Positions 1-64,000 of a stretch of 64,000 nt of DNA are shown piece by piece. The stretch is taken from contig JAGKSW010000022.1 of the NCBI GenBank assembly GCA_018993265.1, positions 1-64,000 on the forward strand, in the 5' to 3' direction. This stretch comes from Nostoc sp. TH1S01. GTDB taxonomy: Bacteria; Cyanobacteriota; Cyanobacteriia; Cyanobacteriales; Nostocaceae. Position 1 is the stretch's first letter. Every line of letters starts with the position of its first letter. The notes beneath the pieces are model-generated. The model was given only the letters and a program-made list of their open reading frames with translations. It searched no databases and had not been told where the DNA came from. The translations under genes and the position numbers were made by a program.

Positions 1-135
1 ACGGGAAAAGTCAGACGTAAAATCAAGGGTTTTGAAACCGCGCAGGCGGTCAATGGGCTTGCCGAAGTGCGGGTTTTGTCTGTGTGCAAGATGAACCGCG
101 ACTTCCGTCGTTTGGTGCAAGATGTGAATAAATAA
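1..135 (+). CDS. C-terminal fragment of an unidentified protein
   Basis: The window opens inside a gene. Frame 1 stays open for 44 codons and ends at TAA (133-135). The visible tail is basic and ends in RDFRRLVQDVNK. It includes a Cys-Lys-Met segment but nothing I can tie to a family. A hairpin follows within a few bases, and the next gene is convergent. The function cannot be stated from this fragment. Confidence 0.6.
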   Translation, partial: TGKVRRKIKGFETAQAVNGLAEVRVLSVCKMNRDFRRLVQDVNK

Positions 136-160
136 AAAAAGTGAAGCGATCGCCTCACTT
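132..160 (-). terminator. Intrinsic terminator of the oxygenase gene, built on a HIP1 palindrome
   Basis: The arms AAGTGA and TCACTT (139-160) enclose a HIP1 core GCGATCGC. Read on the minus strand, the hairpin is followed by a run of seven T (140-134). It lies about 33 bases beyond the stop of the minus-strand oxygenase gene, where a Rho-independent terminator is expected. It may also slow transcription from the left, but no T-run follows on the plus strand. Confidence 0.6.
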
Positions 161-192
161 AAAGAGAATTTAAAGTAAATACAGAATTTACC

Positions 193-1083
193 CTAGGATG
201 CTGCTCGACGTACCCAGCCATTGATAGTAAAACGACTATCGGGAAATGCCTTAGATGGACACTTCACAGGTAGAACTTCGTGCATATATCGACTGAAGAA
301 AAATACAACGCTGTTATTGCGCGGTTCGATAGTTTTAAAAGATTCGGCTTTAACATAAAAGTTATTTTCAACTTTACTATCGTATAGTAATAATTCTCCT
401 CCCGAAAATCGCTTGGGTTCTCGATTGAAGTAATAAACATAAGTTAGTTCTCTTGTAGCAGTATCTGGACTACCATTATCGTTATGAATTTTGTAATAAT
501 TCCCATCATTATGTGCTGTTAGTTGGCTTTCAATTTGAGATACGGTAAATGGTGCCATTGCTAATTTGCTCATCACATCAGGCATAATTTTCTGAATTTT
601 ATTGACAATTAGTTCAGCAAATTCTGGAAATGAGTACAAAACCATTGAGCGGCGATAATTTTTATCATTGGTCGAAGTACTAGTAGAAACAAAATTTGAC
701 TTATTAGCTAGTACATACTTAATAAGTCTTTCATGCTCACTAGCTGAGAAAAAATTATCTATTTGTACATAATTAGAATTTAAAATATCATTAGCTACAG
801 GTTGGATATTTTCAGTTTGCTGTATCCAAAGAGGTGGTTCTGTGACTAAACCAACAAGATTGTCGCTAGAAAAGCATAAGGCAGAATGTCCTTCATTGAT
901 AGGAACTTGAAATAAACCCTGACTTGCTGCTTCTTGTTTATAAGCACGAGCCACAATAGTTGTTAACAGACTATGCAATACAGGGTCATCTGGATTTAAA
1001 TAAACTGTATACTGATGTCCTCCGGCTAAAAGAAGCTGAACTTTAACTTTTTTTGGTTCTAGTTGTGGGGAATTTGTTGACAT
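193..1083 (-). CDS. 2-oxoglutarate/Fe(II)-dependent oxygenase, prolyl-4-hydroxylase-like
   Basis: This is a 296-residue cytosolic protein. The C-terminal half carries the jelly-roll iron site: HxD at H200/D202 (KIHND), the distal His in YMHEV (H268) and the 2-oxoglutarate-binding Arg in DSRFTINGW (R284). The fold matches 2OG-Fe(II) oxygenases of the P4H/PKHD group, which hydroxylate peptide or small-molecule substrates. The first ~100 residues are a separate segment with no recognised domain and may bind substrate. The gene stands alone, with a terminator just downstream and about 260 bases of non-coding DNA before hflX. The substrate cannot be deduced. Confidence 0.8.
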   Translation of the reverse strand: MSTNSPQLEPKKVKVQLLLAGGHQYTVYLNPDDPVLHSLLTTIVARAYKQEAASQGLFQVPINEGHSALCFSSDNLVGLVTEPPLWIQQTENIQPVANDILNSNYVQIDNFFSASEHERLIKYVLANKSNFVSTSTSTNDKNYRRSMVLYSFPEFAELIVNKIQKIMPDVMSKLAMAPFTVSQIESQLTAHNDGNYYKIHNDNGSPDTATRELTYVYYFNREPKRFSGGELLLYDSKVENNFYVKAESFKTIEPRNNSVVFFFSRYMHEVLPVKCPSKAFPDSRFTINGWVRRAAS

Positions 1084-1343
1084 AAATAATTGTGACAGGG
1101 ATAGCGATCGCAGAGAAATTTGGTAAAAATCAAACTAGAAAGCTAATGTCAGCTTCCTCAAACTTAAGTTACTTTTTATATCAAGTAAAAAATTAAAACT
1201 ACTTAATAACTATTGGTTCTAGCACGTCTTGCAGCATCCTGTCATTCAGGGAATACCACAGTAATAGCCATATAAAAAATTAAAGCCGTAGTTTCATTAA
1301 CCACGGCATTCTATGTCAAACCTTCAAAATTTATTTTCGGTAT

Positions 1344-2897
1344 TTACCGAGGGTCAACAGCGTATGCAATCAATTGGCTAAGACGTAAACGCAAGGTTTC
1401 TAAACCTAAACGTTCGCTTGCCGAAATGAACACAGCTAGGGGGAATTCTTCTCTAGCTAAGGCTAATGTCTCGCTGTCTACTTGATCAATTTTGTTAAAG
1501 GCAACCAATGCTGGGCCGGGAGTCACAGGCATAGCGGCAAGGATTTCTCGCACTGAGCGAATGTGACTTAACCAAGCAGGATGAGACAAATCTACTAAAT
1601 GTAATAAAGCATCCGCTTCTGTGACTTCTTCCAAAGTTGCACGGAAGGCATCCATCAAGGATGCAGGTAGTTCGTGAATGAACCCTACAGTATCTGTAAT
1701 CAGAATTTCTTGGGGTTCATTAGTGTCCGCATGGGGAATAACCAAGCGACGTGTGGTCGGGTCAAGGGTAGCAAATAGCTGGTCAGCAGTATAGACTTCG
1801 GCGTTAGTTAGGGCATTGAGTAAGGTAGATTTGCCAGCGTTAGTGTAACCAACCAAAGCCACTGAAGGAACTTCTCGATGTTGTCGTCGTTGCCGTAAGC
1901 GCGAACGATGGGCTTGCAACTGGTTGACTTCTTGTTGCAGTCGAGAAATTCGCCGCTGAATAGCCCGGCGTTCTGTTTCTAGTTTGGTTTCACCAGGGCC
2001 GCGAGTCCCAATACCACCACCAAGTCGGGACATTGCCTGCCCTCTCCCAGTCAGTCGTGGCAGCATATATTCTAGCTGTGCCAGTTCTACTTGCAATTTA
2101 CCAGCGCGGGACTGGGCGCGTTGAGCAAAGATATCTAAAATTACTTCTGTGCGGTCAACTACCCGAATACCAATTTGCGCTTCTAAGTTGCGGACTTGGG
2201 CTGGTGAAAGGTCGCGGTCGAAGACGACGAGATTACATCCGAGAGTTTGGGCAGTTAAGGCGACTTCTTGCACCTTACCTTCACCGATGACTGTTTGGGG
2301 ATGAATGCGCGATCGCTTTTGTTGTACTGTCTGTAGTACATCACCGCCAGCCGTATCTACCAGCCGTCCCAATTCGGCTAGGGTGTCGTGGAATTGTTGC
2401 GGAGTTAATTCATCGGTCATCACTCCCACAATCAACACGCGGTCATGATCAGCATCTACTTCCTGGGCGACAAATTCCCGCCGGAATTCTGCTTCCAGTC
2501 CTTCCACCAAATCGATGAAGTCCTGTTCTGCCAGCATATCCAAGCTCATAGGTGGGGAAATGCTGGAGTAGGTTGCTGAGTTTTGCATACCGCGTCCTGA
2601 GTCTTGGACTGCTACTAGTTGTTTAGTATCTGATACTAAATGAGCTAAATAAGCTTCTTTGACATAACCTGTAGCGCCACCACCACGCCGAGTAAATCCT
2701 GTCCCAGTGATATTCAACAGCACCAGCGCGTCTAACCGTTGCATTGCCATAGCTGTCAGCGCCACCTCATTGGGCGGTTCTGATTTGAGATGGGTGGCAA
2801 TACAGCGAATCCCGCTAAGACGTTCTGCACCGTAACGGGGCAGTTCTAGCGGGGGGATTTGCGTCTGACGCGGTGTGCCTACCCCAACACGAATCAC
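1344..2897 (-). CDS. hflX: GTPase HflX (start uncertain; frame extends to ~3080)
   Basis: HflX is a ribosome-binding GTPase that splits stalled ribosomes. The protein has the glycine-rich HflX segment (LGGGIGTRGPGETKLE), then a G domain with GYTNAGKST (P-loop), DTVGF (G3) and NKID (G4). The first standard start in frame is GTG at 2897, giving 517 residues. However, the frame stays open for 61 more codons to an ATA at 3080-3078, with a stop (TAA) at 3089-3087. That extension reads like native HflX N-terminus (GNLQGLKSSQLKQLQRLYHQ) and would give 578 residues. No ATG, GTG or TTG occurs in it, and no clear Shine-Dalgarno precedes the GTG. The true start is probably upstream and non-canonical, or mutated. 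Confidence 0.88.
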   Translation of the reverse strand: MIRVGVGTPRQTQIPPLELPRYGAERLSGIRCIATHLKSEPPNEVALTAMAMQRLDALVLLNITGTGFTRRGGGATGYVKEAYLAHLVSDTKQLVAVQDSGRGMQNSATYSSISPPMSLDMLAEQDFIDLVEGLEAEFRREFVAQEVDADHDRVLIVGVMTDELTPQQFHDTLAELGRLVDTAGGDVLQTVQQKRSRIHPQTVIGEGKVQEVALTAQTLGCNLVVFDRDLSPAQVRNLEAQIGIRVVDRTEVILDIFAQRAQSRAGKLQVELAQLEYMLPRLTGRGQAMSRLGGGIGTRGPGETKLETERRAIQRRISRLQQEVNQLQAHRSRLRQRRQHREVPSVALVGYTNAGKSTLLNALTNAEVYTADQLFATLDPTTRRLVIPHADTNEPQEILITDTVGFIHELPASLMDAFRATLEEVTEADALLHLVDLSHPAWLSHIRSVREILAAMPVTPGPALVAFNKIDQVDSETLALAREEFPLAVFISASERLGLETLRLRLSQLIAYAVDPR

Positions 2898-3347
2898 TTG
2901 ACCGCGACGGTTGAGATAGGCACATACGGGTTGATTAATTTCTGTGCTAATGGCAGCCAGACGCTGAGAAAATTCAGGCGTTGTGATGCGATCGCCTGGG
3001 ATGCGCTGGTGGTACAGCCGCTGTAGTTGTTTCAGCTGGCTGGACTTTAAACCTTGGAGATTTCCGAAGATAGTCTCTATAGGCGTTTATGACCAGTTAA
3101 CTGGCCCTCCGAATCCGTCTATTGTCTATTTTACAACAGTTGCGAGGTTGCCAGATCTGTCTTCTGGGAGGTGCGTGGTTGAGTGGAAGCGATCGCTAAA
3201 ATAAAATATCCAAAAAAGTGTAAATAAAAAATCTCAGTTATTTCTTGTTCAATCAAAGTATAGTTTGTCTGCAACTTAGCACAAAAATCTAAAACCGCTT
3301 ATCATGAGTGAGATTATCATTCAAGCGAGACCAGAGGTTTTGATGAT

Positions 3348-4319
3348 ATGGTGGCTGATGTAATTACCGATTCTGTTCCTGTGACTGTTTTAACTGGCTA
3401 TTTGGGAGCAGGCAAAACAACTTTACTCAATCACATCCTCACTTACGAACATGGGAAAAAAGTGGCTGTAATTGTCAACGAATTTGGGGAAGTGGGCATT
3501 GATAATCAATTAGTTATTGATGCGGATGAAGAAATATTTGAAATGAATAATGGCTGCATCTGTTGTACAGTGCGCGGCGATTTAATTCGCATCATCGGTA
3601 ATTTGATGAAGCGACGTGATAAGTTTGACCATTTAGTAATTGAAACTACTGGTTTAGCTGATCCGGCACCAGTGATTCAGACATTCTTTGTTGATGAAGA
3701 TATGCAGGATAAACTGTCTCTAGATGCAGTAGTGACAGTGGTAGACGCGAAGCATATTTGGCAACATTGGGAAGCAGATGAAGCTCAAGAACAAATTGCT
3801 TTTGCAGACGTTATTTTACTTAATAAAACTGATTTAGTTACAGCAGCAGAATTAGAAGAATTAGAAAAGCGGATTCGGGGAATGAATGCGATCGCCAAAA
3901 TCTATCGCACCCGCAACTCAGAATTATCAATGGATGCGTTATTAGGTGTGCAAGCTTTTGATTTGAATCGCGCCTTAGAAATTGACCCGAACTTTTTAGG
4001 TGAGGATGCTCATGAACATGATGAAAGCGTTTATTCTGTGGCGTTAGTGGCAGAAGGAACTTTGGACGGAGAAAAATTACACGCTTGGATGAGTCAATTA
4101 TTGCAGACTCAAGGCCCTGATATTTTTCGGATGAAGGGGATTTTAAATATTGCTGGGGAAGACAATCGCTTTGTGTTTCAAGGCGTACACATGATATTTG
4201 ATGGTAGACCCGATAGACCTTGGAAACCCACCGAAACCCGAAAAAACGAATTAGTTTTCATCGGTCGAAATTTAAATGAAGCCAAACTCAAACAAGATTT
4301 TTTGGCTTGTTTGGTGTAG
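3348..4319 (+). CDS. CobW/COG0523-family GTPase (metallochaperone)
   Basis: This 323-residue protein has a P-loop GYLGAGKTT (17-25), the family's metal-binding CxCC motif in NNGCICC (C70, C72, C73) and NKTD (159-162). A CobW_C-like C-terminal domain begins around residue 225. COG0523 GTPases deliver zinc or cobalt to client enzymes, and in cyanobacteria several are induced under zinc limitation. A His/Glu cluster (EDAHEHDE, near 220) at the domain junction is a plausible extra metal site. The client is unknown. The leader at 3300-3322 carries two direct TTATCAT copies that could be a metalloregulator site, which I rate as weak. The gene diverges from hflX. Confidence 0.9.
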   Translation: MVADVITDSVPVTVLTGYLGAGKTTLLNHILTYEHGKKVAVIVNEFGEVGIDNQLVIDADEEIFEMNNGCICCTVRGDLIRIIGNLMKRRDKFDHLVIETTGLADPAPVIQTFFVDEDMQDKLSLDAVVTVVDAKHIWQHWEADEAQEQIAFADVILLNKTDLVTAAELEELEKRIRGMNAIAKIYRTRNSELSMDALLGVQAFDLNRALEIDPNFLGEDAHEHDESVYSVALVAEGTLDGEKLHAWMSQLLQTQGPDIFRMKGILNIAGEDNRFVFQGVHMIFDGRPDRPWKPTETRKNELVFIGRNLNEAKLKQDFLACLV

Positions 4320-4405
4320 AGAGTGCTGCTGAATGAATGGGAGTAGGGAGTGGGGAGTAGGGATTAAAAACTTCTTTTGCTCCTCAGCACCCTACTGACT
4401 TGAAA

Positions 4406-4428
4406 GTGCTGAGTGCTGAGTGCTGAGT
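4406..4428. repeat. Heptamer tandem repeat, GTGCTGA x3
   Basis: Three full copies of GTGCTGA and a partial fourth lie between the CobW gene and the DUF928 gene. The same unit occurs as a longer array inside the U32 peptidase gene (61501-61540) and as single copies near 4321, 7845 and 31125. This is the classic STRR pattern of Nostoc-type genomes. Confidence 0.85.
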
Positions 4429-4489
4429 AAAAATGCTAGTCCCACTTTCATGCTTGGGTATGAAATAAGTTTCATTGGGACTGCCTTGT

Positions 4490-5290
4490 TTAATGCTTAT
4501 CTGACAAAATTGGTTCTGTTGCCACATTACCTAAGCGGATGCTGGCTAACAAATCTTGCCATTGTGTTCTCAAGTCTGGATCTTGAGGATGTTCTTGCCT
4601 TAGTTTGGCTAAGATTGTGAGTGCTTCGTGCCAAATACCATTTCGCGCATAAATGGCGAACTGTTGTAAAGGCGTGGCTGTTTGTAGCTCCTTAGTAGTT
4701 TCTTGACTGAGGTTAACTCGTTTGACGACTCCTTCAACGTAAACATAAACAGGCGGTGATTCTTCTTTTTTCTCGCAAGCAAAAGTCAAAAACCAACGGT
4801 ATTGTTGATTAACAGCTAAGTTGGGAGCATTAACAGGTAGAGCAACACTCATAATTCCGGGATTTTTTGGCAGTGCTATCGGTTGCTTGTATAATTCCTT
4901 TGATTGCTGATTTTGCAACACAAACATAGCTGGAAGATTCTCTTGCTGAGAGTACGGCACATAAAACCAAAATGTTGGATGTGCTGATGTTGTTAATGAC
5001 CAAACATTTGTAATTGAAGGCGGTTCTTGAGTAAAGGGTACTAAAGCCGTCAAATCTTGTTTGACTTGGGGGCAAGAACCGCGTTTCGCGCCACCTAACA
5101 CCCGACCTCCAGGCGGTGGATCTGCTGGTGGTTTAGGTGGATTGAAATTTACTGTTTGAGATACAGTCTTCATATTCTGACTAGCCATTGGCATTGGTGT
5201 TGCCATTGGCATTGGTGTTGCTGCTAGTGCCAAGGTTGGACTAGTTAAAAAACCTGCGTAGCCTAGAGTTAATCCGAGTAATATTTTCAT
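4490..5290 (-). CDS. DUF928 family exported protein
   Basis: This 266-residue protein begins with a signal peptide (hydrophobic 3-23, cleavage likely after ALA). A low-complexity stretch of repeated ATPMPM units and a Pro-rich segment follow. The DUF928 core starts at GGRVLGGAKRGSCP (about 61-74) and runs to about residue 200, with a short helical tail. DUF928 proteins are largely cyanobacterial, predicted periplasmic, and of unknown function. It is the last gene of a minus-strand set after DUF1822 and CHAT-CHASE2 genes, a neighbourhood I recognise as recurring in cyanobacteria, which suggests a shared envelope-sensing role. The ATPMPM duplication comes from an 18-base tandem repeat near 5190-5225. 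Confidence 0.8.
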   Translation of the reverse strand: MKILLGLTLGYAGFLTSPTLALAATPMPMATPMPMASQNMKTVSQTVNFNPPKPPADPPPGGRVLGGAKRGSCPQVKQDLTALVPFTQEPPSITNVWSLTTSAHPTFWFYVPYSQQENLPAMFVLQNQQSKELYKQPIALPKNPGIMSVALPVNAPNLAVNQQYRWFLTFACEKKEESPPVYVYVEGVVKRVNLSQETTKELQTATPLQQFAIYARNGIWHEALTILAKLRQEHPQDPDLRTQWQDLLASIRLGNVATEPILSDKH

Positions 5291-5473
5291 CAGTTGTAAA
5301 CTCCAGTTGTATGAGGTTGATACCGTTTCACTTTAAAAATGATACAAATGGACAAGCAGAGGAAACAGAGGAAGCAGAGGGAGCAGAGGAAGTGATTTGT
5401 ATCCGTAATTTCGTGAATTGGTATGAGACAGTTGATTTATCTTTGTAGACTGCTGTTTTAGGCGGTTAACTTT

Positions 5474-7807
5474 TCATTTTTTCAATTTTTGCAAAACATT
5501 TGATGGGCAATTTTGCACTGCAATAGCACTTGCTGTTCCCACCAGTAATAAAGCTGAAGGCACAAAAGGTACCCACATACCCCAGACTAATAAACTAAGA
5601 CACAGTAAATAAAGTATGCCAGAGGTAATACCCAAGGCTAATGCCAACAAGGGTAGCCGCCGCCACTGCCAAACTAGCAATCCTCCGACCACAGACCAAC
5701 CCCAAATCCAAAGTATTTCCCAGCCAAAAGGCCAAACTGTCAGCAATGGTCGCTTATTCAAGACGGCACTAATAACTTGGCTGATCATGTGTGCCTGAAC
5801 GATAACTCCAGGCATTTGCGCGTCTAATTTGCTGCTGAATGGTGTAGCCCAATAGTCAGGAAAATCACCTCTAGCTGTCACACCAATTAAAATAATCCGG
5901 TCTTTGATGGCGTTAGAGTTCATCGGACTCGATAAAATTTGGGTGAGTGTGACGGTTTCGGCAATTTTCTTGGTAGCGCGATAGTTGAGTAAACTTTGAC
6001 CGCTATTGGCATCAATGCCTTGATAACCACCGCTACGAGATGACAAACGAGGAAAAACAGTATTTCCTAGCTGTAAATTTCCTTGAGGAGTAAACTTTGG
6101 TTTAATTCCCAAGGGTAAAAGATAACGAAATGCTAATTGTGTGCTAAAAGCATAGTCCGCTGAACACAGAGATGCTGTTTCTGGGGTAAAAAACATCAAA
6201 TGGCGACGCACAACTCCATCAGTATCATGAAGAAAGTCGCTGAATCCTTGCCGTTCTCTAGGAATTTCTGGTGGTGGTTCAATGCCTTTGGTCATGACAG
6301 TTGAATCACTACCTTTACACACACCAATCAAATTATCAGTTTTTTGCAGCCTTTGAGCCAATTCTGGCAGTTCGGCGGGAAAATCACGATAAATATCTAA
6401 ACCGATCGCTCGCGGTTGGTATTCTTGTAATTTTATCAGTAAGGCATTTAGTGATTTATCAGAAAGCGAAGTTCCCTTCAAAGTCTCACCGTTACGGCGT
6501 TGGTTGACTAAATCAGCATCGTCAATGGTGACAATTAATAGCCGCGGATCTGGGCCTTCATCGGGGCGCGATCGCATCATTTGATCATAAGCTTGCAGTT
6601 CTGCACCTTGGAAGACTCCCAAAAACCGCAGTCCCAAAATTACCCCTGTCATCACTAAACTAGTGACTATACCTAATTTCCATTTCAATTTGGGGTGTGC
6701 AGGTAAAATCTGAACTGCTGGCTTAATTGTCGGTGTGAGTTGTTGCCAAGTTAGCGGTATTTGGGCAGGATGTTGACAAATTACTGGTAGCCATGTAGCA
6801 CAGGGAAATTTATCTTCTAAGCCTTGTAATCTTTCCCGTGCTTGGCGGACTGCTTGATATAAAGGTTCTCCCTGAGCAAAACTTGTTAAAAAATATTTCA
6901 AAAATTCTTGGGCTACTTGGTCAGGTACAGGTTCGCGCATAATTACCATCTGCGGAATCTGGAGATCAGCCAATTCTCGCGCCAGTCCCAAACCATCACA
7001 GGAGTTAAAAATTGCCAAATGCAACCCTCGTTCAATGGCTTGCTTCAGGGCATATCTTAACTCACTCATGCTGAGGCTATCAGTTTTGTTGAGATAAATT
7101 CGCCCGGTAACATCATTTCCCTGACTAGAACTGTGTCCGGCAAAGAATAAAATATCCCAATTTTGTCCCCAGAGATAATCAGTTAATTGTTGACGTTGTG
7201 GTTCTACTACAAAGGTAATATCGGCATTTTGACACTGTTGCAAAATGGCTAAATCAGCTTGGGTATCAATTCCGTGACTATTACCGACAATGGCTAAAAT
7301 TTTGACTTTTTGGTTTGGCGTGCGGGGTTGGTGGATGCGGTCATAGGTTGGTGAAGCGATCGCTATTTCTGCTTTGGAATAGCGATCGAGTAATTCCCAC
7401 AGATGCCAAGGCAATCTCTGCAATTGACTATGATCTGTTTGTAAAATTACTCGTACTTCATCTGTCGGCATAAGTTTTTCTAACAATTTCTCCCGCAGAG
7501 GGCGAAACTCTTCTGAACGTAACCAAGTATTAAAACGTGCCTGTAAAACGTGCGCTAAATCTTGACAACTTTGAGTAATGGAAACATTAGTCACTTGGAT
7601 TTTCTCAGCATCCAAGCGATAAGTATTACCCATTTGGCGATAACTCGATTGCCAACGAGTATAGTAAAGAGGCATTTCTGGGCATGGTGGCAGTCTACCA
7701 GTGATTTCTGTTGTTGGGCGATCGCTTTCTTCACCAATCTGAAGCGTCACAGCAAACCCTTGGTTAAAACTAACGTCTCCAAATTTCAAAACCACTAACT
7801 TAGCCAT
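5474..7807 (-). CDS. CHAT protease domain fused to CHASE2 sensor, membrane anchored
   Basis: ATG at 7807 is preferred to the in-frame TTG at 7813, giving 777 residues. The N-terminal third is a CHAT (caspase-like) domain with the His in FFAGHSSS and the Cys in FNSCDG, so the catalytic dyad is present. A membrane helix (about 378-398) leads to a CHASE2 extracellular sensor domain with the usual AYDQMMRSRP entry and VTIDDADL. Three hydrophobic helices close the C-terminus. CHASE2 usually feeds kinases or cyclases. Here the cytosolic output appears to be a peptidase placed N-terminally. It lies between DUF1822 and DUF928 genes on the same strand and is probably co-transcribed with them. Target and ligand are unknown. 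Confidence 0.87.
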   Translation of the reverse strand: MAKLVVLKFGDVSFNQGFAVTLQIGEESDRPTTEITGRLPPCPEMPLYYTRWQSSYRQMGNTYRLDAEKIQVTNVSITQSCQDLAHVLQARFNTWLRSEEFRPLREKLLEKLMPTDEVRVILQTDHSQLQRLPWHLWELLDRYSKAEIAIASPTYDRIHQPRTPNQKVKILAIVGNSHGIDTQADLAILQQCQNADITFVVEPQRQQLTDYLWGQNWDILFFAGHSSSQGNDVTGRIYLNKTDSLSMSELRYALKQAIERGLHLAIFNSCDGLGLARELADLQIPQMVIMREPVPDQVAQEFLKYFLTSFAQGEPLYQAVRQARERLQGLEDKFPCATWLPVICQHPAQIPLTWQQLTPTIKPAVQILPAHPKLKWKLGIVTSLVMTGVILGLRFLGVFQGAELQAYDQMMRSRPDEGPDPRLLIVTIDDADLVNQRRNGETLKGTSLSDKSLNALLIKLQEYQPRAIGLDIYRDFPAELPELAQRLQKTDNLIGVCKGSDSTVMTKGIEPPPEIPRERQGFSDFLHDTDGVVRRHLMFFTPETASLCSADYAFSTQLAFRYLLPLGIKPKFTPQGNLQLGNTVFPRLSSRSGGYQGIDANSGQSLLNYRATKKIAETVTLTQILSSPMNSNAIKDRIILIGVTARGDFPDYWATPFSSKLDAQMPGVIVQAHMISQVISAVLNKRPLLTVWPFGWEILWIWGWSVVGGLLVWQWRRLPLLALALGITSGILYLLCLSLLVWGMWVPFVPSALLLVGTASAIAVQNCPSNVLQKLKK

Positions 7808-7888
7808 GACCAACCAAAAATTTTAGATTTTATAGCAAAGTGTTGAGTGCTGATTTAAAAATACAACCTCTGTTTATCTCCTTCTTGT

Positions 7889-8857
7889 TCAAATAACAAA
7901 GTGTTCTCTAACACTCATATCATCTAACGAGATTGCCACACTAAATTGTTCTTCAATATCACCACGAAATTGCAATTGAATGTAATTATCTGCACTTCTG
8001 GCTTGGGCTTCTAAAAATACTGCGCCCGACTCATCCAATACCGTGAGTTTTACGCCTTCTGGTAAGTAAGTTCGATTACCTGTGGGATGCAATTGCAAAC
8101 GAATACTAGTTTTAACATTGGGTTCTGGATTAATTTCGACAATCAACATCAAAGGTTGATTAGCAATTTGAATACCCAAATCAATCAGTTTTGCTCGTTT
8201 GGTGGCTATTGGCTGCTGGTTGACAAACGATTCTTCCGTAATTATGCTACCACGAAAAGCATAAGTAGGTCTATAATCCAACAATTCTCGTAAGGCTTCC
8301 ACTGTTTGCCAGCCTGCATCCACTTGACCGATAAACCATTGGCTTAAATTTACTAAAGCTTTAGCTGGAGAAGCTTGCAACTGGGCGATGCGATCAATTA
8401 ATTTTTCTAGAGGTTGCAGTTGATGCAAAGGTAACAATTCATCTTCTACACTCCGGATAAACCCTAATATATGAGCTTCATGGAGTGATTCATCTACTTG
8501 CACTACTACATAACCTATTCTGTCTTCCCAAGTTTCGGGCGGAATTAAACAAGCTTGTTCATTTAGTTTTACTGGGCGACACTCCAAACGACCAACTGAG
8601 GTAATTTCTAGGTCAGCTACGTTACTACACAACTGCATTATGGGGTTCCAACTATCGCTCACCTTGAGGTTAGTGGGAATGTCCATCATTTGTAAATACT
8701 CATTGACCACCCAGACCGCTAATGTATTTAATCGTACTTCCTCTGCTTTGGCAGGGTTTGGTTGTTGATTGGCAAATGTTTGAGCAATCTTACAAGCTGC
8801 TTGAGTAATGGGCAGCGTAATACCTAAATCATCTGCTCTATGGGTGGTTTGAGCCAT
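7889..8857 (-). CDS. DUF1822 family protein
   Basis: ATG at 8857 is chosen because the protein then begins MAQTTHRADDLGITLPITQ, the usual opening of DUF1822 proteins. An in-frame start at 8911 would add 18 unrelated residues. The product is about 322 residues, soluble, with no signal peptide. The helical N-terminal part includes the conserved AEEVRLNTLAVWVVNEYL segment. The C-terminal 90 residues are beta-rich (VKLTVLDESGAVFLEA) and look like a small ligand- or protein-binding module. It is the first gene of the DUF1822 / CHAT-CHASE2 / DUF928 set. The function is unknown. The context suggests it regulates or is processed by the CHAT protein. Confidence 0.82.
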   Translation of the reverse strand: MAQTTHRADDLGITLPITQAACKIAQTFANQQPNPAKAEEVRLNTLAVWVVNEYLQMMDIPTNLKVSDSWNPIMQLCSNVADLEITSVGRLECRPVKLNEQACLIPPETWEDRIGYVVVQVDESLHEAHILGFIRSVEDELLPLHQLQPLEKLIDRIAQLQASPAKALVNLSQWFIGQVDAGWQTVEALRELLDYRPTYAFRGSIITEESFVNQQPIATKRAKLIDLGIQIANQPLMLIVEINPEPNVKTSIRLQLHPTGNRTYLPEGVKLTVLDESGAVFLEAQARSADNYIQLQFRGDIEEQFSVAISLDDMSVREHFVI

Positions 8858-9010
8858 AATTTCATACCTAGTGTTCAGGACTGTGCTGTAATATCTATCG
8901 CCCAGGTTCAATAAATTTATGCCACAAAATCAAGAAATAAGAGAAATTTATAGACATTTTTGTGTATTCATAAATTTGGCTATTGCAACCCAAAGATCAG
9001 CAGAGTTTCT

Positions 9011-10168
9011 ATGAATCGATTGCTTTTCATTACAGAAAGATTTGCCCCAGATTTGGGGGGTTTAGCTAGGAGTGCGACCAGGTTGGTGGCTACCCTTTGT
9101 CAACTGGGTGTAGCAGTTGACGTAGTAACTTGGAGTCGTTATCTACAACCAGGGGAAGTTTTACCACCGGAAAGTATAAATGCTAAATCCCGTGTTTATC
9201 GTATTGGGTTATACCGTAATTGGGATATGACTATGCCCCATACTTTGAATTTGCTGGAATGGTTGCACTCTTGTTGGCATTATGATGCCGTTTGGGGACA
9301 TTATTTATTTCCGAGTGGTTTTTTAGCAACTTGGTTTGCAGGAATGCAAGGAATAGCCAGCACTGTTAGCGCCCGTGGTAATGATATTGATAAGGAAATG
9401 TTTCCCCCAGGAGATTTTGCCCGTTTGCTGTGGACACTACAACACACTCAGGTAATTACGGCGGTGAGTGCTGATATGTCAAGCAAAATTCAGCTATTGA
9501 GTGGTAGAGATGATGTGTTGGTGTTGAAAAATGCCGTAGATACAGAAATTTTTGCACCGCAGCAGGTGAGAGGAGAAATTAGTAGAGAATTTTTAGGAAT
9601 TGCGCCAGAGGAATTAGTACTGGGGTTTTGTGGAGAATTACGGGAGAAGAAAGGGCAGCAATTTTTGTTAAATGCTTTAACCACGGTACGAAATCAGCGC
9701 CCAGCTTGTTTATTGATTATCGGTGAAGTGCGGGCTTCCCAGGAATCTGTGCTGCAAGTTTATGCAACTCAACAACCAGAAAATGCCCAAAGAATTATTG
9801 TGACCGGACATTTGTCTAATATTCAAGCTGTGGCGGCACATTTGCGACTGTGCGATGTGTATCTGCAACCTTCACTGTGGGAAGGAATGCCAAATGCACT
9901 ATTAGAAGCAATGGCTTGTGGTTGTTGCTGCATTGCTAGTGATGCGGGGGGTATTACGGAAGTAATTAGACATGGAGAAGATGGTTTTATTTTGCCGCGA
10001 TCGCAACTGCATAAGTTAGGTGAAGCTGTCTTAGAATGTTTGGCAATGCCCAGCACCATCAAATCTCAAATTACTCAAGCTGCACGCGATCGCATCGTTA
10101 AAGAATATTCTATCGCTCAAGAACAACAGCGACTGCAAATTGTGCTTGAGCGTCTTTTCAAAAAATAG
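9011..10168 (+). CDS. Glycosyltransferase family 4
   Basis: The start is placed at ATG 9011 (MNRLLFITERFAPDLGG), which gives a proper GT-B first strand. An upstream in-frame start at 8960 would add 17 unlikely residues. The 385-residue protein has the glycine-rich N-terminal loop (FAPDLGGLARSA) and the C-terminal nucleotide-sugar site EGMPNALLEAMACG with the EX7E acid pair. These are retaining transferases using NDP-sugars for polysaccharide or glycolipid assembly. It faces a second GT4 gene convergently, so the two may belong to one exopolysaccharide or cell-surface pathway. Donor and acceptor are not predictable. Confidence 0.87.
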   Translation: MNRLLFITERFAPDLGGLARSATRLVATLCQLGVAVDVVTWSRYLQPGEVLPPESINAKSRVYRIGLYRNWDMTMPHTLNLLEWLHSCWHYDAVWGHYLFPSGFLATWFAGMQGIASTVSARGNDIDKEMFPPGDFARLLWTLQHTQVITAVSADMSSKIQLLSGRDDVLVLKNAVDTEIFAPQQVRGEISREFLGIAPEELVLGFCGELREKKGQQFLLNALTTVRNQRPACLLIIGEVRASQESVLQVYATQQPENAQRIIVTGHLSNIQAVAAHLRLCDVYLQPSLWEGMPNALLEAMACGCCCIASDAGGITEVIRHGEDGFILPRSQLHKLGEAVLECLAMPSTIKSQITQAARDRIVKEYSIAQEQQRLQIVLERLFKK

Positions 10169-10263
10169 GGATGAAATCAAGTTTAAAGTTTAAAGTCAAA
10201 ATTAACATCCTCTTACTTTGAATTTCAATTCCCCGTAGGGATATTGGGTGTATGAGTGTAAGA

Positions 10264-11457
10264 TTAATGATTTGATTTCTTAATACCCAACTCGGTATAA
10301 GCAGCAATTAAAGCTTCACCTGCTAGTTGCCAAGTATAATGCTGTTCTATTCTATTTCTAGCATTAGTAGCGAGATAATTTGCTAATTGTGGTTCACTTT
10401 GCAAGCGCAATACTGCATCTTTTATAGCTTTGGCAGAACTTGGTTTAACTAACAAAAAATGTACGCCATCTTCGCCTAACTCTCGCACTACTGGTAAATC
10501 GCTGGCAATTACGGGTGTTCCTGTTGCCATTCCTTCTAAAATCTTCAGTGGACAGCAGCCTTGAATTAAGTTGCGATCGTTGGGTGTTAGAGGTGCCACA
10601 ATCACATCAGCATTGTGAATATATTTAACTAATTCTTGCTGTGATATTGGTTCTAATATTTCGAGTCGGTCAGTCACACCTAATTTGATAGCCAGTTTTT
10701 TTAAAGTTGCGATTTGGTCATTTCTGGCTTGTCCAATTACAGTTAAATCAGCAGGAATATCACGGTTGAGTAAAGCTAAAGTTTCAATTGCTAAATTTAC
10801 ACCTTGCCACGGTGACAAAGTACCAAAATATATTAACTTTAAACATACCTTGGTTGAGTTTTTGATTTTTGAATGGTAAGTAAATATATCCAAATCCACA
10901 CCATTAGGAATCACTCGAATTTTATTAACTGTTAAACCTCGACTTTGGAAATATTTTGATGTGATACTGCTAGGCGTAATAATTAAATCTGCTGCTTCTA
11001 GACAAATTTGCTCTTGAGTATACAACTTATGTAAAAGCTCTTGATCTTCAACAATATTGGGGTAGCGGTATTTTAACTCTATGGAAGGTAAGCCATTAAC
11101 TTCAAAAATTAAATGTTTACAATATTGTTGTTTATTCTGGGCAATTACAAAGCCTTCATAAATTGAACGGATATGTATAATTTCAAATTGCTTTTTTTGT
11201 AACCATAACTTTAATAAATAGCGAAATTGTAAAATACGCTGAATCAAATTATCGCCGTAAGCTGATAAAGTTGTTTGAATAACTTGCGGATAAATTTTTT
11301 CACTATCTATACATTCCTTTGTTGATGAAACTGTTACTAACTGGATACCATCAAAAGCAATTCCTAAAGCTTGAGCAAAAGCTGTAATATGAATTGCTGC
11401 TCCCTTTGGCGCTGGCACAGTATCAAAGGAAATATAAGCTATTTTTGATTGATACAT
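10264..11457 (-). CDS. Glycosyltransferase family 4
   Basis: This 397-residue GT-B protein has an N-terminal VPAPKGAAIHI loop, the characteristic acceptor-side glycine motif, and a C-terminal EGMATGTPVIASDLPVVRE donor site with the EX7E signature. The central IRVIPNGVDLDIF segment is also typical of GT4. The gene is convergent with the other GT4 gene, leaving about 95 bases between stops. It is notably AT-richer than its neighbour, with many A/T-ending codons, so the two are not recent duplicates and one may have been acquired. The sugar substrate is unknown. Confidence 0.86.
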   Translation of the reverse strand: MYQSKIAYISFDTVPAPKGAAIHITAFAQALGIAFDGIQLVTVSSTKECIDSEKIYPQVIQTTLSAYGDNLIQRILQFRYLLKLWLQKKQFEIIHIRSIYEGFVIAQNKQQYCKHLIFEVNGLPSIELKYRYPNIVEDQELLHKLYTQEQICLEAADLIITPSSITSKYFQSRGLTVNKIRVIPNGVDLDIFTYHSKIKNSTKVCLKLIYFGTLSPWQGVNLAIETLALLNRDIPADLTVIGQARNDQIATLKKLAIKLGVTDRLEILEPISQQELVKYIHNADVIVAPLTPNDRNLIQGCCPLKILEGMATGTPVIASDLPVVRELGEDGVHFLLVKPSSAKAIKDAVLRLQSEPQLANYLATNARNRIEQHYTWQLAGEALIAAYTELGIKKSNH

Positions 11458-11712
11458 AAATATATAGATAGCGGGTGGGCATTTGAAGTCAACCTTACAA
11501 TTAAACTAGCTATAGTAGTAAATATCCACATTACAGAGACTTCAAACATTAGATATAATTGCTCTATTTTGTTTGAGGTTTTGATATACTCAAAGCTAAC
11601 CTAAAATGCCAGCATATTAAAATATATTGCAAAATATTTTAATTAATTTACAGGTTACTTTTTTTAATAAAACGCAAATATATTGTAGTGCAACTAGTTT
11701 GGTTAAAATAAT

Positions 11713-12615
11713 ATGCCTATTGATTTAAAAGAATTCCGGCAAAAATTGAGTTATACAGCCCAAGCATCAATTAAGCAAGTGATAGCTGATTTACAGGAAA
11801 TAGCAGAGATTGATCACCTAGCAGAACTCAAACAAAAGGAATACGGCAGAAAGGCACTATATTATTTTATCGGCATAGTTATTTCAGTTATACTGTTAAT
11901 TCTTGGAGCTAGTTTTATTTCTAATATCCAATTATGGGGATTACTGGCACTTTTATTTATTGTAAGTATTTTAGGTTTGGCGATCGCTTTCATTATGGCA
12001 TTGGTCAAGAGGTCAAAATTTGGCAGAATCAATATCATTAACTATCGTTACCAATCTACACAAAAAATATTACAAATGCTATCGAGAGATATGGATAGCA
12101 ATGCGAATATTAATTTGCATCTATCGTTTAATATAACTGAAAAAAATGAGCATAAAACAAGTACAATACCACACTCTATCAAGTCTGGTTGGAAAATAGA
12201 TAATTACCAACATGAATGGATGAGAATTCAAGGACAGTTTTTAGATAAGACTCGCTTTGAATTATCTGCGACTTCTCTATCTAAAAAGCAGTACGGTTGG
12301 AAACGTGGTAGCAGTGGTAAAAATAAATATAAATCAAAAATTAAGTTAGTAGGATTAGATATCCACTTAAATATGGTCTATTCTCAGCGTCGCTATGGAG
12401 CGATAAAAGTTTTAAAAGATGAAATGGATGGTGCATTAAAATTACCAAAATTATCTCATCTCCGAAACTTAAGATTAACAGATAAGTCTATGCAGCTTGC
12501 AGTAAGAATATCACCCAATGTAGCAGACAATCAAAATGAAATTTATCAAACAGTTACAGCAATGTTTTTAAGTCTTTATCAAGTGCTAAATCTAGCCAAG
12601 GCTTTATCTAAATAA
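11713..12615 (+). CDS. Membrane protein of unknown function, two TM helices
   Basis: This 300-residue protein starts with a charged amphipathic helix (1-45), then two adjacent membrane helices (about 49-71 and 73-97). A basic soluble domain of about 200 residues follows, ending in a hydrophobic helix (MFLSLYQVLNLAKAL). The soluble part has alternating strands and a Lys-rich loop (WKRGSSGKNKYKSK). I recognise no family. It opens a plus-strand series with a Uma2-like protein, a lipoprotein and an FHA protein. The 255-base spacer upstream is AT-rich and is the likely promoter region. Confidence 0.7.
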   Translation: MPIDLKEFRQKLSYTAQASIKQVIADLQEIAEIDHLAELKQKEYGRKALYYFIGIVISVILLILGASFISNIQLWGLLALLFIVSILGLAIAFIMALVKRSKFGRINIINYRYQSTQKILQMLSRDMDSNANINLHLSFNITEKNEHKTSTIPHSIKSGWKIDNYQHEWMRIQGQFLDKTRFELSATSLSKKQYGWKRGSSGKNKYKSKIKLVGLDIHLNMVYSQRRYGAIKVLKDEMDGALKLPKLSHLRNLRLTDKSMQLAVRISPNVADNQNEIYQTVTAMFLSLYQVLNLAKALSK

Positions 12616-12714
12616 GTAACTCTTAAAAAATATTCTCACTAATATCGATTTACTTATAAAGACATTAAAATAAACTCGTAATGGTTGAGCAAAATTCAAA
12701 ACAGGTGAAACTTT

Positions 12715-13308
12715 ATGCAGTTAGAAACCAAAAAACACTATTACACACCTGAAGAGTATTTAGAACTTGAGGAAAAAGCCGAATTTAGAAACGAATATCG
12801 TGATGGAGAAATTGTTCTAATGACCGGTGGTACTACCAATCATAATAAAATCTCAGGAAATCTTTATGCTTACTTAAAGTTTGCTTTGAAGAGTCAAGAT
12901 TATGAAATTTATATCAGTGATGTCCGCTTATGGATACCTCGGTATCGCCAATATACTTATCCAGATGTGATGGTGATTGCAGGAGAACCTTTTTATACAG
13001 GAACAAATACAACTACTGTGATGAACCCTTGTTTAATTACTGAAGTTTTATCGAAATCAACTAAAAATTATGACCAAGGCGATAAATTTGCTTATTATCG
13101 CTCAATTCCTGAATTTAAGGAATATATCTTAATTGACCAATATAACTATCATGTTATGCAGTATGTTAAAACGGCTGAAGGTCAATGGTTATTTACGGAA
13201 ATTGAAAACCAATCAGCAACTTTATCCATCCACACACTTAATGTTGAAATTACATTGAGTGATATTTATGAACGAGTCAATTTCGCTGATAATGATGAAG
13301 AAAGTTAA
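12715..13308 (+). CDS. Uma2 family protein (DUF820, PD-(D/E)XK nuclease fold)
   Basis: This 197-residue protein is of the abundant cyanobacterial Uma2/DUF820 family. The fold markers are visible: YTPEEYLELE at the start, EYRDGEIVLMTGGT (acidic residue of strand 1), YPDVMVIAG (catalytic Asp) and LITEVLSKST (Glu of the ExK-like strand). The tail KFAYYRSIPEFKEYILID is also typical. The family resembles restriction-endonuclease-fold enzymes, but its biological role is not established. It sits 99 bases after the membrane protein and 9 bases before the lipoprotein gene. A second, truncated family member lies at the right edge of the window. Confidence 0.88.
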   Translation: MQLETKKHYYTPEEYLELEEKAEFRNEYRDGEIVLMTGGTTNHNKISGNLYAYLKFALKSQDYEIYISDVRLWIPRYRQYTYPDVMVIAGEPFYTGTNTTTVMNPCLITEVLSKSTKNYDQGDKFAYYRSIPEFKEYILIDQYNYHVMQYVKTAEGQWLFTEIENQSATLSIHTLNVEITLSDIYERVNFADNDEES

Positions 13309-13317
13309 ACTAAGCCG

Positions 13318-13995
13318 ATGAAAAATATAAATTTAAAAATTGCTACTTTAGTTTTTTTAATTACCGCTATTTTGGGATGTAGCAATACAAATAAAAATAC
13401 TGTAGAAAAGCCAAATCAAGTAAATAGTTCTCCTGTGGCTGAAAATATAAATAATGCAGCTAATCGGACTGATAAAATTAAAATTAAAACTGAAACTGGG
13501 ACAGATTTATTTGAAATTAAGCCGCAAGCAGATGGAGCTAAATTAGTTGATGGAAAAGAGCAAGAAATAGCTAGAATTAAATCAGAGAAATCGGGTAAAG
13601 TTAAATTTAAAAATCCTGGGGATAAAACCTTGGGTTATGTAGTAACGGAAAAAGGCTCGTGGAAGATAGAAAATCCAGGACAAAATCAAGTTTTATATAG
13701 CCTGAAAAAACAGAATAATAGTGATTACAGCCTAGAAGACGCAGGTAATAAAATAGTTTATCACATTAAATCAAGTGACCAGGGTTTAAAAATTTTAAAC
13801 CCTAATAACCAGTTATTCTATCAAATCAAAATTAAAGAAGGTAAGACGGCTTTAAAAAATCCATCGGGTAAAACCGTGTTTTATACCAAATCAAGCATTT
13901 CACCAATTGCATTTGCTTGTTTTGGTTTTGATGTTCTCAACCGCGAACAGCAAGCAGCTTTGGCTTATGCTGTCAATTTAACAGGAGGACAATAA
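13318..13995 (+). CDS. Predicted lipoprotein with short internal repeats
   Basis: The N-terminus MKNINLKIATLVFLITAILGC is a lipoprotein signal with Cys21 as the lipidation site. The body has several degenerate ~20-residue units with the pattern hydrophobic-KNPxGKxxFYxxK (KFKNPGDKTLGY, LKILNPNNQLFYQIK, ALKNPSGKTVFYTK), suggesting stacked beta-hairpins. The last 30 residues (CFGFDVLNREQQAALAYAVN) form a distinct conserved-looking helix. No family is assigned. The gene starts 9 bases after the Uma2 stop and ends 3 bases before the FHA start, so these genes are very probably one operon. The lipid anchor puts the product at the outer face of a membrane. Confidence 0.72.
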   Translation: MKNINLKIATLVFLITAILGCSNTNKNTVEKPNQVNSSPVAENINNAANRTDKIKIKTETGTDLFEIKPQADGAKLVDGKEQEIARIKSEKSGKVKFKNPGDKTLGYVVTEKGSWKIENPGQNQVLYSLKKQNNSDYSLEDAGNKIVYHIKSSDQGLKILNPNNQLFYQIKIKEGKTALKNPSGKTVFYTKSSISPIAFACFGFDVLNREQQAALAYAVNLTGGQ

Positions 13996-13998
13996 ACT

Positions 13999-14604
13999 TT
14001 GCAAATACAGCTATCTTGGATAGATCCAAATACAGGCGATCGCAGAGAACCAATTTTAGAAACACCAGTGGCTATTGGCAAACAATTTGATGCAATGCCA
14101 CAGCAAATTCATGAACAAAGAGTTTCTCGAATAGTTATCGAGGACGACTTAATTGCAGATTACCATGCTTTAATTGACTGGCAAAATCAAGAGTTAACAA
14201 TTATTGACAAAAATACAACTAATGCTATCAAAATTAATGATACTCAGTTAACTCATAGTATTCTGCAAAATGGCGATCGCATCCAAATTGGCACTTGTGA
14301 AATTGTCGTCAACTTTGAAAGTCCAACATGGGAGTGCGATCGCATGGTAGGCTTTTTATTTAAACGCCGTTGTGGACGCACCGATAAAACCAACTGCCCT
14401 GACTGTAATGCGTCTTACGATGATGATTATGCCTATTATCCCGAATATGGTAGTTACCGTTATTGGGGTAGTAGTTACTATCATGACAGGGATAACTATT
14501 CTTATGACCCCGAAACAGGTAATGTAGACTTTACCGAAGCTGATGCTGTCAGTTTTGAAATAGAAAGAGATAGTGATTTTGAAACCAATATGGGAGCAAG
14601 TTAA
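13999..14604 (+). CDS. FHA-domain protein with a Cys cluster and Tyr/Asp-rich tail
   Basis: The start is TTG at 13999, supported by AGGAGG at 13983-13988, which lies inside the end of the preceding gene. Residues 20-105 resemble an FHA phosphothreonine-binding fold (VAIGK, RIVIEDDLIADYHALI, TNAIKINDTQL, LQNGDRIQIG). The canonical Arg/Ser/His pattern is only partly kept, so phosphopeptide binding is uncertain. Four cysteines follow (C113, C125, C133, C136), possibly a small zinc site, then a Tyr/Asp-rich disordered tail. It is the last gene of the tight operon with the lipoprotein. FHA proteins usually read Ser/Thr kinase output, but no kinase of that type is in the window. Confidence 0.72.
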   Translation: MQIQLSWIDPNTGDRREPILETPVAIGKQFDAMPQQIHEQRVSRIVIEDDLIADYHALIDWQNQELTIIDKNTTNAIKINDTQLTHSILQNGDRIQIGTCEIVVNFESPTWECDRMVGFLFKRRCGRTDKTNCPDCNASYDDDYAYYPEYGSYRYWGSSYYHDRDNYSYDPETGNVDFTEADAVSFEIERDSDFETNMGAS

Positions 14605-14707
14605 GCAGATACAGAATCATGAAGCTTAAAATTAAGAATGATTTGAAACCTCTCTCATTACCGTAATCGCTGGGATAATTTCATACTTCAGACTTCATAC
14701 TTCAGAC

Positions 14708-15694
14708 TTGACAAACACTTGGTTAATCTACGCCCTTGGGGGTGGTTGGGGACACCTAAATCGGGCTTTGGCTTTGGGGAGAATTGCCGCCAAAGATAGA
14801 GAAGTTAGAATTATTACTAACAGTCCCTACGCCTTAAAAATCAATCATGAAGGTTGCATAGTAAACTGGATTTCTGAACAGGCTGGTTTTTCTGCTACTT
14901 GTCAGCAAGTACAAGAAATGATCCTGAATACTCAGTATGATCGCCTAATTATAGACACTTTTCCCAGAGGTTTAGGTGGTGAACTCGCAGACATATTACC
15001 GCAGTTGCAACCAATACCCCGCATTTTAATTCATCGAGATATTAGCCCAGAGTATGTAACTGCCAAAAATTTGCGGTCTTTTGTCGCCCAGAACTGCGAT
15101 AAAGTAATTGTTCCAGGCGAAGGGCAAGATTTACCTTTAGCTGACTTACCGAATGTGCAGCATACAGCCCCTTGGTTAATTCGCAATGCTGAGGAATTAC
15201 CAGATAGAATGAGTGTGCGATCGCATATTCTCAAAGTTAACCCAGATATTAAAACAATTCTGGTTTGTGCAGCCGGAAACGCTTCAGAATTGTCTTTCTT
15301 TACCCAAATCACTCTGCGCTTACAGCAAAATTTCCCTCAGTATGCAGTGAGAATTTTAGCTGCTAATTGTCCCGCAGATATTCCCGAACCTTTATGGATA
15401 TCACATCATCCAGGAATTGAATGTCTAGTCGCCGCTGATGTTGTCGTCGGTGGCGCAGGATATAACACAGTTTACGAATGTGCGGCTGTGGGTGTACCTT
15501 TGGTAGCATTTGCCTTTAAAAGATTGTACGATCGCCAAGCCAAAAGAGCTAATAAGGTTTACAGGGTACAAAATATACAACAGGCAATTACTACCGTTAG
15601 CACACTTCTAGACAGAATAGAACTGGCAAAAAATTTGTCTGTACCAAGTTACATTAACGGTGCTGTACAAGCACTACACTACATCTCAGCTTGA
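14708..15694 (+). CDS. MurG-like glycosyltransferase (GT28-type fold)
   Basis: The start is TTG at 14708 (MTNTWLIYALGGGWGHLNRA). The 328-residue protein has the N-terminal GGGWGHLNRALAL loop and the C-terminal VVGGAGYNTVYECAAVGVPLV, the UDP-sugar site shared by MurG, MGDG synthase and related GT28 proteins. It is shorter than MurG and lacks its lipid-binding surface motifs, so it is probably a separate transferase for secondary glycosylation. The start lies directly behind a heptamer repeat (TTCAGACTTCATAC type, about 14685-14709), and the TTG is part of that repeat, so the start is the least certain feature. Confidence 0.78.
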   Translation: MTNTWLIYALGGGWGHLNRALALGRIAAKDREVRIITNSPYALKINHEGCIVNWISEQAGFSATCQQVQEMILNTQYDRLIIDTFPRGLGGELADILPQLQPIPRILIHRDISPEYVTAKNLRSFVAQNCDKVIVPGEGQDLPLADLPNVQHTAPWLIRNAEELPDRMSVRSHILKVNPDIKTILVCAAGNASELSFFTQITLRLQQNFPQYAVRILAANCPADIPEPLWISHHPGIECLVAADVVVGGAGYNTVYECAAVGVPLVAFAFKRLYDRQAKRANKVYRVQNIQQAITTVSTLLDRIELAKNLSVPSYINGAVQALHYISA

Positions 15695-15778
15695 AATTCT
15701 CCTTGAAACTAACCTTACTGAAGTAGTATTGAAAGTTTGTAGCGATTATTTGAGTTGATATAAACAGGAGAACATAAT

Positions 15779-16474
15779 ATGTCATTAAAAACGATTCTTG
15801 TGGCTGGCGCAAGCCGTGGCATCGGGCTTGCTGTTGCTGAACATCTAGCATCCAAGTGCGATCGCTTACTAACAGTTTCTCGAACTCCGACACTAATTGG
15901 TACATGGATTCAGGCAGATTTATCTGATTTAGTAGGTGTAGAAACAGTGGCAAAAGCAATCGGAGGTGATTGTTTAGATGCGCTGTTATACATGGGAGGA
16001 ACTTGGGAAACTCATGCGTTTACCAGCCAGTACAGCTTTGAAGATTGCTCCGATGCAGACATTACTCAAGTAATTGCGGTGAATCTGGTGGCTCCAATTC
16101 GATTGGTTAAAGCCTTGTTACCTGCCCTGCGGCGATCAGATAACCCTAAAATCATCTTTATGGGTTCACTGTCAGGTCTGGATAATTTCGCAGGAAGAGA
16201 AGTTGCCAATAGTGCATCTAAATTTGGTTTACGGGGTGTAGTTCATGCATTGCGTGAAGAATTGCGATCGCAACAAATAGGTGTGACGGTGATTAATCCA
16301 GGCAATGTAGGTACGCCCGAAGTCCTAGCTGATCTTGCAGCGAATAATCTATTAGGTGGTGAGGCAATTCCCTTAAGCGATCTTCTGTGTATTATTGATT
16401 GTGTTCTCTCATTGTCGCGGGCAACTTGTATTAAGGAAATTGATGTGCCTGCAATGCTTGGCAAAGGAGCTTAA
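15779..16474 (+). CDS. Short-chain dehydrogenase/reductase-like protein lacking the catalytic Tyr
   Basis: This is a 231-residue Rossmann-fold protein with the NAD(P) motif GASRGIG (10-16), the structural NL pair (N102) and the Ser region MGSLSG (S130/S132). The active-site YxxxK reads NSASK, so Asn144 stands where Tyr is expected while Lys148 remains. Classic SDR chemistry needs that Tyr, so the enzyme may be inactive, use another residue, or act as a binding protein. ATG at 15779 follows a good AGGAG at 15766-15770. It lies 84 bases after the glycosyltransferase and could share its transcript. A hairpin follows the stop. Confidence 0.85.
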   Translation: MSLKTILVAGASRGIGLAVAEHLASKCDRLLTVSRTPTLIGTWIQADLSDLVGVETVAKAIGGDCLDALLYMGGTWETHAFTSQYSFEDCSDADITQVIAVNLVAPIRLVKALLPALRRSDNPKIIFMGSLSGLDNFAGREVANSASKFGLRGVVHALREELRSQQIGVTVINPGNVGTPEVLADLAANNLLGGEAIPLSDLLCIIDCVLSLSRATCIKEIDVPAMLGKGA

Positions 16475-16501
16475 GTTATTCAATATTTTTCGGAGATGTC
16501 T

Positions 16502-16545
16502 AATGCCATAGCATAGCGACTCCTGCGGAGTATGGCATTTATTTA
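16502..16545 (+). terminator. Hairpin after the SDR gene
   Basis: A 9-base stem AATGCCATA / TATGGCATT (16502-16510 with 16531-16539) encloses a smaller CTCC/GGAG hairpin and is followed by an AT-rich TATTTAT. It lies 28 bases beyond the SDR stop. The interior matches a palindromic spacer repeat common in Nostoc-type genomes, so it may be repeat DNA serving as a terminator. Confidence 0.45.
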
Positions 16546-16622
16546 TAAGTTCTTGTAATTTAATCCAATATCTAAATCCAGCATTTAATCCAATGTGCTT
16601 TGCCAGTCGTCTATAGAAATAG

Positions 16623-16728
16623 ATATAGCAGTCCTAAATCATTTGTGAACAACAAGATCCCCGACTTCTTTAAGAAGTCGGGGATCTGAGCCTCTCAATT
16701 TTTACATCTCATGTAGGATTGCTATATA
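16623..16728. mobile_element. MITE-like element with a central perfect hairpin
   Basis: About 106 bases are bounded by imperfect inverted ends ATATAGCAGTCCTAAAT and GTAGGATTGCTATAT. At the centre is a perfect inverted repeat with 16-base arms (16655-16670 and 16672-16687, AGATCCCCGACTTCTT). No coding potential is visible. Size, terminal inverted repeats and structure fit a non-autonomous MITE. It sits between the SDR gene and ftsW. The rest of the 380-base spacer holds the SDR hairpin and a short TTATAAG heptamer array at about 16795-16815. Confidence 0.7.
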
Positions 16729-16854
16729 TCACGTTATTTCTTACAGAATTATTTAGGCACTTCCAGACTTGCGGTACTCTCAAGACAAATTTGAGTTATA
16801 AGTTATAAGTTATGAGTTTATACCTTAACTTTTAAGCATTACCTGTACTCAATC

Positions 16855-18027
16855 GTGAATCTAACTCGACTGATTCCCATTTTTGATAATTCCGTTACTA
16901 GCTGGGCTTTAGAGGCGCGGCTGCTGCGTTGGTTAACCTTGATTTGGTTATTTTTTGGGTTAATTGTGCTGTATTCAGCATCTTACCCAGTTGCCGACGC
17001 ACGTCAAGGTGACGGCTTATATTACTTCAAACGTCAGATTATCTGGGTGTTAGTTTCGCTAATAGCCTTTAACTTTATTGTGAATCTGCCGTTACGCAAA
17101 ATTTTGCGGGTATCCCATTGGTTTTTGGCGGTATTTTTACTATTAATTTTCGTTACCCTTGTTCCAGGTTTGGGTAAAAAAGCTTTTGATGCAGCACGTT
17201 GGATAGCCATTGGCCCCATCCCCATCCAACCATCAGAATTAATCAAACCTTTTTTAGTGTTGCAAAGCGCCAGACTTTTTGGACAATGGGAACAAATACC
17301 TTGGCGAGTGCGCTTGACTTGGATAGGAATTTTTGGTTTGGTACTCTTGGGAATTCTTGCCCAACCAAACTTGAGTACAACTGCACTTTGCGGTATGACA
17401 ATTTGGCTAATAGCCTTAGCGGCTGGACTACCTTATAAATATTTAGCTGGCACAGCAATAGGCGGAGTATTATTAGCCGTACTCAGTATTAGCATCAAAG
17501 AGTATCAGCGCAAGCGAGTGATGTCTTTTCTCAACCCCTGGGCAGATGCGACAGGCGATGGCTATCAGTTAGTTCAAAGTTTACTAGCCGTCGGTTCTGG
17601 TCAAACTTGGGGCGTTGGTTATGGCTTTTCGCAGCAAAAACAATTTTTCTTACCCATTCAAGATACCGACTTTATTTTCGCAGTCTTCGCAGAAGAGTTT
17701 GGTTTTGTGGGTAGTATCGCCCTGCTGCTGATGTTAGCAGCGTTTACCACTTTAGGATTAATTGTGGCACTGAAAGCCAAAAACCCAATTAATCGCTTAG
17801 TGGCGATCGGTGTCACAATTGTCATGATTGGACAATCTTTATTACATATTGCCGTTGCGACAGGCGCTTTACCAACAACAGGCTTACCCTTACCAATGTT
17901 TAGTTACGGTGGTAATTCGATGATTGCCAGTTTAGTTGCTGCTGCATTGCTAATTCGCGTAGCCAGGGAAAGCAACGAAGCAAAAGTTGTACCTTTACGT
18001 AGAAATCCGTTGCGGCGAAAGTCATAA
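16855..18027 (+). CDS. ftsW: FtsW, septal peptidoglycan polymerase (SEDS family)
   Basis: This 390-residue SEDS protein has about ten membrane helices. FtsW polymerises lipid II at the division septum with its partner PBP. The sequence shows LYSASYPVAD after helix 1, the GPIPIQPSELIK loop, and the signature PTTGLPLPMFSYGGNSM near the C-terminus. I call FtsW rather than RodA from the N-terminal extension and overall similarity to cyanobacterial FtsW. The start is GTG at 16855 (MNLTRLIPIF), and no clear Shine-Dalgarno is seen. The gene is separated from the SDR gene by a MITE-bearing spacer and probably has its own promoter. Confidence 0.83.
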   Translation: MNLTRLIPIFDNSVTSWALEARLLRWLTLIWLFFGLIVLYSASYPVADARQGDGLYYFKRQIIWVLVSLIAFNFIVNLPLRKILRVSHWFLAVFLLLIFVTLVPGLGKKAFDAARWIAIGPIPIQPSELIKPFLVLQSARLFGQWEQIPWRVRLTWIGIFGLVLLGILAQPNLSTTALCGMTIWLIALAAGLPYKYLAGTAIGGVLLAVLSISIKEYQRKRVMSFLNPWADATGDGYQLVQSLLAVGSGQTWGVGYGFSQQKQFFLPIQDTDFIFAVFAEEFGFVGSIALLLMLAAFTTLGLIVALKAKNPINRLVAIGVTIVMIGQSLLHIAVATGALPTTGLPLPMFSYGGNSMIASLVAAALLIRVARESNEAKVVPLRRNPLRRKS

Positions 18028-18166
18028 ACAGGTGATGGGTTACAGGGTTATAGTCTAAGTTTGATCATCTGTTAGTGAACTTAGAGACTTCTAAGAAATA
18101 AATTATTCATCTTGTGGGGTGGGGTGCAATGATTGTGAGAATCATAACTAATTAACAGGACTTGAT

Positions 18167-18271
18167 ATGATTCATATTTTGCTTGGTTCATTAACAGCGT
18201 TGACTTTCTGACAAGATTCGGCTATCAAAGCAGCAGAAATTAAAGCGCAACTACCACAGGCTCAACTATGA
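18167..18271 (+). pseudogene. Possible remnant reading frame ahead of the hydrolase gene
   Basis: From ATG 18167 a frame reads 14 codons to TGA (18209-18211). The same frame then stays open for 19 codons and stops at TGA 18269-18271, overlapping the next gene's ATG by four bases (ATGA). The ATGA junction is what a translationally coupled upstream gene would leave. The peptide (AIKAAEIKAQLPQAQL) is not recognised. It could equally be chance. Confidence 0.25.
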
Positions 18272-19299
18272 ATACAATTCCACATTCACTACCCATTCCC
18301 CCACACTTCAACCCCAATAAAGTCGGCGAAGTTTGGCGTGTACCCTACCAAGAATGTGCCGCCGCCGAAACCTGGGCAAAACAACATCATATTCCACCAT
18401 CAGCTTCCGACAAAACTCGCATTTGCTTACTGTTAATTGATGTTCAAAATACCTTTTGTATTCCAGGATTTGAATTATTTGTCGGCGGTAAATCTGGCAA
18501 TGCGGCTGTAGAAGATAATCAAAGATTATGTGAGTTTATCTATCGCAATTTAGGAGCAATTACCACAATTATTCCTACCCTAGATACACACACAACTATG
18601 CAAATTTTTCACCCGATTTTTTGGGTGAATGCTCAAGGAGAACACCCAACACCAGCCGCAACTAATATTACCCCAGCCGATATTGAACAAGGTGTTTGGC
18701 AAGTTAACCCCGCAGTTGCCCATAGCATCACTAACGGCAACTATGAATTATTAGAAAAACAAGCATACCACTACGTTAAACAACTCAGCCAAGATGGTAA
18801 ATATCCCTTGATTATTTGGCCTTACCATTCTATATTGGGTGGAATTGGTCATGCTTTAGTTTCTGCTGTGGAAGAAGCAATATTTTTCCATTGCATTGCG
18901 CGGCAAAGTCAGACTCAATTTGAACTCAAAGGTGAGAATGCTTTAACAGAAAATTATTCTATATTACGTCCAGAAGTTTTGATTGGCTTTGATCAATCTC
19001 CCCTTGCCCACAAGAATATTAAACTAATTAAGCAACTTTTAGAATTTGATGCTGTGATTATTGGTGGTCAAGCCAAAAGCCATTGTGTTGCTTGGACAAT
19101 TGACGACTTACTAACAGAAATTAAACAGGTAGATGCTACCCTAGCGAAAAAAGTTTATCTCTTAGAAGATTCTTCTTCCCCAGTTGTCGTTCCTGGTGTT
19201 GTAGACTATACCGAACAAGCAGACGCAGCTTTTTCGAGATTTGCGGAAGCCGGGATGCACATTATTAAAACAACCGAACTAATTTCAACTTTCATATAA
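18268..19299 (+). CDS. Isochorismatase/nicotinamidase-fold cysteine hydrolase
   Basis: This 343-residue cytosolic protein belongs to the isochorismatase-like cysteine hydrolases. The residues expected of a nicotinamidase-type enzyme are visible: catalytic Asp58 in LLIDVQNTF, a metal-site pattern DxH...H at D106, H108 and H115, and the nucleophile Cys273 in AKSHCVAWT. The protein is much longer than the usual 180-220 residues. The extra length is an N-terminal extension of about 45 residues and a large insert (about 125-240) between metal site and nucleophile. It may hydrolyse an amide such as nicotinamide, but the insert argues for a distinct substrate. Its ATG overlaps the stop of a possible remnant ORF. 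Confidence 0.83.
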   Translation: MNTIPHSLPIPPHFNPNKVGEVWRVPYQECAAAETWAKQHHIPPSASDKTRICLLLIDVQNTFCIPGFELFVGGKSGNAAVEDNQRLCEFIYRNLGAITTIIPTLDTHTTMQIFHPIFWVNAQGEHPTPAATNITPADIEQGVWQVNPAVAHSITNGNYELLEKQAYHYVKQLSQDGKYPLIIWPYHSILGGIGHALVSAVEEAIFFHCIARQSQTQFELKGENALTENYSILRPEVLIGFDQSPLAHKNIKLIKQLLEFDAVIIGGQAKSHCVAWTIDDLLTEIKQVDATLAKKVYLLEDSSSPVVVPGVVDYTEQADAAFSRFAEAGMHIIKTTELISTFI

Positions 19300-19342
19300 C
19301 TTTGCGCTACTCCGCGTCCACCTCCGCGATACTCTGCGTTGA

Positions 19343-20233
19343 TCACTTCTTCAAATAACTTTTCGGATCTTGCGCCACCCATCCTTGCGATGAACTAGAA
19401 CGCATTTCAAAATGAAGATGTGGTTGTTGAGTCGTTGGTTCGCCAGTCGTCCCCACCGTACCTAATAAATCTCCTGGTTTGACTTGTTGACCGACCTTAA
19501 CTTTGATAGTAGCAAGATGAGCATAGCGGCTTTGCAGGCCACCACTGTGATTAATAATCACCAATTGGCCATAACTACCTTGGTCTTGAGCAAATACTAC
19601 AGTACCAGGTGCGATCGCCTCTACAGGACTACCCACAGCCGCCAACAAATCTACACCACTGTGAAAAAACACTTCCTTATTGCGAGGATTAATTTGCCAA
19701 CCATAACCCAACCCCACAGTTGCAGCTTGCTCTAAAGGATAGCCACTAATAGATGCACGAGTTGGTGTACTAGAATTTGTTGGTATGAGAGATGTTGTTT
19801 GCGGTGGATTTGGCAACCAATTTAACCCAGGAACAAAGACAATTTTTGGATTTGCTTGACAACCATTAATTTCAAACAGTGCATCAGGACGAACTTTATA
19901 TTTTGCTGCTACTTCTCGCCAACTTTGTCCACTTGGCACTTCCACCACAATTCCGTTATAAGGTGGGATTTGCAATTCGCTACCCACACTCACACGCCCA
20001 TTATTCACATTTGGGTTCATGACAATCAGTGTTTCAGGCGCGAGATTGTAGCTTTGGGCGATGCTTTCTAAAGTTTCGCCACGCGCAACTTTATGGCGTT
20101 GAAAGCGATTTAAAGCCGGAGCCGGACAGTTGGCGGTTTGTGCATTAGCTATTTCCAAGTTTGGCAGTGTGGATACTAGTCCCAACGTACTAACTAAGCT
20201 ACAAAGCAAAAGCAAACGAGCAGAAAATGTCAT
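19343..20233 (-). CDS. LysM-containing M23 family metallopeptidase
   Basis: This exported 296-residue protein has a signal peptide (1-31, ending ANA). Two LysM-like peptidoglycan-binding repeats follow: HKVARGETLESIAQSYNLAP (from about 47) and a diverged second copy from about 95. The M23 (LytM) domain starts near residue 170 and keeps the zinc ligands in HSGVD and HLHFEM. Such enzymes cut peptide cross-links of peptidoglycan or, if used as activators, stimulate amidases. The start is ATG at 20233. It is convergent with the isochorismatase-like gene, with 43 bases between stops. Confidence 0.9.
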   Translation of the reverse strand: MTFSARLLLLCSLVSTLGLVSTLPNLEIANAQTANCPAPALNRFQRHKVARGETLESIAQSYNLAPETLIVMNPNVNNGRVSVGSELQIPPYNGIVVEVPSGQSWREVAAKYKVRPDALFEINGCQANPKIVFVPGLNWLPNPPQTTSLIPTNSSTPTRASISGYPLEQAATVGLGYGWQINPRNKEVFFHSGVDLLAAVGSPVEAIAPGTVVFAQDQGSYGQLVIINHSGGLQSRYAHLATIKVKVGQQVKPGDLLGTVGTTGEPTTQQPHLHFEMRSSSSQGWVAQDPKSYLKK

Positions 20234-20743
20234 GAGTCTAAGTTTAGAGAAACCCTAACTTTAGATTTTAATTGGGGATTTTTGGACTGTGGGCTGTTGA
20301 GTGTAATCCTTTTCGACAATGTAGAATCCGCTATCCTAATCGTCAAAAAACTACCACTCTACCTCGCAAAGAACAGTCGGAATCTGCTTAAGTCAGTCAA
20401 TTTTCACTCTTCAAACCTGTTTTTCTTCAACTCAGCCCTGCTGAGTCGTTTCTTGCTGCCTAGTGTGAACTCCAGTTTATTTAAGTAAAGTTTTATGTCG
20501 AAAAGCGACATTTTTGGGTTTTGTCAGCTAATCATACTCAAGTTATATTTTAATGTTGTCATCTATCATAGTAGGTAAATAACCGGATACTAGCCAAATA
20601 ACTGCAACAGGAATATTTCGTATTTCACCACTTCATACTCTGGCAAATTCCTCATCAAAAAAAAGGAGAGAGCATCACGAATTTCATTTGATGATTGCTA
20701 AGTTGAACGCAACTTACAACCACGCATTTAGGAGTGTATAGAA
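20234..20743. other. 510-base spacer with two small hairpins, leader of the TerB-ferredoxin pair
   Basis: No convincing gene is seen. Two hairpins stand out: ACTCAGC/GCTGAGT at 20430-20446, and ATGTCG/CGACAT at 20495-20511 with T's to 20515 and then GGG, which looks like a short intrinsic terminator on the plus strand. A transcript starting near 20300 and ending there could be a small RNA. AAAGGAG at 20662-20668 is too far from the next ATG to serve as its ribosome site, whereas TAGGAGTG at 20730-20737 is well placed. Confidence 0.35.
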
Positions 20744-21094
20744 ATGTTAAAACAAAGCACTGTATTTACTACCCAACTCGCAGTAGTAGCCGCCGTTGTG
20801 GACGGACAGGCTAGCGAAGAAGAGATTAACATTATTGTTACCCAAGTGTCCAAAAAATCGAAGGACAATCCAGAGGAAATTCGGAGATTGACCGAAAACT
20901 TAGTGAAGGTTTATCAGGCCAAGCAAGCGGGAACCAATCCCCTAGTAGCGTTGAAATTCGCGGTTAAAGCCCTACAGGGTCTAGCCAAGCGCGATGCTTT
21001 AGCCGCTTTAGCTATTGCCCAGTCCGTTCTCGAAAGCGGTGGTGTTACTGCGGAGGAAGATTCGTTCATCTACCGGTTGTCCCAAATGGTTTAA
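20744..21094 (+). CDS. TerB-like small helical protein
   Basis: This 116-residue all-helical protein has the spacing of TerB (tellurite-resistance B) domains: LAVVAAVVDGQASEEEI at the first acidic loop and SVLESGGVTAEEDSFI at the second, giving the two-fold Asp/Glu pattern used for metal binding in TerB. Lone TerB-like proteins are common in cyanobacteria, with no settled function. The start is supported by TAGGAGTG 7 bases upstream of ATG 20744. It is followed after 33 bases by a ferredoxin gene on the same strand, so the two are probably co-transcribed. Confidence 0.75.
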   Translation: MLKQSTVFTTQLAVVAAVVDGQASEEEINIIVTQVSKKSKDNPEEIRRLTENLVKVYQAKQAGTNPLVALKFAVKALQGLAKRDALAALAIAQSVLESGGVTAEEDSFIYRLSQMV

Positions 21095-21127
21095 CCCTGG
21101 ACAACAAATAAAGACAGGAGAATTATT

Positions 21128-21421
21128 ATGCCTTATGTTATTACCAATCTCTGTGTTGATTGTAAAGATACCAGTTGCGTAGAAGTTTGTCCGGTCGATT
21201 GTTTTTACGAAGGCAATAATAGGTTAGTCATTGCCCCTGATGAATGTATTGATTGCGGGGTTTGTGAGCCAGAGTGTCCCGCTGGGGCTATTTTACCAGA
21301 TTATGGCATTCCGGCAGACCAATTAGACTCGATAGAATACAACCGGACATATGCCCAGCAGTGGACGAATATCACCCGTAGAAAAGAAGCATTACCTAAA
21401 TGCCAAAAGCTTTGGGAGTGA
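21128..21421 (+). CDS. Ferredoxin with 7Fe-type cysteine pattern
   Basis: This 97-residue protein has two cluster motifs. The first, C9-x2-C12-x4-C17-x3-C21-x3-C25 (ending CPVDCFYEG), follows the spacing of Azotobacter-type FdI, where it forms a 3Fe-4S site and donates one Cys to the second cluster. The second is C40-x2-C43-x2-C46-x3-C50, a 4Fe-4S site. It is an electron carrier in the cytosol. The length is slightly short of FdI (about 106) because the C-terminal extension is trimmed. ACAGGAG precedes the ATG by 10 bases. The redox partner is unknown. A weak hairpin after the stop (21448-21472) may end the transcript. Confidence 0.9.
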
Positions 21422-21640
21422 ACTTCTTAGTCCGATTCCTAGTTGACGACCCATCTAAAAAACGGGTTTTTAAGTGCAATACCTTCGCCAAAAAAAGAGT
21501 ATGAAGATGCAGGGCTGCCGTAGTAGAGCTATTGTCTCTCACAACGACAACTCAAAGACTACAAACAGCCCATACCAGAGATTTTAAAATACAAAGATGT
21601 ATGACATTCACCAACAGTATCTTCGCTACTTTCTCCCCTA

Positions 21641-22186
21641 TCATGAACAAGTTGTTAAGGCTGCACCGCACTGATCTTCTTTAGCTAACCAACCCTTAAT
21701 ACTTTGATATTCCACTTGCGCCCAATCTCCTTGACAGCCTAATAATTTCACCGACACCTCAGCCGGGACTTTGCCGATTTTTCGGCTTTTTTGATTAGCA
21801 CTGGCGTAAATATTTACGCCATTATTAACATAACCACGGGTAGATAAACCCAATTTTCCTACAGACACCCATCCTTTTCCCGAAAAACCAGCACTTGCAT
21901 TTGTGATTTGTACCCAATTTTTAGCAGACGCAATAATCTGAACTGTTTCGTTGCTTGGTATTTGTCCTAAAATTTTGTGACGCAGACTTATACCACTCCG
22001 CACATTTAAGCCTTGTGGATCTGTATCAGTCACATAAGCTGAAATATTGCATTTTTTAACATTAATTGATTTTGCGAAAACAATTTGCTCGGATATACCA
22101 GTATTGACAAATATACTTATACTTGTAAACCCCAATGTAAGTACTAGCTTTGTCAGGGAGTGATTGATATTTGGATTCATACTCAC
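21641..22186 (-). CDS. Exported protein with two SH3b-like domains
   Basis: This 181-residue protein starts with a hydrophobic signal (12-38, ending VFAKS). Two bacterial SH3 modules follow: GLNVRSGISLRHKILGQIP (about 59-107) and a second around GVNIYASANQKSRKIGKVP (about 123-170), each ending in a GW-type turn (KGWVSVG, KGWLAKE). SH3b modules bind cell-wall peptides or metals and usually target other domains. Here they are alone, with a Cys-rich C-terminus. It is 64 bases downstream of the next minus-strand gene, also a small exported protein, and the two may be co-transcribed. Confidence 0.78.
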   Translation of the reverse strand: MSMNPNINHSLTKLVLTLGFTSISIFVNTGISEQIVFAKSINVKKCNISAYVTDTDPQGLNVRSGISLRHKILGQIPSNETVQIIASAKNWVQITNASAGFSGKGWVSVGKLGLSTRGYVNNGVNIYASANQKSRKIGKVPAEVSVKLLGCQGDWAQVEYQSIKGWLAKEDQCGAALTTCS

Positions 22187-22250
22187 TTGATATTTGCTAA
22201 AAAATCTGCCACATTAATAAAAATTAAACCTCTATCTCCACAGATAAAAG

Positions 22251-22793
22251 TTAGACTAACTGTTCACTGTACTTAATTTCCGTGACTTTGCCAGCTTCTA
22301 TACGAAATGTGAATGCTGCTGTGCTATCTTGACTACCAACCCAATATCCTAAAAAGGTAACTTGCTCTTCTTTAAAGATATCAGGCTTTCCATAAGCCTT
22401 GATTACCTGAGATTGTGTATCCCCAACTTTCACGCCTGTGGGAGTTGGAAATTTAGGACTCCGGGTAACAAAGTAGTAAACAAAGAAGTTCTTCGGTTTA
22501 TTTACATAAGGAACTAAAGATAAAGAAATATTTGGATATTCCAGCGTGCGGATATTGTCACCAACGCCTTGGCTAAATTCGGTTTTAGTCCTGGTAGGTT
22601 TTCCCAGAATGCTGCGTACTTGTTGTTCAGACATTCCCGGACGAATTTTTCCCAAGCCCACTTTCTCTACAGGTATGATTGTGCTTTGAGTTTGTGTCAA
22701 TGCTGAAGACTGCGCCAAAATCAAGCCTTGGTTAGCTGTTAACGCCAGTGAAAATAAGCTAGTTAATGCGGTGATTAAGATAATTTTTTTCAT
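22251..22793 (-). CDS. Exported protein with BamE/SmpA-like repeats
   Basis: The 180-residue product has a signal peptide (1-27, LILA). The mature part holds two copies of a BamE/SmpA-like signature: IRPGMSEQQVRSILGKPTR (about 55-73) and VKVGDTQSQVIKAYGKPD (about 121-138), each followed by beta-strands. That tandem layout is like BLIP/BamE-fold proteins, which mediate protein-protein contacts in the envelope. No lipobox is seen, so it is probably soluble in the periplasm. It lies directly upstream of the SH3b protein gene on the same strand. The function is unknown. Confidence 0.7.
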   Translation of the reverse strand: MKKIILITALTSLFSLALTANQGLILAQSSALTQTQSTIIPVEKVGLGKIRPGMSEQQVRSILGKPTRTKTEFSQGVGDNIRTLEYPNISLSLVPYVNKPKNFFVYYFVTRSPKFPTPTGVKVGDTQSQVIKAYGKPDIFKEEQVTFLGYWVGSQDSTAAFTFRIEAGKVTEIKYSEQLV

Positions 22794-23047
22794 TTGAATA
22801 TTTCAACTACCTCCCTCAGCAAAATTCGACAAGTGCAATTGTACTGTTTGTCAGCAGGGATAATTGCTGTGTTATAACATACTAAATTCTGACGCATAAA
22901 GTGTTTTAAAGCACTTTATTTGCATCCAGCCTAGAGAAAGGTTTTCTCTGAAAGTCAAAATTTACAAGTATTTTCGGCTGTACGAGTATTTCTCTAGCTG
23001 ATATAACAGTATTTGATTTTACAGGTTAACCCAGCGCATACACAATC

Positions 23048-23923
23048 ATGATTACTTCCGACATTTCTAGCTTTGAACAGCAACCATCAAGAGAAAGTTC
23101 CCGCAATTTAGATTTATCTCTCATAGCCAACAGGAAAAGTTTATTTATCTTAAAACTATTGGAATATTTGTTGGCAGCTGCTTTTGTCTGTTGTGGTATC
23201 GTACTCACTGTTTATGCAAATAACGAAAATCTGGTAATTGTTGGCGCAATTACTTTAACAATTCTGACTTTCTTATTTTTATTTAATAGGCAATTATTTC
23301 AGGATTCGCAAAATCTTGCCAATCGTAACTATTTGACAAAAAAAGCTGAAATTTACAGTTATTTGTTAGGTAACAATAACGAATTTTTGGGAAAAAATTC
23401 GATTACCCCTGCCAGAGAAAAGGCATTAGAATATTGTCAAGATTTAATTGATGATTATAAAAAAGCTCGTAATCTTGCGAGAAATCTTTACTATGTTCTG
23501 CAAATATCTACGGTTATTTTATCAGGTGTGACCCCAATTTTAGTGTTGGTAGATAAACTCGAAGTTGGTCAAGCTTGGCTGAAATGGCTCCCTGTAATTT
23601 GTCCAGCAGTTGCCTCAATAGTAGCTAGTATTGTTACCTCATTTCCTTTTCAAAAAAATTGGGTTGCGGCTAACACAACTTTAGAATTACTAGAAGCTGA
23701 ACAAGAAAAATTTATTTTGGGTGTAACCCCAGCTTATCGCTGTTATGATGCCTCTGATAGCAGTCAGCAGCAACAAAAAGCCAGCCAAGCAATTGAACAA
23801 TTTATTGTGCAGGTGAATAATATTCATCTTCAACAAGTACAACAAGCTAGTGATGGCCAACAGGAGAAAAAGGAGACAGAACAAACTAATACAAATAATT
23901 CTGAATCACGGGAAGATAGTTAA
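23048..23923 (+). CDS. DUF4231-type membrane protein
   Basis: This 291-residue protein has two hydrophobic hairpins: helices at about 37-57 and 60-80, and again at about 147-167 and 175-198. The segment FPFQKNWVAANTTLELLEAEQEKF after the last helix is the hallmark of DUF4231/SLATT-like proteins. The N- and C-terminal tails are cytosolic, the latter Gln-rich. SLATT-superfamily membrane proteins have been proposed as pore-forming effectors in nucleotide-signalling conflict systems. No cyclase or nucleotide sensor neighbours it here, so that role is only a possibility. It diverges from the BamE-like gene. Confidence 0.7.
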   Translation: MITSDISSFEQQPSRESSRNLDLSLIANRKSLFILKLLEYLLAAAFVCCGIVLTVYANNENLVIVGAITLTILTFLFLFNRQLFQDSQNLANRNYLTKKAEIYSYLLGNNNEFLGKNSITPAREKALEYCQDLIDDYKKARNLARNLYYVLQISTVILSGVTPILVLVDKLEVGQAWLKWLPVICPAVASIVASIVTSFPFQKNWVAANTTLELLEAEQEKFILGVTPAYRCYDASDSSQQQQKASQAIEQFIVQVNNIHLQQVQQASDGQQEKKETEQTNTNNSESREDS

Positions 23924-24140
23924 TTCAGTAGGTCTAGGTCACAATAATTCAGCAGAAAACAAAGGTAGTGGACTGACACGATTTAAACGATGCAATAGAG
24001 TTGAAAATTAACCGCAGATGTACGCAGCGAAAAGTTGCGTGGGCGGCTCTGCCGACTTGAGCAAACTTTTCAAGACAGATAAACGCGGATATAATTTCGC
24101 TTATTGCACAAATTTAGCCGTGTCAGTCCTATACAGATAT

Positions 24141-25649
24141 CTATTTCATGTCGTAGCCAAATAAGTTAGGGTCAACTTCGCCTAACTGTAAGTCTGCTAA
24201 ACCATATTCTGCCCATCTTCGTTCTACCATTGCGGCGACATCAGGATCAGATTCTAATGGTGCGCCCCATTCATGTTCGGTTTCTGGGGGAATTTTGGTA
24301 GTTGCATCAATTCCCATCCGTCCACCTAAACCAATTTTTTCACTGGCAAAATCTAAGGTGTCAAAGGGTGTATTTGGCAGAATAAATACATCGCGGGTGG
24401 GATCAACTTTAGAACTGATAGCCCAAACTACTTGTCTGGGGTCGCGGATATTTATATCTTTATCCACAACGATCACAAATTTGGTGTAGGTAAATTGCGG
24501 TAAAGCACTCCAAAAGGCTAAAGCGGCTCGGCGTGCTTGTCCGGGATAGGCTTTATCAATGGAAATAATCGCGGCTTTGTAACTCAAAGCTTCCATTGGT
24601 AAGAAGAAATCAACAATTTCTGTGACTTGTTGGCGCAAAATTGGGGTATATATCCGATTAAGTGCGATCGCCATCATCGCTTCTTCTTTGGGTGGACGAC
24701 CGCTAAATGTTGTTAAATAAATTGGGTCTTTGCGGTGCGTCATACACTGAAAGCGAATTAAGGGCGAGTCTTCCACGCCGCCGTAATAACCCATGTGGTC
24801 GCCAAAAGGCCCATCTGGTAAAACTTCCCCTGGGGTAATAGTTCCTTCCAACACAAATTCAGAATCAGCCGGAACTTCTAAATCAACTGTTTTACACTTT
24901 GCTAACTGCACACCAGAACCGCCATACAATCCAGCAAATAACCATTCTGATAAATCTACTGGGATGGGTGTAGCAGCTGCCATGATAATTAATGGATCTA
25001 CACCAAGGGCGATCGCTACTTCTAATTTCTTCCCACGTTCGGCTGCTTTTCGCAAGTGCCTCGCCCCACCCCGCACTGATAACCAGTGAACAGTCATGGT
25101 ATTTTTAGATTGCAATTGCAAGCGATATACACCCACATTCGGCGTACCTGTCTCACAATCTTTGGTAATTACTAACCCCAAGGTGATAATCTTGCCAGCA
25201 TCACCACAATAAGGACGAATCAAGGGTAAAGTATTTAAATCTAAATCATCGCCTTGAATGACTACTTGCTGACAAGCCGGGAAAAAGTCTCTTCCGGGTT
25301 TGGCTTTGAGGACATCAAACAGCACTTTCCCAAAATCTATCGCCTGGGAAATCTTTTTCGGCGGTTTTGGCTGCTGTAGCATACTCAGCTTTTTACCCAA
25401 GGTTTCTAACTCTTGGGGATGCTGCATATTCATCGCCCAGCATATTCTTTCCACAGTCCCCAGCAAATTCACCGCCACGGGGAAAGAAGCACCTTTGACA
25501 TTCTCAAACAACAACCCCGGCCCGCCTTTTTGCAGCATCCGGTTAGAAATCTCCGCAATTTCTAATTCTGGGTCAACCAAGGCAGATATTCGCCGTAATT
25601 GTCCTCTTTCTTCTAAAAGTTTGATGAATCCCCGCAAATCTCTCGCCAT
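24141..25649 (-). CDS. ubiD: UbiD family prenylated-FMN-dependent decarboxylase
   Basis: This 502-residue protein begins MARDLRGFIKLLEERGQL, the canonical UbiD start, and holds the segments NVGVYRLQLQSKNTMTVHW and EGTITPGEVLPDGPFGDHMG, where the prFMN/metal-binding residues and the catalytic Glu lie. UbiD enzymes decarboxylate aromatic acids. In cyanobacteria the homologue is thought to act on 4-hydroxy-3-polyprenylbenzoate in plastoquinone synthesis. It needs prFMN from UbiX, which is not in this window. The full length matches the family. The gene stands alone, with repeat-bearing spacers on both sides. Confidence 0.92.
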   Translation of the reverse strand: MARDLRGFIKLLEERGQLRRISALVDPELEIAEISNRMLQKGGPGLLFENVKGASFPVAVNLLGTVERICWAMNMQHPQELETLGKKLSMLQQPKPPKKISQAIDFGKVLFDVLKAKPGRDFFPACQQVVIQGDDLDLNTLPLIRPYCGDAGKIITLGLVITKDCETGTPNVGVYRLQLQSKNTMTVHWLSVRGGARHLRKAAERGKKLEVAIALGVDPLIIMAAATPIPVDLSEWLFAGLYGGSGVQLAKCKTVDLEVPADSEFVLEGTITPGEVLPDGPFGDHMGYYGGVEDSPLIRFQCMTHRKDPIYLTTFSGRPPKEEAMMAIALNRIYTPILRQQVTEIVDFFLPMEALSYKAAIISIDKAYPGQARRAALAFWSALPQFTYTKFVIVVDKDINIRDPRQVVWAISSKVDPTRDVFILPNTPFDTLDFASEKIGLGGRMGIDATTKIPPETEHEWGAPLESDPDVAAMVERRWAEYGLADLQLGEVDPNLFGYDMK

Positions 25650-26152
25650 TGTTTTAATAAAGCAAATAGTTAAGAAGTATGAAGCGTCTGTTTAATATTA
25701 TGGGCTATTGTTCGTTCTATTATCTAGGAAGTAGGGAACGGGGAACAGGGAACAGGAAAATAAGGTGTGAGTACTGAGAACAAAACGATCTGTTGCCTTT
25801 GTCCTTAAATTTTACCGTTGCCCGTTGCCCATTCCCTGTTCCGTTTTTCAAAGCGTTAACTAATTGATTGACTTTTCTTAACCCTCTTGTACAAGCAATT
25901 TGGTTATTCTAACTAAGGATAGGCATTATTGATTTTAAATAAGCTCTACCCTTCAAACATGGCGAGAATAGATTTTTTTCTCCTAGCAGGTTGTCTGTGA
26001 TGTGCTTCCTGCTAGGTTTACTTATTTGTGGTCAGTGGTCAAAAGCCTACAGAACAACGTTTCACACTTCAGACTTCATACTTCAGACTTTATATGGACT
26101 AAACTATTTACTTATAATGTAGTTTTGTAAAATCCAGGTAGCCGACTGTTTT
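25650..26152. other. 503-base spacer with heptamer repeats and a hairpin
   Basis: No gene is seen. It holds GGAACAG-type heptamers (about 25735-25762), a CGTTGCC/TTCCCTG array (about 25808-25845) and a CTTCAGACTTCATA array (about 26065-26095). A clean 9-base hairpin CCTAGCAGG/CCTGCTAGG lies at 25982-26016, followed by a moderately T-rich stretch. That hairpin could end a small RNA starting near 25900, but there is no strong U-tract. The clpS promoter should lie in the last 60 bases. Confidence 0.4.
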
Positions 26153-26479
26153 ATGCTTACAAGACTTTCAGCAGCTGTTTACGGGATGGGTACAGCACCA
26201 ACTATTGCTCCTGAACGGTCTAGTCAAACTATTCGCAAACAATATCCCAATTACAAGGTGATTGTGTTGAACGATGACTTCAATACTTTTCAACACGTCG
26301 CTGAGTGCTTGATGAAGTATATCCCGAACATGACTAGCGATCGCGCTTGGGATTTAACGAATCAAGTACATTATGAGGGGCAAGCGATCGTTTGGGTAGG
26401 GCCGCAAGAACCAGCAGAATTGTATCACCAACAGCTGCGGCGAGCCGGTTTAACAATGGCTCCCCTAGAAGCAGCTTAA
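26153..26479 (+). CDS. clpS: ClpS adaptor for the Clp protease
   Basis: ClpS delivers N-degron substrates to the ClpC/ClpA unfoldase. The 108-residue protein carries the family core: NYKVIVLNDDFNTFQHVAECL (about 34-54), then HYEGQAIVWVG and ELYHQQLRRAGLTMAPLE at the C-terminus. The Asn-Asp-Asp of the N-degron pocket is kept. The first ~30 residues are a flexible tail, and ATG at 26153 or the internal Met12 are both possible starts. It is followed after 4 bases by the DUF2103 gene, so the two are co-transcribed. Confidence 0.92.
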   Translation: MLTRLSAAVYGMGTAPTIAPERSSQTIRKQYPNYKVIVLNDDFNTFQHVAECLMKYIPNMTSDRAWDLTNQVHYEGQAIVWVGPQEPAELYHQQLRRAGLTMAPLEAA

Positions 26480-26483
26480 TATC

Positions 26484-26816
26484 ATGACTAAATCTACCAC
26501 AAACTCGCAAAAAGCAAATAACCGCAAAGATGGCAGACTCGTTTGGAATCACTCTACCCATCTTCCCGGTCTGATCCCCATTTTAGAAACTCTCTGCCAG
26601 CAAGATGGCATTCACACCATTACCCCAGGCGTAATTGGACGGGTAAAAGGTCATAGTCCCAAAATGCAATTACGTATATCTGTCCCAATTCGCGGGGGTT
26701 ACAAAGTTATCGCTAGACAAGGTAAAACAGTGCAAGAGGTGTTCATCCTGACTAGTTTAGTTCAGGATGAACTACAAACAGCTATTGCGATCGCCATGAA
26801 ACATCAATCAACTTAA
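26484..26816 (+). CDS. DUF2103 family protein
   Basis: This 110-residue basic protein has the DUF2103 pattern: a Lys/Arg-rich N-terminus, DGRLVWNHSTHLPGLIPILE, then TITPGVIGRVKGHSPKMQLR and GGYKVIARQGKTVQEVF. The family is cyanobacterial-centred and described as predicted metal-binding. A His in the HSTHLPG segment could take part, but nothing is proven. The RGG-like basic surface could also bind nucleic acid. The gene begins 4 bases after clpS, which hints at a link to protein quality control or translation. Confidence 0.78.
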   Translation: MTKSTTNSQKANNRKDGRLVWNHSTHLPGLIPILETLCQQDGIHTITPGVIGRVKGHSPKMQLRISVPIRGGYKVIARQGKTVQEVFILTSLVQDELQTAIAIAMKHQST

Positions 26817-26888
26817 TAGTTACTAGTCCATTCTTTTCTAATTGCTCCCATTTCACACTTCATACTTCACACTTCATACTTCATCTGA

Positions 26889-27224
26889 CTATTCTTCAAC
26901 TCGATGCACTGCAAATTTATGTAGCGGCAAACTCAGAATACAAGAAAAAGTTAAGAAATATGACAGTGCTGTGGTGATTTTCAAAGATATCACTACAGAT
27001 TCCCAATCAGGTAAGATGATTTTTTCTAGCGCAAAAGCAACACAATATACCAGCCAGTAAGAAAAACTCATTCTAAATAAAATTTTTTCTGTTTCTTCTA
27101 TGTCATCTTTTGGTTGCTTACCGTCCCAAAGCAATATCAAACCAAGAATACAAGCACCAAAGGAGACTGCAACTACAAATTCATGACACAAAAAACTCAT
27201 CGACTGCATTTGCCTCGATCCCAA
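26889..27224 (-). CDS. Small hydrophobic protein of unknown function
   Basis: This is a 111-residue protein with three probable membrane helices (about 15-33, 50-68 and 77-99) separated by charged loops (DGKQPKDDIEETEK). The strong hydrophobic/charged alternation argues for a real gene, although no family is recognised. It is convergent with the clpS-DUF2103 pair. A TTCATAC heptamer array (about 26853-26884) lies just beyond its stop. Confidence 0.45.
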   Translation of the reverse strand: MGSRQMQSMSFLCHEFVVAVSFGACILGLILLWDGKQPKDDIEETEKILFRMSFSYWLVYCVAFALEKIILPDWESVVISLKITTALSYFLTFSCILSLPLHKFAVHRVEE

Positions 27225-27591
27225 TACTTTTCAATTGAGATTCAGTCTAAAGGAATATTCCTTGCAGTTCCAAAAAATATTTACAAACTGCAATAAGTAC
27301 GCACATTAATGTTACAAACTGCAACCATTTTATAGCTGTTTACTCAGCTGAATATTTTTAATAAAAATTTTAGAAAGGCATAGCAAATTGAATTAAATTT
27401 AGAAGAAAACCCCCAAATTTAATAGTTAAGTTTAATTAAATTAAATTATTTCATAGCAGTATAAAAAGTTGTTCATACTGAGAAGTTTTGGGGAATCCTC
27501 TTAAGTAAGGCAAGCGTTTTCACTGGTGAGAGTGTGAGCCAGTGTTCTTGAGATTGCCAATTTAATCAGATGACCCAACCAAGCGATCGCT
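27225..27591. other. 367-base AT-rich spacer with a small inverted repeat
   Basis: No gene or RNA is recognised. The region from 27340 to 27470 is very AT-rich. An inverted repeat CACTGG (27521-27526) / CCAGTG (27539-27544) lies about 50 bases before the sensor-kinase ATG and could be an operator or a leader hairpin. A HIP1 octamer directly abuts the start codon. Confidence 0.35.
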
Positions 27592-29784
27592 ATGAAAATT
27601 GCTCACAAATTAGTTGGAAGTTTTATCGGTGTTTCCTTATTGACTGGAGTGGTAGGCGCGGTAGCAGTTGTCCAAAGTCAGAAAATTGCTGAAACCTTAG
27701 CGATCGCAGAAGCTGAAAACGTGGCTCAATTGATTGCTAGTTCCATCAATTACTATAGTCACAACAATGGAGAGTCAATTGCCAAAGAGCATTTAGACAA
27801 ACTGCAAGAATACATTATGCAGTTGCACAAGTTACAAAACCGCGACATTGAGGTAATCAATCGGCAAAAGATAATTTTGGCAGATGCCGTTCCTGAAGAT
27901 GTAGGAACCGTTCTCGAACACGACCAAGGGAATGAAACTCAACAAACCATGCAAGATGGTAAACCAAGAATCTTTCTAGAAAAGAGTGAAGAGTATCCTC
28001 AAGGTATTAACCTCATCGTCGTACCACTAAAAACAGCACAAAATCAAGTTAATGGCGCTGTTATTTTAGAGTGGTCATCGTTGTATAAAGAGGCATTAAC
28101 CCAAGCTAGACCAACCATGATTGTGATTTTCATGACCAGTCTAAGCTGCGTGCTTCTGGCATTAGTTGTAGGGTTGCGAATTTCGACTAGCATTGCCAGA
28201 CCATTAAAATCAGTCACAGAAGTAGCAGTGCAAGTTACACAAGCTTCTAACTTTGATTTGCAAGTCCCAGTCACTACTAATGATGAAACAGGTACTTTAG
28301 CAACTGCTTTTAACAATCTCATTCAACGAGTCAAAACACTGTTGAATGAAAAAGAGGAATATACATCGCAACTGCAACAAGCTAAAGAAGACGCAATAGT
28401 TGCCAATCATGCCAAAAGCGAATTTCTCGCTAACATGAACCACGAACTCCGCACCCCGCTGAATGGCATTCTGGGATATGTTCAGATTCTGCAACGTGAC
28501 CCAGAGACCACACCTAGACAACAGAAGGGTTTGAGTGTGATTCATCAATGCGGCTCTCACCTACTGACACTAATTAATGATATTCTCGACCTTTCCAAAT
28601 TAGAAGTGCAGAAGATGGATCTTTATCCCCAAGACTTCCATCTAGCAAACTTCCTCACCACTACCGTAGAAATTTGCCGCATCAAAGCCGAACAAAAGGG
28701 TATCGCTTTCCATTATCAGCCTAATGCTAATCTTCCTACCGCAGTTTATGCCGATGATAAACGTCTACGCCAGGTGTTGCTCAATCTTCTCAGTAATGCG
28801 GTGAAATTTACAGACTTTGGCAGTGTGACCTTTACGGTGGAAGTAGTTGAAACCAGCGGCCCATCTAATACAATTCGCTTCCAGGTGGAAGATACAGGTA
28901 TTGGCATTCCACCAGCTAAATTGCAAAGCATATTTTTACCTTTTGAGCAAGCAGGCAAGCGCGATCGCAATCATGAAGGTACTGGATTAGGACTAGCTAT
29001 TAGTCAGCAAATCGTACAGATGATGGATAGTAATATCCAGGTCAATAGCAGCCTTGGTCAAGGGAGCATCTTCTGGTTTGAAGTGAATTTGCCTGTAGTA
29101 GATAATTGGCTTAACCAAACTGCAACTGTTGATCAAAAAATTACTGGCTACCAAGGCGAAAGACGCAAAATTTTAGTAATTGATGATCGCCTCGAAAACC
29201 GCGCCGTAATTGTGGGAATGCTGCAACCTCTAGGTTTCAAACTTACGGAGGCTGAGAATGGACAATTGGGATTGGATACAGCCCTCCAGTTGCGTCCCGA
29301 CTTGATTATTACCGATGTCATCATGGCCAAAATGAATGGACTGGAAATGACACGCCGCCTGCGCCAACTACCAGATTTTGCTGACACGCCAATTATTGCT
29401 TCTCCAGCCAGCTTGTCTCAGGTAGATATGCAGCAAGCAATGGATGCAGGTTGCAATAGCTTTTTCCCCAAACCGATTGAGTTTAACGGATTATTAGGCG
29501 AATTACATCGCCACCTGCAATTGCAGTGGATTTATGAAACAGCAGCAAAAGTTGAACCCTCCGTGCTTGTATCTGATGCGGCGGAATGGGTAGTACCACC
29601 TTCAGAGGAACTGGCAAACCTATACCAAGCCGCGCAGGATGGTTTCATGGCTGATATCCAGCAAGAAGCTAACCGCTTGAAGCAGCAAAATTCTGAATAC
29701 TCTGCTTTTGCTAACAAACTACTGGAATTGAGCCAAAGCTTTGATGACGAAGCTATTCTCAATTTGCTCAAAACCCATATTTAA
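27592..29784 (+). CDS. Hybrid sensor histidine kinase (membrane sensor, HAMP, HisKA, HATPase, receiver)
   Basis: This 730-residue protein has a membrane helix at 7-27, a periplasmic sensor of about 155 residues, a second helix at about 184-206 and a HAMP linker to about 256. A short coiled coil leads to the HisKA box with His294 ([10 protein letters not shown]). The HATPase has DTGIGIPP and [10 protein letters not shown] receiver domain follows ([11 protein letters not shown]) with phosphoacceptor Asp575 (IITDVIM) and Lys in FPKPI. The last ~85 residues are helical and may form a small HPt-like or dimer tail, but no clear HPt His motif is seen. A second kinase gene starts 43 bases later, so the two form a phosphorelay pair. 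The signal is unknown. Confidence 0.92.
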
Positions 29785-29827
29785 AGTCTTTATTTATTAG
29801 CTGGCTCACAGATTCAGGAGTTTACCA

Positions 29828-31123
29828 ATGTCCTTTGAAAACACAACCCCAGCCGCCACCGTTTTAGTAGTGGATGATAACCCTACCAATATTCAAGTTT
29901 TATTTGATGTCCTGACTGGGATAGGTTATCGAGTAGCGATCGCGAAAAGTGGAGAAGCCGCCCTGCAACGCCTCCAGTCTTATCATCCTGATATTATCTT
30001 GCTAGATGTGATGATGCCTGGGATTGACGGTTTTGAAACCTGCCAACGACTAAAAGCCAACTCTGCTACCTGCGACATTCCCGTAATTTTTATGACTGCG
30101 CTTTCAGACTCAGTAGATAAAGTCAAAGGGTTGAGCCTGGGTGCAGTCGATTACATCACTAAGCCAATTCAACATGAAGAAGCACTAGCCAGAATTCGGG
30201 TACATCTGCAACTCTACCATTCTCAAAAAGCACTCGCACAACGCACCACAGAACTTTCTCAAACTTTAGAAAACTTGAAACAAACACAGGTGCATTTAGT
30301 CCAAAGCGAAAAAATGTCAGCCCTCGGTCAAATGATGGCAGGTATAGCCCACGAAATTAACAATCCCATGAATTTTATTTGTGGCAACCTCGCACCTGCT
30401 AAAGAATATATCCAGGATTTGATGAAATTTCTGGAGTTGTATCAAGAATGCCATCCTGACCCTCATCCAAAAATTGCGACTTGGATGAAACAGGTGGATT
30501 TATCATATCTTAGAGAAGATTTACCAAAACTTATTAATTCTTTAGAAATAGGTAGCAATCGCATCCGCCAGCTTGCGCTTTCTCTGCGAAACTTTTCGCG
30601 CTTAGATGACCCAGAATTCAAGGCAGTTGATATCCACGAAGGTATCGAAAGTACCTTGCTCATTTTACAACACCGCCTGAAAGCCAGCCCTGAATATCCA
30701 GCAATTCAATTAATCAAAGACTATGGAGAGTTGCCAATGGTGGAATGTTACCCCAGCCAACTTAACCAAGTCCTGATGAATCTTCTCAGCAATGCGATCG
30801 ATGCTTTAGAATCAAGCTGGGAAAACCGGGAACGAAGTAGTACCGTCGATCCCTCAATTACCATTCGCACCTCCCTTAGCCATGACAACTGTGTGAGTAT
30901 TTCCATCGCCGATAATGGTATTGGAATACCTGAAGCAGTTCATTGTCAGCTTTTCGATCCCTTTTTTACTACCAAACCCCTTGGCAAAGGTACCGGACTA
31001 GGGCTGTCTATCAGTCATGAAATTATCACCAAAAAACATAACGGTAAAATAGATTGTTATTCCAATCCGGGTCAAGGTACGGAATTTATAGTGCAGATTC
31101 CGGTGCAGCTAAGTGATGAGTAG
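29828..31123 (+). CDS. Response regulator-histidine kinase (receiver, HisKA, HATPase)
   Basis: This 431-residue soluble protein has an N-terminal receiver (TVLVVDDNPTN) with phosphoacceptor Asp60 in IILLDVMMPG and Lys in DYITKPI. A coiled-coil linker precedes HisKA with His175 (IAHEINNPMNF). The HATPase carries DNGIGIPEA and GTGLGLSIS. The receiver-first layout means the kinase is itself controlled by phosphorylation, probably by the upstream hybrid kinase with which it is co-transcribed (43-base gap, GATTCAGGAG before the ATG). There is no DNA-binding output, so a further regulator must exist elsewhere. Confidence 0.92.
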   Translation: MSFENTTPAATVLVVDDNPTNIQVLFDVLTGIGYRVAIAKSGEAALQRLQSYHPDIILLDVMMPGIDGFETCQRLKANSATCDIPVIFMTALSDSVDKVKGLSLGAVDYITKPIQHEEALARIRVHLQLYHSQKALAQRTTELSQTLENLKQTQVHLVQSEKMSALGQMMAGIAHEINNPMNFICGNLAPAKEYIQDLMKFLELYQECHPDPHPKIATWMKQVDLSYLREDLPKLINSLEIGSNRIRQLALSLRNFSRLDDPEFKAVDIHEGIESTLLILQHRLKASPEYPAIQLIKDYGELPMVECYPSQLNQVLMNLLSNAIDALESSWENRERSSTVDPSITIRTSLSHDNCVSISIADNGIGIPEAVHCQLFDPFFTTKPLGKGTGLGLSISHEIITKKHNGKIDCYSNPGQGTEFIVQIPVQLSDE

Positions 31124-31186
31124 AAAGTGCTGAGTAATAATACTTTCTAGTCCCTAGCCTCTAACCTCTAACCTCTAGCCTCTTCC

Positions 31187-33523
31187 TCAAAAATTACTAC
31201 TAGCTTGATTCACAACATACATACTTTGAATTCGCCACATCCCGTCACGCTGAATTAAATCATAGCGAACCCGCAAACTTTCATTAGAAGATTTTTTCTT
31301 TTGACCATTTTCATAAAATTGTGTTGCTTCTTTGACAGTTGCTAAGACAGCAGCGCGATTAGGGTCTAAATCATTTTTAGTGACAAATTCTACTTTAACG
31401 CTGTGGTCGTACTTGCGATAACGGTTATCGGCTTTCTCCTCCTGGGCAATTAACCGCCATTGCGATAAAGATGCACCAGTCAAAATCTCATTTAAGCTAT
31501 CAATATCATGATTTGGCCCTAATGCTAAAGCTTTGGTAGAAAGCCAAGTCCGAATAACTTCTTCGGCTGTTACCTCTGTCAGTGGGCCATCAGGTGGAAG
31601 TAACTCGCGATCGCCATCAGGAATTTCTATGGATGGTTGATTGAGTTTTATTGCTAACGGTGGATTTTGTAAACCTGGAGATGGGGAAAAGATATCTTTC
31701 AACCAGCCAAAGGTTGTGGACACTATTAACCAGAAAACTAATATCCCTGCTAAAGAACCAAACACCGTCCAGACTAATCTGGTTTTACGAGCTAGATTGC
31801 TGTTGACAGGGCGGCGTTGGCGAGTCCGGCGATCGCGGTTATTCTCTAACCTATGTTCTCGGTTAACAGGTTGAGTCGTAGGCTTACGCCGTCTACGCTT
31901 TGGTGTTGGATGAGGCGCTGCGCCTTTGCCATTGAGATGATGATTATTGGTGTTGTTTGTCCGTTCTAGTGGTGTAACAGAGGCTACGGGAATTTCCGGT
32001 GGCTGGGTACGACTAGCCATCGCTGGTGCTGGTGGTGTATTCGTTCTTGGCGGTGACGGTTGAGAATACTCAGGTCTTCTATGGTTGGGAGTTTCTGGTA
32101 AATCCAAATCCGGCATTCTAGAGTGATTTGGGCGAGAAACCCCAGGAGGATAACTTTGTTGACGGTGATTATTTGGTTGTGGTGCGGCAAAAGGTTGACG
32201 ATTAATTACACCCCACTCGTTAGTAGTTTCGGCATCGGTAGGTAATGCTTCCAAATATGCTTGCACTTGAGGGTTAGCAAAGTAATCTTTGAGTGCAGCT
32301 TGCTGCCTTGACAGATCCCGAAAATGGGGAAACACTTCATTTTGTAACCACTGTTCGCCATATAGACACAAACCCGGTAACAAATCAGGAGAATCCTGGG
32401 ATTTTTCCCGGATAAAAGCTAAAGCTTCGTACTCCTGGCTCATTTCCAAGACACGGGTTGCTTCTTCGGTTTGTCCCAACAACAACGCACAGAGGGATTG
32501 TTCTAGATGCACATCTTGACGCTTACCCAAATGCAGCAACATTTGCCTAGCCTGACGAATTAAGGCTGGTTGACGTTGGGCAAATCCTCTGGCAATCAAA
32601 GCATAAACGGCTAGGTAAGTAGCCACCGCCGATGGACGCTTACTTTCGGCTTCAAATAACTTGTGTTGTTCGGCGACTGTTAAGTAGTGGCGGATTTGCT
32701 GAATAAATCGCAGAAAGTCATCTATACTTAAACCCGATTGATCGTTGTGAGTGCCATCAATTCCACCACGATCTTCGAGAATGCTTTGTAATAATTCTAA
32801 GCCTTGGTGGCGTTCTACAGTTTTTTCTAAAGGTAGCGCGAGTAATTCTAAAACCCGATAAGGACGTAATTTATAAAGATCCGCTTGAATTTCTGCCTGA
32901 ACGCTGGAAAATATGCCTTCACTCACCAGCATTTCTAGTCCAGATTCTAGGGAAACTGCCGCATTTTCGTAATAACCTTGCTGCCACTGTTCACGCCCTA
33001 ATTCTAGGCAAGCTAAAGCTACAGTCAAGACAATATCTGGATGTTCACTACTTTCGAGAAAGTCTTCCTCGGTGAGATTATTGCCAATTTTGGCAGAGGC
33101 AAAGCTATTATGGTTAGCTAGGTATGTTTTACCTAGTTTGAGTACAAGTTCGTATTCCCCTAGCTCTTGCAAGATTAACAACGCACCAACTAATTCCTGT
33201 TGGGGAATTTCAATACTTAGACCTTGGCTATCAAGATCACGATTAGTCTCTGTGCGGTTGCCTGCGGTAACTGTGGCAGTAGCTGTGCCATCAGGGTCAT
33301 AAGCATGGGACAGATAAAGCTGATCGTAACTGCTACGTTCTTTCGGATTTGATAAAACCACGTAAGCTGTTTCTATAAGTTGTTTACGAGAAGAAATTGC
33401 TGCTTGAGAATACTCCCGTCGCGGCAATTGCACAATGCGATCGCTATATGCTTGCCGCAACTGTTCTTCACTTGCCGCTAACGGTAGTCCTAAAATTCGG
33501 TAGTAATCTAGCGGAATTCGCAC
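31187..33523 (-). CDS. ftn2: Ftn2/ZipN cell-division protein (ARC6 homologue)
   Basis: Ftn2 (ZipN) anchors FtsZ to the membrane and organises the cyanobacterial divisome. It is the ancestor of chloroplast ARC6. The 778-residue protein starts with a J-like domain (DYYRILGLPLAASEEQLRQAY), then a helical TPR-like region to about 430 and a Pro-rich disordered linker. A basic stretch precedes one membrane helix near 590 (TVFGSLAGILVFWLIV), and a C-terminal IMS/DUF4101 domain ends in DGMWRIQSMYVV. The J domain lacks HPD (PRREYS at that position), as in other Ftn2 proteins, so it does not stimulate Hsp70. The start at 33523 gives the standard MRIPLDYYR opening. Confidence 0.92.
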   Translation of the reverse strand: MRIPLDYYRILGLPLAASEEQLRQAYSDRIVQLPRREYSQAAISSRKQLIETAYVVLSNPKERSSYDQLYLSHAYDPDGTATATVTAGNRTETNRDLDSQGLSIEIPQQELVGALLILQELGEYELVLKLGKTYLANHNSFASAKIGNNLTEEDFLESSEHPDIVLTVALACLELGREQWQQGYYENAAVSLESGLEMLVSEGIFSSVQAEIQADLYKLRPYRVLELLALPLEKTVERHQGLELLQSILEDRGGIDGTHNDQSGLSIDDFLRFIQQIRHYLTVAEQHKLFEAESKRPSAVATYLAVYALIARGFAQRQPALIRQARQMLLHLGKRQDVHLEQSLCALLLGQTEEATRVLEMSQEYEALAFIREKSQDSPDLLPGLCLYGEQWLQNEVFPHFRDLSRQQAALKDYFANPQVQAYLEALPTDAETTNEWGVINRQPFAAPQPNNHRQQSYPPGVSRPNHSRMPDLDLPETPNHRRPEYSQPSPPRTNTPPAPAMASRTQPPEIPVASVTPLERTNNTNNHHLNGKGAAPHPTPKRRRRKPTTQPVNREHRLENNRDRRTRQRRPVNSNLARKTRLVWTVFGSLAGILVFWLIVSTTFGWLKDIFSPSPGLQNPPLAIKLNQPSIEIPDGDRELLPPDGPLTEVTAEEVIRTWLSTKALALGPNHDIDSLNEILTGASLSQWRLIAQEEKADNRYRKYDHSVKVEFVTKNDLDPNRAAVLATVKEATQFYENGQKKKSSNESLRVRYDLIQRDGMWRIQSMYVVNQASSNF

Positions 33524-34322
33524 AGCCTACTTCCTCTGCACCGTGATCAACATAATCCACCTAGAGCATTCCAGGCATGTAAAACCGTGCCACAATATTA
33601 CGGTGAATAACACCGCGCCGGACTTACACTATAAGTGTATATTGCAACAATTAATTTTGTTCCCTCTAAAATTTTGAGACACATTTTAGTACTATTAATT
33701 TGACTTCGCCTAGGCAAGAGGGAAACTTTGTTTTAATTCTTAGTATTTTTTTGTGTGTAACTGCTACTAGCCATTAGACACTGCAAAACTGTATTGCGAT
33801 CGCTCATTATCCTAGTCATACCTTAATTATAAGCTTATCTGCTTGATATTATCTTTACGTGTTTGCCCTGGCTTTAAAATAATATTCGCAATACTTGTAA
33901 CTGTAGATGCTAATTAATTATTAAGGAATAAAATGATACCATGATTAAACCTTAATTACAACTATCTAGCAAGATAAATTTCAATCGCGGCGTTGAATTG
34001 TGCAAAATTGTTAATAGATATGCAGAAACCAAGCTATTCTGATTGATAGCCTATGTACAGAAATTGGGATTGTAAAACGCCAGAGGGCAGCATGAGAAGT
34101 CATATATTGTAATTAGGGTGTAAAAATCGCAGACAGCGACTATAAATAAAAAGCCAAAATTTCCCTATTCCTTCCCTCTATTCCCAATTATCCTACTTAG
34201 CGCAGAAATTTTTAGTTTTTGTCTCCAGCACAACCAAGCTTAGACAAAGCAGCTGATTTGTCAGAAAGCGGCCTATTTAACATGGTAAATTTCAGTTTTA
34301 CAACAGGGATACTAAAAAAATA
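33524..34322. promoter_or_regulatory. 799-base divergent spacer between ftn2 and pdhA with two palindromes
   Basis: No gene is seen on either strand. Two perfect inverted repeats lie 78 to 116 bases upstream of the ftn2 start: CGGTG-AATAA-CACCG (33601-33615) and TACACT-ATA-AGTGTA (33625-33639). They are close enough to be operator half-sites for ftn2, but no known regulator's consensus is matched. The pdhA side is long and AT-rich and starts without a clear Shine-Dalgarno. Confidence 0.35.
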
Positions 34323-35357
34323 ATGGTTCAAGAACGGACGTTACCTAAATTTGATACTGCCAGCGCCCAAATCACCAAAGCAGAAGGCTTAATGCTTTAC
34401 GAAGACATGGTGTTAGGACGCTTTTTTGAAGATAAATGCGCCGAAATGTACTATAGGGGCAAAATGTTTGGTTTTGTCCACTTATATAACGGTCAAGAAG
34501 CTGTTTCGACTGGCGTTATCAAGGCAATGCGTCCGGGAGAAGATTTCGTTAGCAGTACCTACCGCGACCACGTTCATGCTTTGAGTGCGGGAGTTCCAGC
34601 CCGTGAGGTTATGGCCGAATTATTTGGCAAAGCCACAGGTTGCAGCAAAGGACGCGGCGGTTCTATGCACATGTTCTCTGCGGAACATAACTTATTAGGT
34701 GGCTATGCTTTCGTTGCAGAAGGCATTCCTGTAGCGGCTGGCGCAGCTTTTCAAAGTAAATATCGCCGTGAAGTTTTGGGCGATCCCAACGCCGACCAAG
34801 TAACCGCTTGCTTCTTTGGTGATGGTGCGGCTAACAACGGTCAATTTTTTGAAACCTTAAATATGGCAGCCTTGTGGAAATTGCCAATTATTTTTGTGGT
34901 GGAAAATAATAAATGGGCAATTGGGATGGCACATGACCGCGCCACCTCTGACCCAGAAATTTATAAAAAAGCCAGTGTGTTTAACATGGTGGGCGTAGAA
35001 GTAGACGGAATGGACGTACTCGCAGTCCACTCTGTCGCTCAAGAAGCCGTCGCCCGCGCCCGTGCTGGAGAAGGGCCGACATTAATTGAAGCCCTCACCT
35101 ATCGCTTCCGTGGTCACTCCCTAGCCGACCCAGACGAGTTACGCAGCAAAGCCGAGAAAGAGTTTTGGTTCTCTCGTGACCCAATTAAGAAACTGGCTGC
35201 TTATATGGTGGAGCAGAATTTGGCAACTGAGGAAGAACTAAAGGCAATTGACAAAAAGATTCAAGACGTGATTGACGACGCAGTTAAGTTTGCCGAAACT
35301 AGTCCTGAACCAGATCCTAGCGAATTGTATCGCTTTATATTTGCAGAAGACGAGTAA
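34323..35357 (+). CDS. pdhA: Pyruvate dehydrogenase E1 component, alpha subunit
   Basis: PdhA with PdhB forms the thiamine-diphosphate decarboxylase of the pyruvate dehydrogenase complex. The 344-residue protein shows the ThDP motif from GDG (166-168) to NN (195-196), with [18 protein letters not shown] between. It also has [13 protein letters not shown] (about 80-92) and the family loop [15 protein letters not shown] near 265. Length and start match the family. The beta subunit and E2/E3 genes are not adjacent, as is usual in cyanobacteria. The gene has a long spacer upstream and repeat DNA downstream, so it is monocistronic. Confidence 0.95.
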
Positions 35358-35460
35358 TTATCAGAAACTAAGGACTAAAGGCTAGGGGCTAGGGACTAGA
35401 GATCATGTCTTAATTCTTAGACACTCTAATACCTATTTAATGTGAAGTTGCACATATTTC

Positions 35461-35589
35461 GATCCCCCTAAATCCACGCCACTTGCTACAACGGAGGGAA
35501 CCTCCGCAACGCAGTGGCTCCCCTTAAAAAGGGGGACTTTGATATGTGTTCTTCCTGTTCCCCCCTTTTGAAGGGGGGCTAGGGGGATC
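35461..35589 (+). repeat. Interspersed palindromic element, copy A
   Basis: The element is bounded by GATCCCCCTAAATCCACGCC and GGGGGGCTAGGGGGATC. It carries internal hairpins, including a GCCACTTGC...GCAGTGGC pair and CCCCCCTTTTGAAGGGGGG. A longer copy in the opposite orientation lies at 40753-40916. Heptamer arrays CTAGGGA/CTCTAAC (35365-35402 and 35622-35668) flank this copy in the 318-base pdhA-epimerase spacer. It is non-coding and probably a MITE-like repeat family. Confidence 0.75.
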
Positions 35590-35675
35590 GGATTCTATGC
35601 AGCTTAATAAAAATTGGTATAACCTCTAACCTCTAGCCTCTAACCTCTAACCTCTAGTCTCTAAGGAATAATCTT

Positions 35676-36545
35676 GTGCCTAAAATTGCGATTCAACAGC
35701 AACAGTACAAAACCTATATTCTTTCTGACGAAACCTCTGGTAATCAAATAGAAGTTGTCCCGGAACGTGGTGGAATAATTACAGGCTGGCGCGTTCAAGG
35801 GCAAGAAATTCTGTATTTGGATAAAGAGCGTTTTACTCATCCTGATTTGAGTGTTAGGGGTGGAGTACCAATTCTGTTTCCGATTTGTGGCAACTTACCA
35901 GATAACACCTATACTCACAACGGGCAGCAGTATACTCTTAAGCAACATGGCTTTGCCCGTGACTTACCTTGGGAAATTGAAGAAGTCTCTGAAGATAATA
36001 CAACCTACCTCAAAGTCCACCTAGTAAGCAACGAGCAAACAAAAGCCGTGTATCCCTTTGATTTTCATTTGAGCTTCAGTTACAAAATCAACGGGAATAC
36101 TCTGGAAATTCTGCAAGACCTGCATAACTCTTCAGCAACGCCAATACCCTTTTCCACAGGGTTTCATCCTTATTTCCTAGCTCCAGATAAAACCCAGCTA
36201 GAGGTTGAAATTGCGGGTAAGGAGTATCAAGACAATATAACTAAGGCAACTAAATATTTTGACGGCAATTTTGACTTTAATTTAGATGAAATTGATGCTG
36301 CCTTTAAGCACTTAACTGCTAAGTCAGCTACAGTCACCGACAATAGCCGTAAATTAAAATTGACCTTAGATTACGGCGATGACTATCCCGTCGTTGTATT
36401 TTGGACAATCAAGGGGAAAGACTTTTATTGTCTAGAACCTTGGAGCGCCCCCCGCAACTCTCTTAACACAGGCGAAAACTTGACTGTGGTAGAACCAGGA
36501 GCCAGCTATCAAGCATCTGTTAAATTGACCGCAAATTTTTTCTAG
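35676..36545 (+). CDS. Aldose 1-epimerase / hexose-6-phosphate mutarotase family protein
   Basis: This 289-residue protein of the galactose-mutarotase superfamily has RGGVPILFPICGN (substrate Arg), the His of LKQHGFARD, the second His in GFHPYF and the base Glu in CLEPWSAPRNS. These enzymes interconvert alpha and beta anomers of free or phosphorylated sugars. Whether the substrate is glucose, galactose or a sugar phosphate is open. The start is GTG at 35676, preceded by AAGGAAT. It directly follows a CTCTAAC repeat array. The tRNA-Lys gene starts 63 bases after its stop on the same strand. Confidence 0.88.
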   Translation: MPKIAIQQQQYKTYILSDETSGNQIEVVPERGGIITGWRVQGQEILYLDKERFTHPDLSVRGGVPILFPICGNLPDNTYTHNGQQYTLKQHGFARDLPWEIEEVSEDNTTYLKVHLVSNEQTKAVYPFDFHLSFSYKINGNTLEILQDLHNSSATPIPFSTGFHPYFLAPDKTQLEVEIAGKEYQDNITKATKYFDGNFDFNLDEIDAAFKHLTAKSATVTDNSRKLKLTLDYGDDYPVVVFWTIKGKDFYCLEPWSAPRNSLNTGENLTVVEPGASYQASVKLTANFF

Positions 36546-36607
36546 AAACTCCTTTACAAATCCACGGATAGTTGTGCTATGATGGGAAAGTTGCAAACAA
36601 AGCAAAA

Positions 36608-36679
36608 GGGTCGCTAACTCAACGGTAGAGTACTCGGCTTTTAACCGATTAGTTCCGGGTTCGAATCCCGGGCGACCCA
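36608..36679 (+). tRNA. trnK: tRNA-Lys (anticodon UUU)
   Basis: A complete 72-base cloverleaf is visible. The acceptor stem GGGTCGC pairs with GCGACCC, with discriminator A. The anticodon stem CTCGG/CCGAT (one G-U pair) holds loop CTTTTAA with anticodon TTT, and the T arm is CCGGGTTCGAATCCCGG. CCA is not encoded. An IS-like end begins almost immediately downstream. Confidence 0.96.
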
Positions 36680-36680
36680 T

Positions 36681-37010
36681 TTGACAACTCACCGCCCTAA
36701 AAGTGCGGTGATTCTTGGGCTGAATCCTGCCTCTACCAACAACGTTGATTTTGGTCTTACAGTCTCATGTCTAGTCCGACTACACCTTTTACAGCAAGCA
36801 CTCTTATGGACTACTCCCCAAGCGTAAATTTCCATGTGCCCCACGGTATTTAATTTATATCTGTGTCCTTACAGTTTGGGTTTAGTTGAGTACCATTGAC
36901 TGTTAGGAGTTTCATGATCACGGAGTAGGACGTTTTACCTGTTTCCTCATCGTTCCTGCGGTCATCGACCTGTTGCTACTATATCAAAAAGTCGCCCTAG
37001 AAGGGCAAGG
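36681..37010 (-). mobile_element. Degenerate IS200/IS605-like remnant (tnpB end)
   Basis: Right beside tRNA-Lys lies a hairpin end, TTTGACAACTCACCGCCCTAA with GTGCGGTGATTC, very like the right ends of cyanobacterial IS200/IS605 elements, which also encode the guide-RNA scaffold of TnpB. Read on the minus strand, the interior gives only short frames, including one ending near 36845 that may be a decayed tnpB tail. A small hairpin GCCCTAGAAGGGC (about 36991-37003) could mark the other end. With only about 330 bases, no transposase survives. The family assignment rests on the end structure. Confidence 0.45.
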
Positions 37011-37402
37011 TTTTAAACCCAATTTCTCGATAAAACGAGTTTAACATCTTTAACTGTACTCAAATATAACTGTTCAATTAAACTGAGTTTGACAGTAGGC
37101 GATCGCATTCACCCGCGTAGCATTCATCAGTGTAGGTTGGATGCAGCGAAGCGTAACCCAACATCATCAAGATTTAAAACTTGCGACTTGTCGTCAGACA
37201 TCGCCCACAAACATACATTTATCATGAGTTGTGCAAGGGGCGATCGCCATCAAGACCGAACATTTAACCTTTGAAAGAGAAACGTCAAGCTGGAAAGGAC
37301 AATAATACTGTTTATATGTTGAGCGATCACCTGATCCTCTCGAATTAAACTGAGTTTTAAGGTAGGCTATTCAAGTTCCAGTTCCTTTGAAATCAACTAA
37401 AG
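37011..37402. other. Spacer with repeat DNA upstream of the AAA-CHAT stop
   Basis: No gene is seen. A direct repeat AATTAAACTGAGTTT plus GTAGGC occurs at about 37076-37101 and 37344-37367. Between the copies lies a palindromic repeat GTTGGATGCAGCGAAGCGTAAC (about 37135-37160) of a type widespread in cyanobacterial spacers, plus two HIP1 sites. A small 61-codon frame here is made of repeat DNA and is not called. Confidence 0.5.
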
Positions 37403-40400
37403 CTACCAAGGATTACCAACTAATGTGAAAGAAGACCAAAAAAAAGGATGAGTCAGTTTCTTGTTACCCAGTTCGTCAAATACTGCTGGTAGAGGTATAA
37501 CACCACGAGTAGTTATTAGTTTACCGTTTTCTAGACGTACTTCTCCATTAAGCAGAGCGATCTGTGCTTGCCGGAGAGCTTCTGATTTTGTGGGTGCTGT
37601 TTTTAGTTGATAATAAAACTCTGCCATTAGTCCAGTAGTCCCTTCATCAGAAACATACCAAAGACTACCTAAGACAGACTTAGCACCACTTTGAGATGCA
37701 GCACTTGCCAAACCAAATTCAGCCCCTCTGTCATTATTTCCCCTACTGGTTCTACTAGCACTCAGCACTAACAACTCCACTGGCGGATTATGCAAATTTA
37801 AATTCTTTATTTCTTCGAGTGTCACACGCCTATCCCAAAATTGAATGTAAGCTTTGTTTATTTGATCTGGTGAAAAATCTGCATGTGTCGCTAGGTGAAT
37901 AATGCTAAAGTTACCTTGTTCGTGTTGTCTCTTCAAATTTTCTAAGGTAAAGTCTCTATTTAAGAAAGATTTACCTGCCCATAATTTCATGATGTTAGAT
38001 AACTCCCAAGGAACAGCAGGAAGAGGATCTAAGTTAGTAAATTGTGAAGCTCCCATTGCCAAAACATTTGAATTATTCAAGCGAATGTAGCGTGTGTCAG
38101 TTAATGTCAAACCTGGTATCAGCCCAATGCTATATTTTTCTACTAAATAGTGTCGACCATCATAGAGAGCAGACAAAGGAATAAAACGCAATCCAGCATC
38201 CATAATAAAAACTAAATTAGTGATTTTATTCTTTACTAAATCTGCTTCCAAAGGCGTAATTATCCATTGATAAAGTTGCTGAGATGAACTAATGAAAGTT
38301 GTTCTTAGTGCTGGGTCTGTTACTTGGCTGGCAAAACTTCGAGCAATTTTTAATACTTGAGATCGCTTTGCGATGTTGATCTGTTTTTGCACTTGACCTT
38401 CTGGTGTTACCAGCCAAAGTCCTAATGTATCGTTCTCGCTCGTCTCTTGTTGAGATGGGATAAAGTTAACATATATAATGGCAGGCTTTTGTCCAGTTTG
38501 CTTTTCTATACTGAGTAATGCTGTTCCAAAACTTCTAGCTACATCCTGTTGAATATTACTAAGCTGGCTTTGAGCTTGATTGAGGACAGTATTTAAACTT
38601 TTTAACTCAGCAGTTTTCTGCATTAATTCTCGGCGTGCTGTATCCAGTTGGCTGAGAGATGATTGTAGTTGATTTTGTGCTAATTTTTGTTCATTATGTG
38701 CTTTGATAGTTTGAACTTCTGCCTTCTTGACCTGTTCGGCTATCTCTTGAATTTCTCTCTCTAGTTTTTCTTTATCAGAAATGAGTTTTTGTTTTGTTTG
38801 TTCTGCTTGACTGCGTGCAATTTCTGCTTGCTCACGATAGTTATCACGTTCAACTTGTGCTATTGAAGCTTCACGTTTTACTAGTGCTGCTTCTCCAAGC
38901 ACTTTTGTTACTTGTTTAAGAGTTTTATTTCTTTCTTGTTTTGCCTTTACAACTTCTGCACGCGATGTTTCTAGCTGAATCAGAGCTTTATCCCATTGCT
39001 GTTTGACTTGATTGCGTTCAATCTTTGCTGTTGATGTATCGGCTTTTGCTTTATTAAGTTCATTCTTCGCAGTTTCAGTTTCCTCATGGGCTGTCACCAG
39101 AGCATTCCTTGCGCCCAGAACTTGTTTCCATTGGTCTTGGGCAAAAATTCCTAAAATAACTGTACCTACCAGTGTCAACCCTAAAACTAAAGAGCCAATT
39201 CTAATTTGTCTATTAGCTTTAAGATTTGCCTCGGCTAAAACTTGCTTCGCCTGTTTCTCTGCTTCTAACCGTTGTTGAACATCACGCTTCTCTAATTCCT
39301 GACTAGCCGCCAAAAATTGATAATCAACATCGCTCAAACTTTTACCTGCTGCCCATGTTTGGGCATCTTGCAAAGCCTTTCCCCGCAACAAGCGCGACTC
39401 ATCCTTATATTCCGCCGCCACCCAAGCATTAAAAGCATCAGAATAGGGACGCAACCGGGCTAAAATCTTGTTACACCATTCCCAACGAAATACCTCTGCA
39501 TAGATGCGGTTATAAATTCGCAACTTGCCATCTCGCTTCACCACCAACCCAGTCAACCGCAACACCATTTGGTCATTACTATCATCAGCAACTATTTCAC
39601 CTTGCTGCAAAATCTGTTGACACAAGCCCAACAGCCGACTAGTGCGCTTCTCTCCACTCTGCATGATTCTGTCACGAATCGTTTTTAAATGCTCCGGCTC
39701 ATCTTGCCCTTCCCAATTCTCAATAATTCGCTTTCTAACAACTTCTTCCACCCACGCTGCAATTTCTGTTTTTTCTCCATCTTTTCCACTCTGTACTTTT
39801 GACTTTTGACTTTTGACTTTTGAATTGATTTGCTCCCCAATAATCAACTTACAAACCTTCTGCGTCAAAAATGGCTGTCCCCCCGTCCACGCCAACACCG
39901 CCGCCATCAATTCTTGTGGATTTCCAATTGTTGCTAAACCCCGCGCTAAAGGTTCCGCCTCATCTAAATTAAACCCAGTTAAATCAATGGCACGACCAAC
40001 ATTAAAAGGCGTGCGTCTTTTATCTTGAATTAAATCTGAGGGAGTAGACACACCAATTAAGGCAAAAGTGATGCGGTTATATTCAGGTTTATCTGCCCGA
40101 CGATTATAACAATCTCGAATGACTGCAAAAAAGTCATCTAAATTAAAAGGCAGACTCAAAACACTATCAATCTCATCAATAAAAATAACAATCTTTTGAT
40201 TAATTCTTGGTAATAAAATTTTTTCAATAAACTTACTAAACCTCTGCACAGGTGAAATTAAATTATTCTCTTGCCACCAAGTTTCTAAATCAAAATCAGT
40301 ATAAAGATTAAAATATCCCACCAACGTATCTATTACCCCGGCATACCATTGTTCCGGTGTAATATCATCCGTCCCTATGGCTGTAATATCCACCGCCGCA

Positions 40401-40597
40401 CAAGCAAAACCCTCATCTTGCAACCGCCGCATCACCCGCACCCGCAAGCTAGATTTTCCCATCTGTCGGGAATTCAGCACATAACAAAATTCCCCAGCCT
40501 GCAAGCCTGCATACAAATCCTCGTCAGCTTGTCGCTTAACATAAGTTGGCGCATCTTGGGGTAAACTTCCCCCGACTTGGTACTGGTATTGAGTCAT
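37403..40597 (-). CDS. AAA-like ATPase / coiled coil / CHAT protein with Ser in place of the CHAT Cys
   Basis: This 1064-residue protein has an AAA-like (AAA_35) STAND-type NTPase with RQMGKSSL (P-loop, 44-51) and IFIDEIDSVL. A winged-helix-like region is followed by a membrane helix at 467-487 and a coiled coil at about 490-690. The C-terminal CHAT domain has His905 in HLATHADF. The expected Cys (LSAC in the family) is Ser948 in LSASRTSRG, checked at codon 37754-37756 (AGT). It may be an inactive or serine-type variant. Residues near 258-270 (KVKSQKSKVQS) are encoded by a heptamer repeat. It lies on the same strand as a PD-(D/E)XK-like gene and a CHAT-AAA gene. Confidence 0.87.
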   Translation of the reverse strand: MTQYQYQVGGSLPQDAPTYVKRQADEDLYAGLQAGEFCYVLNSRQMGKSSLRVRVMRRLQDEGFACAAVDITAIGTDDITPEQWYAGVIDTLVGYFNLYTDFDLETWWQENNLISPVQRFSKFIEKILLPRINQKIVIFIDEIDSVLSLPFNLDDFFAVIRDCYNRRADKPEYNRITFALIGVSTPSDLIQDKRRTPFNVGRAIDLTGFNLDEAEPLARGLATIGNPQELMAAVLAWTGGQPFLTQKVCKLIIGEQINSKVKSQKSKVQSGKDGEKTEIAAWVEEVVRKRIIENWEGQDEPEHLKTIRDRIMQSGEKRTSRLLGLCQQILQQGEIVADDSNDQMVLRLTGLVVKRDGKLRIYNRIYAEVFRWEWCNKILARLRPYSDAFNAWVAAEYKDESRLLRGKALQDAQTWAAGKSLSDVDYQFLAASQELEKRDVQQRLEAEKQAKQVLAEANLKANRQIRIGSLVLGLTLVGTVILGIFAQDQWKQVLGARNALVTAHEETETAKNELNKAKADTSTAKIERNQVKQQWDKALIQLETSRAEVVKAKQERNKTLKQVTKVLGEAALVKREASIAQVERDNYREQAEIARSQAEQTKQKLISDKEKLEREIQEIAEQVKKAEVQTIKAHNEQKLAQNQLQSSLSQLDTARRELMQKTAELKSLNTVLNQAQSQLSNIQQDVARSFGTALLSIEKQTGQKPAIIYVNFIPSQQETSENDTLGLWLVTPEGQVQKQINIAKRSQVLKIARSFASQVTDPALRTTFISSSQQLYQWIITPLEADLVKNKITNLVFIMDAGLRFIPLSALYDGRHYLVEKYSIGLIPGLTLTDTRYIRLNNSNVLAMGASQFTNLDPLPAVPWELSNIMKLWAGKSFLNRDFTLENLKRQHEQGNFSIIHLATHADFSPDQINKAYIQFWDRRVTLEEIKNLNLHNPPVELLVLSASRTSRGNNDRGAEFGLASAASQSGAKSVLGSLWYVSDEGTTGLMAEFYYQLKTAPTKSEALRQAQIALLNGEVRLENGKLITTRGVIPLPAVFDELGNKKLTHPFFWSSFTLVGNPW
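39795..39823. repeat. Heptamer repeat ACTTTTG translated inside the AAA-CHAT gene
   Basis: Four units of ACTTTTG run through the coding sequence. On the gene strand they read CAAAAGT and are translated as the Lys/Ser/Gln-rich run KVKSQKSKV between the ATPase core and the winged-helix region. Three units equal seven codons, so copy changes of three keep the frame. Confidence 0.8.
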
Positions 40598-40620
40598 AGG
40601 GTGTAGGGGTGTAATTTAAG

Positions 40621-40710
40621 AAACCCCTCTCCAAACCTCTCCCCGAAGCGGAGAGAGGCTTTGAATCTTGCTCCCCTTCCCTACAAGGGAAGGGGTTGGG
40701 GGTTAGGTTT
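40621..40710. repeat. Palindromic spacer repeat (AAACC...GGTTT type)
   Basis: This 90-base element has two nested hairpins: CCTCTCCCCGAAGCGGAGAGAGG, and CCCCTTCCCT/AGGGAAGGGG followed by GGGGGTTAGG. Its ends AAACC/GGTTT are inverted. A close relative sits inside the U32 peptidase gene at 62501-62587, where it is translated. This copy lies just upstream of the AAA-CHAT start, in a spacer of 388 bases that otherwise holds only repeat copy B and the end of the PD-(D/E)XK-like gene. Confidence 0.75.
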
Positions 40711-40752
40711 GAGAAAAAGTTGCACACGGAGTAAAGTAACAAGTTGTATTAA

Positions 40753-40916
40753 GATCCCCCCTAGCCCCCCTTTTTAAGGGGGGAATATAGAATCAAAGTC
40801 TCCTTTTTTAAGAGAGATTTAGGAGGAAATACTCTTAAAGTCCCCCTTTTTAAGGAGAGCCACTGCGTTGGGCGGCTTTGCCGACTTGAAGCAAGTGGCG
40901 TGGATTTAGGGGGATC
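40753..40916 (-). repeat. Interspersed palindromic element, copy B
   Basis: This 164-base element starts GATCCCCCCTAGCCCCCC and ends CGTGGATTTAGGGGGATC. Read on the minus strand it matches copy A at 35461-35589, including the GCCACTTGC...GCAGTGGC module and the CCCTTAAAAAGGG hairpins, with one extra internal segment. The 41-base module at 40859-40899 recurs in the U32 gene at 61542-61582. Confidence 0.75.
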
Positions 40917-40985
40917 TAAAAGTATGGAACACAACACAAACAATTTTTCAGATATCCTCTAGTAAATTTATAAAAGAATTAAAAC

Positions 40986-41618
40986 TTAAGAATTATTTTG
41001 CTGCACCAAATTAGCCAAATGTTTTAAAACTTTCACCACAGTGTAAATATCTTCATCACGATCTAGAGAAAATGTGTGAGATAAAGCATATATTGGTGTA
41101 CCCTGTTTGATTAATTTAATAAATTTAAATTCCTGACCATTGGTCACAAAACCAAATGTAGGTTTTGCAGTGTTAGAATTACCCAACATATAAGCCAAAG
41201 CTTGCGGAATTGCTGGTACTAAAGAATATTGCGCTCTTTTCGCTTCAATTACCAACACCCAAAACGGCGGATGAAATACCAAAATATCAATCCGTCCTCT
41301 CACAATTGTGCCTTCATCCTCAGAAGAAATTTCGACTTCTTGTTCTGAAGCAATATAAAAAGGCGGTTGATCAAAACCTGCTAAACGCAATAATGGGGAC
41401 AACACCACCATTTTGACTACAGGTTCTAAAATTGGATATTTCGATAAATGCAAATACTCGGCTTTTACTTCATTGAGTAATTGCTGTTCTAATTCACTCA
41501 AGGGTGGTAAATCTTGTTTACAGTCTGAGAAAAATTCTGCGTCATCGGCAAGTTGTAGCCCAAATTCATCAATAATTTGCGCTAAGGATATATCTTTACC
41601 TTGAATAACTTGAACCAT
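40986..41618 (-). CDS. PD-(D/E)XK nuclease-like protein (HSDR_N type)
   Basis: This 210-residue soluble protein carries a type I restriction R-subunit N-terminal-like fold: RGRIDILVFHPPF (Asp of the active site), VLVIEAKRAQYSL (ExK) and IPQALAYML, a typical helix. The N-terminal ~75 residues resemble a short partner-binding helical domain. Such proteins may cut DNA or serve as nuclease-like adaptors, and no methylase or helicase is beside it. It lies between two AAA/CHAT genes on the same strand (spacers of 388 and 83 bases), which suggests a shared island but not necessarily one operon. A TTATCAG heptamer array lies directly upstream of its start. Confidence 0.75.
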   Translation of the reverse strand: MVQVIQGKDISLAQIIDEFGLQLADDAEFFSDCKQDLPPLSELEQQLLNEVKAEYLHLSKYPILEPVVKMVVLSPLLRLAGFDQPPFYIASEQEVEISSEDEGTIVRGRIDILVFHPPFWVLVIEAKRAQYSLVPAIPQALAYMLGNSNTAKPTFGFVTNGQEFKFIKLIKQGTPIYALSHTFSLDRDEDIYTVVKVLKHLANLVQQNNS

Positions 41619-41619
41619 A

Positions 41620-41714
41620 TTTATCAGTTATCAGTTACCAGTTATCAGTTATCAGTTACCAGTTATCAGTTATCAAAATAATTTTGTTCACTGTTCACTG
41701 TTCACTGTTCACTG
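41620..41714. repeat. Heptamer arrays TTATCAG/TTACCAG and TTCACTG
   Basis: About eight units of TTATCAG or TTACCAG (41620-41675) are followed by four units of TTCACTG (41687-41714). The second array runs into the last codons of the CHAT-AAA gene, so its final residues (ISEQ) are repeat-derived. The units are perfectly spaced and have no unique spacers, so this is an STRR and not a CRISPR. Confidence 0.85.
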
Positions 41715-43324
41715 ATTTTCACTCCCAGGCGATCGCCAAAATATTTCCGGTATAAATTACATAAAGGCATGACTTTATTTCCTTGAAATTTAACTAAACC
41801 CATACTCCGCAGTTTAAAGGCTGCCGTTGTTCCCACATCCACGGCTACATCAGCCATGAGTACTTGTTTAAAGGCTGTCAGCAATTGTTCATCCTCCTGC
41901 AAATTCAGCAAATGACGACGCAAATGATCACTATATGCACCAGACTCTGTAGGCGCTGTTTGTTCTAGTTCTTGCCAAGTCATTCTCCCCCGCGCCATTT
42001 GATACAAAGCCACCCGCACTAAATAAGGATTTCCACCGACTAAGCCAATTAACTCCTCAACTTGTGAGTTTGTCCAATGCAGTCCGTGACGCTGTACCAA
42101 ATCGTTTACCTGTGCTTGATTTAATTCTGGCAACTCTACAGGTAAACCCACATTAAAAGGTGACTGATTAATATTCAGAGGAATATACACTTCTTTAGAA
42201 TGGACAATTACCAGTCTCAGTTTTTGCCAAATTGGATCATTTTTAGCACGCTCATGCCATGCCCGCAGCAAGCCGAAAAAATCTGTAGCAATTGTTGGGT
42301 GTTTAAAAATTTCGTCTACTTCATCTAAACCCAAAGCGATGGGCGAGTCTATTTCTTTTAACAAATACCTTTGAAAGTAGTTAGAACACTTGTTTTTACT
42401 ACCCAAAACCCCGCGCCAAAAATCATCTAACTTGTCTGGAAAACCGAGGCTATCGGTAATACTGGCGCAAAACCACTGCAAAAACATATCCAAACTATCA
42501 AGAAATTCAGCATCGGCTGACTGAAAGTTTAAATACGCTGTTTCATAGCCTTGTTTGCTGCCATAATCAAGAACCCGTGACATTAACGAGCTTTTGCCCA
42601 TCTGTCGGGGTGCTTTAATTCTAATTAATGCCCCCGCATTAAGAATTTCTGTGTAACAGTCGCTTTCCACAGGCGATCGCTCAATGTAAAATGCAGATCC
42701 TAAAGGCACTTGCCCTTCGGGATTTTCTAAGACTACTGCTGATGTTACTTGTGTTTGCTTAACTTGCTGTTTCCGAGTTTTGAGAACTGGAGTAGAAGAT
42801 TCCGGAATGCTTTTTAAGTCAATCGCATTGCACCCAAACTCATAAGCATCTTGGTATGATCTATCAGCGCCGAGTGCGTCATAAAAACCCACTGCAAACT
42901 CTCTGGCTGCTTCATCACCAATTTCTTGATTCATCCCGACTACACAATCAATATGCTGAAAAATCGCCTCAGCTTGGACTTCGCTGTAGCAGGCGTTCAA
43001 TAAAACACACTCAATTTTGTCTTGAAATAAACTAAATAACTTAGTTAAAGCCTCAGTACTGACTAATTGCCCTTTTCCAGCCTCATTTTCTAACACTAAC
43101 CCTTGATTACCTGCGCCGTGTCCCGAAAAATGCACAATTTCAGGTTCATAATCTAACAGCGCCCGGCGCAAATCTTCCGGACGCACCGCCCAACTCGAAA
43201 TAATTTCAAATTTATCTCGACTCTTGGCACGTTTTAATCCTGCCTGAATTTCCCTGACTTCTTGGTCTAAACGTAATGGTCTACCGTTGGTAGGATGGGC
43301 TGATAGTATCAGGATTTTTTTCAC
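41702..43324 (-). CDS. CHAT protease domain fused to AAA-like (AAA_35) ATPase
   Basis: This 540-residue soluble protein has an N-terminal CHAT domain with His69 (HFSGHGAG) and Cys112 (LLNACYSE), so the dyad is intact. From about residue 200 an AAA-like ATPase follows, with P-loop RQMGKSSL (240-247), LGLDEVDEI (331-339) and the sensor segment SPFNVGLPVELPEL. Residues 460-540 form a winged-helix-like tail. It has the reverse order of the nearby AAA-CHAT protein. CHAT domains are caspase-like and in defence and death systems cut a partner when a STAND/AAA sensor is triggered. A role in signalling or antiphage defence is inference. Its CHAT domain closely resembles the one at 48887-49945. Confidence 0.87.
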   Translation of the reverse strand: MKKILILSAHPTNGRPLRLDQEVREIQAGLKRAKSRDKFEIISSWAVRPEDLRRALLDYEPEIVHFSGHGAGNQGLVLENEAGKGQLVSTEALTKLFSLFQDKIECVLLNACYSEVQAEAIFQHIDCVVGMNQEIGDEAAREFAVGFYDALGADRSYQDAYEFGCNAIDLKSIPESSTPVLKTRKQQVKQTQVTSAVVLENPEGQVPLGSAFYIERSPVESDCYTEILNAGALIRIKAPRQMGKSSLMSRVLDYGSKQGYETAYLNFQSADAEFLDSLDMFLQWFCASITDSLGFPDKLDDFWRGVLGSKNKCSNYFQRYLLKEIDSPIALGLDEVDEIFKHPTIATDFFGLLRAWHERAKNDPIWQKLRLVIVHSKEVYIPLNINQSPFNVGLPVELPELNQAQVNDLVQRHGLHWTNSQVEELIGLVGGNPYLVRVALYQMARGRMTWQELEQTAPTESGAYSDHLRRHLLNLQEDEQLLTAFKQVLMADVAVDVGTTAAFKLRSMGLVKFQGNKVMPLCNLYRKYFGDRLGVKISEQ

Positions 43325-43785
43325 AGAGCGAATCAGCGTAAATGAACCCAGGCTTTTTACCTAAAATTAGTTTACTACAGTCAATATTCTCCGAATATCT
43401 GTTTTATAGAAGAGCGTAGGAGCAAAATCAAGTCAAAAATTCTCTTACTTGTGAATTTTGACCAGCCCCTTCGGGGCGGGAACTGCTTAAGAGGGAACTC
43501 TTAACAGAAAAAGAATGAGCATCCGAAGACAAGGGTTTCAAGCCCCTGAATTTATTCATAAAAACACTTTTTTCGAGACACGTAGTGCAAGAAAAAATAC
43601 GTCCTTGTTCAAATCCCCTTGATTCATCTATGGGGATTTCCCTGTTGCCTGTTGCCCGTTCCCTGTTCCCTCTTAATTCCCTATAGGGATGTATGTGAAT
43701 AAAAATCCTTACCCTCCTACACATAGTTACTGATGCTGCTTTGCTGGGTACTCTAACGAAATCACAGCAGCAAAGAAGGGTAATT
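43325..43785. other. 461-base spacer between divergent genes, mostly repeat DNA
   Basis: No gene is supported. It holds a CAGCCCCTTCGGGGCGG hairpin (about 43463-43480) and TGTTGCC/CGTTCCC heptamers (about 43641-43672) ending in an AATTCCCTATAGGGA palindrome. The AGAAGGG at 43774-43780 is the ribosome site of the next gene. The promoters of both flanking genes must lie here. Confidence 0.55.
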
Positions 43786-44637
43786 ATGCAACTGAGTGCA
43801 GGTATACAACAATTTTGGATAGCGATCGCTAGTTATATATTGTTAGGTTTAAGTTTCTTTTTATATCTTTTGGCGGGAAATAATTGGCAATTGACTAATA
43901 TGTTAAGTTTGCCAGATTTGATGGGGTTTACACTTGTCGTAGCGATCGTGATATTTCCCTTACTTTGGTATTTATCTAATCTTAAGTGCCAAATACTTCA
44001 TTCAATGCCAGATGATGTCCAGTTCCAAGAAATAGTGCCAACCAATTATTCTCAATTAGATATAGTTTCTTTAGCTTATTACACTACTATTTTAGAATCT
44101 CTTGGTTTTATTCATTTAATTGATCACGATATCAAACCAGGTATTGGTTTTGCCCGATGTTTTGCCCATCCCGAATATTATTGTTTTGCTGAAGTAGGGC
44201 AAGCTTTCACAGAAACAGGAGAAGTTATTGCCCAGAATTTTGCTTTATTTAGTGTTTTGCAGCAAGATTGGATAGTAGCTGAAATTAATCGAGCCATCAA
44301 TAGTCATGATGGCATTGCTTATATTTGGCGACATCCACAACACATACGGCGATATCATCCCAATATTGATATTGAAGAACTTTTACAATCACACTTGCAA
44401 TTTAGACAGCAAATACTCGCAGATTTAGGCATACATTTATCTACAGATCTTTCTTGGACTGCTTTTAAAGCATACGAAAAACAAGCAATTATTTTTCGTA
44501 AACAAGCTATGCGCCGGAAAAATTTGTTAATGGCGATGTTAGAAGCGACTTTATTTGAATTGAGTCCTAAATCGGAATGGTTGGGTAATTATCTAAAACA
44601 GGCTGTAAAAAACCCGAAAAATAAATTTTACCAATGA
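43786..44637 (+). CDS. Membrane protein of unknown function, two TM helices
   Basis: ATG at 43786 is preferred, because AGAAGGG lies 5 bases upstream. A TTG at 43741 in frame would add 15 unlikely residues. The 283-residue product has two membrane helices (about 13-33 and 44-64) and a long cytosolic domain with several conserved-looking His (HPEYYCF, RHPQHIRRYHP). The C-terminal helix is basic. I recognise no family. It lies between the CHAT-AAA gene (divergent) and the duplicated small protein (convergent, 11-base gap). Confidence 0.65.
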   Translation: MQLSAGIQQFWIAIASYILLGLSFFLYLLAGNNWQLTNMLSLPDLMGFTLVVAIVIFPLLWYLSNLKCQILHSMPDDVQFQEIVPTNYSQLDIVSLAYYTTILESLGFIHLIDHDIKPGIGFARCFAHPEYYCFAEVGQAFTETGEVIAQNFALFSVLQQDWIVAEINRAINSHDGIAYIWRHPQHIRRYHPNIDIEELLQSHLQFRQQILADLGIHLSTDLSWTAFKAYEKQAIIFRKQAMRRKNLLMAMLEATLFELSPKSEWLGNYLKQAVKNPKNKFYQ

Positions 44638-44648
44638 TTATTTCTTAG

Positions 44649-45071
44649 TTAAGACAAAGAATATCCTGTGGTATTTTTCACAAACTGCAAAACTTTCTGA
44701 TAAGAATCTGGATTATTCGAGGGGTTAATAATAATAGGAATAGTGCCATCTGGCAACCAAAAAGTTATCCTACCATTGGGTTCTTGGCAAAAAGAACTAA
44801 TGCAATGAAGGTTAACTACATATTCATTTTTGCCATCAACAATTTTCACCCAGTGACCACTGTCTAATTCGACATCGGTAACTTGTTCGAGATATTTCAG
44901 AACTTTTTGATAGTCTTCTAAGTTGTTTTGAGGATTAATGACAATGGGAATTGCACTATCAGGCAACCAAAAGGTAACTCGGCCGTTCTTTTCATAGCAA
45001 AAAGCATTTACACGGTCAAAATTAATCACATATTCTTTCCTCTCGTAAAAGATTTTCATCCAGTACGGCAC
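44649..45071 (-). CDS. Small protein made of two 70-residue tandem repeats
   Basis: The 140-residue protein is an internal duplication with an exact 70-residue period: residues 4-66 align to 74-136 without gaps. Each copy holds EYVxN, FCxExNGRxTFWLPD and IPIxINPxNN, then YQKVL. The start is GTG at 45071 with AAGGAGA well placed upstream. The repeat unit looks like a small beta-sheet plus helix module. No known family is assigned, and there is no signal peptide or membrane helix. The codons of the two halves differ widely, so the duplication is old and both halves are under selection. It sits between the membrane-protein gene and pyrG. Confidence 0.75.
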   Translation of the reverse strand: MPYWMKIFYERKEYVINFDRVNAFCYEKNGRVTFWLPDSAIPIVINPQNNLEDYQKVLKYLEQVTDVELDSGHWVKIVDGKNEYVVNLHCISSFCQEPNGRITFWLPDGTIPIIINPSNNPDSYQKVLQFVKNTTGYSLS

Positions 45072-45188
45072 AACATCTCCTTAAGTCCAATGTGGAAAAA
45101 TGATGCTAACCCTGTATAACAAAATATGTAAGCCCTAAGTCAATGTTGATTGGGGTAAATTCCAAGCTCAAGCTTGAGTTTGAGCGAT

Positions 45189-46856
<1,668 letters not shown>

Positions 46857-46915
46857 TCAAAATACATCCCGTAATTGTGCCACAGGCACTGTCGTGAAAT
46901 CTTCTGTGATTTGTT

Positions 46916-48745
46916 GTGAAAAAACTTGTAGGTTTAGTCGTATTTAGCTTAATTGCCACCTCCTCTGTTGCATTGGCAGATTCATCTCTTATTGTTGTTT
47001 TTCCACCACTTAACTACCAAACCAGTACGGAAAAAATATTTTTTCTGGGTACAGCACCAACTAATGGACAAGTATTAATTAATGGTAAGGTAGTTAACCG
47101 CAGTCAATCCGGTCATTTTGCTCCGAGTTTCCCTTTACAGCTGGGAGAAAATATTTTTACAGTCCGTCACAAAAATCAAACCATTCAGATTAAAGTGACC
47201 AGGCAGGCAACTGCGCCTGTTGTACCACAGGGGTTAGAATTTGCTCAAGGTTCTCTGACTCCATCAGTGGATATTGCTAGACTACCAGGGGAACTAATTT
47301 GTTTTAGTGCAGTTGCACCATTCAATGCTAACGTCTCCGTAAACCTCGCTAATCAAACTGTTGCCCTAGCACCACAACCCCAACAAGTACAACTACCTAG
47401 TAATTTGGCAGCACTCACGGGCAGAAACCAACCTACTTCTCAGCCAATTGCTGGTAAGTATGCAGGTTGCACTACGGTGCAACAACCTGATTCTCAATCT
47501 TTCAGCCTACTTTACGGTAACAACATCATTTCTGGTGCTGTTGTCCCCGATGCCAATCACGAGATAGATTTAGGCCAACCTCAGTTTAAACTGACCCTGA
47601 ATGGTAAGACAATTACTCAACCAGGAACTGGCAAAATCGCCATTCTCTCCCCAGCACAGTTACCTGTTGCTGAGGTGATAGTAGATGCTGGTGTAGCCCG
47701 CACTGGCCCTAGTACCGATTATTCCAGGCTTACCCCGCTACCTAAAGGAACACAAGCTACAGTTACCGGCAAAGAAGGTGAGTGGTTGCGCTTGGATTAT
47801 GGCGCTTGGATTAATAGTAAGGAAACTCGTATCTTACCAGGAGCTATTCCGCCACACGCAATTATTCGTAGTGTTGGATATCGCAGGCTTCCTGATGCTA
47901 CCGAGATGGTTTTTCCCTTACAATTTCCTGTGCCCGTCAGTGTACAACAAAGCAATCAGACTTTCACTTTGACACTTTACAATACTACTGCCCAAACAGA
48001 TATTATTCGTTTAGATGATGACCCTGTAATTTCTCGCCTTGATTGGCAGCAGCTGACTCCGGGACAGGTGCAGTACACCTTTAACCTCAAACAAGCGCAA
48101 CAGTGGGGATATCAACTGAGATATGAAGGTACGACCCTGATTTTAGCTTTACGCCATCCGCCTGCCATTAAAAATCGGCGACAAAAGCCTTTATCCGGTA
48201 TCAAGATTCTACTTGATCCGGGGCATGGTGGCAAAGAATCTGGTGCCTCTGGGCCAACGGGATATCTGGAAAAAGATGTGAATTTGGCGGTAGCGAAGTT
48301 GCTGCGCGAGAATTTGGTGGAACTTGGTGCAACAGTGGTGATGACAAGAGATGTTGACAAAGATGTGTCTTTACCAGAGCGTCAAGCAATTATTGCTCAA
48401 GAAAAACCTGCGATCGCACTTTCCATTCATTACAACTCTTTACCCGATGACGGCGATGCAGAAAATACCAAAGGAGTTGGGATGTTTTGGTATCATCCCC
48501 AAGCTCATAACCTAGCAGTATTCATGCACAACTATCTAGTTAAAAAACTCAATAGACCTTCTTACGGAGTGTTTTGGAATAACTTGGCCTTAACTCGACC
48601 AGCCGCCGCACCATCAATACTGATGGAATTAGGTTTTATGAGTAATCCTAATGAATTTGAATGGGTGACAAATTCTCAAGAACAGCAAAAATTAGCCAAA
48701 GCTTTAGCCGAGGGAATTGTTGAATGGTTTAACAGTGTTAATTAG
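46916..48745 (+). CDS. N-acetylmuramoyl-L-alanine amidase (Amidase_3) with SH3b domain
   Basis: This exported 609-residue protein has a signal peptide (1-21, VALA) and beta-sandwich-like N-terminal modules. An SH3b-type module occupies about 252-305 (VARTGPSTDYSRLTPLPKG, GEWLRLDYGAWI). A zinc-dependent Amidase_3 domain from about 428 has LLDPGHGG, the Glu in YLEKDVNLAVA, SIHYNSLP and the catalytic Glu in ILMELGFMSNPNE. It cuts the amide bond between MurNAc and the stem peptide. In filamentous cyanobacteria such AmiC-type enzymes help cell separation and septal-junction pores, but this protein's place is not proven. The start is GTG at 46916. Confidence 0.9.
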   Translation: MKKLVGLVVFSLIATSSVALADSSLIVVFPPLNYQTSTEKIFFLGTAPTNGQVLINGKVVNRSQSGHFAPSFPLQLGENIFTVRHKNQTIQIKVTRQATAPVVPQGLEFAQGSLTPSVDIARLPGELICFSAVAPFNANVSVNLANQTVALAPQPQQVQLPSNLAALTGRNQPTSQPIAGKYAGCTTVQQPDSQSFSLLYGNNIISGAVVPDANHEIDLGQPQFKLTLNGKTITQPGTGKIAILSPAQLPVAEVIVDAGVARTGPSTDYSRLTPLPKGTQATVTGKEGEWLRLDYGAWINSKETRILPGAIPPHAIIRSVGYRRLPDATEMVFPLQFPVPVSVQQSNQTFTLTLYNTTAQTDIIRLDDDPVISRLDWQQLTPGQVQYTFNLKQAQQWGYQLRYEGTTLILALRHPPAIKNRRQKPLSGIKILLDPGHGGKESGASGPTGYLEKDVNLAVAKLLRENLVELGATVVMTRDVDKDVSLPERQAIIAQEKPAIALSIHYNSLPDDGDAENTKGVGMFWYHPQAHNLAVFMHNYLVKKLNRPSYGVFWNNLALTRPAAAPSILMELGFMSNPNEFEWVTNSQEQQKLAKALAEGIVEWFNSVN

Positions 48746-48886
48746 TTAGGCAAAAGGCATCAAGGAAGCCAGACAATAGGATTTGTTTAACGCTTAAGCA
48801 GACTTTTGATATTCAATGAAAGCCGTCACAACTAAATATTAAATCATTTGTCTCTATTGGATTCAGGCTGTTTTTCACTTTTATAT

Positions 48887-49945
48887 ATGGATAAGATCCG
48901 GATTCTATTTCTTTCATCTGATCCTAGCGATGCTGGTCGTTTACGTTTAGGGCAAGAGTTACGAGATATACGGGAGAAAATACAACTCTCAAAGCAAAGA
49001 GATATGTTAGACCTGTTGCCCCGTGAATCGGTGCGTCCAGGAGATATAACTCAAGCAATTCACGATATTGAGCCTCAAATAGTTCACTTTTCCGGACATG
49101 GAATGATGACAGGAGAACTATGCGTGGAAAATAGCACAGGAAATGTTCAGCCTGTTGCGCCTTCTGCACTTAAGAACTTATTCAAACTGGTATCAACACA
49201 AGTTAAATGTGTAGTTTTGAATGCCTGTTATTCAGAAAAACAAGCAGAAGCCATTGCCGAGCATATTCCCTATGTTATTGGTATGAATCAAGCTATTGGA
49301 GATGGTGCTGCAATAGCATTTTCTGTTGGTTTTTATAAAGCATTAGGGGCTGGACGTTCTGTTACAGATGCTTATCAGTTTGCTTGTGTAGAAATTCAGT
49401 TAGAAGGTATTCCTGAACACCTAACTCCAGTTCTATGTTCCAAAGAGACAGAATTTAATCAAATTGAAGATGTTACTTTTTCTAAAACCAAAGAAGGATT
49501 AGAGTATACATCTATTAATATAAGGCAAGATAGAAAACTTTTTCTTGAATTGGTGAAAGATTTTCCTCCAAATGGAAGAGGTGCAAGATTTTTGAAAGAA
49601 CATGACTTAGGGGATCTTATTGCCCAAAAAGATTTGGCCATTATTTATAATTTTATTGACAGTTGGACAGATGTAATGCACGAATTTATAAATCCTAAAA
49701 TTGAGGAAAAGAAGAAACACTTTATGTCTAGTCTTGTGAATTTTATTAATGAATTAGGCAAAAACATTTGGACGTGTAATAATATTGAGTTTTCCTCCAT
49801 GTATCTTGATGACATTGAAGTTAGAGAAGACCGACTTGAGACAAGAGATAGACTTAATAAGATGGCAACAGATGCTTTTGATCTATACGAAGATTTGCTA
49901 CGCTGTTGTAGAATATCACTTGGAACTTTTGATGATGAAAATTAG
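48887..49945 (+). CDS. CHAT protein with unrecognised C-terminal helical domain
   Basis: ATG at 48887 is used, because an in-frame TTG at 48848 would add 13 residues. The 352-residue protein has a CHAT domain (1-190) with His71 (HFSGHGMM) and Cys114 (LNACYSE), closely matching the CHAT-AAA protein's N-terminus. In place of the ATPase it carries a 150-residue acidic/helical domain (from about 205: INIRQDRKLFLELVKDF to the end) with a Trp-rich helix and charged heptads. I do not recognise this domain. A single-gene CHAT protein with its own sensor or effector tail may be a stand-alone switch or a partner of the ATPase proteins 6-11 kb away. Confidence 0.82.
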   Translation: MDKIRILFLSSDPSDAGRLRLGQELRDIREKIQLSKQRDMLDLLPRESVRPGDITQAIHDIEPQIVHFSGHGMMTGELCVENSTGNVQPVAPSALKNLFKLVSTQVKCVVLNACYSEKQAEAIAEHIPYVIGMNQAIGDGAAIAFSVGFYKALGAGRSVTDAYQFACVEIQLEGIPEHLTPVLCSKETEFNQIEDVTFSKTKEGLEYTSINIRQDRKLFLELVKDFPPNGRGARFLKEHDLGDLIAQKDLAIIYNFIDSWTDVMHEFINPKIEEKKKHFMSSLVNFINELGKNIWTCNNIEFSSMYLDDIEVREDRLETRDRLNKMATDAFDLYEDLLRCCRISLGTFDDEN

Positions 49946-50083
49946 AATGTGAATCTTTTTATTATTGTGAATATATGGTATAATAGTGAGTTAAGCTTTA
50001 GCTATAAGACACCATACATATATTTAATTTTTACGTTATAAATAATTTCTAACTAGTTCGCTTTATTTATACCGACCTACTGA

Positions 50084-51004
50084 TTACAGTTTAGATTTAT
50101 GAGCGAAATTCAGCAGCCGCATTTGCATTAACAGATAATAAAATGCTGTAAACATTGCTGCGGAAAAAATTTGTCCGCCCCAACCATCATGCCAAAAATC
50201 AAATGATTCTCCATCCCAATATGCAACAGAAATTGCCAGCAATGCAATACGAGCAGTGTTGAAAGTAAAAGCAATAATACATCCCAACAAACCTATGATT
50301 AATATCTGGAAGACTTTGAGTCTGTAAGCCATACCTATTAACAGACTAGTCATCAACATCAACACCATCAAATCAAATCCGTTACAACCCCATCCTATAT
50401 TTACGCTACCTGTAGGCAAGTTCACCAATGTTTTATCTACACTGCTTGGATAACCCATAGCACGAAGTGCTAAATTAACACTCCAAGCTTGAATTTGATC
50501 CATTGTTCTTTCAGGAGTCAAGACTCGCCATATATATGCTGGTAAAAAATTAATTCCAGGATAAATACTAAGAATAAACAAGAAATTTGGGCGTAGATAG
50601 GATTTAAAGAACTTGATTCCCCAACTACTAATCACAATGCCTATTAAAATTACTAACCAAACTAATGCTTGTGACCAACCTTTGTTTAGACTGAAAGGGA
50701 AAAACCCAACTCCAAACAAAATCAAACTATGACCTAACCTTTTTTGGATAGTTCCAGCATTTAATTTAGCAATTTGACTTTTCTTTTGCCATAAGTCTTG
50801 TAATGCTAAATAAACAGCAGTAACGGTCAATAATGGAAATGTGCTACCACCAATCAAAAACTGTACCAGTGTTTTTAACCAAAAAAATAAGTAATAATAA
50901 AAACCTACAATCAAGCCACACCAAATAATTCGATTATGGTGCTTGGCGAAATAAGTTGATAATGTCTTCTTAATTTTATTAAGATACTTTTTATTTATAT
51001 ACAA
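50084..51004 (-). CDS. Exosortase-family transpeptidase (cyanobacterial type)
   Basis: The 306-residue protein has about seven to eight membrane helices and the exosortase active site: Cys207 in GWGCNGF, Arg252 in FNTARIAL and His272 in FWHDGWGG. Exosortases recognise C-terminal PEP-like tripartite tails, cut them and attach or release the protein at the envelope. The next minus-strand gene upstream (51184-51612) encodes one secreted protein with such a tail, so enzyme and likely substrate form a pair. The start ATG at 51004 is preceded by a weak ribosome site. No polysaccharide genes are beside it. Confidence 0.85.
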   Translation of the reverse strand: MYINKKYLNKIKKTLSTYFAKHHNRIIWCGLIVGFYYYLFFWLKTLVQFLIGGSTFPLLTVTAVYLALQDLWQKKSQIAKLNAGTIQKRLGHSLILFGVGFFPFSLNKGWSQALVWLVILIGIVISSWGIKFFKSYLRPNFLFILSIYPGINFLPAYIWRVLTPERTMDQIQAWSVNLALRAMGYPSSVDKTLVNLPTGSVNIGWGCNGFDLMVLMLMTSLLIGMAYRLKVFQILIIGLLGCIIAFTFNTARIALLAISVAYWDGESFDFWHDGWGGQIFSAAMFTAFYYLLMQMRLLNFAHKSKL

Positions 51005-51183
51005 GGTAATCCAATTCCTTAAATTAACTATTTATTAAGCAATACAAGTTAAGCAAATACTTATTCACAAGTATCTGCTTAATATCAATTACCTAAAGAA
51101 GGTTTATAAATAAACTCAATATCTTTCAATTAAAGAGGAATAACAGTTGTATTAGTGTTTACTTCAAAAGGTAATCAACTAAT

Positions 51184-51612
51184 TTACTGCATCTCGACGT
51201 GTTTTTGCTCTTGTCGATGTTTGCGGATTAAACCTATACCTAAAGCAGTTAGTCCTGGTATTAATAAGGGAACAGGAACTTCTTTATAGTTAGATGCTTG
51301 CTTACCTATTGGTTTTGGTCTATTTGGGCTACCTATGTTTGTTTGTATTGGTTTATTTGGGTTATTTGCATAGGTAGTAGTCCTATTACTTAAACTTTGG
51401 CTTCTGGGACTTTGTACATTTGTAGTCCATGTTGGCCAGGGTAGAAAGCCCAAAAGCCATTTAATTTCCAAAGATTTTGAATCTCTTGAACTCCTTTGTT
51501 CGGTTAGATTCGAGCTATTTTGAGCCAGTGCATGATCTTGCGTAATCAATATCATACCTGTAGCGATCAATGTAGCGATCGCCATACCTGCATATACAGT
51601 TTTAACTTTCAT
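51184..51612 (-). CDS. Secreted protein with PEP-CTERM-like C-terminal sorting tail
   Basis: The 142-residue protein has a signal peptide (1-30, ALA-QN). Its tail has the tripartite exosortase pattern: VPVP motif (about 112-115), a hydrophobic helix (LLIPGLTALGIGLI) and a basic cluster RKHRQE. VPVP here stands where VPEP is usual. The mature part is Ser/Asn/Pro-rich, low-complexity and without a fold, as in many surface-sorted proteins, which may be glycosylated. It sits 180 bases upstream of the exosortase gene on the same strand and is very likely its substrate. Confidence 0.8.
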   Translation of the reverse strand: MKVKTVYAGMAIATLIATGMILITQDHALAQNSSNLTEQRSSRDSKSLEIKWLLGFLPWPTWTTNVQSPRSQSLSNRTTTYANNPNKPIQTNIGSPNRPKPIGKQASNYKEVPVPLLIPGLTALGIGLIRKHRQEQKHVEMQ

Positions 51613-52096
51613 AAAATGATTATTCTCCTAACAAATTTTTACAGGATGAATCTCTGCAATTTGTGAAAATTACAGCAATGATGCACCAGCTATAAGTCAT
51701 CCATTTGATTTGGAAAATTCCCAATTGGAAATTGTTTTTATCAGTAACACAAAATATTTTTTGCTTAGACTTCAGAGCTAATGCGTAAAAAAACTCTTAA
51801 GTAAATTCAAATAATTACTAGCATTAGGTTTCAGGAAATAAAAGCTTAATTTAAACCCTTACTAGATAATTACTGAACTTGAGTTAATAAATTAGCTCTA
51901 ACTTTGTGGACGAATTTTGACTCCGCAAAGTTTCTACCTATATATAGGTTGAGTCTAAAATATTTTGAGCAGACTGTATCAATTTTTTCCTAATATTCAA
52001 CATTTCTCTATAAATTTTTATCTAGAGATTAATAAATATTCATCCATCTGTAGATGTATGCTTCGTAAGGTGATACCTATACTCTAGATATAATTC
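51613..52096. other. AT-rich spacer with no recognised gene
   Basis: This part of the 660-base spacer is very AT-rich and lacks open frames of note on either strand. The promoter of the secreted-protein gene should lie in 51613-51720. The rest of the spacer (to 52272) contains the xisI remnant listed separately. Confidence 0.5.
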
Positions 52097-52170
52097 TTGT
52101 ACTTTGTACTCTTAGGCATTGTACGAAATTGAGTCTCGTTTTTGCCTTATTGAAATAAAATGTCAAAATA
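52097..52170 (-). pseudogene. Decayed fragment of a second xisI gene
   Basis: A stretch of 74 bases aligns without gaps to 52509-52582 inside the intact xisI gene, with about 57 identical positions (TACTC, GGCATTG, AATTGAG, CTCGTT and TGTC blocks). It corresponds to the N-terminal helix of XisI. No start and no continuing frame remain, and the sequence outside the block shows little similarity. It is best read as the remnant of an older duplicated xisI. Confidence 0.6.
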
Positions 52171-52272
52171 TAGAACTTCAGCTAAATAACACCATAATAT
52201 CAGCTAAATAACCTCAAATTTTTTCTAAAGTTGGATATAGTAAAAAAATGTATCGTTAGGGTGCAATATTTC

Positions 52273-52611
52273 CTAACTTCCAAACCCAGTGAATTGACGT
52301 ATATATGGTTCGTGAAACGCCAAAATAATATCTTGTTTAGGTACGCCCATTTCTATCAATCGATTAGCAATTCCTTCTTCAGTACCATCATGCTGAATCC
52401 AAATTTTCCCATCTTTAATATCAAGATGTAAAATGCAGCCAAAATCACGTTTATTTCCTCGCCAACCAACATAAAGTAATTGGTAGTGGTCTTGCTGCTC
52501 GTCAAAAATTGTCTGTACTTCATACTCTTCGGCATTGCGTTTAATTGAGGCTCGTTGTTGCCGTTCTGAAAGAAGATGTCGAATATATTGCCGATATTGT
52601 TCTATAGCCAT
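52273..52611 (-). CDS. xisI: XisI family protein
   Basis: The 112-residue protein has the XisI fold markers: YRQYIRHLLSERQQ (N-terminal helix), HYQLLYVGWRGNKRDFGCILH and DGTEEGIANRLIEMGVPKQDIILAFHEPYIR. XisI was named for control of fdxN-element excision in Anabaena, but most copies are paired with XisH far from any such element, and their role is uncertain. The start overlaps the xisH stop by 10 bases, so translation is coupled. A decayed xisI fragment lies about 100 bases beyond its stop. Confidence 0.93.
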   Translation of the reverse strand: MAIEQYRQYIRHLLSERQQRASIKRNAEEYEVQTIFDEQQDHYQLLYVGWRGNKRDFGCILHLDIKDGKIWIQHDGTEEGIANRLIEMGVPKQDIILAFHEPYIRQFTGFGS

Positions 52612-53012
52612 TGACGAATCACCTCTTCTTGTACATCGTAAATCATCAATCGCAATTGATATTTGGTAACTGCCGAGGCAATAAATTTTCTTTGGAAGAA
52701 ACTTTCATAAATCGGGACGCGCACCGCTAAATAAAGTTGGCGTTCTGGTTCAATTTTATCTAACGCATCTCGATAATTTAAAAATTGTCCCAAGGAAGTA
52801 TGGAACTCTGAAACATTCGATGGACTAATAAAACTTTTAATTTCCACCGCTATTTTTCTGCCTTCTTGTTCTGCGGCTAACAGTTCCTCTGCGGCTAAAT
52901 CAATTTCAAAATCGACATCATCCACATTAATTTCATAAGGATCAGCCGTAATCTTCCAGCCATCTTTTTCTAAAGCGTTTCTAACAACATGATGAAATCT
53001 ATCCTTTGCCAT
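52602..53012 (-). CDS. xisH: XisH family protein, nuclease-like fold
   Basis: The 136-residue XisH protein has DRFHHVVRNALEKDGW at the start, the Asp in DFEIDLAAE and the Glu-x-Lys in IAVEIKSF, i.e. a PD-(D/E)XK core, with the family segment LGQFLNYRDAL and the end YDVQEEVIRQW. The nuclease residues are intact, but no activity has been settled for the family. With xisI it forms a two-gene unit resembling a toxin-antitoxin or excision module. No excisable element boundary is visible around it. Confidence 0.93.
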   Translation of the reverse strand: MAKDRFHHVVRNALEKDGWKITADPYEINVDDVDFEIDLAAEELLAAEQEGRKIAVEIKSFISPSNVSEFHTSLGQFLNYRDALDKIEPERQLYLAVRVPIYESFFQRKFIASAVTKYQLRLMIYDVQEEVIRQWL

Positions 53013-53115
53013 AGAAGACTCATATTTAATTGTTATATAAACTTAGTATCTATAAATTTGCTAACTTCTTTACCTCTTCGCGTTCCTTTGCGTAAACCTC
53101 TGCGCTACTTTGCGT

Positions 53116-53628
53116 TTAAAAAACCTTACCACGCTGCCAACCGTGGAAAATCGGCATTGTAAACAGCCCCCAAGCCAAACCTGTAATCAATCCAAAAGGC
53201 GTAACTAAATAATTATTAAAATCCCACAAGCCAAAAATTTGTGCTGCTAATTCTAACGGGTAAGCCATCATCAAAACACTGGCGAAAGCAGAACCATTCC
53301 AGCCGTATTGACTTAACCAATAAAAACCTTTACCGCCAGTCACAGTATATAGTAGGCGGGTAATCAACAAACCTGTAACCGTGCCATAACAGCGCATACA
53401 CACAGCCATGATAAATGGGGGTGCTAAATTTAAGCCCATTTCTGGTTGCGGACATACATGATTTCCCATGAAATAGATGATGTTCGCAATACCCCCAAGT
53501 AACCATACTCCAGACGCAGCTAAGAAAGGGGCGACTGGCGGGCCAAAAACCATTCCCGCCAGCAAAAAATCAGCAATAAAACTGACCCAATTAACTTGCA
53601 ACTCTCTTGTGAAAGCTACTCTAATCAT
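53116..53628 (-). CDS. DUF2085-like membrane protein
   Basis: The 170-residue protein has four or five membrane helices. After the second lies HVCPQPEMGL, and after the third CMRCYGTVTG, matching the DUF2085 pattern of a conserved Cys-Pro and a CxRCxG segment. The cysteines could bind a metal or form a disulfide. The function of the family is unknown. It sits 38 bases before the stop of the agrE gene (same strand), so the two could share a transcript. Confidence 0.72.
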   Translation of the reverse strand: MIRVAFTRELQVNWVSFIADFLLAGMVFGPPVAPFLAASGVWLLGGIANIIYFMGNHVCPQPEMGLNLAPPFIMAVCMRCYGTVTGLLITRLLYTVTGGKGFYWLSQYGWNGSAFASVLMMAYPLELAAQIFGLWDFNNYLVTPFGLITGLAWGLFTMPIFHGWQRGKVF

Positions 53629-53665
53629 TCCTCTCTGCGTCCTCTGCGCCTCTGTGGTTCGTCTC

Positions 53666-55777
53666 TTAACCTACCACCGCACGATAAGGACTTGTCAACT
53701 TATCAAGCTGCTGAATCAACAAACTGAGGAATAATCCCACATCTGTAACGACACCAACTGATTCAATCGAACCCCGATCGCTCAATTTAGTCACCACAGC
53801 TGGATTAATATCCACACAAACCATTTTCACACCAGATGGGGTCATATTCCCTACACCAATCGAGTGCAGCATGGATGACAGCATCAAAATCATCTCTGCG
53901 CCTTCAAGATGTTTGGCATATTCTTCCTGTGCTTTAATCAAATCCATTTGGGTATCAGGTAAAGGCCCGTCATCCCGAATGGAACCAGCTAAGACAAACG
54001 GCACGTTATTGCGGACGCATTCATACATCACACCGCTATTAATTGCCCCCGCCTCGACAGCTTTGGCAATGCTGCCATGACGACGAACGCTATTAATTAC
54101 CTTTAGGTGATGGCGATGTCCACCCCGGACTGCAACACCCCGTTTCATGTCTACACCGAGGGATGTTCCCATGATATTCTGCTCGATGTCGTGAACAGCG
54201 ATCGCATTTCCGCCTAGTAAAGCTTGTACGTAACCTTCTCGAATCAGGCGTGACAGATGTTCGCCACCACCAGTGTGAATGACCACAGGCCCAGCAGTGA
54301 CAACTACTTTACCGCCAGCATCACGGATTTTACGTAATTCCCAAGCGACTTGTTCCACCACTAACTCTACGCGGCGTTCGCTGGAAACACCCGCCGACAT
54401 AAAGCTGAATTCTTGGGCGTTGCGTTGTTCCCGCGATTCGGTTTTGCGGATGGTGCGAATACCTTGAACATCCACTACAACCTGTTCGCCAATTTCTAAA
54501 TCGCGGAGAATTTTACATCTGGCCAGGATACCATTTGCTGTTTGAGTAATGGCGATCGCGCCGTCCATGCGTTGATTTTCTACCTTCACCCACTGCCCAT
54601 TAATCCGCACTTCCGTAGGATAAATGGTGCTGACGTAGAAATCATCAGGTGCGACACCCGCCAAAGTTACAGGTTCCAACTTCGCATCCCGTTCATCTTG
54701 GGGTAAGTCTACCGCACCCAAATCAATTAACTGGGAGATGATTTCTTCCATCACCTCGTGGGAGGGTGCTGATACCTTCACCTCAGCCGCAGAGGTACTT
54801 TGCCGTTGTTCTCCCAAGTTGAAATTCAATACTTGGAAGCTTCCGCCTGTATCGACGATTAAATCTAAGGCGCGGTTAATTAAACCAGAGTCCAGCAAAT
54901 GCCCTTCTAAACGAATAATTCGGCTTTCGACAGAAACATTAGCGTGAACTTCTTCGCGGACTGGTTCTGTTACCCGCAAAGTGAGACATTTAGCTGCGCC
55001 ACCAGCTTTGAGAAATTCGGTTAACTGTGTTTCTAGGACATGAAAACCAACTTCTTGCAAACGTAATTTTAAAGCTTCGCTGGCTTTATTCATAATCACG
55101 ATGCTGTCTACATTCACCGCATTACAGGCGAAGTTGACTGCATCGGCTTCCTCTATAGCTATCCGCTTTTCTGCTGCCACGCGCATTTCTATTAAGCGGT
55201 TGGAGTAAGCATCAAAAGCCCCAGGATAGTAAAGTAAATAGCCGTTAACTAAAGGACAGAAGCAAGTATCTAAGTGATAAAAACGATCATCAATTAAACG
55301 CAGAGATAATACTTCAATATCCAGCCATTTGGCGAGATAGGGGTGAGAATCTAACTCAGAACGGAAGCCATATCCAGCCCATAGCCAACGCCCTTCTCTA
55401 TCTAGAAGTGCATCGCCTGCGCCTTCAAAAGGTAAATCTTTTGGCAGTTCATATACTGTGTAACCATTTTCTTCAAACCATTGCTTGAAGTAAGGTTCTT
55501 CTCCCTGACGTTCTTTGTGTAAAAAGCGACTTAAAACTACATTTTTGCCTAACACTAAACCCGCGTTGGCAGTAAAAACTAAGTCAGGCCAACCTTGCTG
55601 AGGCGTTACTAAATTTACAATTGCGTGTTCTTTGAGAATTTGGTATAAACCTTGCCACTGCTCGACGGCGCGATCGCGTGAGGATTTGTGAATATTCCCT
55701 TCCATCCAAGGATTAATCACATAATCTACATCATAGTGGTCAGGAGGACACATTAAAAAGCGAATCCGGGAATTCAT
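53666..55777 (-). CDS. agrE: AgrE/ArgZ bifunctional arginine dihydrolase / ornithine cyclodeaminase-type enzyme
   Basis: This is a 703-residue enzyme of arginine catabolism. The N-terminal domain (1-280) is a guanidine-modifying fold with the residues known from ArgZ: Asn71 (TANAGL), Glu118 (PFEGAGD), His168 and nucleophile Cys264 (GGAAKCLTLR). It turns arginine into ornithine, ammonia and CO2. The C-terminal ~350 residues (GGKVVVTAGPVVIHTGGGEH and after) are the LOR/SDH-type domain, which in Anabaena AgrE converts ornithine to proline. This links cyanophycin-derived arginine to proline and ammonium. The length matches the Anabaena enzyme. It starts at ATG 55777. Confidence 0.93.
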   Translation of the reverse strand: MNSRIRFLMCPPDHYDVDYVINPWMEGNIHKSSRDRAVEQWQGLYQILKEHAIVNLVTPQQGWPDLVFTANAGLVLGKNVVLSRFLHKERQGEEPYFKQWFEENGYTVYELPKDLPFEGAGDALLDREGRWLWAGYGFRSELDSHPYLAKWLDIEVLSLRLIDDRFYHLDTCFCPLVNGYLLYYPGAFDAYSNRLIEMRVAAEKRIAIEEADAVNFACNAVNVDSIVIMNKASEALKLRLQEVGFHVLETQLTEFLKAGGAAKCLTLRVTEPVREEVHANVSVESRIIRLEGHLLDSGLINRALDLIVDTGGSFQVLNFNLGEQRQSTSAAEVKVSAPSHEVMEEIISQLIDLGAVDLPQDERDAKLEPVTLAGVAPDDFYVSTIYPTEVRINGQWVKVENQRMDGAIAITQTANGILARCKILRDLEIGEQVVVDVQGIRTIRKTESREQRNAQEFSFMSAGVSSERRVELVVEQVAWELRKIRDAGGKVVVTAGPVVIHTGGGEHLSRLIREGYVQALLGGNAIAVHDIEQNIMGTSLGVDMKRGVAVRGGHRHHLKVINSVRRHGSIAKAVEAGAINSGVMYECVRNNVPFVLAGSIRDDGPLPDTQMDLIKAQEEYAKHLEGAEMILMLSSMLHSIGVGNMTPSGVKMVCVDINPAVVTKLSDRGSIESVGVVTDVGLFLSLLIQQLDKLTSPYRAVVG

Positions 55778-55939
55778 AAAAATCTTACTAGCGTTATAGA
55801 TGCTACAAGCCTAATTTGGATATACTGTCAAATCCGCTACGAAACCTCTACCTTGAGATAGTTGAAGGATTTACAAAGGCTTGACTCGGAAAGACAAAAG
55901 TTACGGCAGTGCGATTCCGTGTTATTCTAGCGCCATTTA

Positions 55940-56377
55940 GTGCGAATGACTCAGATGAGTGATTTAAAAATTACAATCGATCATCAACCCGATACAAAAG
56001 ATATTCGTACTGTCATCAGCCATCTGGTGGAATATAACAACAGTCAAACACAGCCAGATATACACGAACCTTTAGCTATTTGGGTGCGAGATGCTGACAG
56101 TACTATTGTGGCTGGATTAGTTGGTAAAACAAATTGGGAATGGTTGTATATTTCGCATCTTTGGGTTTCCGAAACACTGCGAGGTCAAGGATATGGCAGC
56201 AAAATGATGCTAGAGGCTGAAAAATTAGCGAAACAACGCGGTTGTGGCAACGTATACCTAGATACCTTTAGTTTTCAAGCCTTGGGTTTCTACCAACGTC
56301 TCGGCTATCAAATTTTTGGTGTTCTAGAAGATTTTCCCCCTGGTCATCAGCGATATTTTTTATCAAAAAAGCTATAG
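55940..56377 (+). CDS. GNAT family N-acetyltransferase
   Basis: The 145-residue protein has the GNAT core: LWVSETLRGQGYGSKMMLEAEKLA (motif A, with the acetyl-CoA pyrophosphate loop RGQGYG) and FYQRLGYQIFGVLEDFP (motif B). The substrate is not predictable from the sequence. GTG at 55940, ATG at 55946 and ATG at 55955 (MSDLKITI) are all possible starts, and none has a clear ribosome site. It diverges from agrE and is convergent with the nuclease-helicase gene, 59 bases between stops. Confidence 0.85.
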   Translation: MRMTQMSDLKITIDHQPDTKDIRTVISHLVEYNNSQTQPDIHEPLAIWVRDADSTIVAGLVGKTNWEWLYISHLWVSETLRGQGYGSKMMLEAEKLAKQRGCGNVYLDTFSFQALGFYQRLGYQIFGVLEDFPPGHQRYFLSKKL

Positions 56378-56436
56378 CAATTTGCTTTAATTGATGAACA
56401 TAATGATGTAGTGATTAGTTAAGAATGTGATTGCTA

Positions 56437-59400
56437 TTAATGTATTGAGATTGTAACTTTTGACTGTTGAAAATCAACTTCTTGTATAATTAAATCTTGC
56501 ATCTGTCGATTGAATTGCTTGAGTTTATCAAGCTTTCCTCCAGACAACTGCCAATATTTTTGATAATCATAGGTTGTCATCCATAAATCATCGTGAAACT
56601 CGACAATAATTAGTTCATTTAACTGAATTGATATATCAATACTCGCAGTATCGTCAACACTAATAAGCATACAATCAAAAACTTCTTGGTTAGATTGTAG
56701 TGTTTGCTGTTTACGTTGGATATTCTCAAAACATTCTTCTATTTTCCGACTACTTCCCGTATGCACTTGAAGTATTTCAACCCATTGTCTGAAATCTAGA
56801 TTGAATAGCCAATCCTTAAACGTTGAATATTTTGTTTCAGAATAAATCGTTTGATAAGCTTTGCTTAGATTAATAGCAATTTGACGATCATACACGCCTA
56901 AAGTCATTGCATAGACTGCTGCGGGAGTTGACACACCATGAGTTACAAATGAGGTTAGGTTATTGAAAATTTTAGGTATATTTTGACGATTTAGATAAAA
57001 GGCAAGATGTCTGATCAGTGAGTTAAATCCCCAAGAAAAAGCATGAATCACTTGTTCTAACTTTTTGACAACAAGTTCTGTTTTACCATCAAAATATAAA
57101 TCTGCTAATTCCTTATAGTCTTTACCCTGAAGCCAGCCTATCAGTGGCTCAATGCTATCAAGCTTTAAACTCTCTGTCAGTTCTGGAAGTCTTTTGAATA
57201 AATAATAAGACTCCTGCCAAAAATTGATAGGTAATTCACTTATATCTGTATAGGTATCAATTTCACCAACCAGTTTTTGTGCATAAGCTGTTATGGCTTG
57301 ATTACTGCCTACACTTAATCCTGTGAGGTTGAATAACTTACGTTGTTGGATATCTTTTACCTCATTTTTGAGCAAAATTGCTCTTGTCTTCAGTGCAGTC
57401 TTAAATACAACTAATACGTCTTCTATATTTAGAGACTGCACATGACATAACAGCTTCTTAAAGATGAATTCGATTTTTTCCTCATCAACTTCATCAAGAC
57501 AAGACTCTAGAATCCATGCCAGAAGTTGCGAATCTAAATAGGATAAAATTTCTTTCTGCTTCTTGCTTGCTAAAGTTTTCTTTTGCTGTGTCCAATTTTC
57601 ATAGTCATTACCAGCCTCTCTGAACTGGCTTGTTGAAGCCAACGCCCACAGTGAGAGAAAATCTTCAGTGCTTTCAAGCGAGAATAACCTAGACTGTGCC
57701 AAATGCCTTATACCCGAAACAATAAAACTTTCTGATACTTCTGTTGGTGCTTCCTGGCAAACTATCTCTAAATCTTGGCTGTCACAAAAGATAATGTGTC
57801 CTTCTGTCTCAGAGCCTGCTCGACCTGCACGCCCGACAGCATTAGCATACTGAGCCATGCTAATCTTATTGTGCATTGACAAAGAATGGACAATTACATT
57901 CTTGATTGGAAGATTAACGCCTTGTGACAACGTGGTTGTAGAAACAATAAGTGGAATGATGTTATCGCGTACTGCATTCTCAATACGCCGCCTAACAACA
58001 TTAGGCAGTTCAGCATGGTGATAGCAAAATCCGAGAGCAACAGCTTTTACAAGTAAATGCTCAGAGCCAAGCAGTTCAGTGCATTCATCTACAATTTGTT
58101 GTATTTCTGGTGAAACTGCTAAAGGCTGCTTTTGCAAAAGCGAGATTAAACACTCAGCAATAGTTTCAACAATTGGTTTGGTAGTTGTAAAAACTAAGGT
58201 AGAGCCAGTTTGTGTATAATACATAGCCAACCGCGCTGCAACAACAACACTTTGTTGATGAAATTTGCCATTCGACTTCTTCATACTGCATTCTGATTTT
58301 AAGAAAGGCAATGGCACGAAGAAGTTATCAGATGGATAATCTCCCGTTTGAGGCAGATAACAAACTGTTGCTCTTCTAGTTCGACTCCATTCAACGAAGC
58401 CCAACCTTTGTTTTGTCGGTCTCCAATCTATTTTGACAACATTTTTTTCGTTTCCAGAAAGCCATTGGGCAAAATCACCGGCATTGTTAATAACTGCTGA
58501 AATTCCAATTACTCTAGCGTGATTTTTTTCTGCAATAGCCAGTAATCTTGAGTAGATTAATTCCTGCCTAAGACTTCTAGGATTTGCGGCAGCTGAATCA
58601 TGGGCTTCATCAATGATAAGAAGTGCGAGCTTACTTTTGAACTCTTCGCTGTTGCGGGTGAGCAAATCTAATTTTTCAGGAGTTAAAACAAACACCTGAT
58701 TATCTTTTAAAATATCCTCTTCCAATTGACTAAAATCATACCCACCATAGAGGATAGAAACATTTATATTAACACGAGATAAGCTTATGGATAGGCTGCT
58801 TTCTACCTCATACGCCAAAGCTCTTGTCGGAACAACGTAAGCGCAGACTTTATCCGGCTTATCCTTGAGGGAATGATAAATTGCCAGTTCAACAGTTTTA
58901 GTCTTGCCTGCACTTGTTGGCATGGCAATAACAAGAGATTTATCCTCTAATAAACCCTCTTGCAAAGCTTTCTGCTGTGATTTCCACATTGACATCATAG
59001 GAAACTTACCAAGTGTGGACAGAAAGCGCAGGTAAAGCTTCCATTCATCATTTATATTCTCGACATAAGGACTAACAAGTTTTTGTGTTGAATGCTCAAT
59101 TAAACTTTGTAAATATTTCCCAATAGCGTTGAGTAAAACGTAGGAGCGATAATCACTAACTGTTGCATATTGTCTGCCTGCGGCTATCGTCAGCTTGAGG
59201 ATTTCTGCCTGAAGTGCTTCATTGCCTGTACGCAGGTATTGAGTAAAATTTGCAAAGGCTTTTGCTGTTAGCCAGTCACCAACATCGGCGATTTTAGTAG
59301 ACACCAAATCCATCCATTCTTCTTCTTCCTGGGGATAATCATTTGGTTCTAATTCCTTCTGATAGAATTTGAAAAAGAATTGTGCCAAGGCATCTTGTAA

Positions 59401-60669
59401 TTGGCTAATTTCACCAGTCAGCAAATGGGTCAGTAAAATTCTTGGGGTATTTGAAAGCAAGACATCTTTAATATCTTGCTGATGCAGAATTTTTGATACT
59501 AAGACTTTGGCATTGGCGTTATACCCTGCGATACTATACAATAATGCACTTGTAACAATATTTTCTACAGCAATAGAAGCTTGGCCATCTTCAAGCCTTA
59601 GAATCGCCAATCTCTCATGAATAACGGCAGATTCCTTGAGTACTTGTTCTGCTTCTTTGGAAGCGTCTGTCAACAAGTTATAGCCTGTTAGTGCTAGGAA
59701 ATTAGCTGCTTTTTCTAGTTTCCGAGGATCATATCTATAAAAAATAAAGCTTCTTTGCTCATTTTTAAGTTCGACAGTTAAAGCTTCTGATGCTAATTGA
59801 TTGTGTTCGCTTTTGAAATCAGAGTTACTCAGTAACTTCTTAACTTCTATTAATTCATCTATATCTACAGAAGGAAGCGACAGTTTTGAGGGTTCTTTAT
59901 TCTGACTGGATACTAATTCTTTCTGATACGCTATCCAGTTGGGAATGAGAAACGCGTTGACAGTTAAAGGAATCTTAATACCTTCGATAACATCGTCAAA
60001 ATATTGATCTTTCCACTTTTCTTCCTCAGTCACAACAACTGCAAGGTATTCTGTGTAGTATGAGTACGTGTAAGGATCATTAAATCTGTTAACAAGTTTT
60101 GCTTCATTATATCGTCCTGCCGTTCTCAGAACATTGATAATGAAATCCAAAAGCGTAACTGAGCCTTCCTGAACTTTAAATAAACCTGTACTGGCATCTT
60201 TAACAGCTTGCTTTGGATTACTACCGTAATTTTTAAATTCTCCAACTAGTAATGCTTTCGGTATTCCATTGGCATTGAACTTCAGCCCAAGTACATCATC
60301 CCCATGCATTGGCATTTTTCTGTTGGGAGAAAAGCGGAGCTTAAAAACAGGAATTTGGTAGCCTGTGCAACCTAATATATAAGAGGAAGCAATTGCTTCA
60401 CCAATAGTACCATTCCAAACTTTCACCTGACCTTGAGTCATTTGGTGAAGGTCTTGAATAACAGACTGTAACCCCTCTTCTTTCAAATTCTCCAGTTCTT
60501 CAATGATGCCCTGTGGATGCCGACAGAAATAGGGAATTATCAGTTTTAAGTGGCGCAGAAACGTTTCAACGTCCTTGGGGGTTACTTTTTGCCTTTCAAA
60601 ATCTTTGCCAACAGGCTTGGCACAAGGAACTAAAACTAGGTTATCAGTGAAGTCTTGTAGAAAGGACAT
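56437..60669 (-). CDS. Fused HamA-like nuclease and Ski2-like helicase (Hachiman/AbpAB-type)
   Basis: This 1410-residue protein joins two halves. Residues 85-240 resemble DUF1837/HamA nucleases: GEAIASS (Glu91), HGDD (Asp124/125), VGEFKNYG (Glu144-x-Lys146) and the following QAVKDAS helix form a PD-(D/E)XK set. Residues 570-960 form an SF2 helicase: AMPTSAGKT (583-590), DEAH (687-690), STTTLSQGVNLP, and motif VI QYANAVGRAGR (940-950), all Ski2/HamB-like. The middle and the last 450 residues are helical. HamA and HamB (and AbpA/AbpB) are normally separate genes for antiphage defence, so this looks like their fusion. No accessory defence gene is beside it. The start ATG at 60669 is the only good one. 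Confidence 0.8.
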   Translation of the reverse strand: MSFLQDFTDNLVLVPCAKPVGKDFERQKVTPKDVETFLRHLKLIIPYFCRHPQGIIEELENLKEEGLQSVIQDLHQMTQGQVKVWNGTIGEAIASSYILGCTGYQIPVFKLRFSPNRKMPMHGDDVLGLKFNANGIPKALLVGEFKNYGSNPKQAVKDASTGLFKVQEGSVTLLDFIINVLRTAGRYNEAKLVNRFNDPYTYSYYTEYLAVVVTEEEKWKDQYFDDVIEGIKIPLTVNAFLIPNWIAYQKELVSSQNKEPSKLSLPSVDIDELIEVKKLLSNSDFKSEHNQLASEALTVELKNEQRSFIFYRYDPRKLEKAANFLALTGYNLLTDASKEAEQVLKESAVIHERLAILRLEDGQASIAVENIVTSALLYSIAGYNANAKVLVSKILHQQDIKDVLLSNTPRILLTHLLTGEISQLQDALAQFFFKFYQKELEPNDYPQEEEEWMDLVSTKIADVGDWLTAKAFANFTQYLRTGNEALQAEILKLTIAAGRQYATVSDYRSYVLLNAIGKYLQSLIEHSTQKLVSPYVENINDEWKLYLRFLSTLGKFPMMSMWKSQQKALQEGLLEDKSLVIAMPTSAGKTKTVELAIYHSLKDKPDKVCAYVVPTRALAYEVESSLSISLSRVNINVSILYGGYDFSQLEEDILKDNQVFVLTPEKLDLLTRNSEEFKSKLALLIIDEAHDSAAANPRSLRQELIYSRLLAIAEKNHARVIGISAVINNAGDFAQWLSGNEKNVVKIDWRPTKQRLGFVEWSRTRRATVCYLPQTGDYPSDNFFVPLPFLKSECSMKKSNGKFHQQSVVVAARLAMYYTQTGSTLVFTTTKPIVETIAECLISLLQKQPLAVSPEIQQIVDECTELLGSEHLLVKAVALGFCYHHAELPNVVRRRIENAVRDNIIPLIVSTTTLSQGVNLPIKNVIVHSLSMHNKISMAQYANAVGRAGRAGSETEGHIIFCDSQDLEIVCQEAPTEVSESFIVSGIRHLAQSRLFSLESTEDFLSLWALASTSQFREAGNDYENWTQQKKTLASKKQKEILSYLDSQLLAWILESCLDEVDEEKIEFIFKKLLCHVQSLNIEDVLVVFKTALKTRAILLKNEVKDIQQRKLFNLTGLSVGSNQAITAYAQKLVGEIDTYTDISELPINFWQESYYLFKRLPELTESLKLDSIEPLIGWLQGKDYKELADLYFDGKTELVVKKLEQVIHAFSWGFNSLIRHLAFYLNRQNIPKIFNNLTSFVTHGVSTPAAVYAMTLGVYDRQIAINLSKAYQTIYSETKYSTFKDWLFNLDFRQWVEILQVHTGSSRKIEECFENIQRKQQTLQSNQEVFDCMLISVDDTASIDISIQLNELIIVEFHDDLWMTTYDYQKYWQLSGGKLDKLKQFNRQMQDLIIQEVDFQQSKVTISIH

Positions 60670-60782
60670 TTTGGAGTAATAAATAACTTTGACTAGTGCA
60701 GCTATTTATGTGGTAGCATCAATTACCGCTAAATGTCATCTAAATAAGTCACTTCGAGTTGAAGCGATTTTATGTGCTATTT

Positions 60783-63437
60783 TTACAACTTCCTCCCGCC
60801 GCCAACTGTAGATAAACCCAAGGGGCCGCGAGTGACACCTAACTGGTTTTGTAATTGCAACTCTCGCCAAAGTTGGGAACCGGAAATTTCACCTTGGAGT
60901 AGCTGACGGTAGCGGTGTATAGTTTTTGCCACTTGTTCTGGTGTTTCATTGACAAATTCAATACGAAAATGACGTAAACCCAGTTCTACCAGACGCTGTA
61001 CGTATTCGGCTCCGGTTTGGGCTGTACCATTAAATACGGTGTTACGACAACCAGCATCAGCTTGGAGGACGTGTTCACTACCAACGCGATCACGTAATTT
61101 TACTTCATGTTTCTCACAAGGTCTGCCACAGTTAGTATAATCAGTACCTTCCGAAAGAAAGGCACAGAAAACACAATGTTCCATGTGAAACATTGGTATA
61201 CGCTGGTGAATTGTCACCTCAAACCATTGCGGTGGACAACTGCTCAGTAAGTCTTCTAGTTGATTAATATTTAAATCGTAGGATGCAGTTAGCCTTTCTA
61301 AACCAAAGTGCTGTTTATAGTAATCTGCGGTTAAAGGGTTGGCAACATTGAGAGAAAAATCACCTATACATCTATCTGCACCAAAGAATTGTAACTGATC
61401 GTAATTCCGCACTAGATAACCGTCAGCATTTGCAGCCCGTACTTGCTGTAAAATCCAGTTTTCCCCAGGTTTGGTAATGCGGGGAGGTGCAACCCATATC
61501 TGAGTGCTGAGTGCTGAGTGCTGAGTGCTGAGTGCTGAGGAGCCACTGCGTTGGGCGGGTTCCCCGACTTGAAGCAAGTGGCGTTGCTGAGTGCTATGTT
61601 GATGTACTAGTTGTACGGCTTGGCGGTAGGTGCGGGGGTCTTCAAATTCACAGTAGAAAGCTTCCACACCAGTATTCAAGGCGGCTTGGAGTTGCTTGAG
61701 GTTGCGGACTAGAACTATGAGTGAAGGAGATACGGGAGATGGGGGAGAGACAGCCGGAAGTAAGTCTTGTAAGGAAACATCCGAACGTAATTTCCAGCGT
61801 TTGGGTTGACTGCGTAACTCTTCTAACTGGGCGACAATTTCTCGACGCATCCGGTTTAACTCACTGACGGGAACCATGACAGCGCCCTGGAGATGATTAG
61901 TTAAAGTTCCCAAACAAAAGGGAGTGTTACCCAGACGACCGAACTGTTCTCGCAAACGCTCTGTATCTAAAGGTTTAGTGTGTGCTTGGGCTAGTGCGAT
62001 CGCAGATTCTACTTGTACGATGTTACCAAGTTCATCGCGGGCGATCGCCATCAACAATTGCCCAACTTCGCCATAAATTTCCAACGATATCGGACGCTGA
62101 AATTGCGGGTTGTCACCAGCAAAACTCTGACGCAGTTGTTTATCCAGTTCTGGGTCACTGGTTTTCCACACCTTATCACCCACATGCACCCGCCGGAAGT
62201 TAAGGCTATCTTTGCCAAAAGTGAGTATAACCTCCTGACCTTTGGGTGTGACTGTGTAAACCCGACCGCCTTCTTCCTTCGCCTCTGGATGACCGCAGTC
62301 AAACACAATTCCGTCTCCCGGTTTGACTGGTGCTTCTAACTTAATCGTTACTTGTTCGTTCCGAACACGGGTAACTTCCCCCAAATAAACCCCGCGCTTT
62401 TTCCCAAACCGCGCATGAACTAATTCTTGATTATTAATTCCATTAAACCAGCCAGTATATAGTCCACGGGAAAACGCCATTTCCAAGTTGTATTGTTCTT
62501 GACCTCTCCCCCAACCCCTCTCCGCTTCGGAGAGGGGAGTCTTACTTCCCCCTTCCCTACGAGGGAAGGGGGTTAGGGGGTTAGGTCTTTCCAATTCCGC
62601 CATGACCTTATCTAATGCTTCTCGATAAACGCGGGTGACATTCGCTACATATTCCGGTGCTTTCAACCGCCCTTCAATCTTCAGACTAGTTACCCCAGCC
62701 TTGACCAAATCTGGTAATACATCTAACCCTGCCAAATCTTGGGGACTGAGTAAATATTTGCGTTCTTGTAAATCAACAATTTCACCATCAACGATTAAAT
62801 CATAAGGCATCCGACAAGCTTGGGCGCATTCACCCCGGTTTGCCGAACGTCCGCCCAAAGCTTCACTCGTCAAACACTGACCAGAATAGGCGACACACAA
62901 AGCGCCGTGAACAAAAACTTCTAATGGTAAAGTAGTTGCTTGCTGAATTTTCTGAATTTCTTTAATAGAACATTCCCGCGCCAGCACTACCAATTGACAG
63001 CCGAGAGATTTAGCAAAATCTACCCCAGCCGCGCTGGTGATAGTCATCTGAGTGGAAGCATGGATAGGAAAATCTGGTGAGAGGTGACGAATTAGACGAC
63101 AAATACCAACATCCTGGACAATTACTGCATTTACACCAGCAGCAATAATTGTACGGAGATATTGCTGTGCCTCGGCTAATTCTTGCGGGAAGATGAGGGT
63201 ATTTACGGTAACATAGCCCTTCACACCTCGTAGGTGTAAAAACTTCATCAATTGCGGTAAATCAGCCTCAGTAAAATTTTGCGCCCGCATTCTGGCGTTA
63301 AATCTATCCAAACCAAAATAAATCGCATCAGCCCCATTTTCAACAGCAGCTTTAGCACATTCCCAGTTACCTGCTGGCGCAAGTAGTTCAGGACGTTGAA
63401 AAGAAGTTTGTGAGTTTTGTGTGCGATCGCTTTTCAT
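60783..63437 (-). CDS. U32 family peptidase-like protein (RlhA type, DUF3656) with repeat insertions
   Basis: This 884-residue protein has the U32 signature EVFVHGALCVAYSGQC (about 173-188) followed by NRGECAQACRMPY, and a DUF3656 region. A Cys-rich C-terminal motif (CVFCAFLSEGTDYTNCGRPCE) is like that of RlhA, the enzyme that hydroxylates 23S rRNA C2501 in E. coli. A tRNA-modifying TrhP role is the alternative. Two segments are repeat DNA read in frame: about residues 284-313 (PNPLTPFPRREGG...) and about 618-646 (SALSTQHSALSTQ). They enlarge the protein beyond the usual length and probably lie in surface loops. The start ATG at 63437 gives RTQNSQTSFQRPELLAPAG, typical of the family. Confidence 0.88.
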   Translation of the reverse strand: MKSDRTQNSQTSFQRPELLAPAGNWECAKAAVENGADAIYFGLDRFNARMRAQNFTEADLPQLMKFLHLRGVKGYVTVNTLIFPQELAEAQQYLRTIIAAGVNAVIVQDVGICRLIRHLSPDFPIHASTQMTITSAAGVDFAKSLGCQLVVLARECSIKEIQKIQQATTLPLEVFVHGALCVAYSGQCLTSEALGGRSANRGECAQACRMPYDLIVDGEIVDLQERKYLLSPQDLAGLDVLPDLVKAGVTSLKIEGRLKAPEYVANVTRVYREALDKVMAELERPNPLTPFPRREGGSKTPLSEAERGWGRGQEQYNLEMAFSRGLYTGWFNGINNQELVHARFGKKRGVYLGEVTRVRNEQVTIKLEAPVKPGDGIVFDCGHPEAKEEGGRVYTVTPKGQEVILTFGKDSLNFRRVHVGDKVWKTSDPELDKQLRQSFAGDNPQFQRPISLEIYGEVGQLLMAIARDELGNIVQVESAIALAQAHTKPLDTERLREQFGRLGNTPFCLGTLTNHLQGAVMVPVSELNRMRREIVAQLEELRSQPKRWKLRSDVSLQDLLPAVSPPSPVSPSLIVLVRNLKQLQAALNTGVEAFYCEFEDPRTYRQAVQLVHQHSTQQRHLLQVGEPAQRSGSSALSTQHSALSTQIWVAPPRITKPGENWILQQVRAANADGYLVRNYDQLQFFGADRCIGDFSLNVANPLTADYYKQHFGLERLTASYDLNINQLEDLLSSCPPQWFEVTIHQRIPMFHMEHCVFCAFLSEGTDYTNCGRPCEKHEVKLRDRVGSEHVLQADAGCRNTVFNGTAQTGAEYVQRLVELGLRHFRIEFVNETPEQVAKTIHRYRQLLQGEISGSQLWRELQLQNQLGVTRGPLGLSTVGGGRKL
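61501..61582. repeat. Heptamer array plus palindromic module inside the U32 gene
   Basis: TGAGTGC-type heptamers fill 61501-61540 (five to six units). A 41-base module GCCACTGCG...CAAGTGGC follows (61542-61582), nearly identical to 40859-40899 in repeat copy B. Both lie inside the U32 coding sequence and are translated, reading SALSTQHSALSTQ for the heptamers. The frame is kept. Confidence 0.85.
62501..62587. repeat. Palindromic repeat translated inside the U32 gene
   Basis: This 87-base element (29 codons) is bounded by GACCT and AGGTC. It contains CCCCTCTCCG/CGGAGAGGGG and CCCCCTTCCCT/AGGGAAGGGGG hairpins. It is related to the intergenic copy at 40621-40710 and encodes a Pro/Arg/Gly-rich insert. 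Its length is an exact multiple of three, so the reading frame survives. Confidence 0.85.
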
Positions 63438-63601
63438 CAGGCTGAGATAGATTTCAATATCACCATAGCGATTCTATCAATAAAAACTTGCAACGATAGA
63501 TCCCCAGATTGTACGGTATTTGGAGGGTTAGCCAGTTTTTATCTTGCGGCAAAATCTAGCAGTAGCGATGATAAAGTCAAATATATGTGGAAGTGGTAAC
63601 T

Positions 63602-64000
63602 ATGACTCAAACCCTACCCAAGTTAGCAACCTTTGAACAATTTATCGATTGGTATCCCTCAAACGGGGTACGATATGAGCTACATCAAGGAGTTATTGTT
63701 GAAATGCCACCCCCAACAGGTGAACACGAAAATGTTGTTGGATTTTTGGCAGCACAGATTACCTTTCAGTTTTTACAAATGGGACTTCCGTTTCGCATTC
63801 CCAAAACTGCCTTGATCAAAATTGAGAGCAATAACTCAACCTATTCTCCCGATATTTTAGTATTAAATCATGACAATCTTGTCAATCAACCACTGTGGGG
63901 CAAGCAATCGACTGTTATTCAAGCTGCATCTACACCAATTGTTATTGAAGTGGTTAGCACTAATTGGCGAGATGACTACTACGACAAGTTCAGGGATTAC
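63602..64000 (+). CDS. Uma2 family protein (DUF820), 3' end outside the window
   Basis: The frame opens at ATG 63602 (MTQTLPKLATFEQFIDWYP) and is open to the last base, 133 codons. It shows the family markers RYELHQGVIVEMPPPTGEH, the Asp of YSPDILVLN and the Glu of IVIEVVSTNWRDDYYDKF, so the nuclease-fold core is nearly complete. About 50 to 60 residues should lie beyond the window. It diverges from the U32 gene. It is not a close copy of the Uma2 gene at 12715. Confidence 0.88.
   Translation, partial: MTQTLPKLATFEQFIDWYPSNGVRYELHQGVIVEMPPPTGEHENVVGFLAAQITFQFLQMGLPFRIPKTALIKIESNNSTYSPDILVLNHDNLVNQPLWGKQSTVIQAASTPIVIEVVSTNWRDDYYDKFRDY

What the first reader, a model, noticed from the sequence alone, without database searches (positions are those of the whole stretch)
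56437..60669. HamA-like nuclease and Ski2-like helicase in one 1410-residue polypeptide
Seen in the sequence: the N-terminal third holds GEAIASS, HGDD and VGEFK in the order and spacing of a PD-(D/E)XK nuclease of the DUF1837/HamA type. The centre holds the helicase motifs AMPTSAGKT, DEAH and QYANAVGRAGR. Known: Hachiman (HamA-HamB) and AbpA-AbpB are two-gene antiphage systems built from these families. Inference: this is a single-chain version in which nuclease control by the helicase is built into one protein. The long helical middle (about 240-570) and C-terminal 450 residues may replace the normal subunit interface.
Basis: partly seen in the sequence, partly recalled or inferred. Interest (0 to 1): 0.75.

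Follow-up and report, generated by a model that had tools for sequence, protein, structure and literature searches.

The report
Single-chain Hachiman nuclease-helicase
A cyanobacterium carries the nuclease and the DNA-sensing helicase of the Hachiman antiphage system as one 1410-residue protein instead of two, and a second, separate fusion of the same two parts turns up in other cyanobacteria, giving a natural test of whether the nuclease must be let go to do its job.

Summary
Window 56437-60669 (-) is one intact 1410-aa frame. Its N-terminal ~255 residues are a HamA nuclease domain (Pfam PF08878, 40.5 bits, cut-off 25). E144 and K146 align with E138 and K140 of E. coli HamA, the pair mutated in the nuclease-dead structure. 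After a linker of at most ~20 residues comes a complete HamB (PADLOC HamB1 over 278-1376, E 2e-112).

The fusion is real: four further cyanobacterial sequences share it (49-83% identity; three intact, one broken inside HamB), and dN/dS over HamA is ~0.11 in two pairs. The gene sits alone in a site that is empty in 7 of 10 same-genus genomes (3 could not be judged). Three other cyanobacteria carry a second single-chain HamA-HamB (1567-1618 aa) in a distant lineage that also holds split forms. A single origin is rejected (AU p 2e-31).

Best reading: a new variant of Hachiman whose nuclease stays tethered to its helicase, so the published release of HamA cannot happen by subunit dissociation. Defence activity and cis cleavage are inferred, not shown.

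The parts
56437..60669 (-). single-chain hamA-hamB gene, 1410 aa
59908..60669 (-). HamA nuclease domain (residues 1 to about 254; the end is approximate)
   Evidence: Pfam PF08878 above cut-off; E. coli HamA by sequence and fold; last helix of the model 246-257
60397..60399 (-). E91 of the GE motif, invariant in the fused and split HamA rows aligned
60295..60297 (-). D125 of HGDD, invariant Asp
60232..60240 (-). E144-x-K146, aligned with E138/K140 of E. coli HamA
59851..59907 (-). linker region, residues about 255-273 (at most about 20 residues; boundaries approximate); no in-frame ATG/GTG/TTG in residues 236-330
   Evidence: alignment with split HamA and HamB, low pLDDT 259-284, start-codon scan
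59050..59850 (-). N-terminal alpha-helical bundle of HamB (NAH, HamA-binding in E. coli), residues about 274-540
   Evidence: PADLOC HamB1 from residue 278; equivalence to the published NAH is by homology
57745..59049 (-). Ski2-like helicase core (RecA1/RecA2), residues about 541-975
58900..58926 (-). helicase motif I AMPTSAGKT (582-590)
58600..58611 (-). helicase motif II DEAH (687-690)
57820..57852 (-). helicase motif VI QYANAVGRAGR (940-950)
56440..57744 (-). HamB C-terminal region, residues 976-1410 (winged-helix-like, helical and OB-like parts by homology only)
   Evidence: PADLOC HamB1 to profile position 1067/1104
56374..60782 (.). 4.4-kb segment absent from the same site in 7 of 10 same-genus genomes; this gene is the only one of at least 80 aa listed in it

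Best explanation
This is a single-chain variant of the Hachiman antiphage system. The N-terminal HamA PD-(D/E)XK nuclease and the HamB Ski2-like DNA helicase are one polypeptide joined by at most about 20 residues (shown by sequence). Most likely HamA docks in cis on the helical bundle of its own HamB and is held inactive while HamB surveys DNA; a free single-stranded end entering the helicase drives ATP hydrolysis and shifts that bundle, freeing the nuclease site (inferred from the published two-subunit mechanism). Because the nuclease is covalently attached it cannot diffuse away, so it should cut the DNA that its own helicase has engaged, or neighbours within reach, and nuclease and helicase are always 1:1 (inferred). 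The gene behaves as a stand-alone one-gene unit (shown for the empty site and the changing surroundings; how it moves is unknown).
For: HamA and HamB families in one frame. HamA and HamB folds retrieved from two models. E91, D125, E144, K146 invariant between fused and split HamA rows, E144/K146 matching E138/K140 of the solved enzyme. Four further fused sequences at 49-83% identity, three intact, one on a complete plasmid. Purifying selection on HamA: dN/dS 0.114, 0.106 and 0.054 in three pairs; a fourth pair is saturated. The HamA-binding bundle is kept. No in-frame start codon near the window's junction that would make free HamB. Site empty in relatives; no other gene shared by all four contexts. 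[quoted passage not shown]
Against: No activity data of any kind. The 1200-residue model has pLDDT under 50 over residues 1-137, so docking of HamA on its own HamB could not be assessed. Protease cleavage after synthesis is not excluded. Reach in trans through a flexible linker or oligomers is not excluded. One of the five clade I sequences (L046/L102) is broken inside HamB. No obvious defence genes were seen by eye in the nearby frames of the window (not searched).
Confidence: 0.65

Rival explanations
1. The chain is made as a fusion but is cut by a cellular protease into HamA and HamB, so the system works exactly like canonical Hachiman with release of HamA.
For: The linker is the least conserved segment, 16% identity between window and L048 against 41-59% in the other four segments, as expected of an exposed loop. 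Release of HamA is part of the published model.
Against: No protease domain among the Pfam hits of the chain and no other gene shared by the four contexts; the adjacent U32-type gene is present at the same site in relatives that lack the fusion. A poorly conserved linker is equally expected of a plain tether.
Confidence: 0.15
2. The HamA domain is mainly structural in the fusion, and the protein acts chiefly as a helicase that blocks phage replication or recombination.
For: In protease-HamA fusions and AbpAB the HamA site is dead and another domain is the effector (passages and section of PMC12799240 and PMC12278908).
Against: The four HamA catalytic positions are kept in the clade I rows and in split kin, HamA is under purifying selection, and Pfam finds no other effector domain.
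Confidence: 0.08
3. It is a host DNA-repair nuclease-helicase rather than a defence protein.
For: HamB resembles Hel308 and polymerase theta helicases.
Against: Patchy: 4 of 217 genomes of the family, none of the 10 other same-genus genomes; on a plasmid typed as conjugative in one host and in matching plasmid surroundings in another. The best HamB profile scores 374.7 bits against 170.2 for the best Hel308-type model.
Confidence: 0.08
4. The fusion is a sequencing, assembly or stop-loss accident without function.
For: One of five sequences is broken (L046/L102, inside HamB).
Against: Same junction in five assemblies including a complete plasmid; purifying selection; a separate second lineage.
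Confidence: 0.02

Closest known systems
Hachiman HamA-HamB (two genes; E. coli ECOR31, PDB 8vx9)
   Same: HamA nuclease with intact GE...D...ExK site; HamB with helical N-terminal bundle, Ski2-like core and C-terminal part; order A then B.
   Different: One polypeptide with a short linker instead of two subunits; release by dissociation is impossible unless the chain is cut.
AbpAB
   Same: HamA-related domain plus Ski2-like helicase.
   Different: As published, AbpA carries an N-terminal Cap4 nuclease and a catalytically inactive HamA; here no Cap4 hit, an intact HamA site, and a single chain.
Protease-HamA Hachiman with HamM (HamMAB)
   Same: A fusion involving HamA.
   Different: There a trypsin-like protease is fused to HamA and the HamA motif is absent in virtually all cases (passage); here HamA is fused to HamB and keeps its motif.
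Hna
   Same: Single-chain SF2 helicase plus PD-(D/E)XK nuclease in defence.
   Different: Hna has the nuclease at the C-terminus (PMC13381803, passages); here it is N-terminal and of the HamA family.
PADLOC candidate PDC-M23B
   Same: HamB-like helicase model, E 5.1e-75, best stretch 282-966.
   Different: Scores below the best HamB1 models; I did not look into the make-up of that candidate system.

Membership tests
Hachiman | HamA (DUF1837) nuclease with D...ExK site | tested here: met
Hachiman | HamB Ski2-like helicase with HamB-type N-terminal helical bundle | tested here: met
   PADLOC HamB1 278-1376; 8vx9_B top fold match, E 4e-30
Hachiman | two adjacent genes giving two subunits | tested here: not met
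   one 1410-aa frame; so it is filed as a single-chain variant, not as canonical Hachiman
Hachiman | HamA held by HamB and activated by ssDNA ends and ATP | not testable with these tools
   needs biochemistry; docking not assessable in the model
Hachiman | protection against dsDNA phages | not testable with these tools
   needs phage assays
AbpAB | N-terminal Cap4 (PF14130) nuclease with inactive HamA | tested here: not met
   no PF14130 among hits up to E 1; HamA site intact
HamMAB (protease-HamA) | trypsin-like protease fused to HamA, MBL nuclease gene upstream | tested here: not met
   no protease domain among Pfam hits; HamA motif intact. Neighbouring frames were judged by eye, not scanned for MBL domains
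Hna | C-terminal PD-(D/E)XK nuclease after the helicase | tested here: not met
   nuclease is N-terminal; C-terminal part matches HamB to profile position 1067 of 1104

The most novel reading that the evidence does not exclude
Hachiman has repeatedly become a one-protein, non-releasing immune enzyme in cyanobacteria: at least two independent HamA-HamB fusions in which the nuclease acts only in cis on DNA engaged by its own helicase, so that defence may be local DNA destruction rather than the cell-wide DNA loss and abortive infection of two-subunit Hachiman.
Probability: 0.35. Interest if true: 0.75.

Novelty: new variant of a known kind. Interest (0 to 1): 0.6.

Why it matters
[quoted passage not shown] A natural covalent fusion with an intact nuclease makes that question directly testable: if it defends, release by dissociation is not required. 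Two separate fusion lineages, one of them with fused and split forms as sisters (95/88 support in the HamB tree), offer matched natural pairs. Existing annotation names the fused gene HamA only or helicase only, so such systems may be scored as incomplete.

Tried and rejected
Internal translation start giving free HamB: none in frame in residues 236-330 of the window or the broken L102 copy; L047 has GTG 253 and L048 and L083 ATG 258, none with a Shine-Dalgarno-like match. Domain edges from my own HamA and HamB profiles depend partly on where I cut the training rows (residues 255 and 281 of the window), so the linker is given only as at most about 20 residues, resting also on the PADLOC start at 278, the alignment with split proteins and the model. 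Docking from the 1200-residue model: HamA part too poor, nothing claimed; an alignment that mixed HamA-only and HamB-only rows misplaced the HamA rows and was not used for prediction. Promoter and terminator scans gave about what shuffled sequence gives (14 against a mean of 12.6; 3 against 3.2). Viral contigs: no fused relative; one HamA relative, split; 18 HamB-like loci, with HamA and HamB in separate frames in the 10 where HamA was found. Phages: four records, partial helicase matches only, best E 2e-36 over 30% of the query. A single origin of all fused forms: rejected, with the program's warning that long branches are present. Other phyla were sampled only through plasmids, phages and viral contigs, so fused forms there may be missed; the PF08878 survey also misses clade II. 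The supplementary figures of PMC12799240, which cover other HamA fusions, and Cui et al. 2025 (PMC11914072) could not be read, so a HamA-HamB fusion may be mentioned there. Families not listed by pdb_via are not excluded.

Rows dropped: L129_split had a wrongly cut helicase core (916 aa) and was left out of the second tree; it is in the first. Loci that are one record (L048, L053 and L054; L110, L120 and L131; L046 and L102; L063 and L065) went into the tree once each. The broken copy counts as fused in the tree.
Full report
What is there. The frame at 56437-60669 on the minus strand is intact, 1410 aa. Pfam gives HamA at residues 54-205 (40.5 bits, cut-off 25), DEAD at 564-728 and Helicase_C at 865-952. 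PADLOC gives HamB1 over residues 278-1376 (profile positions 11-1067 of 1104, E 2.1e-112) and HamA1 over 57-197 (E 8.1e-18). Among solved structures the best hit is E. coli HamB (E 4.3e-53), and HamA of the same complex is also found (residues 23-186, E 5.0e-8). With a profile built from seven fused and split HamA domains, the only PDB hits up to E 1 are the two HamA sequences, E 1.6e-44 and 1.6e-41; in the second, the letters at the positions of E144 and K146 are the two alanines of the published mutant E138A,K140A. E91, D125, E144 and K146 are invariant in that alignment of 7 and in another of 13 HamA rows.

Domain layout. The alignment with split proteins puts the end of HamA near residue 250-260 and the start of HamB near 270-280; PADLOC's HamB1 begins at 278 here and at 271 in L047; the model has its last HamA helix at 246-257 and the next at 270-281. 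The linker is therefore at most about 20 residues. My own profiles gave HamA to 253-254 and HamB from 273 in fused kin, but those edges partly reflect where I cut the training rows. Split HamA proteins in the first comparison are 252-267 aa and split HamB 1111-1203 aa, so the fused length is about the sum of the two; other split HamB frames are mostly 1035-1183 aa, with shorter ones in small-genome cyanobacteria.

Structure. AlphaFold2 on residues 1-284 with 13 rows gave mean pLDDT 62.7, pTM 0.64. Foldseek's only matches at E 0.001 or better are 8vxy_A and 8vx9_A; VIA-align gives 8vx9_A Z 12.7 over 217 residues at rmsd 6.5, 8vxy_A Z 10.4, the E. coli 'Hachiman' chain 8zue_A Z 7.5, then MspJI and FokI at 5.4. 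A model of residues 1-1200 (mean pLDDT 59.7) matches 8vx9_B first, E 4e-30. Its residues 1-137 are under pLDDT 50, so I claim nothing about docking, and I did not measure distances between catalytic residues.

How real is the fusion. Clade I holds five sequences: the window; Nostoc sp. LPT MAG (L046, 83% in the best segment), broken into 537 and 872 aa inside HamB and not at the junction; Pseudanabaena sp. ULC187 MAG (L047, 1414 aa, 68%); Nostoc sp. UHCC 0926 plasmid pn3, typed as conjugative (1409 aa, 49%), annotated only as HamA; and G785 (1409 aa, 96% to pn3). In the family 4 of 217 genomes, the window's included, match at E 1e-50 or better. dN/dS over HamA is 0.114 (window-LPT), 0.106 (window-Pseudanabaena, synonymous changes near saturation) and 0.054 (pn3-G785, few changes); window-pn3 is saturated. 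Among four distinct contexts the fused gene is the only frame of 90 aa or more shared by all; pn3 and G785 share their plasmid surroundings, and a VapC-like frame (name by eye) is shared at 38% between two contexts.

Insertion. In 7 of the 10 other same-genus genomes the flanking GNAT-like gene and the U32-type gene (names by eye) face each other across 42-320 bp; the window has 4.4 kb there, with this gene alone. In the other three (G002, G003, G007) the two flanks lie on different contigs, so the site could not be judged. Among 60 near genomes no full-length relative was found; all 60 had partial, helicase-type matches.

A second fusion. A clade I profile search of 388 genomes of the order found, besides three clade I genomes, six genomes with matches at E 1e-30 or better. 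Three have one long frame: Calothrix sp. PCC 6303 plasmid (G139, 1567 aa), G518 (1618 aa) and G467 (1611 aa). Two have separate frames (G451, 411 and 1112 aa; G663, 397 and 1108 aa). The sixth (G176, 569-aa frame) was not examined. The N-terminal parts align with HamA over 122 columns (hhalign probability 95.5, E 1.5e-8) and all five keep GE, GDD and EAK motifs, although Pfam does not see HamA in the Calothrix protein. The two split forms are genuinely split: three stops in a row in G663, and a spacer of about 130 nt with HamB in another frame in G451. Four alphaproteobacterial relatives that I opened are split too.

Origins. On a tree of helicase cores from 43 systems (8 fused, counting the broken copy; 35 split), fused rows fall in two well-separated places, and starred branches force at least four changes of state. 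With the one badly cut row left out (42 rows) the result holds and a single fused clade is rejected, log-likelihood 175 lower, AU p 1.9e-31. Three of the four changes lie within clade II, where fused and split forms are interleaved; gains cannot be told from losses there. The program warns of long branches in this tree.

How common. In a draw of 386 genomes of the phylum PF08878 hits 24 genomes with 25 matches: 2 in single chains (window, G213) and 23 in frames of 277-362 aa, one of them below the cut-off. A clade II profile hits 6 of a 386-genome draw of the phylum: one single chain (Calothrix), three with separate HamA and HamB frames, two with HamB-only matches not examined. Of 72,556 plasmid records 54 match residues 1-306 at E 0.01 and only pn3 covers at least 80% of that stretch, which spans the junction. 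Separate hamA and hamB genes were checked by coordinates in plasmid loci; in the 15 listed they overlap by 1-17 nt or lie 1 nt apart, always in different frames, so joining them needs a frame change as well as loss of a stop.

Mechanism. In two-subunit Hachiman, DNA entry and ATP hydrolysis move the HamA-binding bundle, and the complex comes apart with ATP (PMC12278908, section read); whether cleavage is cis or trans is stated as open. The fused protein keeps the parts of that mechanism that can be read from sequence but cannot come apart. I infer tethered, mostly cis cleavage, confidence 0.65 for the whole statement; the identification itself is near certain.

Literature. Searches listed no paper that, in title, abstract start or the passages I opened, describes a HamA-HamB fusion; most listed papers were not opened. 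PMC12799240 (passages) says other HamA fusions each arose once, with details in supplements I could not read. Of PMC12278908 I read five sections, the outline and passages. PMC10732053, PMC13381803, PMC12839542, PMC12948488, PMC13316683 and PMC11514479 were seen as passages. Cui et al. 2025 is not held.

Verdict. A new variant of a known kind, with a second separate case. Interest 0.6: the parts are known, but the arrangement bears directly on an open mechanistic question.

Noticed in passing
L110 3169-7869 (Calothrix sp. PCC 6303 plasmid), L121 198-5051, L122 2746-7578: A second, distant family of single-chain HamA-HamB proteins of 1567-1618 aa; Pfam misses the HamA of the one tested (L110); close relatives L123 and L124 are split.
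   Followed up: yes
window 61502-61595: A short dispersed repeat with many copies in this genome and its relatives lies in frame inside the U32-type gene; alignments of several relatives break there, so it looks like a repeat element inserted into a protein-coding gene.
   Followed up: partly
window 52273-53012: Two small adjacent genes on the minus strand that look like the XisI/XisH pair (names recalled from sequence, not searched).
   Followed up: no
window 50084-51004: A membrane protein that looks like an exosortase (recalled, not searched).
   Followed up: no
L125 4113-7127 and L126 2116-4815: HamB-like helicases of 1005 and 900 aa in a same-family and a same-genus genome with no HamA match in the fetched stretch; L126 is near a contig end. 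They may belong to other helicase systems.
   Followed up: no
L087 7593-10198 and L092 6331-8879: HamB matches spread over two frames in small-genome cyanobacteria, possibly decayed Hachiman loci.
   Followed up: no
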